49,387 nt of DNA from a virus: positions 1 through 49,387 of IMG/VR virus record IMGVR_UViG_3300009466_000005; one strand, 5' to 3'. The notes below the pieces were generated by a model. The model saw only the letters and a program-made list of their open reading frames with translations, made no database searches and was not told where the DNA came from. Positions 1 to 49,387 of this stretch are shown here, piece by piece; position 1 is the first letter of the stretch, and each line of letters opens with the position of its first letter. The translations under genes were made by a program, and so were the position numbers.

Positions 1-909
1 GTATCAATCCGATGGATTGAGAACAAGATGAATAAGTATCTAAATAAACTGTTAAAAACAGATAACGAAGATTATGTTATTGCTTCAGATACTGATTCTA
101 TTTACCTTAATCTGGGTCCTTTGGTTGAAAGTGTATACAAAGGAAGAGAGGTCGCTACTGAGAAGATTGTCAATTTCCTTGACAAGATCTGTAAGGTGGA
201 ACTTGAGCCTTATATTGAAAGTTCTTACCAAGAGTTGGCAACGTACCTAAATGCGTATGACCAAAAGATGAAGATGAAGCGTGAGAACATTGCAGACAAA
301 GGAATTTGGACTGCAAAGAAACGTTACATTCTCAACGTATGGGACAGTGAAGGTGTAAGATATGAAAAGCCAAAGATGAAAATCATGGGCTTGGAAACTG
401 CTCGATCATCAACACCATCTTTCTTCCGAGATAAATTGATGAAAGCATTTGAGGTCATCATTAACAAAGATAACGATACCCTTATTGAATTCATTAATCA
501 AGTTAGGCAGGACACCAAAAAGCAGAACATTGTTGACATTTCTTTTCCAAGAAGTCTCAACAATTTGAATAAGTATACTGGTAGCTCTACACTGTATGTC
601 ACAAGGACTCCAATCCAAGTTCGTGGAGCACTGGTATATAATCATCTGGTCAAGACTAGAAAATTAAATAACAAGTATCCATATATTCAGGAGGGAGAGA
701 AGATCAAATTTGTTTATTTGAAACTTCCTAATCCTATTCAAGAAAATATCATTTCATATTTTCAAACACTACCAACAGAGTTTAACCTAGAAAAGTATAT
801 TGATTATGATATGCAATTCTCCAAGAGCTTCCTTGAGCCACTAAACTCTGTGTTAAATGCAATCGGATGGGTATCCGAGAAACGTGGCACCCTTGAAGCA
901 TTTTTATAA
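1..909 (+). CDS. 43: DNA polymerase gp43, C-terminal part
   Basis: C-terminal third of a family B replicative DNA polymerase; the reading frame is open from base 1, so the N-terminus lies outside the window. The metal-binding motif DTDS (bases about 88-99) is the family B motif C, and KKRYIL (about base 316) matches the conserved KKRY template-primer motif. The protein ends in TLEAFL, resembling the clamp-binding tail of T4 gp43. It is followed after 15 bases by uvsX, as in cyanomyoviruses. The internal ATG at 28 is not the true start. Confidence 0.95.
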   Translation, partial: VSIRWIENKMNKYLNKLLKTDNEDYVIASDTDSIYLNLGPLVESVYKGREVATEKIVNFLDKICKVELEPYIESSYQELATYLNAYDQKMKMKRENIADKGIWTAKKRYILNVWDSEGVRYEKPKMKIMGLETARSSTPSFFRDKLMKAFEVIINKDNDTLIEFINQVRQDTKKQNIVDISFPRSLNNLNKYTGSSTLYVTRTPIQVRGALVYNHLVKTRKLNNKYPYIQEGEKIKFVYLKLPNPIQENIISYFQTLPTEFNLEKYIDYDMQFSKSFLEPLNSVLNAIGWVSEKRGTLEAFL

Positions 910-924
910 ATTACTGAGGTACTT

Positions 925-1965
925 ATGAGCTTTTTAAATAGTGTTATTAAAGAACTGGATAACGAATATGCAGGAATCGTCGAAGATGGAGTCGCCGCAG
1001 GAGATTGCGGAGGCTTTGTTGACACTGGTAGTTATATCTTTAATGCTCTGCTTAGTGGCAGTATTTTTGGCGGGCTACCTAACAACAAGATTACAGCTCT
1101 CGCTGGTGAGTCATCTACTGGAAAAACTTTCTTTGCTCTCTCAATCGTTAAATTCTTCCTTCAACAAAATCCTACTGGAGAAGTAATTTACTTTGAAACT
1201 GAGTCTGCAATCACCAAAGACATGATGACTAGTCGTGGTATTGATGCCAAGCGAGTTGGTTTGGTTCCAGTATCCACAGTACAAGAGTTTCGTACTCAAT
1301 CAATTAAAGTTGTTGATGAGTACATGAAACTCAAGAAGGATGAGCGCCCACCCCTGATGTTTGTGCTAGACTCTCTGGGAATGCTTGCAACCACCAAGGA
1401 AATTGAAGATGCCTCAGCAGGCAAGGAGACCAGGGACATGACCCGTTCTCAGGTCATTAAGTCTGTGTTCCGAATCCTTTCCCTGAAGCTAGGAACCGCT
1501 GGTATCCCCATGATCGTTACCAACCACACATATGATGTGATTGGATCTTACATGCCAACCAAAGAAATGGGAGGTGGTTCTGGTCTTAAGTATGCTGCAT
1601 CTACAATTGTCTATCTATCCAAATCAAAAGAGAAAGATGGCACTGAAGTAGTTGGCAACATTATCAAATGTAAGGCATTCAAGTCCAGATTCACTAAGGA
1701 AAATTCACTAATTGAAACAAGGTTATTTTATGATGAGCGTGGACTTGACAAGTACTACGGACTACTGGAACTGGGTGAGAAGTACGGAGTTTTCGTTAAG
1801 TCTGGTGGACGTTATGAAATTGATGGTGGTAAGCATTATGCTAAACAGATTCTTTCAGATCCTGAGAGGTTCTTCACCCCCCAGATAATGGAGGCACTTG
1901 ACGAATGTGCCAAAAAGGAGTATAGTTATGGGACAGTGGAAACCTTTGAGGGAGACGAGGCTTGA
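925..1965 (+). CDS. uvsX: UvsX RecA-like recombinase
   Basis: T4-type RecA/RAD51-family strand-exchange ATPase that coats single-stranded DNA in recombination-dependent replication and repair. A Walker A motif GESSTGKT lies at residues 61-68 and a Walker B segment LMFVLD at about 144-149; the length, 346 residues, is normal for phage UvsX. It sits between gp43 and gp41. Its stop overlaps the start of the helicase gene (TGATG at 1963-1967), suggesting translational coupling. Confidence 0.95.
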
Positions 1966-3341
1966 TGGATAGTATTGAATCCAAAATTCTATCAAACTTA
2001 ATTTATGATGAAAAGTACACACGAAAGGTAATTCCTTTTATCAAAGAAACATACTTTGAATCTCTAGTAGAAAAAATTGTATTTCAGGAGATTCATAAGT
2101 ATGTCACCAAATATGATGATATTCCAACAAAAACAGTACTGAAGATTGAGATTGAAAATCGTAAAGATATTTCTGACGATGCATTTCAAACATCAGTAAA
2201 CTTAGTTAATGACCTAACGGAAGAAAAGTTTGATGAACAATGGTTATTAGATACTACAGAAAAATGGTGCAAGGATAGAGCCATTTATTTGGCTCTATTG
2301 GATTCAGTTAAAATTGCAGACGGAAAGGATAAGACTAGAAGTAAGGATTCTATTCCTTCAATCCTTTCTGATGCACTTTCAGTTTCTTTCGATGACCATA
2401 TTGGTCATGATTACATTTCAGACTCAGATTCTCGATATGATTTCTATCACAAAAAAGAAGACAAAATCCCGTTTGATCTTGATCTATTCAACAAAATTAC
2501 AAAGGGTGGTATCCCTAACAAGACTCTCAATGTCGCTCTTGCTGGTACAGGTGTCGGGAAAAGTTTATTCATGTGCCACATGGCTAGCTCCATCCTCCTG
2601 CAGGGGCGCAACGTTCTCTACATTACACTTGAAATGGCAGAGGAACGGATTGCTGAAAGAATTGATGCGAACCTCTTGAATGTAGATATTCAGGATATTG
2701 TAAATTTACCTAAGAGTACCTATGAAAGTAAACTTGCTAAATTAACTGAAAAGACACGAGGCAAGTTAATTATTAAAGAATATCCAACTGCATCCGCACA
2801 TGTGGGACATTTTAAATCTCTTTTAAATGATCTTGCATTGAAAAAAGGATTTCGACCAGATATTATCTTTATTGATTACCTAAACATCTGTGCCTCGTCT
2901 AGGTATAAGGGTACACTTGTAAATTCTTATACCTATGTCAAAGCAATTGCAGAAGAACTTCGTGGACTTGCTGTTGAATGTAATGTTCCAATTGTTACTG
3001 CAACTCAAACTACTCGTAGTGGATATGGTAACTCTGACGTAGAACTAACTGATACATCAGAGTCATTTGGTCTTCCTGCTACTGCAGACTTTATGTTTGC
3101 TTTAATTAGCACGGAAGAACTTGAGAACCTCAACCAGATCATGGTTAAGCAGTTGAAGAATCGTTACAATGACCCGACTGCCTTCAAGAGATTTGTCGTG
3201 GGTATTGACAGGGCGAAGATGAAGCTGTATAATGTTGAGGACAGTGCTCAGAGGACTCTGGTTAATCCAGATAAGACTGATGACGAGCACGATTCAAAGT
3301 TTAAAAAATCACAACGCACATTTGAAGGATTCAAAGTATGA
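1965..3341 (+). CDS. 41: Replicative DNA helicase gp41 (DnaB family)
   Basis: Hexameric 5'-3' replicative helicase of the T4 replisome, partner of primase gp61 and loader gp59, both also in this window. The RecA-like core has Walker A GTGVGKS at about residues 194-200 and a Walker B-like segment IIFIDYLN near residue 305. The N-terminal ~160 residues correspond to the DnaB-type N-domain. The ATG at 1965, which overlaps the uvsX stop, is preferred over the in-frame TTG at 1962. 458 residues. Confidence 0.94.
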   Translation: MDSIESKILSNLIYDEKYTRKVIPFIKETYFESLVEKIVFQEIHKYVTKYDDIPTKTVLKIEIENRKDISDDAFQTSVNLVNDLTEEKFDEQWLLDTTEKWCKDRAIYLALLDSVKIADGKDKTRSKDSIPSILSDALSVSFDDHIGHDYISDSDSRYDFYHKKEDKIPFDLDLFNKITKGGIPNKTLNVALAGTGVGKSLFMCHMASSILLQGRNVLYITLEMAEERIAERIDANLLNVDIQDIVNLPKSTYESKLAKLTEKTRGKLIIKEYPTASAHVGHFKSLLNDLALKKGFRPDIIFIDYLNICASSRYKGTLVNSYTYVKAIAEELRGLAVECNVPIVTATQTTRSGYGNSDVELTDTSESFGLPATADFMFALISTEELENLNQIMVKQLKNRYNDPTAFKRFVVGIDRAKMKLYNVEDSAQRTLVNPDKTDDEHDSKFKKSQRTFEGFKV

Positions 3342-3778
3342 CAAAGAAACTAATTAGCCTAGAAGCATATCAAGAATTTGTTGGCGACACTACTAGTCTC
3401 GCTTCCAGCAATCCCGAAGAATTTATTTCTAGAGTTAACGAAGTTGGACGCAAGGTGCCTGAAGACAACGTAAACGCCGCTGGGGTTGACTTGAACCGAC
3501 TTCTAACTGCTGCAATTGGCCTCACTGCAGAAGGTGGAGAATTTGCGGAAGTAGTCAAGAAGATTGCATTCCAGGGCAAACCATACAATGAGCAATCTCG
3601 TATTCACATGATCAAAGAAATGGGTGATGTGATGTGGTATATCGCACAAGGTTGTATTGCTCTTGGTACTAGCATTGAAGAGGTTCTAGAGACCAACGTA
3701 GAGAAACTAACTGCTCGTTACCCAGAGGGAGTATTCCGAGTATTCCATTCCGAGAATCGTAAAGAAGGAGATATCTGA
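3338..3778 (+). CDS. mazG: MazG-like nucleotide pyrophosphohydrolase
   Basis: All-alpha NTP pyrophosphatase fold. Residues 65-71 (EGGEFAE) and 94-97 (EMGD) form the metal-binding ExxE...ExxD signature. MazG is a common cyanophage auxiliary gene; a role in hydrolysing dGTP/dCTP or in altering ppGpp-linked physiology has been proposed for the family. The start overlaps the gp41 stop (ATGA), placing it in the replication operon. 146 residues with an N-terminal extension of about 50 residues before the core. Confidence 0.85.
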   Translation: MTKKLISLEAYQEFVGDTTSLASSNPEEFISRVNEVGRKVPEDNVNAAGVDLNRLLTAAIGLTAEGGEFAEVVKKIAFQGKPYNEQSRIHMIKEMGDVMWYIAQGCIALGTSIEEVLETNVEKLTARYPEGVFRVFHSENRKEGDI

Positions 3779-4236
3779 TGAATGGAATCAGTTTGAGCAC
3801 AATACATTCTGGATTGTTTGCGAATGGTAGCAAAGGTGTACATGAATGCTTAACCTTATTAGATTCGATGTCTATGTTTGTTAAACCAGCAGATAAACCT
3901 AGATTTGATAATTACATCAATGCTGTAAAAAGGTTTTTACCATTGTGCTCAGACTTTTTAGATGTTGTTGCAAAAAATCATGACTTTTTTGTATACACTT
4001 TACTAGTAGATTACGTAAGATTTTATCCCAAAACCAAACAAAATCTAGCTAATCAAAAAGAGTTAGTTTCTTCACTAGTAAATTTTTATTTGATGAAGCG
4101 GAAAAAAAGTAAATTGTACAATCAAAGTAAAGACCCAATGCTAAAGTTTTTACAAGACAATTCTACTAATGTCTATAACTCAATTGTGGTGGCTACTAAT
4201 ATTTTGCGGGCAAAAAGCCTGGTGAGACCTACGTAG
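3778..4236 (+). CDS. Conserved phage protein of unknown function
   Basis: 152-residue, mostly helical, basic protein; I recognise no domain. The start overlaps the mazG stop (TGATG), so it is co-translated with the replication operon. It is followed by a late promoter, so it appears to close the early block. The ORF is intact with the same AT-rich codon use as its neighbours, so it is likely a real gene. Confidence 0.7.
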   Translation: MNGISLSTIHSGLFANGSKGVHECLTLLDSMSMFVKPADKPRFDNYINAVKRFLPLCSDFLDVVAKNHDFFVYTLLVDYVRFYPKTKQNLANQKELVSSLVNFYLMKRKKSKLYNQSKDPMLKFLQDNSTNVYNSIVVATNILRAKSLVRPT

Positions 4237-4240
4237 TTAC

Positions 4241-4248
4241 CTAAATAA
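4241..4248 (+). promoter_or_regulatory. T4-type late promoter (CTAAATAA)
   Basis: CTAAATAA lies 23 bases before the ATG at 4272 in the short gap after the early operon. It matches the CTAAATA/TATAAATA late -10 seen repeatedly before virion genes here. Confidence 0.6.
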
Positions 4249-4271
4249 TAGATGTAGAACTTTTGTTTTTG

Positions 4272-5453
4272 ATGAAAACTTTTAGACAATTTATAACAGA
4301 AGCCAGAACTCCTGCGGGCAAAGAAGCCGAGAAAAAAGGTCTTGCCCATATGGGCAAGGGGTACTATTCAAATACCAAAGGAGAAATTGTAGCTAAAAGT
4401 GAAGGTGGTGGGCAAAAGTTAGTTTCTGTATCTAAAGCAGATAAAAAGAAACTAAAAGATGGTCAACCACTTATGGGACCATCTTCGCAGGCTGATGTGC
4501 AGAATATGCCACAGCAACCACCTTCAACACAAACCACTGCAGAACAACCTCCAGAAGAAATGGAACATGGGGAAGGTCCTGCAGTGGTTATTACTTTTGG
4601 TAGGTTTAACCCTCCTTCACTTGGACATGAGAATTTAATTAATGCAGTTCAAGAACAGGCAGAGGAGCTTGAAGCTGAGTATAGAATTTATCCAAGTAGA
4701 ACTTCTGACAAGAAGCAAAATCCACTAGATTTTAAAACAAAATATAATATTCTACAGCATATTTTTCCAGATCATGCAGAGAATATTATCAATGATCCTG
4801 AAAATGGAGATAACATCTACGACATTCTGACATCTCTCCATGATGAAGGCTATCATCATGTTGTTATTATGTGTGGTGACGAGAATGTTCAAAAGTATGA
4901 GAAAATTGCTCAAAAGTATAATGGAACAGTGTATGATTTCTATGGAGTTGAAGTTGTAGGTGCTGGAATGTCTGATCCAGATGTAGACAAAACGGAAGGC
5001 ATTACTAGTTCCATGATGCGTAAATCAGCACTTGAAAATGATTATGAAACATTTAAACAAGGTCTTCCTGGTAATGTAAGCAAGAAAGAATGTCGTGCAA
5101 TCTATCGCCAAGTTAGAAATTCTCTAAACTTAAAAGAGGAACTCTGGAATATTGCTCCTTCATTAGATTTAAATAATTTGAGAGAGCAATACTTCCAAGG
5201 AAATATTTTTAATCTTGGTGAATCTGTAGTTGATGCAATTACTGGTATTTCTGGAAAGATAGTCACCAGAGGATCTAACTATGTTATTTTTGTAGATGAA
5301 CAAAAGAAAATTCATAGAACTTGGGTTAAAGATTTGAGTTATCACCCAGGACCATTAGAAATTGGAACTGATGATTATCGTGAATATATACAACGAATGC
5401 ATCCAACTGAACCAGTCAAGTCATTTACTAAAGCTAAACGAAAAGATAAATAA
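4272..5453 (+). CDS. Nucleotidyltransferase with T4 internal-protein-like N-terminus
   Basis: 393-residue protein. Residues 109-119 (FGRFNPPSLGH) carry the HxGH-type signature of the cytidylyltransferase/nucleotidyltransferase superfamily, and GITSSMMR near residue 250 matches the ISSTxxR motif, so it probably binds a nucleotide. The N-terminus MKTFRQFITEA closely resembles the capsid-targeting sequence of T4 internal proteins (MKTYQEFIAEA), which is cut after the Glu by the prohead protease. ATG 4272 is chosen over the TTG at 4263 because of this match. The late promoter at 4241 fits a virion protein. Substrate unknown. Confidence 0.82.
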   Translation: MKTFRQFITEARTPAGKEAEKKGLAHMGKGYYSNTKGEIVAKSEGGGQKLVSVSKADKKKLKDGQPLMGPSSQADVQNMPQQPPSTQTTAEQPPEEMEHGEGPAVVITFGRFNPPSLGHENLINAVQEQAEELEAEYRIYPSRTSDKKQNPLDFKTKYNILQHIFPDHAENIINDPENGDNIYDILTSLHDEGYHHVVIMCGDENVQKYEKIAQKYNGTVYDFYGVEVVGAGMSDPDVDKTEGITSSMMRKSALENDYETFKQGLPGNVSKKECRAIYRQVRNSLNLKEELWNIAPSLDLNNLREQYFQGNIFNLGESVVDAITGISGKIVTRGSNYVIFVDEQKKIHRTWVKDLSYHPGPLEIGTDDYREYIQRMHPTEPVKSFTKAKRKDK

Positions 5454-5462
5454 TAATAAATA
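5445..5462 (+). promoter_or_regulatory. Tandem late promoters
   Basis: GATAAATA (5445-5452) and AATAAATA (5455-5462) stand 33 and 23 bases before the ATG at 5485. The first overlaps the stop of the preceding gene. Confidence 0.55.
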
Positions 5463-5484
5463 GAACTCATTTCAACGAAAGAAT

Positions 5485-7935
5485 ATGGATTTATCTATTG
5501 TATCGCAGTTCATGTCTGTTAGTCCAGATATGATGTATAAGGCAACGAAAATGGTAGAGTCTGCCTTTGCATATTTTCCTGGTGATGTGGATGCTCAGGA
5601 GAACTATCTCAGAGAGAATCTAATTGATCAAACTCTTGAGTATGCTCTAACTCTTCTAGAAGACAAAAAAGTTAGAGATTACATGGGTGTCAATGTATAC
5701 ACCAATGGAAAAACATTTAGTGCTCCAACTTTAGCACTGTATAATGTAGCTTCTATGCCAGAGATGAAGCAACGCATCCAGGCAAAGTTAAATGCTAAGG
5801 GTGGAGTTCGCAAAGAGGAAGTTGAAGTAGTTCAAGAAAAGAAAAGACCAAAGCTAAAGGGTCGCAAGTTTAATGGCAAGAATCCTTGGTGGAATTCTGA
5901 TGGAGATGATACTCCATATGAGCCAGGTGATGATGTCAAAAAAACCAGAAAAGAAGCAGTAGATTATGTTGCCGAACTCTGGAAGGGCAAGCATGGTCAG
6001 TCTGAGAAAGAGTATCAGGCAGGACGTTCTGATGCAGGCAAAAGAATTTCTGGAGATGCAGAAACTGGACCAAGATACTATACTTTAGGTCGTGCTCGTG
6101 GAGCTAAGCCAGATGCTCCAACCAAGCCAGGAGCAAAACCAGTAAATACTCCAAAACTCAGCCAAAGTGAAAAAGAGTATCATCAGTACAATAAAAGTGG
6201 TGCAAAGAACAGAGCCCAATACAATAAAGTGGGTGGTAGTAAAGGTCTCCCTGAGGAAGTAAATTTAACTGAAGAAGATCCATGTTGGAAGGGTTACACT
6301 CAGGTTGGAATGAAGAAAAAGGGTGGGCGTGAAGTTCCAAACTGTGTTCCTTCAAAAGGAGTTCCCAAAGCAAAGGGGTACAAGCAAGAGGATATTGAGT
6401 TTGTAGCAGATTATCTAATTGCTGAAGGACTTAATGAGTATGGCATTGATCTTCTAATTGAAGATATGGGTCTAGATGATTTCTGTGATTTTGTGGACGA
6501 GATTTCATCTGAAGAGTTTCTAGTTGAGTGGAGACGTGGAGCTGGTGGAACTAAGGTTCGTGGCTCTGGTATGTCCAAGTCTGGAAAGTCAATTGGTTCA
6601 CTAAAAGGCGGTGCCAAAGCATCAGCAATTCGTGGAACTGCAGAACATAAAGGAAGAAAGGCAGAAAAAGAAAAAGAACCATCTAAGTCATCTGGAATGA
6701 CTTCTGCCTTGAAGAGTCAATCAAAAATTGCAATGGCTAAGAAATCTCAGCCAGAAACAAAGTCAACACCAACACAAACTAAAGAGAAAGCTAAGGGTGG
6801 AATCCTAGGTGCTCTCAAAGCTAGAGCACAGAGAGATACAGAACTACTCAAAAAATCAGTAAATACAGCAAGACAAGTAGGAGCAAGACGTGCTGCAGAA
6901 GTTAAAGCAACTTATGATGCAGTTAGAGCGAAGGGTAAGGAAGCCGAACAATCTGCAGCTGCAACTAGAGCGAGAAGAAAAGCAACTGTTGCAGCTGGCA
7001 GAGCGGCTCAAAGTGCAGGTAGAACTGCAGTCAAGGCTGCGGGAGCTGCTGGATCAGCTGCAGGAGAAGCAGTAAAAGCTAAAAAGGCTGGCAAGTCTGC
7101 TGCTGCAACTGCAGGCAGAGCAGTTGGAACTTTTGTTAAGAAGATGAGAAAGGAAGAGAAAGAACTCCTAACTCGTTATTTCATTGAATCTGAAATTGCA
7201 TTTAATTATAATGAAGTTCAGGAAATCTTTGAATCTCTCGACCAAGAGCACTTTGATTATTTCCTAGAGCAAGCTAATTTAATGGTAGAAGAGTCTGGTC
7301 CATCAGCTCGTGAAGTAATTGAAGAGAAGTTACAGAACAACTTTAATATTGAAAGATTTACTTTTGCGGATTGGAGAACTTTAACTGAAAAGACATCTGA
7401 TAATACTGCAACATCAAAGTTTGTTAGCTTAACTCAATCTAACAGAACTGATAATACCCCAGATGTAAAAGGAAAGAGAAAGGGTGGAGTCATTATCAAT
7501 CCTAAGATTGATATGAGAAGTGAAGAAGTTGAGGAAATTGAAGAGAAGGCACCTCCAGGTGCTAAGTACGAGAGGATGGTTAAGCACATTAAAGATAAGT
7601 ACAAGAAAGGTGGCTTGACCAAACAAGAAAGATCAATTGCGTATGCAACAGCGTGGAAAAAATATAATGAAGAAGTTGAAGTAATTGATGAAAGAAGAAG
7701 AGAAGACAAAGGAACCCCAAGACCACCTAAGCCAAGTGCTGCATTCAAACTAGTTTCTAAATCAATGGGATCTGGTAGAGCAGGTGTTCAGCCAAGAGGG
7801 CAAAAGAAAGTTCCTGGTAAAAAGCCACCTGCAGCTGGTGAATATGGTGGTCCAAAATCTCCAGCACAACAAGTTGCTATGAGACGTGCTGCTCAGAAGA
7901 GAGCACAAGATAATATGTCTTCAAGATTTGATTAA
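5485..7935 (+). CDS. Large Ala/Lys-rich virion (internal head) protein
   Basis: 816-residue modular protein of a type often annotated as structural in cyanomyoviruses. Order: helical N-domain (1-115), Lys-rich linkers, a module with CWKGYTQVGMKKKGG and VPNCVP (about 267-290), an acidic helical module (about 310-350), a histone-H1-like Ala/Lys/Arg-rich tract (about 440-550), a second acidic helical module, then APPGAKYERMVKHIK and a basic tail. The basic tracts suggest DNA contact inside the head (inference). Two late promoters precede it and a neighbour carries a capsid-targeting-like peptide. A smaller relative is encoded at 15108-16028. Confidence 0.75.
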   Translation: MDLSIVSQFMSVSPDMMYKATKMVESAFAYFPGDVDAQENYLRENLIDQTLEYALTLLEDKKVRDYMGVNVYTNGKTFSAPTLALYNVASMPEMKQRIQAKLNAKGGVRKEEVEVVQEKKRPKLKGRKFNGKNPWWNSDGDDTPYEPGDDVKKTRKEAVDYVAELWKGKHGQSEKEYQAGRSDAGKRISGDAETGPRYYTLGRARGAKPDAPTKPGAKPVNTPKLSQSEKEYHQYNKSGAKNRAQYNKVGGSKGLPEEVNLTEEDPCWKGYTQVGMKKKGGREVPNCVPSKGVPKAKGYKQEDIEFVADYLIAEGLNEYGIDLLIEDMGLDDFCDFVDEISSEEFLVEWRRGAGGTKVRGSGMSKSGKSIGSLKGGAKASAIRGTAEHKGRKAEKEKEPSKSSGMTSALKSQSKIAMAKKSQPETKSTPTQTKEKAKGGILGALKARAQRDTELLKKSVNTARQVGARRAAEVKATYDAVRAKGKEAEQSAAATRARRKATVAAGRAAQSAGRTAVKAAGAAGSAAGEAVKAKKAGKSAAATAGRAVGTFVKKMRKEEKELLTRYFIESEIAFNYNEVQEIFESLDQEHFDYFLEQANLMVEESGPSAREVIEEKLQNNFNIERFTFADWRTLTEKTSDNTATSKFVSLTQSNRTDNTPDVKGKRKGGVIINPKIDMRSEEVEEIEEKAPPGAKYERMVKHIKDKYKKGGLTKQERSIAYATAWKKYNEEVEVIDERRREDKGTPRPPKPSAAFKLVSKSMGSGRAGVQPRGQKKVPGKKPPAAGEYGGPKSPAQQVAMRRAAQKRAQDNMSSRFD

Positions 7936-7951
7936 AAATTAGTTAAGTCAT

Positions 7952-7958
7952 CTAAATA
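7952..7958 (+). promoter_or_regulatory. Late promoter CTAAATA
   Basis: CTAAATA stands 25 bases before the ATG of the small gene at 7984, with the ribosome site AGGAGG (7973-7978) in between. Confidence 0.5.
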
Positions 7959-7983
7959 TAGTTGAACCCTATAGGAGGAAATC

Positions 7984-8157
7984 ATGGGAGCACTAGTAGA
8001 AGTAGTAAAGCCATTACTACTCGCAGCAATGAATTCTTGTCACACCAAGCGCCTTGTAGTTGAACTACTTGAGCGTTATGTGAATACCACTGATAATGAT
8101 ATTGACAACGTAATTGCTGCATCTGTAAGAACCGCACTTCTAAAGAACTGTAAGTGA
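7984..8157 (+). CDS. Small protein, 57 aa, unknown
   Basis: Starts MGALVEVVKP and ends RTALLKNCK. It has one of the strongest ribosome sites in the window (TAGGAGGAAATC before ATG), its own late promoter and a following terminator, so it is probably an abundant late product. It looks helical, without an obvious membrane segment. Function unknown. Confidence 0.75.
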   Translation: MGALVEVVKPLLLAAMNSCHTKRLVVELLERYVNTTDNDIDNVIAASVRTALLKNCK

Positions 8158-8174
8158 TAGAATGTTTATTATTG

Positions 8175-8217
8175 AACTGGGGAGTTGAATTGACTCTAAT
8201 TTTACTCCTCAGTTTTT
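8175..8217 (+). terminator. Intrinsic terminator
   Basis: AACTGGGGAGT (8175-8185) pairs with ACTCCTCAGTT (8204-8214), 11 bp with one G.T, followed by T residues. It closes the 57-aa gene. Confidence 0.75.
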
Positions 8218-8296
8218 CTGAATATCTCGGCAAAACTAAAAGATTTAAAGAAAACAGTATATTAGATTTTAGTAGAAACACTATTAGGAAACTTCT

Positions 8297-8326
8297 GGGG
8301 AGGTGACTCCCCTTTTTTTATAAATA
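8297..8326 (+). terminator. Terminator overlapping a late promoter
   Basis: GGGGAG (8297-8302), loop GTGA, CTCCCC (8307-8312) and seven T (8313-8319). The last T begins TATAAATA (8319-8326), so the terminator tail and the late promoter of the gene at 8364 share bases. Confidence 0.85.
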
Positions 8327-8363
8327 CTAATAGAAAAAAATATATTTCACAGGAGACTATCTC

Positions 8364-9440
8364 ATGGCTCTATGGGGCAAAAAGGATCAAATCGTTTTCA
8401 ATACTGACATCGCAGTTCTGCAGAATGATGCAACTGTGACCACTGCAGGAGATTTCACTGACGCAAATGATAATCTAGTTAAGGCTGGAGATTTGCTAAG
8501 AATTAGTGGAGTTGATTATAGAGTTGCATATGTTGCTTCTGCAACTTCCTTGGAACTAACAATTCCATATGCAGGTTCAAATGCAACTGTTTCTGCAGCT
8601 AATGTAATTCGTAGACCAATTCCAAAGTACTGGTTACAGGGTCAGGATTCAGTTACCCAAGACATTTACTTTGTTGACAATACCGAAGCTTCACTAGCAG
8701 CCAACAAAAATAGAGGATTAAATTCTCCTGGTTGGTGGCAGTATCATGAGTATACTGATGCAAGTGGTGCTACCAGATATAAGACTGAACTTCTAGTTGC
8801 ATTCTCTGAAACTGCAGCTAATGCTGGTGATTATGCAGACGATACTGATGTTGCAGATTCTGCAGTAACAATTACTGTTTCTGGACAACCAACCAACCAG
8901 TCAACTCAAACTCCAGCTGGTGGACTACTTACCGTTGATACTGTAAGTGCTGCTTCTGCTGGTAGAGTTGAAGATACTTACACAATTACAGCCTTACAGT
9001 ACAGCACCGATAGTGCTGCTGGTACTGGAGCAACCTTCACCATCAGCATTGATGGAACTGGTGATGCTACAATTGATACCATTGATACCGCAGGTTCTGG
9101 ATATGTTGTTGATGAAACATTCACCATCCTTGGATCTGTATTTGGTGGAACCGATGGTGTTGATGATTTAACCTTTGATGTTGCTACCGTTGCAACTGCT
9201 GCTGCAACATTCTCTGTAACTGCATCTGTTGGTTCTGGATCACTCATCTATCAGTGGCAGCTACAAACTGCAACTGGAACTCGCTGGGCAAATGTTACTG
9301 GTGCTACCAGTTCTTCACTTGCACTCACTGGACTTACTACTGCAGATACTGGCAAGAAGTACAGAGTCAAGATCACATCCACCAGTGGTGCTCCTGAAGT
9401 AACTTCAGACACTGCAACCCTAACTGTAACCGCTGCATGA
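8364..9440 (+). CDS. Virion structural protein with C-terminal Ig-like domain
   Basis: 358 residues, rich in Thr/Ser/Ala/Val and beta-strand-like. It begins MALWGKKD, an N-terminus I associate with cyanophage structural proteins. The last ~85 residues form a bacterial/phage Ig-like domain: LIYQWQLQTATG, then SSLALTGLTTADTGKKYRVK, then a final strand. Such domains decorate phage capsids and tails and may bind surface glycans. A late promoter (8319) and ribosome site CAGGAGA precede it. Whether it is on the capsid, as T4 Hoc is, cannot be told from sequence. Confidence 0.8.
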   Translation: MALWGKKDQIVFNTDIAVLQNDATVTTAGDFTDANDNLVKAGDLLRISGVDYRVAYVASATSLELTIPYAGSNATVSAANVIRRPIPKYWLQGQDSVTQDIYFVDNTEASLAANKNRGLNSPGWWQYHEYTDASGATRYKTELLVAFSETAANAGDYADDTDVADSAVTITVSGQPTNQSTQTPAGGLLTVDTVSAASAGRVEDTYTITALQYSTDSAAGTGATFTISIDGTGDATIDTIDTAGSGYVVDETFTILGSVFGGTDGVDDLTFDVATVATAAATFSVTASVGSGSLIYQWQLQTATGTRWANVTGATSSSLALTGLTTADTGKKYRVKITSTSGAPEVTSDTATLTVTAA

Positions 9441-9441
9441 T

Positions 9442-9804
9442 ATGAGATTTAATGAGTTGAATGAAGATAACTTTTTGTTATTTGCGATTAAATATTATGA
9501 CAACCCAAATGCAATGACAAAAGATGATTTTTTTGAAGACCTGAAACGTTTTAAGTATATCAAACGATTGCTAAAGCGATATGATAAAACAGGAATTCTT
9601 AAAACTCATCTTTTGTTAAATCATATTATAGTTGTGTATAATATTTTTGGTGATGCAGCAACTCCAATTTTGTTTTTCAAAATTGAATCTGAATATTGGA
9701 AATACTTGAAATCTTTTATAGTATTTTTGGATAGGCTAGAGCCAGATACAATCCCACACATAACACCTGATGAGTATTGTTTAGAAGAGCTTAGTAAAAT
9801 ATGA
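9442..9804 (+). CDS. Conserved phage protein of unknown function
   Basis: 120-residue protein, MRFNELNEDNFLLFAIKYYD..., predominantly helical and aromatic-rich. It begins one base after the stop of the Ig-like protein and overlaps the next gene by ATGA (9801-9804). I do not recognise a family. Confidence 0.7.
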   Translation: MRFNELNEDNFLLFAIKYYDNPNAMTKDDFFEDLKRFKYIKRLLKRYDKTGILKTHLLLNHIIVVYNIFGDAATPILFFKIESEYWKYLKSFIVFLDRLEPDTIPHITPDEYCLEELSKI

Positions 9805-10172
9805 ACTATAACGAAGACGTTGCTGCTAATTCTGTTGGAGATGGATCTGCATTATCCATCCCCCCAAGTGTAGAACCACCTGGAATTCCTGCATCAAAGA
9901 AAAAGAAAAGGAAAAGACTGTGTGAAAGTGGTGGCAAAGTAATTGACCAACTAAAGCAAATAGCCTTAGCAGGACAGCAAGGAGTTGTAATGTTTGATAA
10001 CGGAGAGAAATCTCAGATTTCTCCTGATGGTGCAAATAAATTAGTTGACTTGTATCGAAATCTAAATGCTAGTAATAGAGTTAAAATGATTAAAACTATC
10101 AATTCATCTGCTTCTGGATTTGAAAAAATCTCTACATTTGCATCCAATAGAGGCGTTACCCCAGAACAATAA
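9801..10172 (+). CDS. Conserved phage protein of unknown function
   Basis: 123 residues. A Pro/Ser-rich N-terminus is followed by a Lys/Arg cluster (KKKKRKR, about 33-39) and a helical C-terminal part with GQQGVVMFDNGEKSQISPDG. It is translationally coupled to the previous gene (ATGA). The basic cluster could bind nucleic acid, but this is a guess. Confidence 0.65.
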   Translation: MNYNEDVAANSVGDGSALSIPPSVEPPGIPASKKKKRKRLCESGGKVIDQLKQIALAGQQGVVMFDNGEKSQISPDGANKLVDLYRNLNASNRVKMIKTINSSASGFEKISTFASNRGVTPEQ

Positions 10173-10185
10173 CTTTAGAGGTAGC

Positions 10186-10602
10186 ATGTTTCAATCCCAA
10201 ACCACCGAGACTAAGTTAGCATTATTGGAAGAAAAACTTAGCATCTATGAGAAAATGATGAAAAAGATTGATTCAGCTATCGAAAAGATTAGCGAGACAA
10301 GTCAGACAATTAGTAAAATGTTAGCAATACATGAAGAACGAATTGAGAATGTAGCTAAATCTGACGAAGTTATTATTAAAATGGTCGAAGATATAAAAGC
10401 TTCAAATTCAGAAGATCATAAAAGAGTTATTGAAAGAGTCTCTGAGATGGAAAAGACTGTAGGAGACTTGTTAAAATTCAGATGGCAGGTAGCCGCCATC
10501 TCGGGGGCAGTTATTTTAGTGGTCGGTCTGGTGGTCCCCTTCATTGACAATATGCTCGGTATGCCCTATAATGGAGGGACTGAGCAAACCACCAAAAAAT
10601 GA
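10186..10602 (+). CDS. Coiled-coil protein with C-terminal membrane segment
   Basis: 138 residues. Residues about 5-100 form a long heptad-rich coiled coil (LALLEEKLSIYEKMM..., then ERVSEMEKTVGDLL). A single hydrophobic segment AAISGAVILVVGLVVPFI follows near the C-terminus. ATG 10186, with AGAGG just upstream, is preferred to the longer frame from 10120, which would overlap the previous gene. It overlaps the primase start (ATGA). Probably a tail-anchored inner-membrane protein; function unknown. Confidence 0.68.
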   Translation: MFQSQTTETKLALLEEKLSIYEKMMKKIDSAIEKISETSQTISKMLAIHEERIENVAKSDEVIIKMVEDIKASNSEDHKRVIERVSEMEKTVGDLLKFRWQVAAISGAVILVVGLVVPFIDNMLGMPYNGGTEQTTKK

Positions 10603-11579
10603 GTTACATTGATCACAAATATATTAACCTCATTTCAATCAGACTAAGCAAATTTCAAAAGAAGCAAGATAATCTATACAATTTTAGATGCCCCTATTGT
10701 GGCGACTCTGCGAAGTACAAAAACCGTGCAAGGGGATTTTTCTATCGAAAAAATGCAGATATGGTATTCAAATGCCATAACTGTGGAATCGGCAGGACTC
10801 TGGGTAACTTTCTAAAAGACCTAGATGTAACTCTTCATGACGAGTATGTTATGGAGAGATTTAAGTCTGGATTGACTGGTCGTGGTTCTAACACTAAAGA
10901 ACCTGAATTCAAGTTTGAAAAACCAGTTTTTAAAAAGACTCCTTTATCCGAACTCAAAAAAATATCAGAACTAAATAATTCACACCCAGCAAGAGAATAT
11001 CTTTCCAACAGACAAATTCCAGAAAAATATTTTTCTAAGTTCTATTACGCAGAAGATTTTCATGCTTGGGCCAAAACAGACACAAAAATTAAAGAGTCCC
11101 GAATCATCATCCCCTTCCTGTCCAAAAGTGGAAAGCTTTTCGGATTCCAGGGAAGGGCTCTTGACAAAACTGCAAAACTACGCTATATTACTACCATCCT
11201 GGATGATAAGTACGTTAAATTATTTGGACTTGATTCTTTAGACTTTAATAGAACTATCTATGTCACGGAGGGTCCATTCGACTCTCTTTTTCTGTCTAAT
11301 GCAATCGCCATGTGTGGATCTGATGTGCATCTAGAAAAGTCTATTTACCGAGACAGAATTTTTGTATTGGATAATGAACCAAGAAATCTTCAAATTGTTC
11401 AAAGGTATGACAAACTTATTACTGCTGGAGAAAAGGTGGTCATTTGGCCAACCACAATAAAACAAAAAGATATCAACGATATGGTTATTTCTGGACTCGA
11501 CCCACAGAAAATAATCAAAGAAAACACATTTCAGGGGTTGGAAGCTAAAGTCAAATTTACTACATGGAAGAAAGTATGA
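10599..11579 (+). CDS. 61: DNA primase gp61
   Basis: T4-type primase that makes RNA primers with helicase gp41. An N-terminal zinc ribbon has C31, C34, C59 and C62 (CPYC...CHNC), and a Toprim-type motif VTEGPFDSLFL lies near residue 222. 326 residues, close to T4 gp61. Overlaps the upstream stop (ATGA at 10599) and the nrdA start (11576-11579). Confidence 0.93.
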   Translation: MSYIDHKYINLISIRLSKFQKKQDNLYNFRCPYCGDSAKYKNRARGFFYRKNADMVFKCHNCGIGRTLGNFLKDLDVTLHDEYVMERFKSGLTGRGSNTKEPEFKFEKPVFKKTPLSELKKISELNNSHPAREYLSNRQIPEKYFSKFYYAEDFHAWAKTDTKIKESRIIIPFLSKSGKLFGFQGRALDKTAKLRYITTILDDKYVKLFGLDSLDFNRTIYVTEGPFDSLFLSNAIAMCGSDVHLEKSIYRDRIFVLDNEPRNLQIVQRYDKLITAGEKVVIWPTTIKQKDINDMVISGLDPQKIIKENTFQGLEAKVKFTTWKKV

Positions 11580-13876
11580 GTAACGGTACTACAGTAAAGA
11601 AACGTAATGGTACTCTAGAGTCTTTGGATTTAGATAAGATTCACAATATGGTTGAATGTGCTTGTGGAGGACTCGCTGGAGTCAGTGCATCTCAAGTTGA
11701 AATTCAATCTGGATTACAATTTTATGATGGAATTACCACTGATGAAATTCAAGAAATCTTGGTTAGGTCAGCTAGTGACCTTATTAGTCTTGACAATCCA
11801 AATTACCAGTATGTTGCTGCTCGTCTCCTTCTTTTCGGTCTATATAAACAGGTCTTTGGAGCTAATTGGAAGAACGGGTTCCCTTCAGTAGGAGATCACC
11901 TTTATCAAGGCATCATGAAAGGTGTATATGATAAAGCTCTATCCAGCAAGTACACTGATGAAGAATGGGATAAAATTAATTCCTGGATTGACCACGAAAG
12001 AGATTATATTTTTACTTATGCTGGTCTTCGTCAAGTAGTAGACAAATATCTTGTGCAGGACAGGAGTTCAAAACAGATTTATGAAACTCCCCAATACATG
12101 TACATGCTAATTTCTGCAACTATCTTTGCAGAATATCCACAACCAACTAGATTAGAATATGTCCGACGATATTACAACGCAATCTCCAAGCACAGAATTA
12201 ACATTCCAACACCAATTATGGCAGGTGTTAGAACCCCTCTTCGTCAATTTGCTTCTTGTGTGCTTATTGATTCTGACGATTCTCTCAATTCTATCTTCAG
12301 CTCTGACATGGCTATTGGCCGTTATGTTGCACAGCGGGCTGGAATCGGTATTAACGCAGGCAGGATCAGAGGTCTCAATAGCAAAATTCGTGGTGGAGAG
12401 GTTGCCCATACTGGAGTTATACCCTTCCTCAAGAAATTTGAAGCGACGGTCAGATGTTGCACTCAAAACGGCATTCGTGGCGGCTCAGCTACAGTTCACT
12501 TCCCTATTTGGCACCAAGAAATAGAAGATATTCTAGTATTAAAAAACAATAAGGGAACCGAAGATAACCGAGTTCGTAAGCTAGACTATAGCATCCAGAT
12601 CTCAAAACTATTCTATGAGAGGTTTATTACAAATGAAGAAATTTCTCTATTCTCTCCACACGACGTTCCTGGTTTGTATAATGCTTTTGGTACTGATGGA
12701 TTTGACGAGTTATATGTTCGTTATGAACGAGATCAGTCTATTCCAAGAAAAACTGTAAGCGCACAGGAACTGTTCCTAGATCTTCTCAAGGAACGTGCAG
12801 AGACTGGTCGTATTTACATCATGAATATTGACCACTGTAACTCACACTCATCTTTCCTAGACAAGGTGAATATGAGTAATCTCTGCCAAGAGATCACACT
12901 TCCAACTGTACCAATTGGTCATATTGATGACCCACAAGGTGAGATTGCACTTTGCATTCTATCTGCAATTAATGTTGGCAAACTAAACAACTTAAATGAA
13001 CTAGAAGAACTTTGTGATCTATCAGTTCGTGCTTTGGATGAACTAATTGATTATCAAGATTATCCAGTTGAAGCTGCTAGGATCTCTACTGAGTCTCGCC
13101 GTTCACTTGGAATTGGCTACATTGGTCTTGCACATTACCTTGCTAGACAAGGTGCAAAGTATGAAGATTATGAAGCTTGGAAACTAGTACATGATCTCAC
13201 TGAGGCATTTCAGTATCATCTGCTACAAGCATCTTCTCAGCTTGCAATTGAAAAGGGTAAGTGTTCATATTTTGATCGCACCAAGTATTCACAAGGAATA
13301 CTTCCAATTGATACCTACAAAAAAGATGTAGACGAAATTGTACCTAACGAACTAGCATATGATTGGGAGACTTTACGAACCAAGATTCAAACACATGGAC
13401 TCCGACATAGCACTTTGTCGGCACAAATGCCTTCTGAGAGCAGTTCCGTTGTGTCAAATGAAACCAACGGAATCGAACCACCAAGAGATTATCTGTCCGT
13501 TAAGAAATCAAAGAAGGGTCCGCTTAAGCAAATTGTTCCAAGCTATCAAAGTCTCAAGAAAAACTACACGCTTCTTTGGGATATGCCTAGTAACGCTGGT
13601 TACATTAATATTGTTGCTGTGATGCAAAAATTCTTTGATCAGGCAATCAGTGGTAACTGGAGTTATAATCCAGAAAATTATCCAGATAATGAAGTACCAG
13701 CATCAGTAATGGCACAGGATTTGTTGACCACATATAAGTATGGCTGGAAAACATCATATTATCAAAATACTTATGATAGTAAATCTGATGGTGATGCTGA
13801 GGAAAAAGTTATAGAACTATCACGACTACTTTCAGATCTAGAATCTGAAGACGACTGCGAAAGCTGCAAAATTTAA
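11576..13876 (+). CDS. nrdA: Ribonucleotide reductase class Ia, alpha subunit NrdA
   Basis: Large subunit making deoxynucleotides. It has an ATP-cone-like N-terminus (KKRNGTLESLDLDKIH), active-site cysteines in FASCVLIDSDD and NLCQEITLP, and the C-terminal CESCKI pair used for re-reduction. About 766 residues, near E. coli NrdA length. ATG 11576, overlapping the primase stop, is preferred over the in-frame ATG at 11564. nrdB follows after 12 bases. It supplies nucleotides during infection together with ThyX and the glutaredoxin encoded downstream. Confidence 0.95.
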   Translation: MSNGTTVKKRNGTLESLDLDKIHNMVECACGGLAGVSASQVEIQSGLQFYDGITTDEIQEILVRSASDLISLDNPNYQYVAARLLLFGLYKQVFGANWKNGFPSVGDHLYQGIMKGVYDKALSSKYTDEEWDKINSWIDHERDYIFTYAGLRQVVDKYLVQDRSSKQIYETPQYMYMLISATIFAEYPQPTRLEYVRRYYNAISKHRINIPTPIMAGVRTPLRQFASCVLIDSDDSLNSIFSSDMAIGRYVAQRAGIGINAGRIRGLNSKIRGGEVAHTGVIPFLKKFEATVRCCTQNGIRGGSATVHFPIWHQEIEDILVLKNNKGTEDNRVRKLDYSIQISKLFYERFITNEEISLFSPHDVPGLYNAFGTDGFDELYVRYERDQSIPRKTVSAQELFLDLLKERAETGRIYIMNIDHCNSHSSFLDKVNMSNLCQEITLPTVPIGHIDDPQGEIALCILSAINVGKLNNLNELEELCDLSVRALDELIDYQDYPVEAARISTESRRSLGIGYIGLAHYLARQGAKYEDYEAWKLVHDLTEAFQYHLLQASSQLAIEKGKCSYFDRTKYSQGILPIDTYKKDVDEIVPNELAYDWETLRTKIQTHGLRHSTLSAQMPSESSSVVSNETNGIEPPRDYLSVKKSKKGPLKQIVPSYQSLKKNYTLLWDMPSNAGYINIVAVMQKFFDQAISGNWSYNPENYPDNEVPASVMAQDLLTTYKYGWKTSYYQNTYDSKSDGDAEEKVIELSRLLSDLESEDDCESCKI

Positions 13877-13888
13877 AGGAGAATTTAC

Positions 13889-15052
13889 ATGCAATTTATC
13901 ACAAATACAAACAGTGAAATCAAGGGTATGACAGTATTTAATAGTAATCATGTAGATACCAAAAAGCAACCAATGTTTTTTGGGAAACCTCTTGGAGTTC
14001 AAAGATATGATTCTTATAAGTATCCTATCTTTGAGAAGTTAACTCAACAACAGCTAGGATATTTCTGGAGACCTGAAGAGGTCTCCCTTCAAAAAGATCG
14101 TGCAGATTATCAAACTCTTCGTCCAGAGCAAAAGCATATTTTCACTTCTAACTTGAAGTATCAAATCATGCTTGACTCTGTTCAGGGTCGTGGTCCTGGT
14201 TTGGCATTTCTTCCATATTGCTCACTCCCAGAGCTAGAAGCTTGTATGACTATCTGGGAAACAATGGAGATGATCCATTCACGTTCATACACTTATATCA
14301 TCAAGAATGTATATCCTGATGTTACTGAAGTATTTGATACGATTCTAGATGATGAAAAAATCATGGAACGTGCAACTAGTGTAACTGAAGCATATGATGA
14401 GCTAATTCAATCTGCACATCAATGGGACTCAGGAACTCTCTGGCAACTTGGTGATCATACAACGGCACAACTTGAACTCAAGGAACTAAAGCGTAAACTG
14501 TATCGTGCAGTTATGAATGTGAATATTCTTGAGGGTATTCGGTTCTATGTTTCCTTTGCATGTTCATTTGCATTTGGTGAGCTAAAACTCATGGAAGGAT
14601 CTGCAAAGATTATTTCACTAATTGCTCGTGATGAATCTCAGCATCTTGTAATCACCCAGAATATCATTAAGAATTGGAAGAATGGTGATGATCCTCAAAT
14701 GGTAGAAATTATTGCAGAGGAAGAGGATAATGTTAAGCAGATGTATCTTCGTGCAGTTAATGAAGAAAAGTCATGGGCAGATTATCTTTTCCGTGATGGA
14801 TCTATGATTGGATTGAATGCTAAGCTACTTACTTCATATGTTGAGTATATTGCAAATCGCAGAATGAAAGCAATTGGTATTAAACCAATGTTTGATATTT
14901 CTATGTCAAATAATCCACTTCCATGGACAGAGCATTGGCTTAACTCTAGGGGAGTTCAAGTAGCACCCCAAGAAACAGAAATTACTTCATACGTAGTAGG
15001 TGGAATTAAACAAGATATGAAAAAAGATACTTTCTCTGGATTTAAACTTTGA
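13889..15052 (+). CDS. nrdB: Ribonucleotide reductase class Ia, beta subunit NrdB
   Basis: Di-iron subunit that generates the tyrosyl radical for NrdA. The segment EMIHSRSYTYII holds the iron-ligand His and the tyrosine equivalent to E. coli Y122; ARDESQHL supplies the second Glu/His ligand set. 387 residues, normal. Preceded by a good ribosome site (AAAGGAGAATTTAC). Forms an operon with nrdA. Confidence 0.95.
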   Translation: MQFITNTNSEIKGMTVFNSNHVDTKKQPMFFGKPLGVQRYDSYKYPIFEKLTQQQLGYFWRPEEVSLQKDRADYQTLRPEQKHIFTSNLKYQIMLDSVQGRGPGLAFLPYCSLPELEACMTIWETMEMIHSRSYTYIIKNVYPDVTEVFDTILDDEKIMERATSVTEAYDELIQSAHQWDSGTLWQLGDHTTAQLELKELKRKLYRAVMNVNILEGIRFYVSFACSFAFGELKLMEGSAKIISLIARDESQHLVITQNIIKNWKNGDDPQMVEIIAEEEDNVKQMYLRAVNEEKSWADYLFRDGSMIGLNAKLLTSYVEYIANRRMKAIGIKPMFDISMSNNPLPWTEHWLNSRGVQVAPQETEITSYVVGGIKQDMKKDTFSGFKL

Positions 15053-15068
15053 TCAATACTGGAGTTTT

Positions 15069-15076
15069 TATAAATA
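15069..15076 (+). promoter_or_regulatory. Late promoter TATAAATA
   Basis: Perfect TATAAATA 31 bases before the ATG at 15108, in the gap after nrdB, marking a switch from early metabolic genes to a late virion gene. Confidence 0.75.
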
Positions 15077-15107
15077 ATACTATAAAGTAACATTTATAGA
15101 AACTCCA

Positions 15108-16028
15108 ATGACCGAAACTCAAAAATTATACGAGTCTTACTTTGCTGTATATAATGACGAAGTAAGAGAAACTCTAACCGAAGAAGTAGAACTTCTTGAG
15201 GATATCAATTATCTTTATGATGGTGAAGTCGAAGAAATTATCGACGAGACCATCGAGGCTATGATCGAAGAAGGTTATGAGTTAGTAGACATTGAAGAAG
15301 CTCTTGATGAGATCTTCTCTGAAGCTACTGTAACTACTGGACGTGGTGGATATACAAAACTAAGTTCTGATAAGCGTTCTGCACCAGTAACTACTGGTCA
15401 GGGCACTGCAATGCGTCAGCAAGCTAGGAAGCAGGCTGTTGTAACTCGTGCTCGTGAGCGCCAGGTACAAGCAGTTAAGGATGCTCCTGGTAAAGCTGTA
15501 GCTAGAGTTAGAAAGGCTGTAGATACTGCTGCTGGTGATTATGCGGCTAAGCATGGTCTAGTATCAAGCAAGAAGGGTAAGCCACTCAATAGAACTTCTA
15601 TTGGCATGAAGCAGGCTGCAAAAGATCCTTCTTCACGTAGAGGCATTCGTTCCAAGGTGGTTGGTCACCTTGCACAACGTGCTGCAAATAAACTACAGCG
15701 TGGTTCTGAGAAAGCTCAATCCGCAATGCGTGATGCTAGCTCACAAGTAGGTGGTGCATTCAAAGCTGCTGGTTCTGGTGCAAAGCAAGCTGCAACTTCT
15801 GCAGGTTCTGCTGCAAAGAAAGCTGGTAAAGGTTTCCTAGGTAGAGTTGCCAGAAAGGTAGCTTCTGGTGCAGGTAAACTAGCATCTAGACTTGGTGAAG
15901 ATGTAGATGTATATGATGTAGTTCTAGAGCATCTTCTAGAAGAGGGTTATGCTGCAACTCCAGAAGCAGCACAAGCAATCATGGTTAACATGAGTGAAGA
16001 GTGGATTGAATCAATCATCTCTGAGTGA
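15108..16028 (+). CDS. Ala/Lys-rich virion (internal head-type) protein
   Basis: 306 residues. Acidic helical N-terminus (EELVEL-type repeats to about residue 70), then a long Arg/Lys/Ala-rich region with H1-like segments (AAGSGAKQAATSAGSAAKKA), then an acidic C-module ending GYAATPEAAQAIMVNMSEEW, which I associate with cyanomyovirus structural proteins. It resembles the 816-residue protein at 5485 in composition and order. It has its own late promoter and a terminator directly after. DNA-binding inside the head is an inference. Confidence 0.75.
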   Translation: MTETQKLYESYFAVYNDEVRETLTEEVELLEDINYLYDGEVEEIIDETIEAMIEEGYELVDIEEALDEIFSEATVTTGRGGYTKLSSDKRSAPVTTGQGTAMRQQARKQAVVTRARERQVQAVKDAPGKAVARVRKAVDTAAGDYAAKHGLVSSKKGKPLNRTSIGMKQAAKDPSSRRGIRSKVVGHLAQRAANKLQRGSEKAQSAMRDASSQVGGAFKAAGSGAKQAATSAGSAAKKAGKGFLGRVARKVASGAGKLASRLGEDVDVYDVVLEHLLEEGYAATPEAAQAIMVNMSEEWIESIISE

Positions 16029-16050
16029 TCTAATCCAATACTGAGTGTTT

Positions 16051-16074
16051 GGGGGCTATCCAGCCCCCTTTTTT
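16051..16074 (+). terminator. Intrinsic terminator
   Basis: GGGGGCT (16051-16057) pairs with AGCCCCC (16062-16068), followed by six T. Ends the head-protein gene and isolates the accessory region downstream. Confidence 0.9.
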
Positions 16075-16148
16075 ATTGCCCAAACCCCTAGTAAAACAGA
16101 CTAAAAAACAGCGTTTTATTGCCCTTTAATGGGTTTTTGGATAGGGGG

Positions 16149-16177
16149 TTGACAAGACCCAGCAAACCATGTATAAT
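16149..16177 (+). promoter_or_regulatory. Early sigma-70-like promoter
   Basis: TTGACA (16149-16154), 17 bases, TATAAT (16172-16177): a consensus host-type promoter opening the accessory region. Confidence 0.85.
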
Positions 16178-16194
16178 AACTCTGTCAGGGTTCA

Positions 16195-16218
16195 GATAAA
16201 TACTCTAAGTTATTAGAG
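16195..16218 (+). promoter_or_regulatory. Late promoter plus start-proximal hairpin
   Basis: GATAAATA (16195-16202) followed by hairpin CTCTAA (16203-16208) GTTA TTAGAG (16213-16218). The 3' arm contains the purine-rich AGAG before the ATG at 16226. Transcripts from the early promoter at 16149 would carry the whole hairpin; late transcripts would lack most of the 5' arm. Confidence 0.55.
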
Positions 16219-16225
16219 ATATATA

Positions 16226-16570
16226 ATGAAACCTCAGAGTGCTAAGGCTAAAGGTAGGAATCTCCAGAAATGGGTTAGAGAACAACTCATAGAAGAATTG
16301 GATATTCATCCTGAAGATGTTGAGTCTAGATCTATGGGTGCTGGGGGAGAAGATTTGATTATGGCTAGGGCTGCAAGAAGTAAGTTTCCATTTTCTATTG
16401 AATGTAAAAATGTTGAGAAGTTGAATGTATGGGAAGCTTATGATCAGGCTAAGGCTAACTCTGGTGATTATGAACCAATAGTAGTCATGAAAAAGAATCA
16501 CAAGAAACCATTAGTCGTAATAGACGCAGAGTACTTTATCAAACTATTCGGAGAGAAAGATGCAAATTGA
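16226..16570 (+). CDS. PD-(D/E)XK nuclease-like protein
   Basis: 114 residues. The core GAGGEDLIMA...FSIECKN fits the E...D...ExK layout of small Holliday-junction-resolvase/VRR-type nucleases (catalytic Asp near residue 43, ExK near 57-59). The N-terminus GRNLQKWVREQL supplies the usual helix. It may be a DNA-processing or homing-type nuclease; the substrate cannot be told. It overlaps the next gene by 11 bases. Confidence 0.7.
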   Translation: MKPQSAKAKGRNLQKWVREQLIEELDIHPEDVESRSMGAGGEDLIMARAARSKFPFSIECKNVEKLNVWEAYDQAKANSGDYEPIVVMKKNHKKPLVVIDAEYFIKLFGEKDAN

Positions 16571-17255
16571 TCTACATAACTTTTTTAAGCACTACGATGA
16601 AAAGAATCCAAAGCATGTTGCTGCAGTTGAGCAACTAGAAAAGGATCTTCTAAATTCAGTTAGTAGTCTCATGGAAGATGATGCTAACTGGGTTAGAATA
16701 TACAGAACAAAACAAGAGTCCCCTAAATCTGCATATCTGAATGTTCCTTGGTTTCCTCAGACAGATAATTATAGGGACGCAAACAGAACTTGTAATTCAT
16801 CAGCCTGTGCAATGTGCCTTGAGTTTTTCAAACCAGGAACATTAAAAGGACCCAAAGGCGATGATGCATATGTACAAAAAGTATTTTCAATTGGTGATAC
16901 AACAGATCACTTGGTTCAGACAAAAGTTCTTGCATCATACGGTATTAAATCCAGTTTTTCCTACAGCCTTACTTTTGCTGATCTTGATCGAGAGCTTGCC
17001 AATGGTAGACCTGTTGTTATTGGTATTCTTCATCGGGGTCCTATATCTCGTCCCACAGGCGGACACATGGTAGTTGTGATTGGTAAAACTCCTTCTGGTG
17101 ATTATATTGTCAACGATCCATATGGTTCACTGAATGATGGATATACAGGTGCAGTTATTAATGGTAGAGGTGCAACGTATAAGAGATCTGAACTATCACG
17201 TAGATGGGTTCCTGGTGGCAATGATGGATGGGGTAGGGTTTTCCAGACACCATAA
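16560..17255 (+). CDS. C39-like cysteine peptidase family protein
   Basis: 231 residues. After a helical N-terminus of about 55 residues comes a papain-fold C39-like domain: VPWFPQTDN, catalytic Cys78 in TCNSSACAM, catalytic His in GGHMVVVIG, and Asp in IVNDPYG. C39-like domains cleave peptides; in phages the role is unclear (host protein processing, peptidoglycan peptide or structural). No signal peptide. Followed by a late promoter and a non-coding segment. Confidence 0.75.
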   Translation: MQIDLHNFFKHYDEKNPKHVAAVEQLEKDLLNSVSSLMEDDANWVRIYRTKQESPKSAYLNVPWFPQTDNYRDANRTCNSSACAMCLEFFKPGTLKGPKGDDAYVQKVFSIGDTTDHLVQTKVLASYGIKSSFSYSLTFADLDRELANGRPVVIGILHRGPISRPTGGHMVVVIGKTPSGDYIVNDPYGSLNDGYTGAVINGRGATYKRSELSRRWVPGGNDGWGRVFQTP

Positions 17256-17259
17256 GTCC

Positions 17260-17305
17260 TATAAATATCCCAGTACTTGACAAGACCGCTGAGATGTGGT
17301 ACGGT
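17260..17305 (+). promoter_or_regulatory. Late and early promoters before a non-coding segment
   Basis: TATAAATA (17260-17267) and then TTGACA (17277-17282), 17 bases, TACGGT (17300-17305). The -35 is perfect, the -10 weak. No convincing coding region starts in the 135 bases that follow. Confidence 0.5.
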
Positions 17306-17440
17306 TAGTACAAGTTTGAGACCAGTAAACCTGTTGGCACTATCCGCCACCAGTCCTGCTGGAAATATGTTACTCGCTATGCAGATAGCATAGAAGGAGG
17401 CATTACTGGACTCAGGCTTATCAATTAGAGCAATTATCTT
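17306..17440 (+). other. Structured non-coding segment, possible small RNA
   Basis: No good ORF on either strand. Visible structure: hairpin CTATGC...GCATAG around 17379-17395, a CCAG...CTGG hairpin near 17351-17363, and AGTCC...GGACT pairing across the segment. It contains CTGGAAATAT, which recurs at 20963-20972. Preceded by promoters and followed by the nuclease gene at 17472. Could be a small RNA or a decayed tRNA region. Confidence 0.35.
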
Positions 17441-17468
17441 TATAAATAGATTGAGTATAAGTCAATCT
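17441..17468 (+). promoter_or_regulatory. Late promoter overlapping start-proximal hairpin
   Basis: TATAAATA (17441-17448) followed by AGATTGA (17448-17454), loop GTATAAG, TCAATCT (17462-17468); the ATG is at 17472. Late transcripts would start inside the hairpin and not form it. Confidence 0.65.
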
Positions 17469-17471
17469 AAC

Positions 17472-17837
17472 ATGTTATTTGATAATTGTTCTAATTCTCA
17501 ATCTCAAGGTAATATTGGTATGGGTAGGTGTATTGCCTATTATACTGACCTTGGATATACCGTTTGTCTTCCGATGAACGATTGTCAAGAATATGATCTT
17601 GTTGTTGAATATCCAGATGGCTTGAAAAAAGTTCAGGTCAAAACTACACGGTATAAAAATCGTCAAGGTAATTATGCTGTGAATCTAAGAACAATGGGAG
17701 GTAGTAAATCTGCTTCTAATTGGAAACTTCCTAACAACTATGATATTCTCTGGGCAATCAATGAGCTTGGAGAAATTAAAACTTGGACAAAGGAAGAACT
17801 TGGTGACAAACAAAGCATAACAATGATTTTCGGGTAG
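17472..17837 (+). CDS. PD-(D/E)XK homing-endonuclease-like protein
   Basis: 121 residues. MGRCIAYYTDLGYTVCLP, then EYDLVVEYPDGLKKVQVKTT gives the Asp...QxK pattern of the restriction-like homing endonuclease group (the fold of cyanobacterial tRNA-intron enzymes such as I-Ssp6803I). Its stop (17835-17837) lies inside the acceptor stem of tRNA-Tyr, typical of a mobile gene abutting a tRNA. ATG 17472 is used because the longer frame only offers a TTG inside the hairpin. Free-standing; no intron is seen. Confidence 0.7.
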   Translation: MLFDNCSNSQSQGNIGMGRCIAYYTDLGYTVCLPMNDCQEYDLVVEYPDGLKKVQVKTTRYKNRQGNYAVNLRTMGGSKSASNWKLPNNYDILWAINELGEIKTWTKEELGDKQSITMIFG

Positions 17838-17914
17838 GTGTCCGAGTGGTTTAAGGAGGGGGTCTGTAAAACCTCTGGCTCTGTCCAACGCTGGTTCAAA
17901 TCCAGCCCTGCCCA
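17832..17914 (+). tRNA. tRNA-Tyr (GTA)
   Basis: Class II tRNA: acceptor GGGTAGG/CCTGCCC, anticodon loop CTGTAAA (GTA), long variable arm, T-arm GCTGG-TTCAAAT-CCAGC. The first six bases overlap the end of the upstream nuclease gene. Confidence 0.92.
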
Positions 17915-18035
17915 TTGACAACACCAATTTTTATTATAAGCGATTGAGTTGTTGTCATGTTGTGCCCAGGAGATTGCCTCTTGAAAGAGAGGTGTACCCC
18001 TTTCTCTATTGGGATGTAGAGTTCAATTCAATTTA

Positions 18036-18398
18036 ATGCGTTTTATTTCAACACTTCTCATCGCTTCAACACTTCTTGGATTTACGCCCCAAAAAGCTGA
18101 AGCAGCCAGCGGATGTTCAATGGCTTCTCATTATGGCGTAGGTGATGGATATCACGGTCAAACCACCGCCAACGGTGAAAGATACAATGCATATGGTCAA
18201 ACTGTTGCACATAGATCGTTACCATTTGGTACTAGATTACGAGTGACTAATCAACGAAATGGTAAGTCTGTAATTGTGCGAGTGAATGATAGAGGTCCAT
18301 ATGTCGGAGGACGAGACCTCGACCTGTCCTACGGGGCATTCTCTACTATTGCACACCCAGGACAGGGAGTTGCTAGTGTCTGTTATTCCAGAGTCTAA
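18036..18398 (+). CDS. RlpA-like secreted double-psi beta-barrel protein
   Basis: 120 residues. An N-terminal signal peptide (MRFISTLLIASTLLGF... with a likely cut after KAEA) is followed by a double-psi barrel: TANGERYNAYGQTVAHR, LPFGTRLRVTN, VRVNDRGPYVGGRDLDLSYGAF. The family includes RlpA lytic transglycosylases, with the catalytic-type Asp in NDRGP present. It may act on host peptidoglycan in the periplasm. ATG 18036 starts the signal peptide; no lipobox Cys is seen, so it is probably soluble. Probably acquired from a host. Confidence 0.82.
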   Translation: MRFISTLLIASTLLGFTPQKAEAASGCSMASHYGVGDGYHGQTTANGERYNAYGQTVAHRSLPFGTRLRVTNQRNGKSVIVRVNDRGPYVGGRDLDLSYGAFSTIAHPGQGVASVCYSRV

Positions 18399-18400
18399 CA

Positions 18401-18430
18401 GATAAATAATGGGGAGACTTGATTCTCCCC
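18401..18430 (+). promoter_or_regulatory. Late promoter and hairpin
   Basis: GATAAATA (18401-18408), then GGGGAGA (18411-18417), loop CTTGAT, TCTCCCC (18424-18430), six bases before the ATG at 18437. The hairpin could terminate or mask upstream read-through. Confidence 0.5.
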
Positions 18431-18436
18431 TTCCTC

Positions 18437-18835
18437 ATGAATAAAAAGCAAGTTATTGATTTTGCAATCATAGGGGTTATACTTACTTCACTTGTAGGTT
18501 TACTTTCACAATGTACAGGTGTTGAAGAAGAAAAATGGACAGACCTGATTGACGAAATCCAAAGAGAATATTTTCCACAGACCAAATTAAACGACTATAT
18601 AATAAAAGACGACAAGCTTCTCAAGAGAAGAATCGAGAGAGATGTCGATAAAGCAATCAGAAATTATGAGGACTTGACAGGCGACGATGGACGTGCTACG
18701 ATACCATCACCACGACGCTCAGAGAAACCAGTTGACACCACCGTGTGCTATACTGATGAGTGTCAAGCACTTGGAGGAGAAATCCGACTCTGTGCTCCAT
18801 GGGTTCCAGACTGCCCCTTGACAAACCAAGAATAG
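18437..18835 (+). CDS. Membrane-anchored or secreted protein, unknown
   Basis: 132 residues. The N-terminal hydrophobic segment FAIIGVILTSLVGLLSQCTG could be a lipoprotein signal (Cys after SQ) or a membrane anchor. The rest is charged, with a Cys-containing tail (VCYTDECQALGG, CAPWVPDCP). ATG 18437 is preferred over the TTG at 18419, which lies in the hairpin. Function unknown. Confidence 0.6.
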   Translation: MNKKQVIDFAIIGVILTSLVGLLSQCTGVEEEKWTDLIDEIQREYFPQTKLNDYIIKDDKLLKRRIERDVDKAIRNYEDLTGDDGRATIPSPRRSEKPVDTTVCYTDECQALGGEIRLCAPWVPDCPLTNQE

Positions 18836-18846
18836 TCTGCTACACT
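18818..18846 (+). promoter_or_regulatory. Early promoter before tRNA-Arg
   Basis: TTGACA (18818-18823), 17 bases, TACACT (18841-18846), about 15 bases before tRNA-Arg. Confidence 0.6.
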
Positions 18847-18861
18847 AAACACATACCTTAC

Positions 18862-18934
18862 GGGGCAGCAGCATGACGGATCATGCACCATCCTTCTAAG
18901 ATGTAAGATGGGGGTTCAAATCCCTCCTGCCCTG
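18862..18934 (+). tRNA. tRNA-Arg (TCT)
   Basis: Acceptor GGGGCAG/CTGCCCT, D-arm GCAT...ATGC, anticodon loop CTTCTAA (TCT), T-arm GGGGG-TTCAAAT-CCCTC. One mismatch at the top of the anticodon stem. Reads AGA/AGG, frequent in this AT-rich DNA. Confidence 0.85.
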
Positions 18935-18937
18935 CTT

Positions 18938-18966
18938 AAAGGATATAAATAAAAAATATATCCTTT
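18938..18966 (+). promoter_or_regulatory. Hairpin containing a late promoter before HNH gene
   Basis: AAAGGATATA (18938-18947) pairs perfectly with TATATCCTTT (18957-18966). TATAAATA (18944-18951) lies across the 5' arm and loop; ATG at 18973. Late transcripts would begin near the 3' arm and cannot form the hairpin. Confidence 0.7.
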
Positions 18967-18972
18967 AGTTTA

Positions 18973-19527
18973 ATGGACAAAACTTTATTGATTAACTATG
19001 TTAATGAAAACATGTCTATTTCTCAAATATCTAAAATAGAAAATAAATCTAAAACTTCTATTAGATATTGGTTAAAGAAATACAATTTAAAAACATGCCA
19101 CGAATCATTTAAAAATGGTTACACTTCAGAAAAATCATTGCAAAAAATAAATGGAATTCCCATTCAAAATTGTTCAGAATGCAATGTTTCTTTAACTGAA
19201 GAAACTGGTTATTTTAGAAAATCCAAAAATATATGGCAATCAAAATGTAAACAGTGTCATAATAAATACACTGCAGATAGATGGAAACAAAGTAAACTAC
19301 GTGCAGTAGAATATAAAGGTGGTAAATGTGAAAAATGCAATTATGACAAATGCATAGATGCACTAGAATTTCACCATATAGATCCATCTATTAAAGATAA
19401 AAATTTTGGAAATTTAAAACTTAGAAAATGGGAAGATCAGCAAAAAGAATTAGATAAATGTATTCTTGTTTGTGCAAATTGTCACCGAGAAATACATTCT
19501 AATCTTAGAAGTATCCTTAAAAATTGA
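18973..19527 (+). CDS. HNH endonuclease with N-terminal helix-turn-helix
   Basis: 184 residues. Residues 1-45 (SISQISKIENKSKTSIRYWL) look like a helix-turn-helix DNA-recognition part. A zinc-binding part follows (CSECNVSLTEET...CKQCHNK). The C-terminal HNH domain has EFHHIDP and LVCANCHREIH, including structural cysteine pairs. It is very AT-rich compared with its neighbours and sits between tRNAs, as expected for a mobile homing endonuclease. Confidence 0.85.
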   Translation: MDKTLLINYVNENMSISQISKIENKSKTSIRYWLKKYNLKTCHESFKNGYTSEKSLQKINGIPIQNCSECNVSLTEETGYFRKSKNIWQSKCKQCHNKYTADRWKQSKLRAVEYKGGKCEKCNYDKCIDALEFHHIDPSIKDKNFGNLKLRKWEDQQKELDKCILVCANCHREIHSNLRSILKN

Positions 19528-19546
19528 ATAATTAAGGTATGAACCA

Positions 19547-19801
19547 ATGTACAAAATCAGATGTAAAGATTGCAACATGGAGTTGCAAGTAACTGCTCCA
19601 AACAAAGGTCAGTCATGTAAGTGTCCCAATAGAGCTTATATACGACTTGACAACAACGGATTACCTGTTATAGTAGCTGAGGACATCAGCCAAGTTGAAA
19701 TGGTAAGTGGATTTGTTAAACCAAAACAAAGACAACCCATATACGATCAAGTAGCTGTTCCTAAAAGAAAAGTTAGGAAATTAGATTACGAAGTTCGTTA
19801 A
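19547..19801 (+). CDS. Small zinc-ribbon protein, unknown
   Basis: 84 residues. Two Cys pairs near the N-terminus (CKDC...CKCP) suggest a zinc ribbon like those of phage Com-type regulators. The rest is basic at its end (KRKVRKLDYEVR). Lies between an HNH gene and tRNA-Met. Confidence 0.65.
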   Translation: MYKIRCKDCNMELQVTAPNKGQSCKCPNRAYIRLDNNGLPVIVAEDISQVEMVSGFVKPKQRQPIYDQVAVPKRKVRKLDYEVR

Positions 19802-19808
19802 GTCATTT

Positions 19809-19881
19809 GCTCCTTTAGCAATCTGGCGAATGCACCGAACTCATAATTCGGCTAAGGTGGGTTCGATCCCCTCAAGGAGCA
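19809..19881 (+). tRNA. tRNA with CAT anticodon (Met or Ile2)
   Basis: Acceptor GCTCCTT/AAGGAGC, anticodon stem CCGAA/TTCGG, loop CTCATAA (CAT), T-loop TTCGATC; one T-T mismatch in the T-stem. Could be elongator Met or a lysidine-modified Ile tRNA; phage sets often carry the latter. Confidence 0.9.
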
Positions 19882-19882
19882 C

Positions 19883-19911
19883 TTGACAATCTCAGTATTC
19901 TTTGCTATGAT
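19883..19911 (+). promoter_or_regulatory. Early promoter between tRNAs
   Basis: TTGACA (19883-19888), 17 bases, TATGAT (19906-19911), just upstream of the tRNA with TAA anticodon. Confidence 0.75.
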
Positions 19912-19919
19912 TGTCGTAT

Positions 19920-19993
19920 GCCCGAGTGACCCAGCGGAATGAGGTTCTCGACTTAAAATCGAGCAGTCGTGGGTTCAAATCCCACCTCGGGTA
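19920..19993 (+). tRNA. tRNA-Leu (TAA) with short variable loop
   Basis: Acceptor GCCCGAG/CTCGGGT, anticodon stem CTCGA/TCGAG, loop CTTAAAA (TAA), T-arm GTGGG-TTCAAAT-CCCAC. The anticodon is Leu, but the variable loop is only five bases (CAGTC) whereas Leu tRNAs are normally class II. Amino-acid identity is therefore less sure. Confidence 0.82.
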
Positions 19994-19995
19994 TT

Positions 19996-20039
19996 AACGG
20001 TAAACTTTTATAAATATTATTAATTAATTGTTTACTGTT
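19996..20039 (+). promoter_or_regulatory. Hairpin with late promoter in its loop, before HNH gene
   Basis: AACGGTAAAC (19996-20005) pairs with GTTTACTGTT (20030-20039; one G.T), ending at the base before ATG 20040. TATAAATA (20009-20016) lies in the 24-base loop. Confidence 0.7.
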
Positions 20040-20513
20040 ATGGCTAAACCAAGAACGTATACAAATGAAGAGTTTGTAATTGCGGTTGAAGAAAGTGGTA
20101 GTTTACGTCAAGTTCTTCAAAAACTAAATTTGAGAGAAGCTGGCGGAAATTATCAATGTGCTAAAGATAGGATTAAAAAACTAAATTTGGACACATCTCA
20201 CTTTCATGGTCAAGGTTGGAATAAAGGAAAAAAACTTCCTAAACGTCAACCAATTGAATCTTATCTTGTAAATGGAAAACTTGTTCAATCAAACAGTTTG
20301 AAAAAAAGATTAATTAGCGAAGGTATCAAACATCATAAATGTGAAGAATGTGGAATTACTCATTGGAATGGAAAAATCACTCCAATAGAACTCGACCACA
20401 TAAATGGTAATCGTTATGATAATCGTTTAGAAAATCTTCGTTTATTATGTCCAAATTGTCATGCACAAACAGATACATATAGAGGTAAAAATAAATCCTC
20501 TTTGGGAGTGTGA
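20040..20513 (+). CDS. HNH endonuclease
   Basis: 157 residues. The C-terminal HNH domain is canonical: CEECGITHWNG, ELDHINGNRYDNRLENLR, LLCPNCHAQT, with zinc cysteines and catalytic His. The N-terminal half carries a recognition helix (TNEEFVIAVEESGSLRQVLQKL). ATG 20040 is used; the TTG at 20028 lies in the hairpin. The last 10 bases overlap the next tRNA-like gene, so the gene is wedged between tRNAs, typical of a mobile endonuclease. Confidence 0.88.
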   Translation: MAKPRTYTNEEFVIAVEESGSLRQVLQKLNLREAGGNYQCAKDRIKKLNLDTSHFHGQGWNKGKKLPKRQPIESYLVNGKLVQSNSLKKRLISEGIKHHKCEECGITHWNGKITPIELDHINGNRYDNRLENLRLLCPNCHAQTDTYRGKNKSSLGV

Positions 20514-20592
20514 TGTATGGAGCATCGTGGGTCTTATAAGCCCAAGTGGACCAGATTAGTCCCGTGTTAGGGTTCGATTCCCTACACTCCCA
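20504..20592 (+). tRNA. tRNA-like gene, anticodon TAT, with extra arm
   Basis: Acceptor GGGAGTG/CACTCCC, short D-arm, anticodon stem TGGGT/GCCCA with loop CTTATAA (TAT, Ile AUA), an unusual variable region of about 23 bases with a GGAC...GTCC hairpin, and T-arm TAGGG-TTCGATT-CCCTA. Ile tRNAs do not normally have a long variable arm, so this may be atypical or non-functional. It overlaps the end of the HNH gene. Confidence 0.55.
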
Positions 20593-20798
20593 TTGGAAAT
20601 CGACGGGTTTCCAAAGAATGTGACAGAATAATTCTTGTGGTTACTCACGGGATAATGTAATAGATTAGGGGTGGTGCCCGCTGTATCGTTGAGAAATCAA
20701 AGGTATAGAACTTCTCACCAAGAAGAATCTAGGTACTGGAATACGGTTGTCAGTGTAACCTTCCAGTTGTGGGTATGACAGAATCCCACCATTCACCT
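20593..20798 (+). other. Structured non-coding segment between tRNAs
   Basis: 206 bases with no supported gene. Successive hairpins: TGGAAA...TTTCCA (20594-20613), AAGAAT...ATTCTT, GAGAA...TTCTC, a nested stem ACTGGA/TCCAGT enclosing GGTT/AACC (about 20736-20768), and GTGGG...CCCAC (about 20769-20789). TGACAGAAT occurs twice in hairpin loops. May be stable small RNAs, as in the T4 tRNA cluster, or decayed tRNAs. Confidence 0.4.
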
Positions 20799-20874
20799 CC
20801 GAATGTCGCCTAACTTGGTCATGGCACCTGCTTTGGGAGCAGGAATAATCTCGGTTCAAATCCGAGCATTCGGA
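20799..20874 (+). tRNA. tRNA-Pro (TGG)
   Basis: Acceptor CCGAATG/CATTCGG, anticodon stem CCTGC/GCAGG with loop TTTGGGA (TGG), T-arm CTCGG-TTCAAAT-CCGAG. Confidence 0.92.
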
Positions 20875-20999
20875 CTTACCGTTAACAGAACTTTTTCTGA
20901 CGGTATATCGTAGATGAACTGCAAAGTCAGCATACGGATAGAGGTTAGGTCCCTGTATACTACTGGAAATATCTGGGGGTATACACACCTAATCCATCT
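20875..20999 (+). other. Structured non-coding segment between tRNAs
   Basis: Hairpin ACCGT/ACGGT with inner AGAA/TTCT (about 20878-20904), then a long nested stem TTAGGT/ACCTAA enclosing GTATAC/GTATAC around a loop containing CTGGAAATAT. No ORF. The folding potential suggests an RNA product. Confidence 0.4.
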
Positions 21000-21072
21000 G
21001 GGGAATTAGCTCAGTTGGTAGAGCGCCTGCTTTGCAAGCAGGATGTCAGCGGTTCAAGTCCGCTATTCTCCA
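21000..21072 (+). tRNA. tRNA-Ala (TGC)
   Basis: Acceptor GGGGAAT/ATTCTCC, D-arm GCTCAGTTGGTAGAGC, anticodon stem CCTGC/GCAGG with loop TTTGCAA (TGC), T-arm AGCGG-TTCAAGT-CCGCT. All canonical. Confidence 0.96.
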
Positions 21073-21091
21073 TTCCCTTTATATTATTACT

Positions 21092-21361
21092 ATGGGAGAC
21101 TCAGTTAAGTATCAAATTGAAAAGGCTGAACATGCACTTCGTTCTGCATTAGAACTAGGTGCAATGCATGAAGATCCTTATACTCTTCATAGTATTGCAG
21201 AAGCTTTACAGAAACTTGGTTACATTATTGCTGTAAACAAAGTTAACGCCCCATCAGATACATTTAATGTAGAAGGTGGTATTCCTTTTGCAACTAACTA
21301 TAATGATGTAATTACTTTTGGTGGAGATACTAATCTGCCTGAAATTAATTTCACAACCTAA
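21092..21361 (+). CDS. Small conserved protein, unknown
   Basis: 89 residues, MGDSVKYQIEKAEHALRSAL..., helical N-terminal half and Gly/Asn-rich C-terminal half. The ATG at 21092 is used; the longer frame runs back into tRNA-Ala. Its stop overlaps CTAAATAA (21358-21365), a late-promoter-like box. Confidence 0.65.
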   Translation: MGDSVKYQIEKAEHALRSALELGAMHEDPYTLHSIAEALQKLGYIIAVNKVNAPSDTFNVEGGIPFATNYNDVITFGGDTNLPEINFTT

Positions 21362-21426
21362 ATAAAATCATCTACTCCTCAAGCCTATCTCGGGACGCCG
21401 AATGATGCTCAAACAGAGGGGTCACT

Positions 21427-21497
21427 GCGAATGTGGTGTAGCGGTAACATCCCATCCTTCCAAGTTGGTGTCACGGGTTCGATCCCCGTCATTCGCT
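21427..21497 (+). tRNA. tRNA-Gly (TCC)
   Basis: Acceptor GCGAATG/CATTCGC, anticodon loop CTTCCAA (TCC) on a stem with one mismatch, T-arm ACGGG-TTCGATC-CCCGT. Confidence 0.9.
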
Positions 21498-21519
21498 TCC
21501 CTCACTATTTGAGGTTACT

Positions 21520-21678
21520 ATGTCACTTATCTCTCAAAAAGATAGACAAATGGTTATTGAAGCACTTGAATTCTATATTCAAGATATGCAAAAGAATAAC
21601 TGTAATGAGGCAGCTATCTATGCCTATAATACGTTACTCAATTGGATTAACTTGGAGTACTTTAAACATGAAGATTAA
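21520..21678 (+). CDS. Small protein, 52 aa, unknown
   Basis: MSLISQKDRQMVIEALEFYI..., a helical 52-residue protein preceded by GAGGTTACT as ribosome site. Overlaps the next small gene by 11 bases in another frame. The frame is clean and starts just after tRNA-Gly. Unknown function. Confidence 0.6.
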   Translation: MSLISQKDRQMVIEALEFYIQDMQKNNCNEAAIYAYNTLLNWINLEYFKHED

Positions 21679-21832
21679 TCTTTGGTATTGCAAAGATATG
21701 AATCAGTGGAGATGGACTCTGACTGATAATTCAAGACCAGTACTAAAACAAGAATCTGGACAACAACCAGATTTACGAACAGCAATGAATGATATTGCAA
21801 ACACAGTTGAATATCTTTTAGATGAAGACTGA
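21668..21832 (+). CDS. Small protein, 54 aa, unknown
   Basis: MKINLWYCKDMNQWRWTLTD..., Trp-rich N-terminal half and helical C-terminal half ending EYLLDED. The upstream frame extension runs through tRNA-Gly and is rejected. The start lies inside the preceding small gene, suggesting coupled translation. Confidence 0.6.
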   Translation: MKINLWYCKDMNQWRWTLTDNSRPVLKQESGQQPDLRTAMNDIANTVEYLLDED

Positions 21833-21838
21833 TTTTAT

Positions 21839-21911
21839 TGGGGTGTAGCTCAGCGGTAGTAGCGGGAAGCTGTTAACTTCTAGGTCGCAGGTTCGATCCC
21901 TGCCGCCCCAG
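21839..21911 (+). tRNA. tRNA-Asn (GTT)
   Basis: Acceptor TGGGGTG/CGCCCCA, D-arm GCTCAGCGGTAGTAGC, anticodon loop CTGTTAA (GTT), T-arm GCAGG-TTCGATC-CCTGC. Confidence 0.92.
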
Positions 21912-21916
21912 TTACC

Positions 21917-21924
21917 GATAAATA
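21917..21924 (+). promoter_or_regulatory. Late promoter GATAAATA
   Basis: GATAAATA stands 21 bases before the ATG at 21946, directly after tRNA-Asn. Confidence 0.5.
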
Positions 21925-21945
21925 CGTGTATCGGTGGATACCAAT

Positions 21946-22206
21946 ATGAAATACAAAATCTCTTCAAAGTATTGTTACTATAACAATGAAATTGTTGAGA
22001 TGTATTTCATTAATAATGTTCCATTTACATTTGAAGAGATTCCTCAGATAATGCAGGATGATCCTTACATTCAAATTGATGCTTCAAATAATGAAGAATA
22101 CAGCCCAGAGGATTTGTATAAAACTTCATTCTACTTAATTGATGAAGAATGTCATCCTTGTTTGTTTCCAGTGGATTTGGAGAATCCAGAAGATATGCCT
22201 GAGTAA
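21946..22206 (+). CDS. Small acidic protein, unknown
   Basis: 86 residues, MKYKISSKYCYYNNEIVEMY..., acidic, alpha/beta-like. ATG 21946 is preferred over GTG 21934. Placed between tRNA-Asn and tRNA-Thr with a late promoter upstream. No family recognised. Confidence 0.6.
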   Translation: MKYKISSKYCYYNNEIVEMYFINNVPFTFEEIPQIMQDDPYIQIDASNNEEYSPEDLYKTSFYLIDEECHPCLFPVDLENPEDMPE

Positions 22207-22209
22207 ACC

Positions 22210-22282
22210 GCCTCTAAAGCATTCAGTGGCGATGTACCGCTCTTGTAAAGCGGAGAGGACAGTTCGATTCTGTCTGGGGGCT
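22210..22282 (+). tRNA. tRNA-Thr (TGT)
   Basis: Acceptor GCCTCTA/TGGGGGC (wobble-rich), anticodon stem CCGCT/AGCGG with loop CTTGTAA (TGT), T-arm GACAG-TTCGATT-CTGTC. Confidence 0.9.
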
Positions 22283-22303
22283 TAGTTAACCTTTTAACTT
22301 ATC

Positions 22304-22504
22304 ATGTATGAATCTTTAACTGAATTTGAAAGAGCACTTGCTAGATTTGGTGATAAGGTAGATCTTATCGTCGGTCTAGAAGTCGGTAATAAAATTACTG
22401 CCGATGAAGCGTATAAACAAATTAAAGATATGATGAAGGATTTAAAAAAACTTCGCAGGCAACACATTAAATCTGGTAAAGACCTTGACAATTTTGAAGT
22501 ATGA
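22304..22504 (+). CDS. Small helical protein, unknown
   Basis: 66 residues, MYESLTEFERALARFGDKVD..., helical with a Lys/Arg-rich stretch (KDLKKLRRQH). Its stop overlaps the next start (ATGA at 22501), so the two are translated together. Confidence 0.65.
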   Translation: MYESLTEFERALARFGDKVDLIVGLEVGNKITADEAYKQIKDMMKDLKKLRRQHIKSGKDLDNFEV

Positions 22505-23091
22505 CTATTTCACAAGGATTAGTTGAGACTGAAGATGAAGACCCTGGATTTGAGATCACCCATCTATCATTCAGAAAACGAGAATCTTCCCATCTTTATG
22601 GTGGGCCAGTAAACTATTACATTGGTAACATTGTATTCCGTTTGACCAACGAAGATGCGAAAGGTCGCATGGAATATATCATGAAGGAGAATGAAACTAT
22701 TCGTGTAGCAACAAGTGAAGAGTTACTAGACAAGTATTACGATGGACTTCACTTCAAGTTTGATAAAGAAGAAAGAGAAGAAGATGCAGTTGAAGATGAA
22801 AATGGAGAAAAGTTCTATCCATTAGAAATTGTCAACAAGCATGGCATCAAAGACGAAGATGTATTCATTCATGGATACCGTCGTAATATTCAACCTCTAC
22901 ATGATTTTATTGAATACAATGAAAAGTTTGATTGTTACAGAATGCACGAATACTTCCAAGACACCCCAGTAGTTCGTGGTATAATCCAGTATCTCCAAGA
23001 CATGAAAGATGGTAAACCCAATCCAAGTCGCACAGTCTATCATGAGCAGTTTCTCAACACGCTCACAAACCTCTGTTGGTGGTGGGACTAG
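22501..23091 (+). CDS. Conserved phage protein of unknown function
   Basis: 196 residues, acidic, ending in an unusual LTNLCWWWD. No recognised domain. Coupled to the previous gene. Its last 50 bases overlap a small zinc-ribbon ORF in another frame. Confidence 0.7.
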   Translation: MTISQGLVETEDEDPGFEITHLSFRKRESSHLYGGPVNYYIGNIVFRLTNEDAKGRMEYIMKENETIRVATSEELLDKYYDGLHFKFDKEEREEDAVEDENGEKFYPLEIVNKHGIKDEDVFIHGYRRNIQPLHDFIEYNEKFDCYRMHEYFQDTPVVRGIIQYLQDMKDGKPNPSRTVYHEQFLNTLTNLCWWWD

Positions 23092-23215
23092 ACACTGCAC
23101 AAATTGTCATACCGAATACCCTCTTGACAAAGACCACTTCCAGGTGGTAAGATACTTTCGTTCTGGATTTTCCTATTATTGCAACGAATGCAATAAACCA
23201 AAACCAAGAGATTAA
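23042..23215 (+). CDS. Small zinc-ribbon protein (HNH-type zinc motif without nuclease domain)
   Basis: 57 residues from ATG 23042. CTNCHTEYPLDKDHF...YYCNECNK is the same two-pair zinc motif seen at the N-terminus of the endonuclease-VII-like proteins downstream, but no catalytic part follows. May be a remnant or a free-standing zinc ribbon. The start is uncertain because of the overlap with the upstream gene. Confidence 0.5.
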   Translation: MSSFSTRSQTSVGGGTRHCTNCHTEYPLDKDHFQVVRYFRSGFSYYCNECNKPKPRD

Positions 23216-23217
23216 TT

Positions 23218-23892
23218 ATGTTGAAAGACAAGACAATTATTTTTTGTCTCCCTGGTAGAACCTACAGTGGAGATTTTATGATGAGTTTCATTGAATTACT
23301 ATCATTTGTTGGTAGTCAAGGTGCAAACTTTAAAGTATCTCAGCAATATTCTAGCATGGTAAATTATGCTAGATGTAAATGTGCTGGGGCAGATGTTTCT
23401 AGAGGAAAGAATCAAAAACCATTTGGTGGTCTTGAATATGATTACATGATGTGGATTGATTCTGATATTCGTTTTAATACAGAACTGTTCCAGAAACTTG
23501 TTGATATGGATAAGGACATTGCATCTGGGTGGTATGCACAACCTGGAGGTGCTTCTTCTGGAGGTTTTTATACTCCAGTTGTTCAGACTATGGATGATGA
23601 GTTTTTCAAACAACATGGAACATATCAATTTCTGACAACTGAAGATATGTCCAACAAAACTGATCCACTTAAAGTTGACTACATTGGATTTGGTTGGGTG
23701 CTAATTAAACAAGGTGTGTTTGAAAAACTTGAGTATCCTTGGTTCGCTCCTAAAATTATAAATATTGGTGGAGATCTTCAAGACGTTTGTTCGGAAGATG
23801 TGGCATTCTGTCATGATGTAAAGAAAGTCGGTATTGACATCTGGCTAGATCCTTCATGTAGAGTTGGCCACGAAAAAACTTTAGTAATTTAA
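23218..23892 (+). CDS. GT-A fold glycosyltransferase-like protein
   Basis: 224 residues. A DxD-type metal/nucleotide-sugar motif D81-S-D83 lies in YMMWIDSDIRF, preceded by a Rossmann-like N-terminus (IIFCLPGRTYSG). IGFGWVLIKQGVFE and CSEDVAFCHDVKKVG match the acceptor side of family 2-type transferases. In cyanophages such enzymes may modify virion proteins, DNA or host surface sugars; the substrate is unknown. Confidence 0.75.
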   Translation: MLKDKTIIFCLPGRTYSGDFMMSFIELLSFVGSQGANFKVSQQYSSMVNYARCKCAGADVSRGKNQKPFGGLEYDYMMWIDSDIRFNTELFQKLVDMDKDIASGWYAQPGGASSGGFYTPVVQTMDDEFFKQHGTYQFLTTEDMSNKTDPLKVDYIGFGWVLIKQGVFEKLEYPWFAPKIINIGGDLQDVCSEDVAFCHDVKKVGIDIWLDPSCRVGHEKTLVI

Positions 23893-23922
23893 TTTTTCAA
23901 ACTTTAATTTAGGTAAAAAACA

Positions 23923-24366
23923 ATGGCAATTAATTACACTCTTTCAATTGGTAACGTTACCAAAAAGTTCACTGTAGGTGAATTCAATAATGTTATTATA
24001 GATGTTAGTGTTGGTGTTAGTGCTTCTTCTACTCCAGAGATTGATGAGGATGGCACTGTAATTACACCTTCATTCTCATATTCATGTGGTGGCACTATTT
24101 CTTTTGACACTACGGAACTAGATGCAGAATCATTTGTTGATTTTGAAAATGTAACTAAAGAAACAGTTATTGGATGGCTTCTTGCAAAAGAAGGTGTTGA
24201 AACTGTAGAAGAGTTCTCTTACGTTAAGTCTTCAATTGATAATATCCAAGCACGTATTGATGAACTTCAAGAAAAGGTCAGTGTTTCTACTGGTTGGACT
24301 GTAACTAATACACCAGAACCTGAAGTAGTAGAAGAAGCACCACAAGAAGAAATTCTTGAAGCTTGA
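23923..24366 (+). CDS. Conserved phage protein of unknown function, possibly structural
   Basis: 147 residues, beta-rich first half (YTLSIGNVTKKFTVG...), coiled-coil segment near 95-115 and an acidic Pro/Glu tail. A weak AGG ribosome site precedes the ATG. No domain recognised. Confidence 0.65.
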   Translation: MAINYTLSIGNVTKKFTVGEFNNVIIDVSVGVSASSTPEIDEDGTVITPSFSYSCGGTISFDTTELDAESFVDFENVTKETVIGWLLAKEGVETVEEFSYVKSSIDNIQARIDELQEKVSVSTGWTVTNTPEPEVVEEAPQEEILEA

Positions 24367-24424
24367 TTACTCATAGACACGGATGGTCTATAACAGCACT
24401 GGTCGGATGCGTCCCCTAATTCCC

Positions 24425-24622
24425 ATGGAAAAAACAACCTACTGCTCTCTCAAGTTATTGAATGTCTGTGACGAAATACAAAGTGTAATAACAACATTAA
24501 AGCAAATTGAAGATCGTTTAGATCTAAACAATTATATTAAAATGCACGAGACAATTCAAAAACTTGAAGAGCATAAGAAATACATTTGGCAAATCTATAA
24601 AGATATAAATGTCTCGGAATGA
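24425..24622 (+). CDS. Small helical protein, unknown
   Basis: 65 residues, MEKTTYCSLKLLNVCDEIQS..., coiled-coil-like. ATG 24425 is preferred because the upstream ATG at 24383 lies in a hairpin (ATAGAC/GTCTAT, 24373-24391). No clear ribosome site, so the start is uncertain. Confidence 0.5.
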   Translation: MEKTTYCSLKLLNVCDEIQSVITTLKQIEDRLDLNNYIKMHETIQKLEEHKKYIWQIYKDINVSE

Positions 24623-24669
24623 CTTAAAAACTTGCCCTGGTGGAGTCAATTGACCCAAAGTGTAGTAAC

Positions 24670-24819
24670 ATGAAAAAGAAAACCTTTAATAAGTTAATTC
24701 AAAAACCTTTGCGATTTCATCATCAAGATATCCACGAGGAACTTGATGCGATTAAAGCAGATTTAGACTTGATTAAATCACTTCTACTTCAACTTAATAC
24801 CCCGCAGGATAAGGGTTAA
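24670..24819 (+). CDS. Small protein, 49 aa, unknown
   Basis: MKKKTFNKLIQKPLRFHHQD..., basic N-terminus then an amphipathic helix (LDAIKADLDLIKSLLLQL). Clean frame with the same base composition as its neighbours. Function unknown. Confidence 0.5.
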   Translation: MKKKTFNKLIQKPLRFHHQDIHEELDAIKADLDLIKSLLLQLNTPQDKG

Positions 24820-24902
24820 GCCTGCTGGTGCGGATGAAGAGTTTTTACTCTGCCGAGTTTCTAGTTTTCTCGTAATCAAAACTGGTGGCGAGCCTGCAAT
24901 TT
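24820..24902 (+). other. Structured non-coding segment
   Basis: No ORF. Hairpins AGAG...CTCT and AGTTTT...AAAACT are visible. Lies before the promoter hairpin and tRNA-like element. Confidence 0.3.
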
Positions 24903-24936
24903 GGGGGTTGACAACCCCCTCAACTCCTGCTATGCT
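24903..24936 (+). promoter_or_regulatory. Early promoter with -35 in a hairpin
   Basis: GGGGGTT (24903-24909) pairs with AACCCCC (24913-24919). TTGACA (24908-24913) crosses the hairpin top, and 17 bases on is TATGCT (24931-24936). No T-run follows this hairpin. Confidence 0.6.
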
Positions 24937-24946
24937 AGGATTTCAT

Positions 24947-25016
24947 GGAAGTGAAGCCAACTGGAACGGCAAGGAGACAATCCATACAGTAGTTGGTTCG
25001 ATTCCAACCACTTCCA
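24947..25016 (+). tRNA. Degenerate tRNA-like element
   Basis: Perfect 7-bp acceptor GGAAGTG/CACTTCC, D-arm GCC-AACTGGAAC-GGC and T-arm GTTGG-TTCGATT-CCAAC, but the 21 bases between D- and T-arms do not form a 5-bp anticodon stem and have no T33-type loop. Either a decayed tRNA or a tRNA mimic. It has its own promoter. Confidence 0.45.
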
Positions 25017-25019
25017 AAG

Positions 25020-25027
25020 TATAAATA
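25020..25027 (+). promoter_or_regulatory. Late promoter TATAAATA
   Basis: TATAAATA starting just after the tRNA-like element, 27 bases before the ATG at 25055. Confidence 0.65.
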
Positions 25028-25054
25028 AAATCTGTAGTTAATCATTAAAAAATT

Positions 25055-25936
25055 ATGATGATTCGTTCATTTATTGCTGCTAGTGTTCTTGCAACCTCTG
25101 CGGTTGCTCCTGCAATGGCACAAGTCACCAGTGTAACTCAACTGCGTGATGTTCAACCCACCGAATGGTCATACCAGGCTATTTCTAACCTAGTATCCCG
25201 CTATGGTTGTGTTGCTGGTTTTCCTGATGGCACTTTCCGTCCTGGTGAACCTGCTACTCGTGCTCAACTAGCTGCACTGACTAGTGCTTGCCTAGATCGT
25301 ATCAGTGAGTTTCAGTCTGCTGCAGATGCACAACTAGCTGCTGCTCTACGTGCAGAATTTGCTAAGGAACTCGGTGCAACTAATGCCCGTGTATCTGCTC
25401 TAGAACTAGTTGCTGCTCAAAAAGCACAAGGCGTTGGCAACTATCTAGGTGCTGGTGTTCTTCTGAATCAGCAAGGTATTGCTGGTAATGGTTATGACGC
25501 TGAGCGTACTGTCTCTGGTGGCACTGTTCAGGCACGTTATGCTGTAAAGACCTTCAAGAATCAGAATGCTGTTTCTGTTCGTCCTTACGCTAACTTCGTT
25601 GGCAGTCCTGCTGGTGAAATAGGTGCTGGTGGTGGTGCTCTAGTATCTTATGATTGGAGTATCTCAAAAGCTGCTTCTGGTGTAAGCCGTGCTAACATCT
25701 ACACTGGTGTTGGTTATCAGATTCCTTTCGTGAACAACACTGCGGCTAACTTCCAATCTGCTGTTGGTGAGAAGGGTCAGGTTGTTCTTGCACTTGGCGT
25801 CGAAGGTCGTCTGACCAACTCTCTCGTTGGTTTTGCTGATCTAAAGTTCCCCACTACCACTGCTGCTAATAGCTATGGTGTAACTGGTGGAACCTATTCT
25901 CCAGTATTTACTACTGGTCTAGGTTTCAAGTTCTGA
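25055..25936 (+). CDS. SLH-domain outer-membrane (porin-like) protein
   Basis: 293 residues. Signal peptide MMIRSFIAASVLATSAVAPAMAQ; SLH domain at about 27-80 (WSYQAISNLVSRYGCVAGFPDGTFRPGEPATRAQLAALT); Ala-rich coiled coil (about 85-125); then a beta-strand-rich C-domain ending in LGFKF, an outer-membrane barrel-type terminal Phe. This resembles cyanobacterial SLH/OprB-type porins, but the barrel is shorter. Codon use (GCT/CGT-rich) looks more host-like than its neighbours, suggesting transfer from a cyanobacterium. It may alter the host outer membrane during infection. Confidence 0.78.
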   Translation: MMIRSFIAASVLATSAVAPAMAQVTSVTQLRDVQPTEWSYQAISNLVSRYGCVAGFPDGTFRPGEPATRAQLAALTSACLDRISEFQSAADAQLAAALRAEFAKELGATNARVSALELVAAQKAQGVGNYLGAGVLLNQQGIAGNGYDAERTVSGGTVQARYAVKTFKNQNAVSVRPYANFVGSPAGEIGAGGGALVSYDWSISKAASGVSRANIYTGVGYQIPFVNNTAANFQSAVGEKGQVVLALGVEGRLTNSLVGFADLKFPTTTAANSYGVTGGTYSPVFTTGLGFKF

Positions 25937-25949
25937 TTCTATGACAATC

Positions 25950-25983
25950 GGGGGTTGACAAAACCCCCTTTTTCATATATACT
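25950..25983 (+). terminator. Terminator with embedded early promoter
   Basis: GGGGGTT (25950-25956) pairs with AACCCCC (25962-25968), followed by five T. The -35 TTGACA is 25955-25960; after 17 bases comes TATACT (25978-25983). It ends the porin-like gene and starts the hli operon. Confidence 0.8.
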
Positions 25984-26008
25984 ATTGTTGTAAATCTTAA
26001 TAAATTGA

Positions 26009-26203
26009 ATGACTGTAACAACTAATGATCGTGGTCAACAAAACATGTGGGCCAAAGAGCCTGCTATGTATTATGAAAACTACGGGATGTATTCACCGTC
26101 GGAAGTAAAGGAACTGACTAATGGACGCTGGGCTATGCTCGGAATTATTGCTGGGTTTATTTCTTATTCTATCACAGGTAATCTATTCTTCGGAATCTTT
26201 TGA
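26009..26203 (+). CDS. hli: High-light-inducible protein
   Basis: 64 residues. Single chlorophyll-binding helix with the Hli/LHC signature ELTNGRWAMLGIIAG (Glu, Asn and Arg present). Hli proteins bind pigments and protect photosystem II; cyanophages use them to keep host photosynthesis running. An early promoter directly upstream (25955) fits early expression. A second hli follows 10 bases later. Confidence 0.92.
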   Translation: MTVTTNDRGQQNMWAKEPAMYYENYGMYSPSEVKELTNGRWAMLGIIAGFISYSITGNLFFGIF

Positions 26204-26213
26204 GGTAAAAACT

Positions 26214-26333
26214 ATGGATAAAATCTTCACAGAAAAAGCAGAACGCTGGAATGGTCGTCTAGCTATGATTGGATTCGTAGCTGCTGTAGGTGCATATCTC
26301 GCTACTGGTCAAGTAATTCCAGGAGTATGGTGA
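26214..26333 (+). CDS. hli: High-light-inducible protein, short
   Basis: 39 residues, near the minimum length for the family. ERWNGRLAMIGFVAAVGAYL contains the ExxNGRxAM signature in one membrane helix. Preceded by TGAGGT as ribosome site. ATG 26214 is chosen; the longer frame overlaps the first hli. Confidence 0.92.
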   Translation: MDKIFTEKAERWNGRLAMIGFVAAVGAYLATGQVIPGVW

Positions 26334-26334
26334 A

Positions 26335-26421
26335 ATGGGAGAAGTAATTTTCACGATTACTAGTATCTCATTTCTAGTTCTCTTGTTTTATTCAGTAGAG
26401 AAACTTTCAGATACATTTTAA
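26335..26421 (+). CDS. 28-residue membrane peptide after hli genes
   Basis: MGEVIFTITSISFLVLLFYS plus VEKLSDTF: one membrane helix. It begins one base after the second hli stop and shares that operon. The size is like small photosystem or cytochrome b6f subunits, but I see no specific match. Real but unidentified (inference from context). Confidence 0.5.
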   Translation: MGEVIFTITSISFLVLLFYSVEKLSDTF

Positions 26422-26453
26422 TAAATACAGGAGGTTCTATACCTCCTTTTTTT
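26420..26453 (+). terminator. Late promoter plus terminator hairpin before lysozyme
   Basis: AATAAATA (26420-26427), then AGGAGGT (26429-26435), loop TCTAT, ACCTCCT (26441-26447) and a T-run directly abutting the ATG at 26454. Early hli transcripts would end here; late transcripts would start within the 5' arm and escape. Confidence 0.75.
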
Positions 26454-27086
26454 ATGACTATACAACTCACTGATGCGGCTAAGTATACTAAAGGATATAT
26501 GCATCAATTAGATGCATGGGAATATTTACAACAACATACTTCACCAGATGTACTGGAGGAGTTTGCTAAAAGATTTAGAAACGAATATAAACAAGAACAG
26601 AATGATATCGTACCAAAGTGTGGTTTGGATTTAATCAAGGAATTTGAAGGATGTCATTTGAGTGCTTATTATGATCCACTTACTGGTGGACTTCCTATTA
26701 CGATTGGTTGGGGAAGTACCAAAGATTTAAATGGAAAACCATTTAAAATTACAGATAAGATTACTCAGGCACAAGCTGAAGAACTTTTTGAGTATCAAGT
26801 TAGAAATCAATTTATTCCACCACTTACTAAGATTCCATATTGGAATGAAATGAATAATGAGATGAGAGGAGCCTTACTTTCATTTGCATATAATCTAGGA
26901 GCAAATTTTTATGGCTCTTCTGGTTTTGCTACAATAACAAAAGTCTTGAAAGAAAAGTCATGGCATCTTGTTCCTGAAGCACTTTATCGTTATCGTAATC
27001 CAGGTACAAATGTAGAGAAAGGATTAGCTCGTCGTCGCAGGGCAGAAGGAGCTTTATGGGATAAGGGGTTATCTAAGATTAAATAA
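26454..27086 (+). CDS. Endolysin, GH24 lysozyme
   Basis: 210 residues. T4-type lysozyme core: catalytic Glu65 in KEFEG, Asp74 in YYDP and Thr83 in PITIGWG, matching the E-8-D-5..8-T pattern. The N-terminal ~50 residues are an extension absent from T4 e. Without a signal peptide it would need a holin. The start codon follows the terminator T-run with no Shine-Dalgarno in the late transcript. Confidence 0.9.
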   Translation: MTIQLTDAAKYTKGYMHQLDAWEYLQQHTSPDVLEEFAKRFRNEYKQEQNDIVPKCGLDLIKEFEGCHLSAYYDPLTGGLPITIGWGSTKDLNGKPFKITDKITQAQAEELFEYQVRNQFIPPLTKIPYWNEMNNEMRGALLSFAYNLGANFYGSSGFATITKVLKEKSWHLVPEALYRYRNPGTNVEKGLARRRRAEGALWDKGLSKIK

Positions 27087-27236
27087 TTTCCTTCCTCGTT
27101 TAGCTGGTCTACGAATAAAACGAACAACCTCAGCCGATAATTTTTTCGGCTGAGGTCTTCTATTTTCTAACATCATTCCATCATTAGTTAATAATCTAGC
27201 TATGATGAGTAGTTCAATGATTACTGCTTTGGTCAT
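27069..27236 (-). CDS. Small basic protein, possible
   Basis: 55 residues, MTKAVIIELLIIARLLTNDG..., hydrophobic N-terminal helix then a very basic tail (FIRRPAKRGRK). It contains the palindrome at 27127-27156 and overlaps the end of the lysozyme gene on the other strand. Last of the minus-strand set. A real gene is plausible but not certain. Confidence 0.45.
   Translation of the reverse strand: MTKAVIIELLIIARLLTNDGMMLENRRPQPKKLSAEVVRFIRRPAKRGRKLFNLR
27127..27156. terminator. Perfect inverted repeat, likely bidirectional terminator
   Basis: ACCTCAGCCGA (27127-27137), 8-base loop TAATTTTT, TCGGCTGAGGT (27146-27156). It lies where the lysozyme transcript and the minus-strand operon converge. 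Confidence 0.7.
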
Positions 27237-27339
27237 TGTTCTCTAGGTAGTCTAACATCATAATATAAATTATGAAACTTAGTGTACCCAATAATACTAT
27301 TCCGAGTCCTATTGAAACTCCCCATGGAAAATCATTCAT
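27214..27339 (-). CDS. Small membrane protein, 41 aa
   Basis: MNDFPWGVSIGLGIVLLGTL then SFIIYIMMLDYLENNDQ: one membrane helix. The start overlaps the stop of the 94-residue membrane protein upstream (ATGA on the minus strand). Beside the lysozyme, it could be an antiholin or spanin-like helper (inference). Confidence 0.6.
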   Translation of the reverse strand: MNDFPWGVSIGLGIVLLGTLSFIIYIMMLDYLENNDQSSNH

Positions 27340-27616
27340 CTTCTTTTCTCTTTTTTAAGTCTGCTTTAAGTGCAATGATAGTTGCAAGTAAAGACATTAA
27401 AGTTTGAATAGACTCTGAAGTGTTATCATCACATTTACTGGGAGGTTTTTCTCCACTTAAACTAAATGCCTTAACCAGATACAGGTAATGTAAACTAGAC
27501 ATTACTTTAAAATTACAAATTACATAGTTTGTAAATGTCATTCCTACAATAGATGCAGCAACAAATGCAACTAGTGCGGGTACAATGTTATCTAATGTAG
27601 GAAATTTAAATTTCAT
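27332..27616 (-). CDS. Two-helix membrane protein, holin candidate
   Basis: 94 residues. Membrane segments at about 12-34 (IVPALVAFVAASIVGMTF) and about 69-85 (IQTLMSLLATIIALKA), ending in a charged KKRKEDE tail. Size, two helices, charged tail and closeness to the lysozyme fit a class II-like holin, but no family match can be made by eye. Coupled to the next small membrane gene; starts 2 bases after the protease stop. Confidence 0.6.
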   Translation of the reverse strand: MKFKFPTLDNIVPALVAFVAASIVGMTFTNYVICNFKVMSSLHYLYLVKAFSLSGEKPPSKCDDNTSESIQTLMSLLATIIALKADLKKRKEDE

Positions 27617-27618
27617 TA

Positions 27619-29349
27619 TTATCCGTATAATCTAGGTTGTCTTGGATAAACTTGACCAGATACTTTTCGTTCACCTTTAATTTCTTCAATTTGTCCAGAT
27701 GCAGGTCTAGTATTTTTTACTGCCAAAGTTAAATTTGGACTTCCTTTTTGAGCTGTAAAGTCAAGAAATGATCCCGCTTCTTCTGCTTCACTAAGGTTTA
27801 AATTTATACCAAAGTTAAAAGTTAACTCATCCGATATTTGAGTGTCTTTTAAATATTTTGTGGCATCACTTTGAGTAAATCTATTTTTTCCACTTGCAGC
27901 TAATGCTATTGCACCAGCTACTTGAGGAGATGCCATACTAGTTCCATTGATTGGGTATATATAATTACCTTCGCTATACTTAGGGTCTGAAAGACCAGTG
28001 TTATTAAATGTAGATATTATATTTTCTCCTGGAGCAAATATGTCTACACCTGGACCATAATTTGAAAAGGTAGCTTGATAAAAATTTCTAAAATATCCTA
28101 ATGCACCAACTACAATTGATCCACTGTCTGGAGTATTTGGCCAAGCTCCTCTATTATAATATATTAATGGTCCATCTATTAATTTAATTTGATTGTTCCA
28201 GTCTTGATCAGTTGGGCCGTTAGCTAGCATTAAATGGTCATTTCCAGCCGAACCAATTACAACTATACCATCTTCTATTGCTTGAAGTACATCGGAAACA
28301 ATCGGAACATAATAGCTTGGATAATTAGAAATGCCAAATCTTATCCCAAAATCATTTTGGACACCATCTTCAGTCCATCCACTTGGTCCAGCATTTAAGC
28401 TATTATAAGTATTATCTCTCCAGATAATATATTCTATTTTATCTATAGTTAAATTTCCATCTGGTATTTCAATTACTCCTCCATAACTATGATTACTTAT
28501 AGTTGGATTTCTTTTTCCTGTTTCTGGATTTATTGGTTTAGTTCTGTGGAATGCTCTTAAATAATCAAATCTTAATGTTGCTGGTACTACTTGACCAGAT
28601 ACATATGGAACTCCTTCCACACCAGACATACTATAAATATTTGCTTCTCTTGCCCAACCATAATACTGCCCTGCTACAGTGCCAGTTACATGATTTCCAT
28701 GAAATGAAGGATTAGATGCATTTGTATGATATTCAATATATCCAGTTGGAAGTGTAGTAAAATCATCATCTAAATTTTCAGAATTTATATATGAATTTAA
28801 TTCATTGAACCATTGATATTCAACAAATCTTGTTTGATTCGTTGTTGGGCTATACCATTCTTCGCATTCTTTTGAAACTGTGTTATCTACAATTACTACA
28901 TCTACATGTTTTCCATCATTATAAATTTGCACAGTATCAGTTACACTTTCTATAATATTTTCGTTTTCAGATCCACCTGAATATCCCCATGTACCTTTTC
29001 TCCTCTGTACCTCAGTTCCTGCACAATGTAAATGACCCCATTGAAAATCTGATGAACCTAGTTCAATTGGTGCAATGCTATCCGCTTTCCAAAATACTCC
29101 GTTTAATGTATATGGAGTATTATTTACTATTGCAGATGGGGCATCTTTTAATTCAGTTAATAAAGTAACTTCCCATATTCTAGGATCCTGACGAAGTTCT
29201 TTCGCTTGATCTTCGGTCATCCAATAATGAGTATTTCTACTTATTGGTCTTTTTAAGGAAAGTTTAAATCCATTCCTTTCCATATCATTATAAAATTGTT
29301 CAAGGTCTTCACTTTTGTATAGAGTAACAATATAAATTTGTTCTTCCAT
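27619..29349 (-). CDS. Subtilisin-like serine protease (S8)
   Basis: 576 residues. Catalytic triad Asp155 (VVIVDNTV), His220 (HGNHVTGTVAG) and Ser471 (NGTSMASPQVAGA), with oxyanion Asn370 (GSAGND). The first ~70 residues (YIVTLYKSEDLEQFY...) resemble an I9-type propeptide. No signal peptide. It lies one base after a fibre-like gene on the same strand, so it may be virion-attached, processing tail proteins or cutting host surface proteins (inference). Confidence 0.88.
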   Translation of the reverse strand: MEEQIYIVTLYKSEDLEQFYNDMERNGFKLSLKRPISRNTHYWMTEDQAKELRQDPRIWEVTLLTELKDAPSAIVNNTPYTLNGVFWKADSIAPIELGSSDFQWGHLHCAGTEVQRRKGTWGYSGGSENENIIESVTDTVQIYNDGKHVDVVIVDNTVSKECEEWYSPTTNQTRFVEYQWFNELNSYINSENLDDDFTTLPTGYIEYHTNASNPSFHGNHVTGTVAGQYYGWAREANIYSMSGVEGVPYVSGQVVPATLRFDYLRAFHRTKPINPETGKRNPTISNHSYGGVIEIPDGNLTIDKIEYIIWRDNTYNSLNAGPSGWTEDGVQNDFGIRFGISNYPSYYVPIVSDVLQAIEDGIVVIGSAGNDHLMLANGPTDQDWNNQIKLIDGPLIYYNRGAWPNTPDSGSIVVGALGYFRNFYQATFSNYGPGVDIFAPGENIISTFNNTGLSDPKYSEGNYIYPINGTSMASPQVAGAIALAASGKNRFTQSDATKYLKDTQISDELTFNFGINLNLSEAEEAGSFLDFTAQKGSPNLTLAVKNTRPASGQIEEIKGERKVSGQVYPRQPRLYG

Positions 29350-29350
29350 G

Positions 29351-30292
29351 TTATGCGGTTGCCTCTAGTTTAACGTAAGTAATCTTTACTGTAATGGTTT
29401 TGGATTGTGATAGGTTGGTATTAAATACCTTTACGTATACTTTAGATGCATTTACTCCGTCTTCATTGTTCCATCCAATAGTTCCTGGGGTTATTGTTTG
29501 TATTTGATTTGTATTAGTAGTAATTACTTCAGCAATAACTCCAGATCCTGGTGTTGGATCTGTAAATTGATTTCTACTCGCATCATTAGTTCTAGCTTGA
29601 GCACTAATGTATAAAACTACCCATGCTGGTTCACTTACTTCAATTTTCAATAACGCATAACATGGAGCAACTGGATTCAGTTCAACATATGATGATGAGT
29701 TTGCATTAACTGAAACTGATGCTTGTGAAACTTGTCTAACCGATAATCCAGATGTGGTGGAGTTTATCCACTTTCCATTTAGATACTTTAATGTTTGATC
29801 ATTGGATGGATTTGTAATTTCAGTTGATCCTAGATATCCTTGAGTTGCATGATTATCCCAACCATATGCAGTATTCCAGTTTGTTATGTTGGTTGATGTA
29901 ATACCTGAAGCTGGAGATGCAGTAAATACTGGATCTGTTTCGGCTAAATTTTTCCATTGGCCATTATCATATTTCAATACTTGTCCATTTGATGGACTAG
30001 ATATAGTCACATCATTATGAAAATCTATACTTCCATATGCAGCAGTGTATGCATCATTCCAACTAGTTACATTTGCAGTTGAAATTGAAAATGCTGGTGA
30101 TGCAGTAAATACTGGATCTGATTCAGTTTGCCATTTGACTCCGCTGGCAGTCTTTGTTAAAACTTGCCCGTTAGAACCAGAACCAGTTCCATCATAAATT
30201 CCATTGCCAGAAAGATTTAAATTATCTCCTGACTTTAATTCTTCCAGTTTGGAATTAGTCTGATTTAAAATTAATGGATAGCGATCAGCCAT
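29351..30292 (-). CDS. Tail-fibre-like structural protein
   Basis: 313 residues with repeats: SNGQVLTKTASGVKWQTESD, SNGQVLKYDNGQWKNLAETD and SNDQTLKYLNGKWINSTTSG, two of them continuing into PVFTASPA. The repeats are typical of cyanophage fibre or neck proteins. A beta-rich C-domain (about 180-313) ends with KTITVKITYVKLEATA. Transcribed from a minus-strand late promoter. Confidence 0.75.
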   Translation of the reverse strand: MADRYPLILNQTNSKLEELKSGDNLNLSGNGIYDGTGSGSNGQVLTKTASGVKWQTESDPVFTASPAFSISTANVTSWNDAYTAAYGSIDFHNDVTISSPSNGQVLKYDNGQWKNLAETDPVFTASPASGITSTNITNWNTAYGWDNHATQGYLGSTEITNPSNDQTLKYLNGKWINSTTSGLSVRQVSQASVSVNANSSSYVELNPVAPCYALLKIEVSEPAWVVLYISAQARTNDASRNQFTDPTPGSGVIAEVITTNTNQIQTITPGTIGWNNEDGVNASKVYVKVFNTNLSQSKTITVKITYVKLEATA

Positions 30293-30312
30293 TATTATAT
30301 GTACTTTTTAGT

Positions 30313-30320
30313 TATTTATG
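30313..30320 (-). promoter_or_regulatory. Minus-strand late promoter CATAAATA
   Basis: The plus strand reads TATTTATG; on the minus strand this is CATAAATA, about 21 bases before the ATG of the fibre-like gene at 30292. Confidence 0.55.
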
Positions 30321-30339
30321 TATTATTTTTCCATGGGGG

Positions 30340-30373
30340 TTGACAAAATTTGGAGGGGGTGCTATGATAAATA
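30340..30373 (+). promoter_or_regulatory. psbA early promoter overlapping late promoter
   Basis: TTGACA (30340-30345), 17 bases, TATGAT (30363-30368). The last three bases of the -10 are the first three of GATAAATA (30366-30373), a T4-type late box. psbA could thus be expressed early and late. Confidence 0.75.
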
Positions 30374-30436
30374 CATGTTAGGAAATGGAAACATTTCTTA
30401 ATACATTTTTACAAACTTTTACGTCTTTTTAGAACT

Positions 30437-31516
30437 ATGACTGCATCCATCGCTCAACAGCGTGGAAGTAACACTTGGGAACAGTTCTGCGAGTGGGTGA
30501 CTTCTACCAACAATCGTCTTTACGTCGGTTGGTTCGGAACCCTAATGATTCCAACACTTCTCGCTGCTACTATCTGTTTCATTGTTGCTTTTATCGCTGC
30601 CCCTCCCGTCGATATTGACGGCATTCGTGAACCCGTTGCTGGTTCTCTAATGTACGGTAATAACATCATTTCTGGTGCTGTTGTTCCTTCTTCCAATGCT
30701 ATTGGACTTCACTTCTATCCCATCTGGGAAGCTGCTTCTCTTGATGAGTGGCTATATAATGGTGGACCTTTTCAATTGGTCGTCTTCCATTTTCTAATTG
30801 GTATCTATGCCTACATGGGTCGTGAATGGGAATTGTCTTACCGACTGGGTATGCGTCCTTGGATTTGTGTTGCCTACTCTGCACCCGTTGCTGCTGCTTC
30901 TGCAGTGTTCTTGGTCTATCCCTTCGGTCAGGGATCCTTCTCTGATGCGATGCCTCTGGGGATTTCGGGAACTTTCAACTACATGCTTGTTTTCCAGGCA
31001 GAACACAACATTCTTATGCATCCTTTCCACATGTTGGGAGTTGCTGGTGTCTTCGGTGGTTCTCTTTTCTCTGCTATGCATGGATCTCTTGTCACCTCTT
31101 CTCTTGTACGTGAGACAACAGAAACTGAGTCACAGAACTACGGTTACAAGTTCGGACAAGAAGAAGAAACATACAACATCGTAGCTGCTCACGGTTATTT
31201 TGGTCGCCTTATTTTTCAATATGCTTCCTTCAATAACTCACGTTCACTGCACTTCTTCCTGGCTGCCTGGCCTGTAGTTGGCATCTGGTTTGCTGCTCTT
31301 GGTGTTAGCACCATGGCTTTTAACTTGAACGGTCTGAATTTCAACCAGAGTATTCTTGATCATCAAGGACACGCAATTAATACCTGGGCGGATATTCTCA
31401 ACCGTGCTAATCTCGGTTTTGAGGTGGTTCACGAAAGGAACGCACATAACTTTCCTTTAGATTTGGCATCAGCAGAAACAACTCCTGTTGCTTTGACTGC
31501 ACCAACTATCGGTTGA
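30437..31516 (+). CDS. psbA: Photosystem II reaction-centre protein D1
   Basis: Complete 359-residue D1. TyrZ Tyr161, Asp170, Glu189, His190 and His198 are all in place, and the C-terminal processing region ends [15 protein letters not shown]. Residue 130 is Glu (GREWELSYR), the form of high-light D1:2 proteins. The gene is uninterrupted; no intron. Phage D1 replaces damaged host D1 so photosynthesis continues during infection. Codon use is more host-like (more GC) than its neighbours. A terminator follows. Confidence 0.98.
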
Positions 31517-31524
31517 TAAAATAT

Positions 31525-31557
31525 GAGACCCATATAGGGTCTCTTTTTTTATAAATA
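31525..31557 (+). terminator. psbA terminator overlapping a late promoter
   Basis: GAGACCC (31525-31531), loop ATATA, GGGTCTC (31537-31543), seven T (31544-31550); the last T begins TATAAATA (31550-31557) for the next gene. Confidence 0.9.
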
Positions 31558-31582
31558 AGATTTGAAAATACGCATTACAATT

Positions 31583-31990
31583 ATGAAAATTTGCACAAAA
31601 TGTAATAAATCTTTATCGGAAAATTGCTTTCATAAAAGAACATATTCTTCTGGTAATGTCGGGTATCAACACAAATGTAAAAAGTGTTCTAGTGCAGAAC
31701 GAAGGAAATATTACAAACCGCATGAATTTATGCGTAGAAAATTTAAACTTACAGAAGAACAATATGATGACTTAATGAAGAATGAGAACTGTCAGATATG
31801 TAATGTGGAACTAACAAAGAAGTGTATAGACCACTGCCACTCTACAAATAAGATACGAGGAGTTTTATGCAACAACTGCAATACCGCACTGGGTCTTGTG
31901 GGAGACAACATAAACATTCTCCAATCAATGATTGAGTATCTCGCTGCTACTGATGCAACTCCTGTTGCTCTTCCTGCACCTACAAAATAA
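31583..31990 (+). CDS. Endonuclease VII-like protein with D1-like C-terminus
   Basis: 135 residues. Zinc motif CTKCNKSLSENCFHK...HKCKKC, then the recombination endonuclease VII signature CIDHCHSTNKIRGVLCNNCN and ALGLVGDN. The last ~16 residues (LAATDATPVALPAPTK) copy the end of D1 ([17 protein letters not shown]). Free-standing endonucleases next to psbA are known in cyanophages (F-CphI of S-PM2). ATG 31583 is used; the TTG at 31562 lies in the leader. Confidence 0.82.
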   Translation: MKICTKCNKSLSENCFHKRTYSSGNVGYQHKCKKCSSAERRKYYKPHEFMRRKFKLTEEQYDDLMKNENCQICNVELTKKCIDHCHSTNKIRGVLCNNCNTALGLVGDNINILQSMIEYLAATDATPVALPAPTK

Positions 31991-31992
31991 TC

Positions 31993-32000
31993 AATAAATA
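31993..32000 (+). promoter_or_regulatory. Late promoter AATAAATA
   Basis: AATAAATA, 20 bases before the ATG at 32021. A weak hairpin AAGT...ACTT (32006-32020) ends at the start codon. Confidence 0.45.
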
Positions 32001-32020
32001 CCTACAAGTCGCAAGCACTT

Positions 32021-32389
32021 ATGGGACCTCTCCAGTCGCCTCAAGAATACTTGTTCAATCTTCACGCAACAAGCCAATCGGAAGCAAAAAGATTATGGAG
32101 AAAACAAATAAAAGAAAGTTGGGATCATAAATGTGCTTATTGTGGATCCGAAGATGATTTAACTTTAGATCATGTTGTACCACAATCAAAAGGTGGATTG
32201 GATATTACAAGAAACGTGGTGTGTTGTTGTAAATCCTGTAACCAATCCAAAGGTCATGATCACTGGAAGTTGTGGTATGTTCAGCAAGATTTTTATTGTG
32301 AAGAAAAATTTGATCTCATAGAAGAGTGGATGAAGCCACCTAGACCCACCAATCTGTATGCATATCGCCCAAGAAGAAATATCATATAA
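32021..32389 (+). CDS. HNH endonuclease
   Basis: 122 residues. Compact HNH domain: CAYCGSEDDLTLDHVVPQSK, GGLDITRNVVCCCKSCNQSKG, with both zinc Cys pairs and catalytic His. The N-terminus AKRLWRKQIKESW is a short helix. Second nuclease of the cluster behind psbA; probably a mobile element. Confidence 0.88.
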   Translation: MGPLQSPQEYLFNLHATSQSEAKRLWRKQIKESWDHKCAYCGSEDDLTLDHVVPQSKGGLDITRNVVCCCKSCNQSKGHDHWKLWYVQQDFYCEEKFDLIEEWMKPPRPTNLYAYRPRRNII

Positions 32390-32409
32390 TATTTGCCGCT
32401 GCCCCCCCC

Positions 32410-32438
32410 TTGACAACTCCCACAACCTATGCTATGAT
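32410..32438 (+). promoter_or_regulatory. Early promoter
   Basis: TTGACA (32410-32415), 17 bases, TATGAT (32433-32438), in the gap after the HNH gene. Confidence 0.8.
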
Positions 32439-32469
32439 ACTGGGGCAACCCAAGCATACTTCAATTTCC

Positions 32470-32661
32470 ATGAAAGACTATCAGAATCTAGTTGTTCTAC
32501 ACAATGGTGAATATTATAGGAAAAATGTCACCACTTCTAAAACTGCCGAGCAACAAGGAGAATTTCTTTGGAATACCACTCCTAATGTTTCAGTTGTTGA
32601 AATTCGTGAACATAATGATGACGAAAATTGGGGAGAAGATTATTACATCCGAAATCTATGA
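32470..32661 (+). CDS. Small protein, 63 aa, unknown
   Basis: MKDYQNLVVLHNGEYYRKNV..., a small alpha/beta protein ending DYYIRNL. ATG 32470 is used because the longer frame from 32410 begins in the promoter. Its stop overlaps the start of the next nuclease gene (ATGA). Confidence 0.65.
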   Translation: MKDYQNLVVLHNGEYYRKNVTTSKTAEQQGEFLWNTTPNVSVVEIREHNDDENWGEDYYIRNL

Positions 32662-33026
32662 GTGCTGAAATTTTTGATGAATTGATACTAAAAACATGTG
32701 TCTACTGTAGTGAAGAGAAAAGACTTTCTGACTTTCCTGGTCACCGTGGACACAAAGATCGTCATGATACTCGATGCAGAAAATGCATCAGTGAACAAAA
32801 CAAGTTGCGGTATCGCCTGAAAAAAACTGCACCACCAAAACCAGAAGTTTGTGATTTATGTGGAAACAAGCCACCACACAACAAAAAGATTGTTCTGGAT
32901 CATTGTCATGAGACTGGAAAATTTCGGGGATGGATTTGTGATCCATGTAATGTTGGATTAGGAAATCTTGGAGATAATCTTGGTGGCCTATATAAGGCAG
33001 TAGAGTACTTAAAAACAAGAAGTTAA
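32658..33026 (+). CDS. Recombination endonuclease VII-like protein
   Basis: 122 residues. Zinc motif CVYCSEEKRLSDFPG...CRKC, then VLDHCHETGKFRGWICDPCN and VGLGNLGDN, the core of T4 gp49 endonuclease VII (Holliday-junction resolvase). Shorter than T4 gp49 (157 aa), so it may be the functional resolvase or another free-standing relative. Coupled to the preceding gene and driven by the early promoter at 32410. Confidence 0.85.
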   Translation: MSAEIFDELILKTCVYCSEEKRLSDFPGHRGHKDRHDTRCRKCISEQNKLRYRLKKTAPPKPEVCDLCGNKPPHNKKIVLDHCHETGKFRGWICDPCNVGLGNLGDNLGGLYKAVEYLKTRS

Positions 33027-33029
33027 ATT

Positions 33030-33248
33030 ATGGAAGATCAAATTATTGATGTGGAATCAACTGAAGTAGTTGAAGAAGAAACAGTTCTAACTCCAGAACT
33101 TAGCTTAAATGAAGATAAAATTAAATCACATGCTGAGATGAGAAAAGATTTAGAACACTTAAATCAACTAAACAAAAAATTAAAAAAAATTAAACGCTAC
33201 ATGAAGAGTCCTATTTACACTGTAAGGCAAATGGATTCTAAATCTTGA
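33030..33248 (+). CDS. Small charged protein, unknown
   Basis: 72 residues: acidic first half (DVESTEVVEEETV), basic coiled-coil second half (LNQLNKKLKKIKRYMKSP). Follows the nuclease gene by 3 bases. Unknown. Confidence 0.6.
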   Translation: MEDQIIDVESTEVVEEETVLTPELSLNEDKIKSHAEMRKDLEHLNQLNKKLKKIKRYMKSPIYTVRQMDSKS

Positions 33249-33279
33249 TATATAATAAGTAACTTTTAGTTACTTTTTT

Positions 33280-33366
33280 GGAAGGTCAATCCGATTGGCG
33301 ACGGAACCGCTCTTGAAAAGCGTTGAGGTGTTAAAGCCCTTGGGAGTTCGACTCTCCCACCTTCCG
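33280..33366 (+). tRNA. tRNA-Ser (TGA)
   Basis: Class II: acceptor GGAAGGT/ACCTTCC, anticodon loop CTTGAAA (TGA), variable arm about 18 bases, T-arm GGGAG-TTCGACT-CTCCC. Far from the main tRNA cluster. Confidence 0.93.
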
Positions 33367-33383
33367 CTGTCCGTTATTACTTT

Positions 33384-33539
33384 ATGGATGAAAACTTTTA
33401 CAAAGAATTTTGTGAACGGATTCAACACAGCATACAAATTTCTGTCAAGCATGGGCATAACGAGTATGCACTTGGGTTGAAAAAATCAATTATGATTATT
33501 AATGATTTGAAACAAAAGTATCAAGATGAGACTAAATAG
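33384..33539 (+). CDS. Small protein, 51 aa, unknown
   Basis: MDENFYKEFCERIQHSIQIS..., helical. Starts 18 bases after tRNA-Ser. The stop lies in CTAAATA (33532-33538), a possible late box for the next gene. Confidence 0.55.
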   Translation: MDENFYKEFCERIQHSIQISVKHGHNEYALGLKKSIMIINDLKQKYQDETK

Positions 33540-33563
33540 TATCACTTTACCCCCGAGATTAAT

Positions 33564-33764
33564 ATGAAACAGTGTCCTGCCTGTGGAGTAATTATTGATG
33601 GGGATCTTGCTAAGTTTTCATTTGGAAAACCTGGAGATCTAAATTACTTGGCACAACGAGTATGTCAATATCGTAAAGTAGACTCCCCATGTATTAATCC
33701 ATGTTATGATACTGAACGTGATTATCCACCAGGATACGATGAATTACAACTACCATTTAACTAA
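33564..33764 (+). CDS. Small Cys-rich protein, unknown
   Basis: 66 residues. CPAC near the N-terminus and CQYRKVDSPCINPCYD later suggest zinc binding. It ends with a YPPGYDEL-type tail. Function unknown. Confidence 0.6.
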   Translation: MKQCPACGVIIDGDLAKFSFGKPGDLNYLAQRVCQYRKVDSPCINPCYDTERDYPPGYDELQLPFN

Positions 33765-33766
33765 TT

Positions 33767-33952
33767 ATGAACACTGAAACAGAAGAACTTCAAATTGAAT
33801 TGGATGATGAGACTGCTGCAATTGCAGAAGCACTTGCCAAAGAAAAAGGTGTTTCTGTAGAAGATTTATTACAGCAACTTCTTTCTGATGCAATTGAAAG
33901 TGGGTATTTTGATGCTCCAGAAAATGTAACTACGGATGATCCGCTGGTATAA
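33767..33952 (+). CDS. Small acidic helical protein, unknown
   Basis: 61 residues, LQIELDDETAAIAEALAKEK..., similar in layout to ribbon-helix-helix (CopG-like) proteins, but too acidic to be sure of DNA binding. Overlaps the next start (TAATG). Confidence 0.6.
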   Translation: MNTETEELQIELDDETAAIAEALAKEKGVSVEDLLQQLLSDAIESGYFDAPENVTTDDPLV

Positions 33953-34107
33953 TGCAGTTATACTTTATTTTATTTGCAATGGTGTTTACTTATGTTTGTG
34001 TGAGTGATCCAAATGTTTTGGATTGGATAAACATTAAAGTAAATCATTTATGGGTAGATTTGCAACTGAGGTATATTAGATTTAAGTGGATGTTTAAAAA
34101 ATTTTAG
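33952..34107 (+). CDS. Small membrane protein, 51 aa
   Basis: MQLYFILFAMVFTYVCVSDP...: one N-terminal membrane helix, then a basic aromatic tail (RYIRFKWMFKKF). Coupled to the previous gene by TAATG; a terminator follows 6 bases later. Confidence 0.55.
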   Translation: MQLYFILFAMVFTYVCVSDPNVLDWINIKVNHLWVDLQLRYIRFKWMFKKF

Positions 34108-34113
34108 TTCGCA

Positions 34114-34149
34114 GGGGGTCTTGACAGACCCCCTTTTTTCTGCTATGAT
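34114..34149 (+). terminator. Terminator whose loop is the -35 of the next promoter
   Basis: GGGGGTC (34114-34120), loop exactly TTGACA (34121-34126), GACCCCC (34127-34133), six T (34134-34139), then TATGAT (34144-34149), giving a 17-base -35/-10 spacing for the glutaredoxin gene at 34173. Confidence 0.88.
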
Positions 34150-34172
34150 ATGGGAGCAATTCGACAACGGCT

Positions 34173-34409
34173 ATGCAGGTTACGATTTACAGTAAAGATA
34201 ATTGCTCCTATTGTGAGAAAATTAAAACAATATTCAAATTGATTGATATGAATTTTGTTGAATACAAACTCGATGATAATTTTACTAAGGAAAACTTTAT
34301 TGCTGAATTTGGAGAGAACTCTACATTCCCACGAGTGTTGATTGATGGTAAATTAATTGGAGGATCTTCCGAAACTATTGCTTACCTGAAGGAGCAGAAT
34401 CTACTATGA
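34173..34409 (+). CDS. Glutaredoxin
   Basis: 78 residues. Thioredoxin fold with active site CSYC at 11-14 and the cis-Pro segment STFPRVLIDGKLIGG. Glutaredoxins re-reduce ribonucleotide reductase; the phage also encodes NrdA/NrdB, so this is the likely partner. Driven by the early promoter in the terminator just upstream. Overlaps the next start (ATGA). Confidence 0.93.
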   Translation: MQVTIYSKDNCSYCEKIKTIFKLIDMNFVEYKLDDNFTKENFIAEFGENSTFPRVLIDGKLIGGSSETIAYLKEQNLL

Positions 34410-35107
34410 GTGAAATCGCAGCTTTCATTGATACAGTAATTGACAACTTTGTTGTTACTCGTAAAAAGCCCAAAGCTAATTTTATCCAGTTTTTAAGATC
34501 TCAAGATGTTGATCGTAGAACTATTAATGATTTTGTAGAAAACAAAATTCATTTTGTGACTGAACAAATTGATGAGTTAACACTTGCACTAGATGGTGAA
34601 GATCCAGTAGTAAAGGAAGGGTATTCCAACTTTCGTCGCCCAGAACTCAGAGATTTTAAAGAACTTTTAGATCAAATTATAGACGACATTTACGAGTATA
34701 AAAATGCCAAAAAGATTACTCGCAAAAAGAAAAAGGTCACTCCAGAAAAACTAGTACGATTTGTTACTTTGTATGATAAAGAATTAGTTCTAGATGGCAC
34801 CACATATAAACCACGTCCAGCTACAGAAATTATAGGTGCTAAACATATCTTCCTATACAATGTAGAAAAACGTGAGCTATGTTACTATACTGGAAGGTCT
34901 TTATCAGTTCGTCGTACTGTGGTTGATGGATATGATCCAGATAAATCTTGGATCCGAACTCTAAGAAAACCAGAACAATTTTTGTCTGAGGTAATTGCAT
35001 CTACTAAATTCAATGTGGAAAGCATTGGTAGTCACCTGACAACTAAACCAAAACCTGCCTCTGGTAGAATGAGTGCAAAACACATTCTAATCAAAGTTAT
35101 TACATGA
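34406..35107 (+). CDS. Conserved phage protein of unknown function
   Basis: 233 residues: helical N-terminal half, a basic linker (KKITRKKKKVTPEK), then a beta-rich C-terminal half. No domain recognised. Coupled to glutaredoxin upstream and to a 52-residue gene downstream (both ATGA). Confidence 0.72.
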   Translation: MSEIAAFIDTVIDNFVVTRKKPKANFIQFLRSQDVDRRTINDFVENKIHFVTEQIDELTLALDGEDPVVKEGYSNFRRPELRDFKELLDQIIDDIYEYKNAKKITRKKKKVTPEKLVRFVTLYDKELVLDGTTYKPRPATEIIGAKHIFLYNVEKRELCYYTGRSLSVRRTVVDGYDPDKSWIRTLRKPEQFLSEVIASTKFNVESIGSHLTTKPKPASGRMSAKHILIKVIT

Positions 35108-35262
35108 CAGAAAAGTTACTAAATAAAAATGTAAGAGCAATGATAAGTGGGAGGAAAAAAGACTTGCAAAAGCCTGACTTCCACTTCGATAAACTAGTTT
35201 CCATATTTAAAAGGAACTACAGAGTGGAAGTCAAAATCTTTATAGAAGATATACAAGACTAA
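35104..35262 (+). CDS. Small basic protein, 52 aa, unknown
   Basis: MTEKLLNKNVRAMISGRKKD..., basic, ending EVKIFIEDIQD. Starts on the ATGA overlap with the previous stop, which supports it being real. Confidence 0.6.
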   Translation: MTEKLLNKNVRAMISGRKKDLQKPDFHFDKLVSIFKRNYRVEVKIFIEDIQD

Positions 35263-35282
35263 CACTCAAAGGGAAGAGAACC

Positions 35283-35513
35283 ATGACAAATCTATTACTT
35301 TTGCTCACTGTATTTGCAGTAGGCTTTGTTCTAATAGGATTATCATTTTTAGTTGGTATGGTTTTTGGATGGTTCGCAAATGAATATTTTAATCCAATTT
35401 CCAATCATGCATCTGGTCATCCAGAAATGTATGATGAAAATGGAAACTATATTACCGAAGAATTGATTGCTGTACGTTTTGAAGACGAGGAAGACGAAGA
35501 CGAAGAGGATTAA
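35283..35513 (+). CDS. Small membrane protein with acidic tail
   Basis: 76 residues. A hydrophobic N-terminal region of about 30 residues (LLLLLTVFAVGFVLIGLSFL) is followed by a soluble part ending in a run of Asp/Glu. Ribosome site GGGAAGAG upstream. Unknown role. Confidence 0.65.
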   Translation: MTNLLLLLTVFAVGFVLIGLSFLVGMVFGWFANEYFNPISNHASGHPEMYDENGNYITEELIAVRFEDEEDEDEED

Positions 35514-35516
35514 TTT

Positions 35517-36398
35517 ATGATACTGGTCGATATGAATCAGTGCATGATTAGTAATTTGATGATGCAAACCAGAATCAGTGACGGGCTAGATGAAAATATG
35601 GTTCGTCACATGGTTCTCACATCTCTCAAATCATACAAAAAGAAATTTCATGCCGAGTATGGCAATCTAGTTCTTTGTTACGATAGCAAACACTATTGGA
35701 GAAAGGAGTACTTCCCATACTATAAACAAAATAGAAAAAAAGACAGAGAAAAATCATCATTTGATTGGAGTCAAATTTTTGATATTCTCAATAAAATACG
35801 TGATGAAATTCGTGACAATTTTCCATACGTTGTTATGGAAGTGTATGGAGCAGAAGCTGACGATATAATTGCAGCATTATCTAAATTTGTTTCCATACAA
35901 AATATTCAAAAACAAAAGCAAAATCTATCTCCTGAAAAAGTTTTAATTCTATCTGGAGACAAGGACTTTATTCAATTACTAAAGTATCCTTGTGTATCTC
36001 AGTACAACCCAACCCAAAAGAAGTATGTCAACGGTGACATAAATCCAAAACTTTACATCAAAGAACATGTAATCAAGGGAGATAGGTCTGATGGCATTCC
36101 TAACTTTTTATCTGCTTCTGATACTTTTGTCACTGGTAAAAGACAAAAACCAATTAGTAAGAAGAATATTGCTAAATGGATTCATTCCGAACCAGAGGCA
36201 TATTGCACTGAAGAACAATTATCGAACTACCATCGAAATTTAAAATTAATTGATCTCACAAAAATACCATCTGAAATAGAGGATAAAATTATTGCTGAAT
36301 TTAATCTGTTAAATAGTAGTAAACTTAACAAGGTTTCGATGAATTATTTCATTGAAAATAGACTAGTCTCATTATTAAATGAATTGGAGGATTTTTAA
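35517..36398 (+). CDS. rnh: Ribonuclease H (T4 Rnh-type 5'-3' exonuclease)
   Basis: 293 residues; removes RNA primers from Okazaki fragments. FEN1-like acidic residues are seen in ILVDMNQCMIS, LVLCYDSKHYWRK, EVYGAEADDIIAA and LILSGDKDF. Close to T4 RNase H in length. First gene of a replication/late-control block (rnh...33-59-32), as in T4. Confidence 0.92.
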   Translation: MILVDMNQCMISNLMMQTRISDGLDENMVRHMVLTSLKSYKKKFHAEYGNLVLCYDSKHYWRKEYFPYYKQNRKKDREKSSFDWSQIFDILNKIRDEIRDNFPYVVMEVYGAEADDIIAALSKFVSIQNIQKQKQNLSPEKVLILSGDKDFIQLLKYPCVSQYNPTQKKYVNGDINPKLYIKEHVIKGDRSDGIPNFLSASDTFVTGKRQKPISKKNIAKWIHSEPEAYCTEEQLSNYHRNLKLIDLTKIPSEIEDKIIAEFNLLNSSKLNKVSMNYFIENRLVSLLNELEDF

Positions 36399-36401
36399 CT
36401 C

Positions 36402-36854
36402 ATGGCTGAACTACCAGTAGAAAGACTTTTGCTTTCTGAAGTATTGCAAAAAGTTTCCAACGCAAAAACAAAAAAAGAAAAGATTGACTTACTGCACAAG
36501 TATAAGACCGCAGCACTGCAATCAATTCTAATTTGGAATTTCGATGAGAGTGTAATTAGTCTTCTCCCCGAAGGAGATGTTCCATATACTCCAAACGAAG
36601 CTCCAGTAGATACAGAGCATACTCGTCTACTTCACCAATACAGAATCCTATACAATTTTGTGAAGGGTGGTAATGACGGTCTCGCAAATAACAAGCGAGA
36701 GACTATGTTCATTCAGTTACTAGAAGGACTTCATCAAGATGAAGCAAAAGTGCTTTGTATGGTGAAGGACAAAACTCTAGGTAAAAAATACAAGATTACC
36801 AGGGCATGTGTAGAAGAAGCATATCCTGAAATCAAGTGGGGAAATAGGTCGTGA
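36402..36854 (+). CDS. Conserved phage protein of unknown function
   Basis: 150 residues, helical, ending VCVEEAYPEIKWGNRS-like. Conserved-looking and positioned between rnh and thyX. I cannot assign a function; its place near gp33/gp59/gp32 hints at a DNA-metabolism role. Confidence 0.7.
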   Translation: MAELPVERLLLSEVLQKVSNAKTKKEKIDLLHKYKTAALQSILIWNFDESVISLLPEGDVPYTPNEAPVDTEHTRLLHQYRILYNFVKGGNDGLANNKRETMFIQLLEGLHQDEAKVLCMVKDKTLGKKYKITRACVEEAYPEIKWGNRS

Positions 36855-36855
36855 C

Positions 36856-37113
36856 ATGTGTAAAGTTGTACATCAAGACTGTAGTAAAGAACTAGCAAAA
36901 GATAAGTCTTTGCCGCTGAACTCCTACCTTGTAACCTATGCGGTTGACAACCAGGAGAAATATGATATAGTAGTGTGTAACAAGCGGGCTCAGATCTTCG
37001 ACATGTACTGGGATCAGTATCGGGAAGGTCTGAAAAACATTTGTTGGACAGATGGAAAAGTAAACCCCAAGCTATGGGGAGTTGAACCAAAGCAACCCAA
37101 AAAGAAAAAGTAA
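36856..37113 (+). CDS. Small conserved protein, unknown
   Basis: 85 residues, four Cys, basic tail KQPKKKK. Contains within it TTGACA (36944-36949), 16 bases, TATAGT, a possible internal early promoter for thyX. Confidence 0.65.
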   Translation: MCKVVHQDCSKELAKDKSLPLNSYLVTYAVDNQEKYDIVVCNKRAQIFDMYWDQYREGLKNICWTDGKVNPKLWGVEPKQPKKKK

Positions 37114-37115
37114 TT

Positions 37116-37778
37116 ATGAGCCAAGTTTATTTGATTTCATTGAGTCAAGGTGCAGGAAAACTGGAAGGCAAGAATGCACAAGAAGTAATCACTTATACTG
37201 CTAGGGTAAGTAATCCAGCCAATCAAGAAAATTTTGATACTGCTGCTGGTCTCCTTAAATATTGTATTCGTGAAGGTCATTGGTCTATTTTTGAACAAGC
37301 AGATATGACTCTGGAGATTAATACTACTAGAGGAATTGCAGCTCAGATACTTCGACATAGGAGCTTTACATTTCAGGAATTTTCACAACGGTATGCAGAT
37401 ACCAAGCTTCTTTCCGATAAACCACTAATTCCAGATCTTCGCAGACAAGACAGCAAGAATCGTCAAAACTCTATTGATGATTTCGGTATTTATGTTAAAC
37501 TCAAGATGCAAGGAGAAATCCAAGAACATTTTGAGAAGAGTCAGCAACTTTATAACAGATTACTTGATCAGGGCGTTGCCAAGGAATGTGCAAGGTTTGT
37601 GCTTCCACTAGCAACACCCACAAGGATCTACATGAAAGGTTCTGCAAGGTCATGGATTCATTACATTAATCTTCGTGAAAAGAATGGAACTCAACAAGAG
37701 CATATGGACATTGCAAAAGAATGTAAAGAAGTATTCAAGACTGCATTTCCAGATGTAGCAACTGCACTAGAATGGTAA
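37116..37778 (+). CDS. thyX: Flavin-dependent thymidylate synthase ThyX
   Basis: 220 residues. The ThyX signature RHR-x7-S is present (R80-R82, S90) within RHRSFTFQEFSQR. ThyX makes dTMP using FAD, methylene-folate and NADPH. The later segment ARFVLPLATPTRIYMKGSAR matches the dUMP-binding side. Supplies thymidine with NrdA/NrdB. Confidence 0.95.
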   Translation: MSQVYLISLSQGAGKLEGKNAQEVITYTARVSNPANQENFDTAAGLLKYCIREGHWSIFEQADMTLEINTTRGIAAQILRHRSFTFQEFSQRYADTKLLSDKPLIPDLRRQDSKNRQNSIDDFGIYVKLKMQGEIQEHFEKSQQLYNRLLDQGVAKECARFVLPLATPTRIYMKGSARSWIHYINLREKNGTQQEHMDIAKECKEVFKTAFPDVATALEW

Positions 37779-37794
37779 TTAAGTTTAGTATATT

Positions 37795-37808
37795 GGAGGT
37801 ATAAATTG
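37795..37808 (+). promoter_or_regulatory. Strong ribosome site selecting a TTG start
   Basis: GGAGGT (37795-37800) five bases before TTG 37806. No suitable ATG is in frame nearby. Confidence 0.6.
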
Positions 37809-38039
37809 CCAACGTATAAATTCCGAGACAATAACACTGGTGAGATTTTTGAGAAATGGATGTACATGGCGGATAGAGAACCGTATCTGAAAGAGAATCC
37901 TCATATCACACAGGTTCCTACTGGAATGTCTTCTATTAGTGAAGTTGGGGACTGGAAAAATTCTAAAGTTCCTGGCTCATTCAAAGACGTTCTAGGTCGC
38001 ATTAAAAAATCCTATCCAAATTCCACTTTTGAAGTATGA
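37806..38039 (+). CDS. Small FmdB-like protein, TTG start
   Basis: 77 residues. The N-terminus MPTYKFRDNNTGEIFE matches the beginning of FmdB-type regulatory/zinc-ribbon proteins (MPTYEY...) but the cysteines are missing. The TTG start is supported by the strong ribosome site and by this match. Overlaps phoH (ATGA). Confidence 0.7.
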   Translation: MPTYKFRDNNTGEIFEKWMYMADREPYLKENPHITQVPTGMSSISEVGDWKNSKVPGSFKDVLGRIKKSYPNSTFEV

Positions 38040-38791
38040 CAAGTTCCCGTAGAAAGAAGTCCGAATCATCATTTGCAGATATGTCTGCTAGAAAAATGAA
38101 GCGTAGAAAGCCTATTGATAGTGAGCACATGGTTGATATTCAACCATTGACTCCAGCACAAGAAAAAGTTTTTGAAGAGTATTCAAAAGAAAAAAATCTA
38201 TTCTTGTATGGAGCAGCGGGAACAGGTAAAACTTTTATCAGTTTATATCTTGCACTCAAAGATGTACTGAATGATAAGACTCCATATGAAAAAGTTTATA
38301 TGGTTCGTTCTCTAGTTTCCACTAGGGAGATTGGTTTTCTTCCTGGAGATCATGAAGATAAGTCTTCACTGTACCAAATTCCATACAAGAATATGGTAAA
38401 GTATATGTTTGAGATGCCAGATGATGCTTCCTTTGAAGCTCTATATGGTAATCTAAAAGGCCAAGGAACAGTTAGTTTCTGGAGTACATCATTCATTAGA
38501 GGCACAACCTTAGATGATTGTATCATCATTGTGGATGAAAGTCAGAACCTAAACTTCCATGAATTAGATTCTATTATCACTCGTGTTGGACAGAATTCTA
38601 AAATTATTTTCTGCGGTGATGTTCAACAAACTGATCTACTCAAAACCAATGAACGAAATGGTATTCTTAATTTTATGAGCATTCTTCAAACCATGGAAGA
38701 GTTTTCTATGGTAGAATTTGGAATTGAAGATATTGTTCGTTCTGGTTTGATCAGAAGTTATCTAATTAGTAAACTGAATTTGGGTTTTTGA
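38036..38791 (+). CDS. phoH: PhoH-like ATPase
   Basis: 251 residues. Walker A GAAGTGKTF (about 59-67), Walker B-like CIIIVDESQN, and IIFCGDVQQTD: the PhoH family of P-loop ATPases common in marine phages. Linked by name to phosphate starvation, but its true role (possibly RNA metabolism) is unclear. Confidence 0.93.
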   Translation: MTSSRRKKSESSFADMSARKMKRRKPIDSEHMVDIQPLTPAQEKVFEEYSKEKNLFLYGAAGTGKTFISLYLALKDVLNDKTPYEKVYMVRSLVSTREIGFLPGDHEDKSSLYQIPYKNMVKYMFEMPDDASFEALYGNLKGQGTVSFWSTSFIRGTTLDDCIIIVDESQNLNFHELDSIITRVGQNSKIIFCGDVQQTDLLKTNERNGILNFMSILQTMEEFSMVEFGIEDIVRSGLIRSYLISKLNLGF

Positions 38792-38792
38792 T

Positions 38793-39461
38793 GTGTTCAT
38801 ACATTTAAATAATGCTCCACTGATTGATCTAGAAGCAGCAACAACCGATAAAGGAAGGTTTTATGTTACCCCAGAAGGAAACAAATATCCTTCCGTTACA
38901 ACTGTCATTGGTGCCAAATCAAAGGAATCAATTTTAAAGTGGAGGAAACGTGTAGGTGAAGCAGAAGCAAATCGAATTTCTTCTAGAGCAGCATCCAGGG
39001 GAACAAATCTTCATCTAATGAATGAAGATTACCTAAATAATATATTCAATGAAGAGAAGTATAAAGACAAAGTACTTCCTCTATTCATGTTTAAGCACTT
39101 GAAACCCTTCCTGAACAAAATCAATAATATCCATGTCCTAGAAGGTGCTTTATATAGCGACAAATTAAAACTTGCTGGAAGAGTTGATTGTATTGCAGAA
39201 TATGAAAATGAGCTGGCAATTATAGACTTCAAATCTTCCACCGAACCAAAGAAACGAGACTGGATTGAAAATTACATTGCACAGGAATGTGCATATGCAA
39301 TGATGTATTATGAACGTACTGGAATCAAAGTAAAGAAACTCGTCACGTTAATCGCCTGTGAAGATGGAGAAATTCAAGTCTTCCAGGAGTACGACATCAT
39401 GAAATACATGAAAGTACTAATGGAATACATCAAAGCCTATGAAGAACAACGAACTAGATGA
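38793..39461 (+). CDS. PD-(D/E)XK exonuclease (RecB-like), GTG start
   Basis: 222 residues. GRVDCIAEYENELAIIDFKSS gives the D...DxK catalytic set; SRAASRGTNLH and YIAQECAYAMMY match motifs of RecB/Cas4/MGME1-like exonucleases. Starts at GTG 38793, one base after the phoH stop; no ATG is in frame nearby. Probably DNA processing or repair. Confidence 0.8.
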   Translation: MFIHLNNAPLIDLEAATTDKGRFYVTPEGNKYPSVTTVIGAKSKESILKWRKRVGEAEANRISSRAASRGTNLHLMNEDYLNNIFNEEKYKDKVLPLFMFKHLKPFLNKINNIHVLEGALYSDKLKLAGRVDCIAEYENELAIIDFKSSTEPKKRDWIENYIAQECAYAMMYYERTGIKVKKLVTLIACEDGEIQVFQEYDIMKYMKVLMEYIKAYEEQRTR

Positions 39462-39702
39462 ATTATTTGAAGACAAATTTATGACAGCATCCAAATTTTC
39501 CATGGAAGTAGAAGAGATCGTTAAGTCTAACCAAGGCGGTCTCAACTACATTGATGCAGTATTAGTATACTGCGAAGAGAACGAAATTGAATTAGAGAAT
39601 GTTTCTAAACTAATCTCAAAACCCTTGAAGGAAAAACTTAAGGTTGATGCTCAGCGTATGAACTTTATGAAACGAACTTCTCGTGCAAGACTTCCTCTAT
39701 GA
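39439..39702 (+). CDS. 33: Late-transcription co-activator gp33
   Basis: 87 residues. MTASKFSMEVEEIVK...LNYIDAVLVYCEENEIELE and SKLISKPLKEKLKVDA are typical of cyanophage gp33, which bridges RNA polymerase and the sliding clamp at late promoters. Position before gp59 and gp32 is as in T4. Starts inside the previous gene; ATG 39481 is an alternative. Confidence 0.85.
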   Translation: MKNNELDELFEDKFMTASKFSMEVEEIVKSNQGGLNYIDAVLVYCEENEIELENVSKLISKPLKEKLKVDAQRMNFMKRTSRARLPL

Positions 39703-40286
39703 ATGGATTTGAAGTTTATAAACTTTATCTTGCAATAAAATTACACTTCACCTCAGATAGTTACAACTATTTTACCTTTAACGGGAAAACAAGAACTACC
39801 CTTCAATCTTTTGAAAAACGAAGGGACAAATATTTTTTTAAAAAGCTCGGCACAAAATTTAATCAAGAAGAATTAATACAGTATTTTGTATCACATTTTG
39901 TGCAGAATGAAGATGCTTGGATTGGAGACATTTACAAATTACAGAATACTTCTATATACACCGAGTGGTTGGGGAAGATTCAAAGTATGAGTTTTGTATT
40001 TATGAATGATGTAAATATTTTACTCAATGATAATAACTTTGAAGACATATTTAAAGTTACTTCTACCCACCCTCCTTTATTGAAGAAGTATCTATCCAAT
40101 TCAATATCTTTAGAAACTTTGGTTATTCTTAATCAATTATTAAACTACATCAAAGATTTTGATGCTACTATTGTCGATCCTGTTGTTTGGCCAGGAGTAA
40201 AGAAACGAGTAGTGAAATACGAACCATTCCTTTCTATCGACAAACCTAAATATAAGCAGATACTTTTGTCTAAGGTTACTAGCTAA
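39699..40286 (+). CDS. 59: Helicase loader gp59
   Basis: 195 residues. The N-terminus GFEVYKLYLAIKLHFTSDSY and YFVSHFVQNEDAWIGD match T4 gp59, the protein that loads gp41 on gp32-covered forks. All-helical. Coupled on both sides (ATGA with gp33, TAATG with the next gene). Confidence 0.9.
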   Translation: MNGFEVYKLYLAIKLHFTSDSYNYFTFNGKTRTTLQSFEKRRDKYFFKKLGTKFNQEELIQYFVSHFVQNEDAWIGDIYKLQNTSIYTEWLGKIQSMSFVFMNDVNILLNDNNFEDIFKVTSTHPPLLKKYLSNSISLETLVILNQLLNYIKDFDATIVDPVVWPGVKKRVVKYEPFLSIDKPKYKQILLSKVTS

Positions 40287-40621
40287 TGTCTTTCTTTGAG
40301 CAAGAATTAATTCGTGATGAAGTAGAAGAGATGTCATCTTTGTATCAAGAAATTGCCACATTGATGTATGGTCCTTATGGAAGATCGGAAGAGAACCGTA
40401 AGGAATGTCTAGATAAATTAGAAAGACTGGTTGAACTCCAAGAATTACTTTACTTCAGAGCGAAGTATTCCAGTGACAGAGAAGCTGAAGAATTTGTAGA
40501 AATGATTCGCACCTCTGCCACATTTCTTGGAATTCCTTCTAATGTCGATGTGTCACAAATCTTCATCCAGATGAGAGAGGACATCGCCACCGCCAAAGAG
40601 GGACTTGACAAATCTATCTGA
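40286..40621 (+). CDS. DUF1825-like (cyanobacterial-type) protein
   Basis: 111 residues, all helical. MSFFEQELIRDEVEEMSSLY... and IFIQMREDIATAKEGL follow the pattern of a ~110-residue protein family found throughout cyanobacteria (DUF1825). Function unknown; its placement between gp59 and gp32 suggests a role in DNA metabolism or regulation. Probably host-derived. Confidence 0.7.
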   Translation: MSFFEQELIRDEVEEMSSLYQEIATLMYGPYGRSEENRKECLDKLERLVELQELLYFRAKYSSDREAEEFVEMIRTSATFLGIPSNVDVSQIFIQMREDIATAKEGLDKSI

Positions 40622-40633
40622 ACCTGCTACCAT
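40605..40633 (+). promoter_or_regulatory. Possible early promoter for gene 32
   Basis: TTGACA (40605-40610), 17 bases, TACCAT (40628-40633). Overlaps the end of the preceding gene. Confidence 0.5.
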
Positions 40634-40695
40634 GGTCTCATGGGTTCGGGTTCACAAGCCAAATCCAAACAATCCAACAAATACGGAGAATCCAC

Positions 40696-41595
40696 ATGTC
40701 TTTTGCAACACTAAAGCGTAACTCAGGTAATTCCTTTGATAAACTGACCCAAGAAATCGAAAAGATGTCCACTACAGAAGGTGGTGGTGACGATAGGTTC
40801 TGGAAGCCTGAGATGGACAAGTCAGGCAATGGTTACGCTGTAATTCGATTCCTACCCGCACCCGAAGGTGAAGATGTGCCTTGGGCAAAGGTATGGAGCC
40901 ATGCCTTCCAGGGTCCTGGTGGCTGGTACATCGAAAACTCACTAACTACTCTCAACAAGAAAGATCCTGTAGGTGATCTCAACCGTCAGCTTTGGAACAG
41001 TGGTAGTGAGAAAGACAAAGAAATTGCTCGCAAGCAAAAACGTAAGCTATCATACTACACCAACATCTACGTAGTAAAGGATCCTGCCCACCCAGAAAAC
41101 GAAGGCAAGGTATTCCTCTATAAGTTCGGCAAGAAAATCTTCGACAAGATTACCGAAGCCATGCAACCTGCATTTGCAGATGAAACTCCTATCAATCCAT
41201 TTGACTTTTGGACTGGTGCCGATTTCAAACTAAAGCTTCGTAAAGTTGAAGGTTACTGGAACTATGACAAGTCTGAGTTCTCTAGCCCTGGAACACTAGG
41301 TAGTTTTGATGATGATCAACTAGAGCAGATCTATTCAAAGACTCATAGCCTAGCTCAGTTTTCAGCCGAAGAAAACTTCAAGAGCTATGAAGAACTCCAG
41401 AAGCGTCTAACTGATGTTCTGAATTCTCGTCCAGCTCCACGTATTGATTATGAAACACAGGAAGATGAAGAACAGACTACAGTAGAATCCTTTGCTGCTA
41501 GTGCTGCACCTTCCTTTTCCTCACGATCAACCAGTAGTGATGACGATGAAGATGATACATTATCATATTTTGCAAGACTTGCCGAGGAAGACTGA
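40696..41595 (+). CDS. 32: Single-stranded DNA-binding protein gp32
   Basis: 299 residues, T4 gp32 length. LSYYTNIYVVKDPAHPENEG and VFLYKFGKKIFDKI are nearly the T4 core, and the acidic tail (SSDDDEDDTLSYFARLAEED) is present. The zinc-binding His/Cys loop of T4 gp32 is gone: there is no cysteine in the protein. Coats ssDNA at forks and organises the replisome. Own promoter and terminator. Confidence 0.93.
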   Translation: MSFATLKRNSGNSFDKLTQEIEKMSTTEGGGDDRFWKPEMDKSGNGYAVIRFLPAPEGEDVPWAKVWSHAFQGPGGWYIENSLTTLNKKDPVGDLNRQLWNSGSEKDKEIARKQKRKLSYYTNIYVVKDPAHPENEGKVFLYKFGKKIFDKITEAMQPAFADETPINPFDFWTGADFKLKLRKVEGYWNYDKSEFSSPGTLGSFDDDQLEQIYSKTHSLAQFSAEENFKSYEELQKRLTDVLNSRPAPRIDYETQEDEEQTTVESFAASAAPSFSSRSTSSDDDEDDTLSYFARLAEED

Positions 41596-41603
41596 TAATA
41601 CTA

Positions 41604-41629
41604 AGGGGGGTCTATGACCTCCTTTTTTT
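41604..41629 (+). terminator. Terminator after gene 32
   Basis: GGGGGGTC (41605-41612), loop TAT, GACCTCCT (41616-41623; two G.T pairs), then T-run. It faces the end of the minus-strand gp53 gene. Confidence 0.8.
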
Positions 41630-42281
41630 ATAGCTCAGTTTCTGAAAATCTAATTCCAGCAGAATCAATTTTGTATTCTGTATCGTATGCAAACAGAGAA
41701 TTAATCTCTTCTTCCATAGTGGTCAAGAATGATGGTCGAATTAAAAATATTTCTTTTTTCTTTTCATTCTCTCTGTATTCAAATTCTCTATTGGTAATTG
41801 GAGTCATAACTTGATCACCAGTCAATAGAGTTCCATTGGGTTGGCGGAACGAATATACTGGATAATAGCCAGTGACTTGTTGATCTGTTGTATCTTGATT
41901 ATATTCTATAATTACTCCACCATTCAACACTAAATTATTTCCTTCATAAATTTCTTTAGTTTCCCAAAAACGAATTTTATCTTGATCATCTCCATATTTT
42001 CTGTCAATTGATTGATCTAATTCATAATCGGATAACGGCCAATCATTAGTTAGATCAATAATATTATTAATCAATAGTATAGTCCAGTACCAATCTGGAG
42101 AGCCATATGTTTTGTTGGAAATTTGCTCTGGAGTTTCTCCTTGTTGAATAGTATATCTGGTTGATGCTACATATAAAGCGTTTATGTTATCTCTAAATCT
42201 AACTCTACGGAATAAATTTTTTGATATCTTTAAGCCACTTTTATATGGATAATAGAAATTTGGTTGTGCATCAAAGAACAT
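41628..42281 (-). CDS. 53: Baseplate wedge protein gp53
   Basis: 217 residues. The N-terminal half contains a LysM-like segment YTIQQGETPEQISNKTYGSP followed by DWYWTILLINNI and LTNDWPLS, typical of T4 gp53, which joins wedges around the hub. Ends inside the gp32 terminator region. Two bases separate it from gp48 on the same strand. Confidence 0.88.
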   Translation of the reverse strand: MFFDAQPNFYYPYKSGLKISKNLFRRVRFRDNINALYVASTRYTIQQGETPEQISNKTYGSPDWYWTILLINNIIDLTNDWPLSDYELDQSIDRKYGDDQDKIRFWETKEIYEGNNLVLNGGVIIEYNQDTTDQQVTGYYPVYSFRQPNGTLLTGDQVMTPITNREFEYRENEKKKEIFLIRPSFLTTMEEEINSLFAYDTEYKIDSAGIRFSETEL

Positions 42282-42283
42282 TT

Positions 42284-43270
42284 TTAGTATCCTCCTTGTT
42301 GTACAACATCATCTGCAGTAATGATTTCAGTTTCTGCAAATGTCATAGTGACATTATATGCAACTGGTGCAGGACCACTTAACCCCACGCCACTAGTATT
42401 GATATGGGTTGCCCATACATTGTCTGGAGTATAATTAACTTGAATATTTTTTAATACACAAGGTTTAATTTTTGGAAGTGATTGTATTGATGTTTGGGTT
42501 CCTGCTTGTTTCCAATTTAAATTAAAAATATTTGGGACAGTTAACCATCTGTCGTTTAATTGAGATATAACTTGATTTATTGCAGGGGGTTGTGCTCCTT
42601 GATCTTGAACTGGTCCGCTACCACTGTAGTTGGGTAGTGAATAATATCTAAGAGTTTTAATAATGTTATGAATTCTACTTTGCTCTGATGCATTTCTAGG
42701 AACTAATTTCCAGGAAAAGTTAAACTCTCTCATGGCAATCCCTTGGAATATTTGTTCTATATAAGGATTTAATATTTTTCCACCAATGCCACTAGTCAAT
42801 GCTTCTGCTGGAGGGGCTCCTGGGATATTACGTATCGCATTTAATATAAATTCTGCAGTCCCTGCACCCGCTAAAGTACTAATTGTTTGACCCACTTGAC
42901 CTGGATCGTTTATTGCATTTCCTGCTAGTTGTGGCAACATTTTACCAAGCATTCCTACTTTGTCTGAAGACCAATTTAATTGATCACTATAATTGATATC
43001 GTTTGGAACTGGTAATAATACAGTTGCTAATGTCTTGCTTCTAGTTGGAGTTGTTGCTCTTTTGCCATCAATTACATCAAATACATCCAACCCTTGAATA
43101 TTACTAATGTTTGGATTTGTAGCTGTTCCTGCATTTGTACTAGCAATAGGTACATATTGTGTAATATTAATTTGAAGCATATCAAACATTTCATTTTTAT
43201 CAGGCCAATATAAATCATTGGTAGTAATTTTATTTGATGTATATCCTTTATTTACTGTTGTAATGGCCAT
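42284..43270 (-). CDS. 48: Baseplate tail-tube cap protein gp48
   Basis: 328 residues. TVLLPVPNDINYSDQLNWSS, NPYIEQIFQGIAMREFNFSW and KLVPRNASEQSRIHNIIKTL match the gp48/gp54 family with a tail-tube-like fold; cyanophage order supports gp48. It seeds tail-tube growth on the baseplate. Gp54 is the alternative. Confidence 0.8.
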   Translation of the reverse strand: MAITTVNKGYTSNKITTNDLYWPDKNEMFDMLQINITQYVPIASTNAGTATNPNISNIQGLDVFDVIDGKRATTPTRSKTLATVLLPVPNDINYSDQLNWSSDKVGMLGKMLPQLAGNAINDPGQVGQTISTLAGAGTAEFILNAIRNIPGAPPAEALTSGIGGKILNPYIEQIFQGIAMREFNFSWKLVPRNASEQSRIHNIIKTLRYYSLPNYSGSGPVQDQGAQPPAINQVISQLNDRWLTVPNIFNLNWKQAGTQTSIQSLPKIKPCVLKNIQVNYTPDNVWATHINTSGVGLSGPAPVAYNVTMTFAETEIITADDVVQQGGY

Positions 43271-43308
43271 AAATATTTTATGATATGCCTTTTATAAAAG
43301 TATTTATG
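43268..43308. promoter_or_regulatory. Divergent late promoters between gp48 and gp4
   Basis: Plus strand CATAAATA at 43268-43275; minus strand CATAAATA (plus TATTTATG) at 43301-43308. Each lies within or close to the start of the opposite gene, so the two transcripts overlap at their 5' ends. Confidence 0.5.
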
Positions 43309-43743
43309 AATACTTTGAAGGGAAAATTTGTTCCCAAAAATATTCGCAAATACAAGGGAGATTATAGAAATATAATTTATAGATCTTCATGGGAATTGAA
43401 GTTCATGAAGTATTGTGATACGAGACCAAATATATTGGAGTGGGCATCTGAGGAAATTGTCATACCATATAGATCTCCATTAGACAATAGAGTACATAGG
43501 TATTTTGTTGATTTCTATGTCAAGATTCAGGAGAGTGATGGAACTATTGTAAAATATTTGATTGAAATAAAACCGAGCAAGCAAACTGTTCCTCCTAAAA
43601 AACCTCAGCGACAAACTAAAAGTTACATTTATGAAGTAACTGAATATGTAAAAAACCAAGCTAAGTGGGAGGCTGCTAAACAATTCTGTGAAGATAGAAT
43701 GTGGAAATTTAAAGTACTCACAGAATCGGAGTTAAAGGTATGA
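43306..43743 (+). CDS. 4: Head completion protein gp4
   Basis: 145 residues. GKFVPKNIRKYKGD, YRSSWELKFMKYCD, PNILEWASEEIVIPYRSPLD and RYFVDF...IEIKP match T4 gp4 (gp50/65), a nuclease-fold protein needed to finish filled heads. The T4 protein aligns from MNTLKGKF, so ATG 43306 is preferred; ATG 43285 is an alternative only ~10 bases after the late promoter. Confidence 0.88.
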   Translation: MNTLKGKFVPKNIRKYKGDYRNIIYRSSWELKFMKYCDTRPNILEWASEEIVIPYRSPLDNRVHRYFVDFYVKIQESDGTIVKYLIEIKPSKQTVPPKKPQRQTKSYIYEVTEYVKNQAKWEAAKQFCEDRMWKFKVLTESELKV

Positions 43744-44303
43744 GAAGAGAAGTATCGGCAAGAACTAAAAATCAATCTCAGTTAAATATATTTGAACAAG
43801 TAGATGAAATTGCCAACAAGAAAAGAAAAGGATTTCATGCATTATCCTATAGTTGGTACAAGGATACAGTTGCTGAAGTTGCACGAAAGAATGATATATA
43901 CAAAACACTGGTGACTCTTGATGAAACTTTAATTCCCTCTGGTGGCAATTTATATTTGTTTGAATATAGTGCAACATGGGCAAAAAAACTTCCATATTAT
44001 GATGAGTTTCCTTTAGTGTATATGTTACAAGGTGGAAAGAAATTTTTTGGAGCAAATTTACATTATCTAAATCTTCCAACTAGATATAAAGTATTACAAA
44101 GCATACAAGATGGACGACCAACAATTCCAAAACAGTGCTTTCATAATTATGTTTATGAAGGTCTTGATACACCGCTTTTTAAAATAAATAGTGAAGATTG
44201 GATCAAGTCTATCTTTTTGCCCCTTGAAAGTTTTGTAAGTAGGCAGAAGGGATCATATAAACGAGTTAACAAATCCTTTGTTTGGGGAGACAGCATTAGA
44301 TGA
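43740..44303 (+). CDS. Conserved phage virion-assembly protein, unidentified
   Basis: 187 residues. LYLFEYSATWAKKLPYYDEF and PLVYMLQGGKKFFGANLHYL form a pattern common to many T4-like phages, but I cannot name the gene. Coupled to gp4 and to the next gene (ATGA both sides), so probably head or tail completion. Confidence 0.7.
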   Translation: MRREVSARTKNQSQLNIFEQVDEIANKKRKGFHALSYSWYKDTVAEVARKNDIYKTLVTLDETLIPSGGNLYLFEYSATWAKKLPYYDEFPLVYMLQGGKKFFGANLHYLNLPTRYKVLQSIQDGRPTIPKQCFHNYVYEGLDTPLFKINSEDWIKSIFLPLESFVSRQKGSYKRVNKSFVWGDSIR

Positions 44304-45121
44304 GTATCAATACGATTCCTAAAAATTTTAAAGAGTTCAGAGGATATGTAGAGAGATATGGTTTTTCTCTAAGCAATTTTTATGATATTCAATTTGAACT
44401 TGTTAATGGAAGTGAATTATTAAAAAATTTATTTACTCTTGGAATGACAGGAGATAATAATATAAATGATGAATCATTTATGCAGGGACTTGTCCGAGTC
44501 TATGCGGATGAATGTTCCATTCCAGGATATTCTATTTCTACTGGTGATTATAGAATTACCAATACCCCTACAATGAAATATGCATATGGAATTGTAAATA
44601 ACGAGATTACAATTTCATTTATTTTAGATGCAGACTCTGAAATTAGAAGAATTTTTGATGCTTGGGGCAATTACATTTATACTGGTGTTGCATTGAGGGG
44701 AGCCAATACAGCAAATACCAATATTAATATGAATTCTAAAACAGATTTGGGTAGAACTAGATATAGAGATGATTATTGTTGTGATATAATTGTTATTAAA
44801 CTTGAAAGACACAGAAGCAGTAGAAAAAATACTAGATCTAGAAATAGACAAATAAATATTGAATCTAATTTTTATCGCAATAATGAAATTATTCCAGACT
44901 ATGATAATACTTTTATGTCTGGATTTGGTAAACCATTTGCAACATACTCGGTTAGACTGAGAAATGCATTCCCAACAACTATATCTGCTATACCACTGTC
45001 AAGTGGTTCATCACAATTAGTAAAAGTTCAGGCTACTTTTGAATATGATCTTGCAGTACCTTCATCTCAAACTGGAGCAAACTCTACTAGGGTAACAACA
45101 AGTTGGAATGACATCACCTAA
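44300..45121 (+). CDS. Tail-tube-fold baseplate protein (gp54-like candidate)
   Basis: 273 residues. VRVYADECSIPGYSISTGDY, NNEITISFILDADSEIRRIF and DAWGNYIY follow the T4 gp19/gp48/gp54 tail-tube pattern. With gp48 identified nearby, the tail-tube initiator gp54 is a reasonable guess. Ends at CTAAATAA (45118-45125), a late box for gp26. Confidence 0.65.
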   Translation: MSINTIPKNFKEFRGYVERYGFSLSNFYDIQFELVNGSELLKNLFTLGMTGDNNINDESFMQGLVRVYADECSIPGYSISTGDYRITNTPTMKYAYGIVNNEITISFILDADSEIRRIFDAWGNYIYTGVALRGANTANTNINMNSKTDLGRTRYRDDYCCDIIVIKLERHRSSRKNTRSRNRQINIESNFYRNNEIIPDYDNTFMSGFGKPFATYSVRLRNAFPTTISAIPLSSGSSQLVKVQATFEYDLAVPSSQTGANSTRVTTSWNDIT

Positions 45122-45125
45122 ATAA
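45118..45125 (+). promoter_or_regulatory. Late promoter CTAAATAA before gp26
   Basis: CTAAATAA 26 bases before the ATG at 45152. Confidence 0.5.
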
Positions 45126-45151
45126 TTTGAGATTATGTTATAGTATTCACT

Positions 45152-45862
45152 ATGCCTTTACCAAAAATTGTAACACCGACGTATGAATTGCGTTTACCAT
45201 CAACAGATCAATTAATTAAATACAGACCATTCCTAGTAAAAGAAGAGAAAGTTCTTCTCATGGCTATGGAATCTGAAGATGAAAATCAAATGATCAATGC
45301 AGTCAAAACTATTTTGAAGAACTGCATTATTTCAAAAGTTAAAGTTGATGATCTTGCTGTATTTGATATTGAGTATTTGTTTCTCAATATTCGTGCAAAG
45401 TCTGTTGGTGAACAGATTGACTTAAACATTACATGTCCAGATGATGGAGAAACTGTAGTTCCTATTGAACTCAATGTTGAAGATATTCAGATTCAAAAGT
45501 CTGAAGATCATTCTAGAATTATTCCATTGAATGATACAATTTCTGTTGTAATGAAATATCCTAGTATGGAAATGTTTGTTAAAACAAACTTTACTGCTAA
45601 TGCAAAAACTGAAGATGTATTTGAAATTGCTGCCTCTTGTATTGAGCAGGTTGTAGAAGGTGAAGATGTATATGAAACTAAGAGTTTTAGCAAAAAAGAA
45701 ATTAATGAGTTTCTAGATAGTTTGGATACAGCTCAATTTTTGTCAATTCAAAAATTCTTTGAGAGTATGCCAAAATTATCCCATACAGTTAAAGTTACTA
45801 ATCCAGTAACTAATGTTGAAAGTGATGTTGTATTGGAGGGTCTTGCGTCTTTTTTCGCATAG
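45152..45862 (+). CDS. 26: Baseplate hub protein gp26
   Basis: 236 residues. PTYELRLPSTDQLIKYRPFL, VKEEKVLLMAMES and the central CPDDGE loop match T4 gp26, a baseplate hub assembly protein. The 3' end contains T_TTT_TTC (45850-45856) just before the stop, and a -1 frame continues for 62 codons (see next entry). It lies immediately upstream of the tape-measure-like gene, as tail assembly chaperones do. Confidence 0.87.
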   Translation: MPLPKIVTPTYELRLPSTDQLIKYRPFLVKEEKVLLMAMESEDENQMINAVKTILKNCIISKVKVDDLAVFDIEYLFLNIRAKSVGEQIDLNITCPDDGETVVPIELNVEDIQIQKSEDHSRIIPLNDTISVVMKYPSMEMFVKTNFTANAKTEDVFEIAASCIEQVVEGEDVYETKSFSKKEINEFLDSLDTAQFLSIQKFFESMPKLSHTVKVTNPVTNVESDVVLEGLASFFA

Positions 45863-46044
45863 CCCTAGCACATGAGTCGCTAGAAAATTTCTTCAGAGTA
45901 AATTTCATATTAATTCAACATCAAAAGTGGTCACTATTTGAAATCGAAAATATGATACCATGGGAAAGGGAAATCTATGTTCAAATGTTGATTGATCATA
46001 TCGAAGAAGAAAATAATAAAAATAGAACAACAACATCGTTGTAA
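45856..46044 (+). CDS. gp26 -1 frameshift extension
   Basis: Open in the -1 frame relative to gp26, with no ATG at its beginning: RIALAHESLENFFRVNFILI, then QHQKWSLFEIENMIPWEREI and YVQMLIDHIEEENNK. A slip at T_TTT_TTC would join gp26 residues 1-235 to these 62 residues (297 total). A 5-bp hairpin CTAGC/GCTAG (45865-45883) begins 8 bases downstream of the slip site. May be the gp51-like function. An internal ATG (MIPWERE, 45950) is the only conventional start and would give just a short peptide. Confidence 0.72.
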   Translation, partial: RIALAHESLENFFRVNFILIQHQKWSLFEIENMIPWEREIYVQMLIDHIEEENNKNRTTTSL

Positions 46045-46048
46045 ATAA

Positions 46049-48790
46049 ATGGCAGAACCAACCACTCAGAGATCATTTAGATCTTTTTCTGAGTCACTCA
46101 AATCTAAAAAACTTTCCCCAGTAAATCCATCAGCTATTACTGGGGGAAGACCTATTAGATTGTCTGGAAATATTGTTGCCAAAAAAGAAGTCGAAGAGCT
46201 TGGACAGATTAGAAAAACTTTAGGATCTTTACTTGCAATTGAAAAAAGATACTATAAGTTTCTTGGTGATAGAATTTTAAATTTCGCAAAGGAAGAAGAA
46301 AGAAAAAAATTAAAAGAACGAGAAAGATTACAAGAAGAAGGTAATCAAAAAAAAGGTAAAGATAAAACTTCAAACCCGATTGTAGAGAAAGCAAAATCTG
46401 ATTTATCTATGATTGGAGGATTCTTTAAGAATCTTCTCAAATTCTTCATTGGGTATAAAGTTTTACAGTGGGCATCAAATCCTGCAAACATAAAAAAGAT
46501 TCAGGATTTTGCTAATCTATTCATAAAATTATTTAAATTTATTAGTGCAGTCACTGAATTTGGTGTGGACGCATTAATGAAAACTATTACGGTTACTTCT
46601 AAAGTAATCAATGGAGTATTTGATTTTATAGGTAAAGTAGCAGAATTTTTTAGTTTCAGTTGGTTGGGTGGTGGAATTGAATGGTTGCTCAAAACCATAG
46701 AAGACGTAACCTCAGTATTTGCTAGCATTCCAAATGCCATAACACTGACTATAAAATTTTTAACTAATCTACTACCGAACTTTTTAGAATCAGTTTTAAC
46801 GAATGGACTACTTGGAGGTCAAAAAGAACTTCAGGGTCAATCCGATCAGGCAATAGATGCAAAGAAATCAGCAGAGTCTCCTACTGAAGTTAGTGGAGAT
46901 ACTGATAAAACAGGTCAGAGTGATCTTGGTGAAAAGGCGAAAGAATCTCTATCAAACATTGGTAAAAATATTCTAAAGACTTTATTCCCTGGAATAGATA
47001 TTGCTACCAATATTGGAGCAAAGATTGGTGGCTCTATAAAATCATTCTTTACTGGAGGCAAGTCCCAGGAAGAACTTCCAAAACTAGCAAAAGGTGGTAT
47101 TGTAACTAAACCGACTGAAGCGATTGTTGGAGAGGCAGGACCAGAAGCAATTTTACCACTTGATAAGTTGGGATCATTTGGTATTGATGGATTTAAGGCA
47201 GCCACCAATAAGGTAATTCCTAAATTCATGACCTTACTGACATTACCATTCAAGATTATTGGTGCTGGTATATTAGCATTAATTTCATCTACAGTAGGAA
47301 AAATTCCTGGCATTGGTCAGTTTATAAAACCTTTAGTTTCTAACATTGCATCTGGATTTGGGTTACCTCCAGGATTAGTTTCTGGGATGACTGGATTTAT
47401 TGGTGGTGTTGGTGAGATGACAACATCCGAAGTTGGAAATATTGCAGAGTTATTTGGAAAGCAAGAAGTAAATATTCGACAACAAAAAGGAGAAGAGTTT
47501 AGTCCTTCACGAGATACATCTGTAAAAGGATTACTTGGAAATATTTTGAGTGCATTGATCAGCAAGCAAAAGAAAACGGTTACTCCTGCACCAACAACCC
47601 CGCCAGCACCCACTGCACCACCTTCAGCCACACCTGCAGCTCCTGCAGCCACACCTGCAACTTCAGGGAATGAGCCAGCTGCAACACCAGCTCCCACCTT
47701 GTCTCCAATATTTGATAGGTCTCAGCAATCTGGTGCGGTTCCTGGTCAGGGTGGAGGAGACAAGATTCCAGCACTACTAGAACCAAATGAATATGTGCTG
47801 AATAAAAATGCAGTTAGGGGATTGGGGGGAGCAAAAGAATTAGACAAAATAAATTTTGGGGTGTTTCCTAGATTTCAAACAGGTGGATCTGTATTATCAA
47901 AATTGGGAGATAGTTCTAAATTAGCATCAGCTCCCAGAGGATATTGTGTTACTGGTGTTCTTGATACAATGCAAAAAAATGGAGTGCCCAATCCAGCAGG
48001 AACTTCAAATGATCCAAACAATCCAAGAGGTCTTGCTGCTCAACTTATTAAAAATTATGGTTGGGGATCTATTTCTGGGTTAGGATCACCAATTAATCTA
48101 AAAAGTCCGTATGGAAATGTAGGTGCAAATGCAATGTCATTTTCTGAATGGAAATCTGCGGTTAAAGAAAATAAAATTGTAAGTGGTTCTATCGTATTCA
48201 CAACTAAAAATTCTGACTGGTCTGGAAATCAATCTAGTGGACACGACGCAGCGATTGCAAAGAATGGTGGAAGAAAATTGTGGAGTGGGCATTGGCAATC
48301 ACAAGTCGATGGTGTTGGTGCTGTTTATGGCACAGCATCAAACAAAATAATTGCATTAACTCCTGGCGGTACACAAGTAGCATATGATGGGTCTAAAACA
48401 TCAGATGATGGCGAAACTTCAAATGATCAAGCTCAATCTACAGAATTTACTGTAGAAGCGGCAACAACGGTTGCAGAAAATCTTGGAAAATTATTCAAGA
48501 TGTTAAATGCTCCAGCTCCATCTCAAGATTCTGCACCACCAACAGCAGCTCAAGTACAGCCAAAAATAACTCAAACTGTTTCACAATCATCTGGAAATTT
48601 ACAGAGAGTTCAGAAAGAAAATTTACAACTTCAAAGTCAATCTAGAAGTCAGTCTAAGTCTGGTGGCAATGTTGTCACATTAGGACAGCCAAATAAAACT
48701 ATTAGTGAAACAATTTCTCAGCCAATGCCTGCGACACTTGGTGGTACTAGTCCACCAAATCCATTAATCAATTATCCGATAGCACCATAA
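46049..48790 (+). CDS. Tape-measure-like tail protein with cysteine-peptidase domain
   Basis: 913 residues. N-terminal helical/coiled region (to ~115), hydrophobic segments (KFFIGYKVLQWAS and after), then two motifs typical of tail tape-measure proteins: GGIVTKPTEAIVGEAGPEAI (about 350-370) and GGGDKIPALLEPNEYVLNKN (about 568-590), a Pro/Ala-rich linker between them. Residues about 630-780 look like a CHAP/NlpC-type domain (RGYCVTGVLDTM...SGHDAAIA), perhaps cutting peptidoglycan during DNA entry. Gln/Ser-rich tail. Corresponds in position to T4 gp29. Confidence 0.75.
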   Translation: MAEPTTQRSFRSFSESLKSKKLSPVNPSAITGGRPIRLSGNIVAKKEVEELGQIRKTLGSLLAIEKRYYKFLGDRILNFAKEEERKKLKERERLQEEGNQKKGKDKTSNPIVEKAKSDLSMIGGFFKNLLKFFIGYKVLQWASNPANIKKIQDFANLFIKLFKFISAVTEFGVDALMKTITVTSKVINGVFDFIGKVAEFFSFSWLGGGIEWLLKTIEDVTSVFASIPNAITLTIKFLTNLLPNFLESVLTNGLLGGQKELQGQSDQAIDAKKSAESPTEVSGDTDKTGQSDLGEKAKESLSNIGKNILKTLFPGIDIATNIGAKIGGSIKSFFTGGKSQEELPKLAKGGIVTKPTEAIVGEAGPEAILPLDKLGSFGIDGFKAATNKVIPKFMTLLTLPFKIIGAGILALISSTVGKIPGIGQFIKPLVSNIASGFGLPPGLVSGMTGFIGGVGEMTTSEVGNIAELFGKQEVNIRQQKGEEFSPSRDTSVKGLLGNILSALISKQKKTVTPAPTTPPAPTAPPSATPAAPAATPATSGNEPAATPAPTLSPIFDRSQQSGAVPGQGGGDKIPALLEPNEYVLNKNAVRGLGGAKELDKINFGVFPRFQTGGSVLSKLGDSSKLASAPRGYCVTGVLDTMQKNGVPNPAGTSNDPNNPRGLAAQLIKNYGWGSISGLGSPINLKSPYGNVGANAMSFSEWKSAVKENKIVSGSIVFTTKNSDWSGNQSSGHDAAIAKNGGRKLWSGHWQSQVDGVGAVYGTASNKIIALTPGGTQVAYDGSKTSDDGETSNDQAQSTEFTVEAATTVAENLGKLFKMLNAPAPSQDSAPPTAAQVQPKITQTVSQSSGNLQRVQKENLQLQSQSRSQSKSGGNVVTLGQPNKTISETISQPMPATLGGTSPPNPLINYPIAP

Positions 48791-48791
48791 C

Positions 48792-49387
48792 ATGGAAAAG
48801 TTAACTCCAGTTAGACCAGCTTCCATTATCGGTAATACTCGTCTCAAAGAATTGAAGACGATAAAAGGTGTTGCGACTAATTTAATTTCACAGAAAAAGA
48901 AAAATTTTGATCTAGAAAAAAAGTTTTTTAAAGTCGAAAAGGATTCAATTACTAGAGCTAGGTCATTAGAAAAAGAAAGACAGCAAGAACAAAAGAAACC
49001 GAAGTCGGGTGCGGCTGCAATAAAAAAAGAAATCAAAGAACAGTCAGTAAAGTTATATGATTTGTTCAAATTTTTTGTTGGATATAAAGTCCTTCAGTGG
49101 ATGTCTAAAACTGAGAATATAAAGTCTCTTGGTGAAATTGCAAAGGCAATGCAGAACATATTCAAGGTAATTGATTACCTTGCTGGAATTGGGGTTGAAG
49201 GTGTTCTTGGTGGATTACATAGTGTTTTATTTGGAGGAAGTTTTCTAGAAAGATTCTTTGGAGTGTTCAAAGCCATCGGTGGGCTTTTTATTATCAGAAG
49301 ATTATTATCTCCAGGTAAAATACTTAAAGACATTGCTTGGATTCTAAAGAATAAAAAAAATATTAGTAGAGTATTCAAAGCAATAGG
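48792..49387 (+). CDS. Paralogue of the tape-measure-like protein, N-terminal part
   Basis: Starts MEKLTPVRPASIIGNTRLKE and is open to the window end (198 codons). FKFFVGYKVLQWMSKTENIK matches KFFIGYKVLQWASNPANIK of the preceding protein; both have a charged coiled N-terminus followed by hydrophobic segments. Begins one base after the upstream stop. Likely a second tail-interior protein arising by duplication. Confidence 0.75.
   Translation, partial: MEKLTPVRPASIIGNTRLKELKTIKGVATNLISQKKKNFDLEKKFFKVEKDSITRARSLEKERQQEQKKPKSGAAAIKKEIKEQSVKLYDLFKFFVGYKVLQWMSKTENIKSLGEIAKAMQNIFKVIDYLAGIGVEGVLGGLHSVLFGGSFLERFFGVFKAIGGLFIIRRLLSPGKILKDIAWILKNKKNISRVFKAI

Follow-up and report, generated by a model that had tools for sequence, protein, structure and literature searches.

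The gp26 gene of the virus record IMGVR_UViG_3300009466_000005, from a T4-like marine cyanophage, very probably encodes two tail assembly chaperones rather than one, the longer being made by a −1 frameshift at the heptamer T_TTT_TTC close to the 3′ end of the gene. The whole 49,387-base record was analysed and is referred to below as the window; its relevant features are listed in Table 1. Most ribosomes would terminate at the TAG at 45860, releasing gp26, and a fraction, with two Phe-tRNAs on UUU UUC, would move back by one base onto UUU UUU and continue to 46044, giving a 297-residue fusion of gp26 with a tail of around 62 residues. Contact of the anti-Shine-Dalgarno sequence with GGAGGG upstream of the heptamer would probably raise the rate of slipping, as would a downstream hairpin in many relatives. 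By analogy with G/GT of phage lambda the short and long forms would both associate with the tape measure protein as the tail is assembled, and a chaperone role for gp26 and for the fusion is likely on grounds of homology and of this analogy. We infer the slip and its rate; the site, its phase and conservation, the homology of the two parts and the gene order are observations made here.

The idea of frameshifting in T4-like phages is already published and is not new. According to later papers, Vladimirov, Gautam and Davidson (2022, Virology 566:9-15) identified the tail assembly chaperones of T4-like phages; one of these papers cites the work on poly-T slippery sequences in the chaperone genes of T4-like phages (PMC12846349), and the PRFect paper cites it for the statement that some T4-like phages have, in place of frameshifting, a short gene alongside a longer fusion (PMC10885494). 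Since both the T4-like chaperones and the poly-T sites have been described before, the window locus is a further case of a known kind of frameshifted chaperone. The survey, the hairpin classes and the tests on codons and on Shine-Dalgarno pairing are results of the present analysis and may overlap with the content of the 2022 paper.

The gp26 locus and its overlapping frame

In the frame of the open reading frame at 45152-45862, gp26 closes with the codons TCT TTT TTC GCA TAG (45848-45862), and the heptamer lies, to the base, where the initial annotation had placed it. In profile searches the gene product matches PF12322 (T4_baseplate; E 4.4e-74) and phrog_150 (E 3.9e-81). The −1 frame has no stop between one lying around 11 codons 5′ of the heptamer and the TAA at 46042-46044. 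Counted from the TTT at 45850 it contains 64 codons, two of them for Phe and 62 beyond, and its translation reads FFRIALAHESLENFFRVNFILIQHQKWSLFEIENMIPWEREIYVQMLIDHIEEENNKNRTTTSL. The initial annotation had described an open frame of 62 codons, conserved in appearance and with no ATG near its start, and this description holds: no ATG occurs before codon 35 (45952), which is within the conserved domain; a profile search places the product of 45850-46042 in phrog_634 (“baseplate hub assembly catalyst”; E 1.2e-25), with a weak match also to the final part of phrog_150; and relatives keep the extension in −1 phase.

Table 1. Features of the gp26 locus in the window
Feature	Position	Strand	Basis or remark
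Tail tube gene, upstream of gp26	44300..45121	+	PF23849 E 3.8e-15; phrog_45 E 2.1e-28
gp26, short form (putative tail assembly chaperone, N-terminal domain), 0 frame, 236 aa	45152..45862	+	PF12322, phrog_150
Internal Shine-Dalgarno-like GGAGGG, proposed upstream stimulator	45835..45840	+	9 bases 5′ of heptamer
Slippery heptamer T_TTT_TTC, canonical X_XXY_YYZ register	45850..45856	+	Sequence, conservation
−1 frame extension RIALAHE..., codons from CGC 45856, to TAA 46042-46044	45857..46044	+	phrog_634
0-frame stop TAG of gp26	45860..45862	+	One codon past heptamer
Weak hairpin, CTAGC 45865-45869 / GCTAG 45879-45883, 8-base spacer	45865..45883	+	Position of relatives' stronger hairpins
Large gene, tape measure candidate, 913 aa, downstream	46049..48790	+	Weak tape measure family matches

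The upstream neighbour of gp26 is clearly a tail tube gene, and the downstream neighbour is a candidate tape measure gene by weak matches only, to phrog_12798 (E 2e-4), phrog_10093 (E 1.2e-4) and NF058675 (E 9.4e-5, below the cut-off of that model). The product of 46049-48790 shares an N-terminal region, containing the motif FF(I/V)GYKVLQW, with that of the adjoining 48792-49385; the two genes look like tandem paralogues, and the window may thus hold two tape-measure-like proteins. Separately, Shine-Dalgarno pairing, present at the tail tube gene (44300), is lacking at the ATG of gp26 (45152) and at the ATG at 46049 (regions 45130-45157 and 46027-46054). Synonymous constraint within gp26 is strongest at the third codon (Leu, 45158-45160), which is TTA in 75 of 78 genes and which perhaps serves to keep the mRNA start open.

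Conservation of the slippery site

The extension was matched by tblastn in 539 phage records, mostly of cyanophages but also of Vibrio, Sinorhizobium, Methylophilales, Pelagibacter and Pseudomonas phages, and 80 relatives were obtained by scanning viral contigs. In 84 of 85 sequences (the scan relatives and five phage records) TTTTTTC stands one codon ahead of the gp26 stop, the exception being Melnitz-3, which has T_TTT_TTT immediately 5′ of the stop. Three further scans and more records raised the sample to 225 sequences, among which the window is present a second time as L001, and six-frame searches with one profile model for each part, gp26 domain and extension, served to classify them. 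The gp26 domain is followed by the extension in −1 phase in 183 of them (about 163 distinct, as some loci overlap or repeat). A further 39, all of the T4/RB43 type, carry both parts in one open reading frame together with a second gp26-domain gene, and in the remaining three, whose contigs stop within the gene or soon after it, the gp26 domain alone is present. Neither a lone fusion nor a +1 arrangement was found among the 225.

Alignment of this junction across relatives, suggested in the initial annotation, found T_TTT_TTN in register in every one of the 183 sequences with −1 phase, with the 0-frame stop one codon past the heptamer in 155. The last base of the heptamer is C in 149, T in 23, A in 9 and G in 2; it is free even where the 0-frame Phe becomes Leu, whereas the six T that determine the codons of the −1 frame are invariant. 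T_TTT_TT(C/T) is kept in the outer relatives KVP40, D479, PX29, AS-zj, Moby, phiM7, pf16, HTVC008M, IC12 and S-CRM01, and site, phase and extension are together retained in Kyanoviridae, in KVP40-like and other outer Straboviridae and in Sinorhizobium, Pseudomonas pf16, Pelagibacter and Methylophilales phages. The slippery site is not universal, since Det7 (Ackermannviridae; L229, around 2589) and Vibrio K362 (L228, around 2223) have an extension-like −1 frame past their gp26 homologue with no X_XXY_YYZ heptamer; these Ackermannviridae-type phages may use a different slip site or re-initiation.

Whether the nucleotides of the heptamer or Phe-Phe alone are conserved was examined in a codon-aware comparison of 79 genes of less than 85% nucleotide identity. 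The two Phe codons are TTT and then TTC in 79 of 79, while Phe codons elsewhere in the same genes are TTT and TTC in a ratio of 645 to 230, and TTTTTC occurs in none of the 76 other Phe-Phe pairs; these counts come from related genes and should not be taken as independent trials, although synonymous positions adjoining the site do vary. The codon ahead of Phe-Phe (AGT, TCT, GCT, AAT, GAT or GGT) ends in T in all 79 genes, compared with 68% of Ser, Asn, Ala, Asp and Gly codons elsewhere in them, and in-frame T_TTT_TTY occurs only once elsewhere in the 79. This shows that the nucleotides at the site are held, and not Phe-Phe alone.

The extension could instead be a small gene in its own right, annotated as “gp51” (baseplate hub assembly catalyst), with an independent start or reached by re-initiation past the gp26 stop. 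GenBank records such as those of P-HM1 and KVP40 do annotate a separate open reading frame, and an ATG is present at the sixth −1 codon in 56 of the 163 distinct loci. Start positions nevertheless vary across the family where the heptamer does not, and in the window the first −1 ATG falls mid-domain. Furthermore, a good Shine-Dalgarno sequence lies 4-10 nt upstream of the first −1 start in 2% of the family only, against 72% with one 6-12 nt before the heptamer, and T4 gp51 fuses the same two parts. An independent start was rejected on this survey of Shine-Dalgarno sequences and start positions, and we regard a separate gene as very improbable. With frameshifting as the preferred reading, the many cyanophage records in which gp26 is called “baseplate hub” and the extension is either entered as a truncated gene of its own or left out should show one gene with two products; the extension is unannotated in several phage records and begun at an internal ATG in others.

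Sequences flanking the heptamer

The GGAGGG upstream of the heptamer has an anti-Shine-Dalgarno dG of −9.8 in the window. Pairing across the family peaks at the same place, with a mean of −7.1 kcal/mol against −5.3 ± 0.15 under synonymous resampling, so that the element is stronger than synonymous codon choice predicts. Its spacing to the heptamer is similar to that in dnaX.

Downstream, the 50 nt past the heptamer form the deepest folding trough in the neighbourhood, with a family mean of −11.1 kcal/mol and a mean z of −2.27, and half of the loci have z below −2. No single fixed stem covers the whole family. The sole clear winner of four stems tried was an 11-bp stem, fully paired at a frequency of 0.126 compared with at most 0.038 in slid controls; among its 37 distinct loci one pair is T-A in 21, A-T in 7 and G-C in 7. 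A GGTCC..GGACC stem class did no better than slid controls (0.157 against up to 0.182). The initial annotation had proposed a CTAGC/GCTAG hairpin in the window, and both its position and its 8-base spacer are as described. It is not significant on its own: the 50 nt downstream fold with −7.0 kcal/mol and z = −0.56 against dinucleotide shuffles, which is no better than chance. Because it is so weak this hairpin was rejected as a stimulator and is not counted as evidence.

The same two proteins could also be made from mixed mRNAs, were RNA polymerase to slip on the T run, and in Melnitz-3 and HTVC008M the run does reach 8. It is only 6-7 in most loci, which is short for such slippage; moreover the reading-frame register is fixed, and the run is flanked by a Shine-Dalgarno-like site and a hairpin, elements that act on ribosomes. 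Polymerase slippage is thus very improbable, more so than a separate gene. A sequencing error or broken gene, conceivable in a virus contig of unknown quality, has a negligible chance of explaining an arrangement found in 183 sequences, those of isolates as well as of independent contigs.

T4 gp26 and gp51, and comparison with known systems

A 2010 review (PMC3004832) places T4 gp26 and gp51 among the chaperones of hub assembly; gp51 is needed but is not part of the particle. The initial annotation had guessed that they might be counterparts of the two forms, and comparison of the sequences bears this out. Both T4 proteins (208 and 249 residues) belong to PF12322 and are encoded on opposite strands. 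The phrog_634 family of the extension is present in T4 gp51 (residues 147-246), giving a positive answer to the comparison that had been suggested, and is not in T4 gp26; gp51 aligns over the whole of the cyanophage fusion, extension included. T4 gp26 ends ...GLKEFFELL, three residues past Phe-Phe, where the short form ends. Because T4- and RB43-type loci carry an in-frame fusion and a short paralogue, T4 gp51 is, as judged from sequence, the counterpart of the fusion and T4 gp26 that of the short form. This suggests a testable role for two proteins long called hub proteins of unclear function.

The separate short paralogue is on the opposite strand in 34 of the 39 loci, as in T4, and on the same strand in five, as in RB43. 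In this RB43 type (L094, L198-L201) gp51 and gp26 adjoin on one strand, unlike in T4, and its gp26 may share the duplication of T4 or have a different origin. A tree of the gp26 domain splits the frameshift genes from the gp26 and gp51 genes at one branch with support of 99/97; gp51 forms one group and gp26 one or two, and either frameshift or duplication may have come first in this unrooted tree. The pair of short and long forms thus appears to be kept either by frameshifting or by duplication. We favour, with moderate confidence, the broader reading that strong selection would maintain this chaperone pair across the T4 superfamily, either through a −1 frameshift with two stimulators (the internal Shine-Dalgarno sequence and clade-specific hairpins) or through the T4/RB43 duplication, such that T4 genes 26 and 51 would represent, in split form, what is elsewhere one frameshift gene.

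An AlphaFold2 model of window gp26 (pLDDT 85.7) found no significant fold in the PDB, the HK97 tail assembly chaperone 2ob9 ranking eighth (E 1.1, probability 0.21), and no solved structure was found by a sequence search; its matches among viral models were mostly to other T4-like hub proteins and to unnamed relatives. The suggestion that this is the counterpart of lambda G/GT stands by arrangement and analogy, with no detectable sequence homology. The lambda gene lies between the tail tube and tape measure genes, and gp26 of the window between a tail tube gene and a tape measure candidate assigned by weak matches. The −1 slip, known in lambda and very probable here, is near the 3′ end in both, and the long form is the short form with a second domain. 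The lambda frameshift was reportedly described by Xu, Hendrix and Duda in 2004. Lambda G is PF06894 and T is PF06223, whereas window gp26 is PF12322; in Pfam searches neither gp26 nor the extension matched either lambda family, though the lambda controls matched their own, and the slippery site and stimulators also differ.

The flanking elements find a parallel in dnaX of Escherichia coli, which has an internal Shine-Dalgarno sequence around 10 nt upstream of its −1 site and a hairpin downstream; there the slippery sequence is A_AAA_AAG, the gene is unrelated and the shift shortens the protein. Another similar arrangement is the locus of Pseudomonas phage Adele and the Vandenendeviridae, a different phage family in which a poly-T −1 site, GTTTTT, is conserved and the −1 frame is routinely annotated as a separate gene, as in relatives of the window (PMC12846349); this likeness is one of locus arrangement. 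T4 obtains its two forms from two genes on opposite strands and the window virus would do so from one gene and a slip, with PF12322 common to both and a short and a long form in each; the two offer a natural comparison between recoding and duplication as ways of keeping one protein in both a short and a long version.
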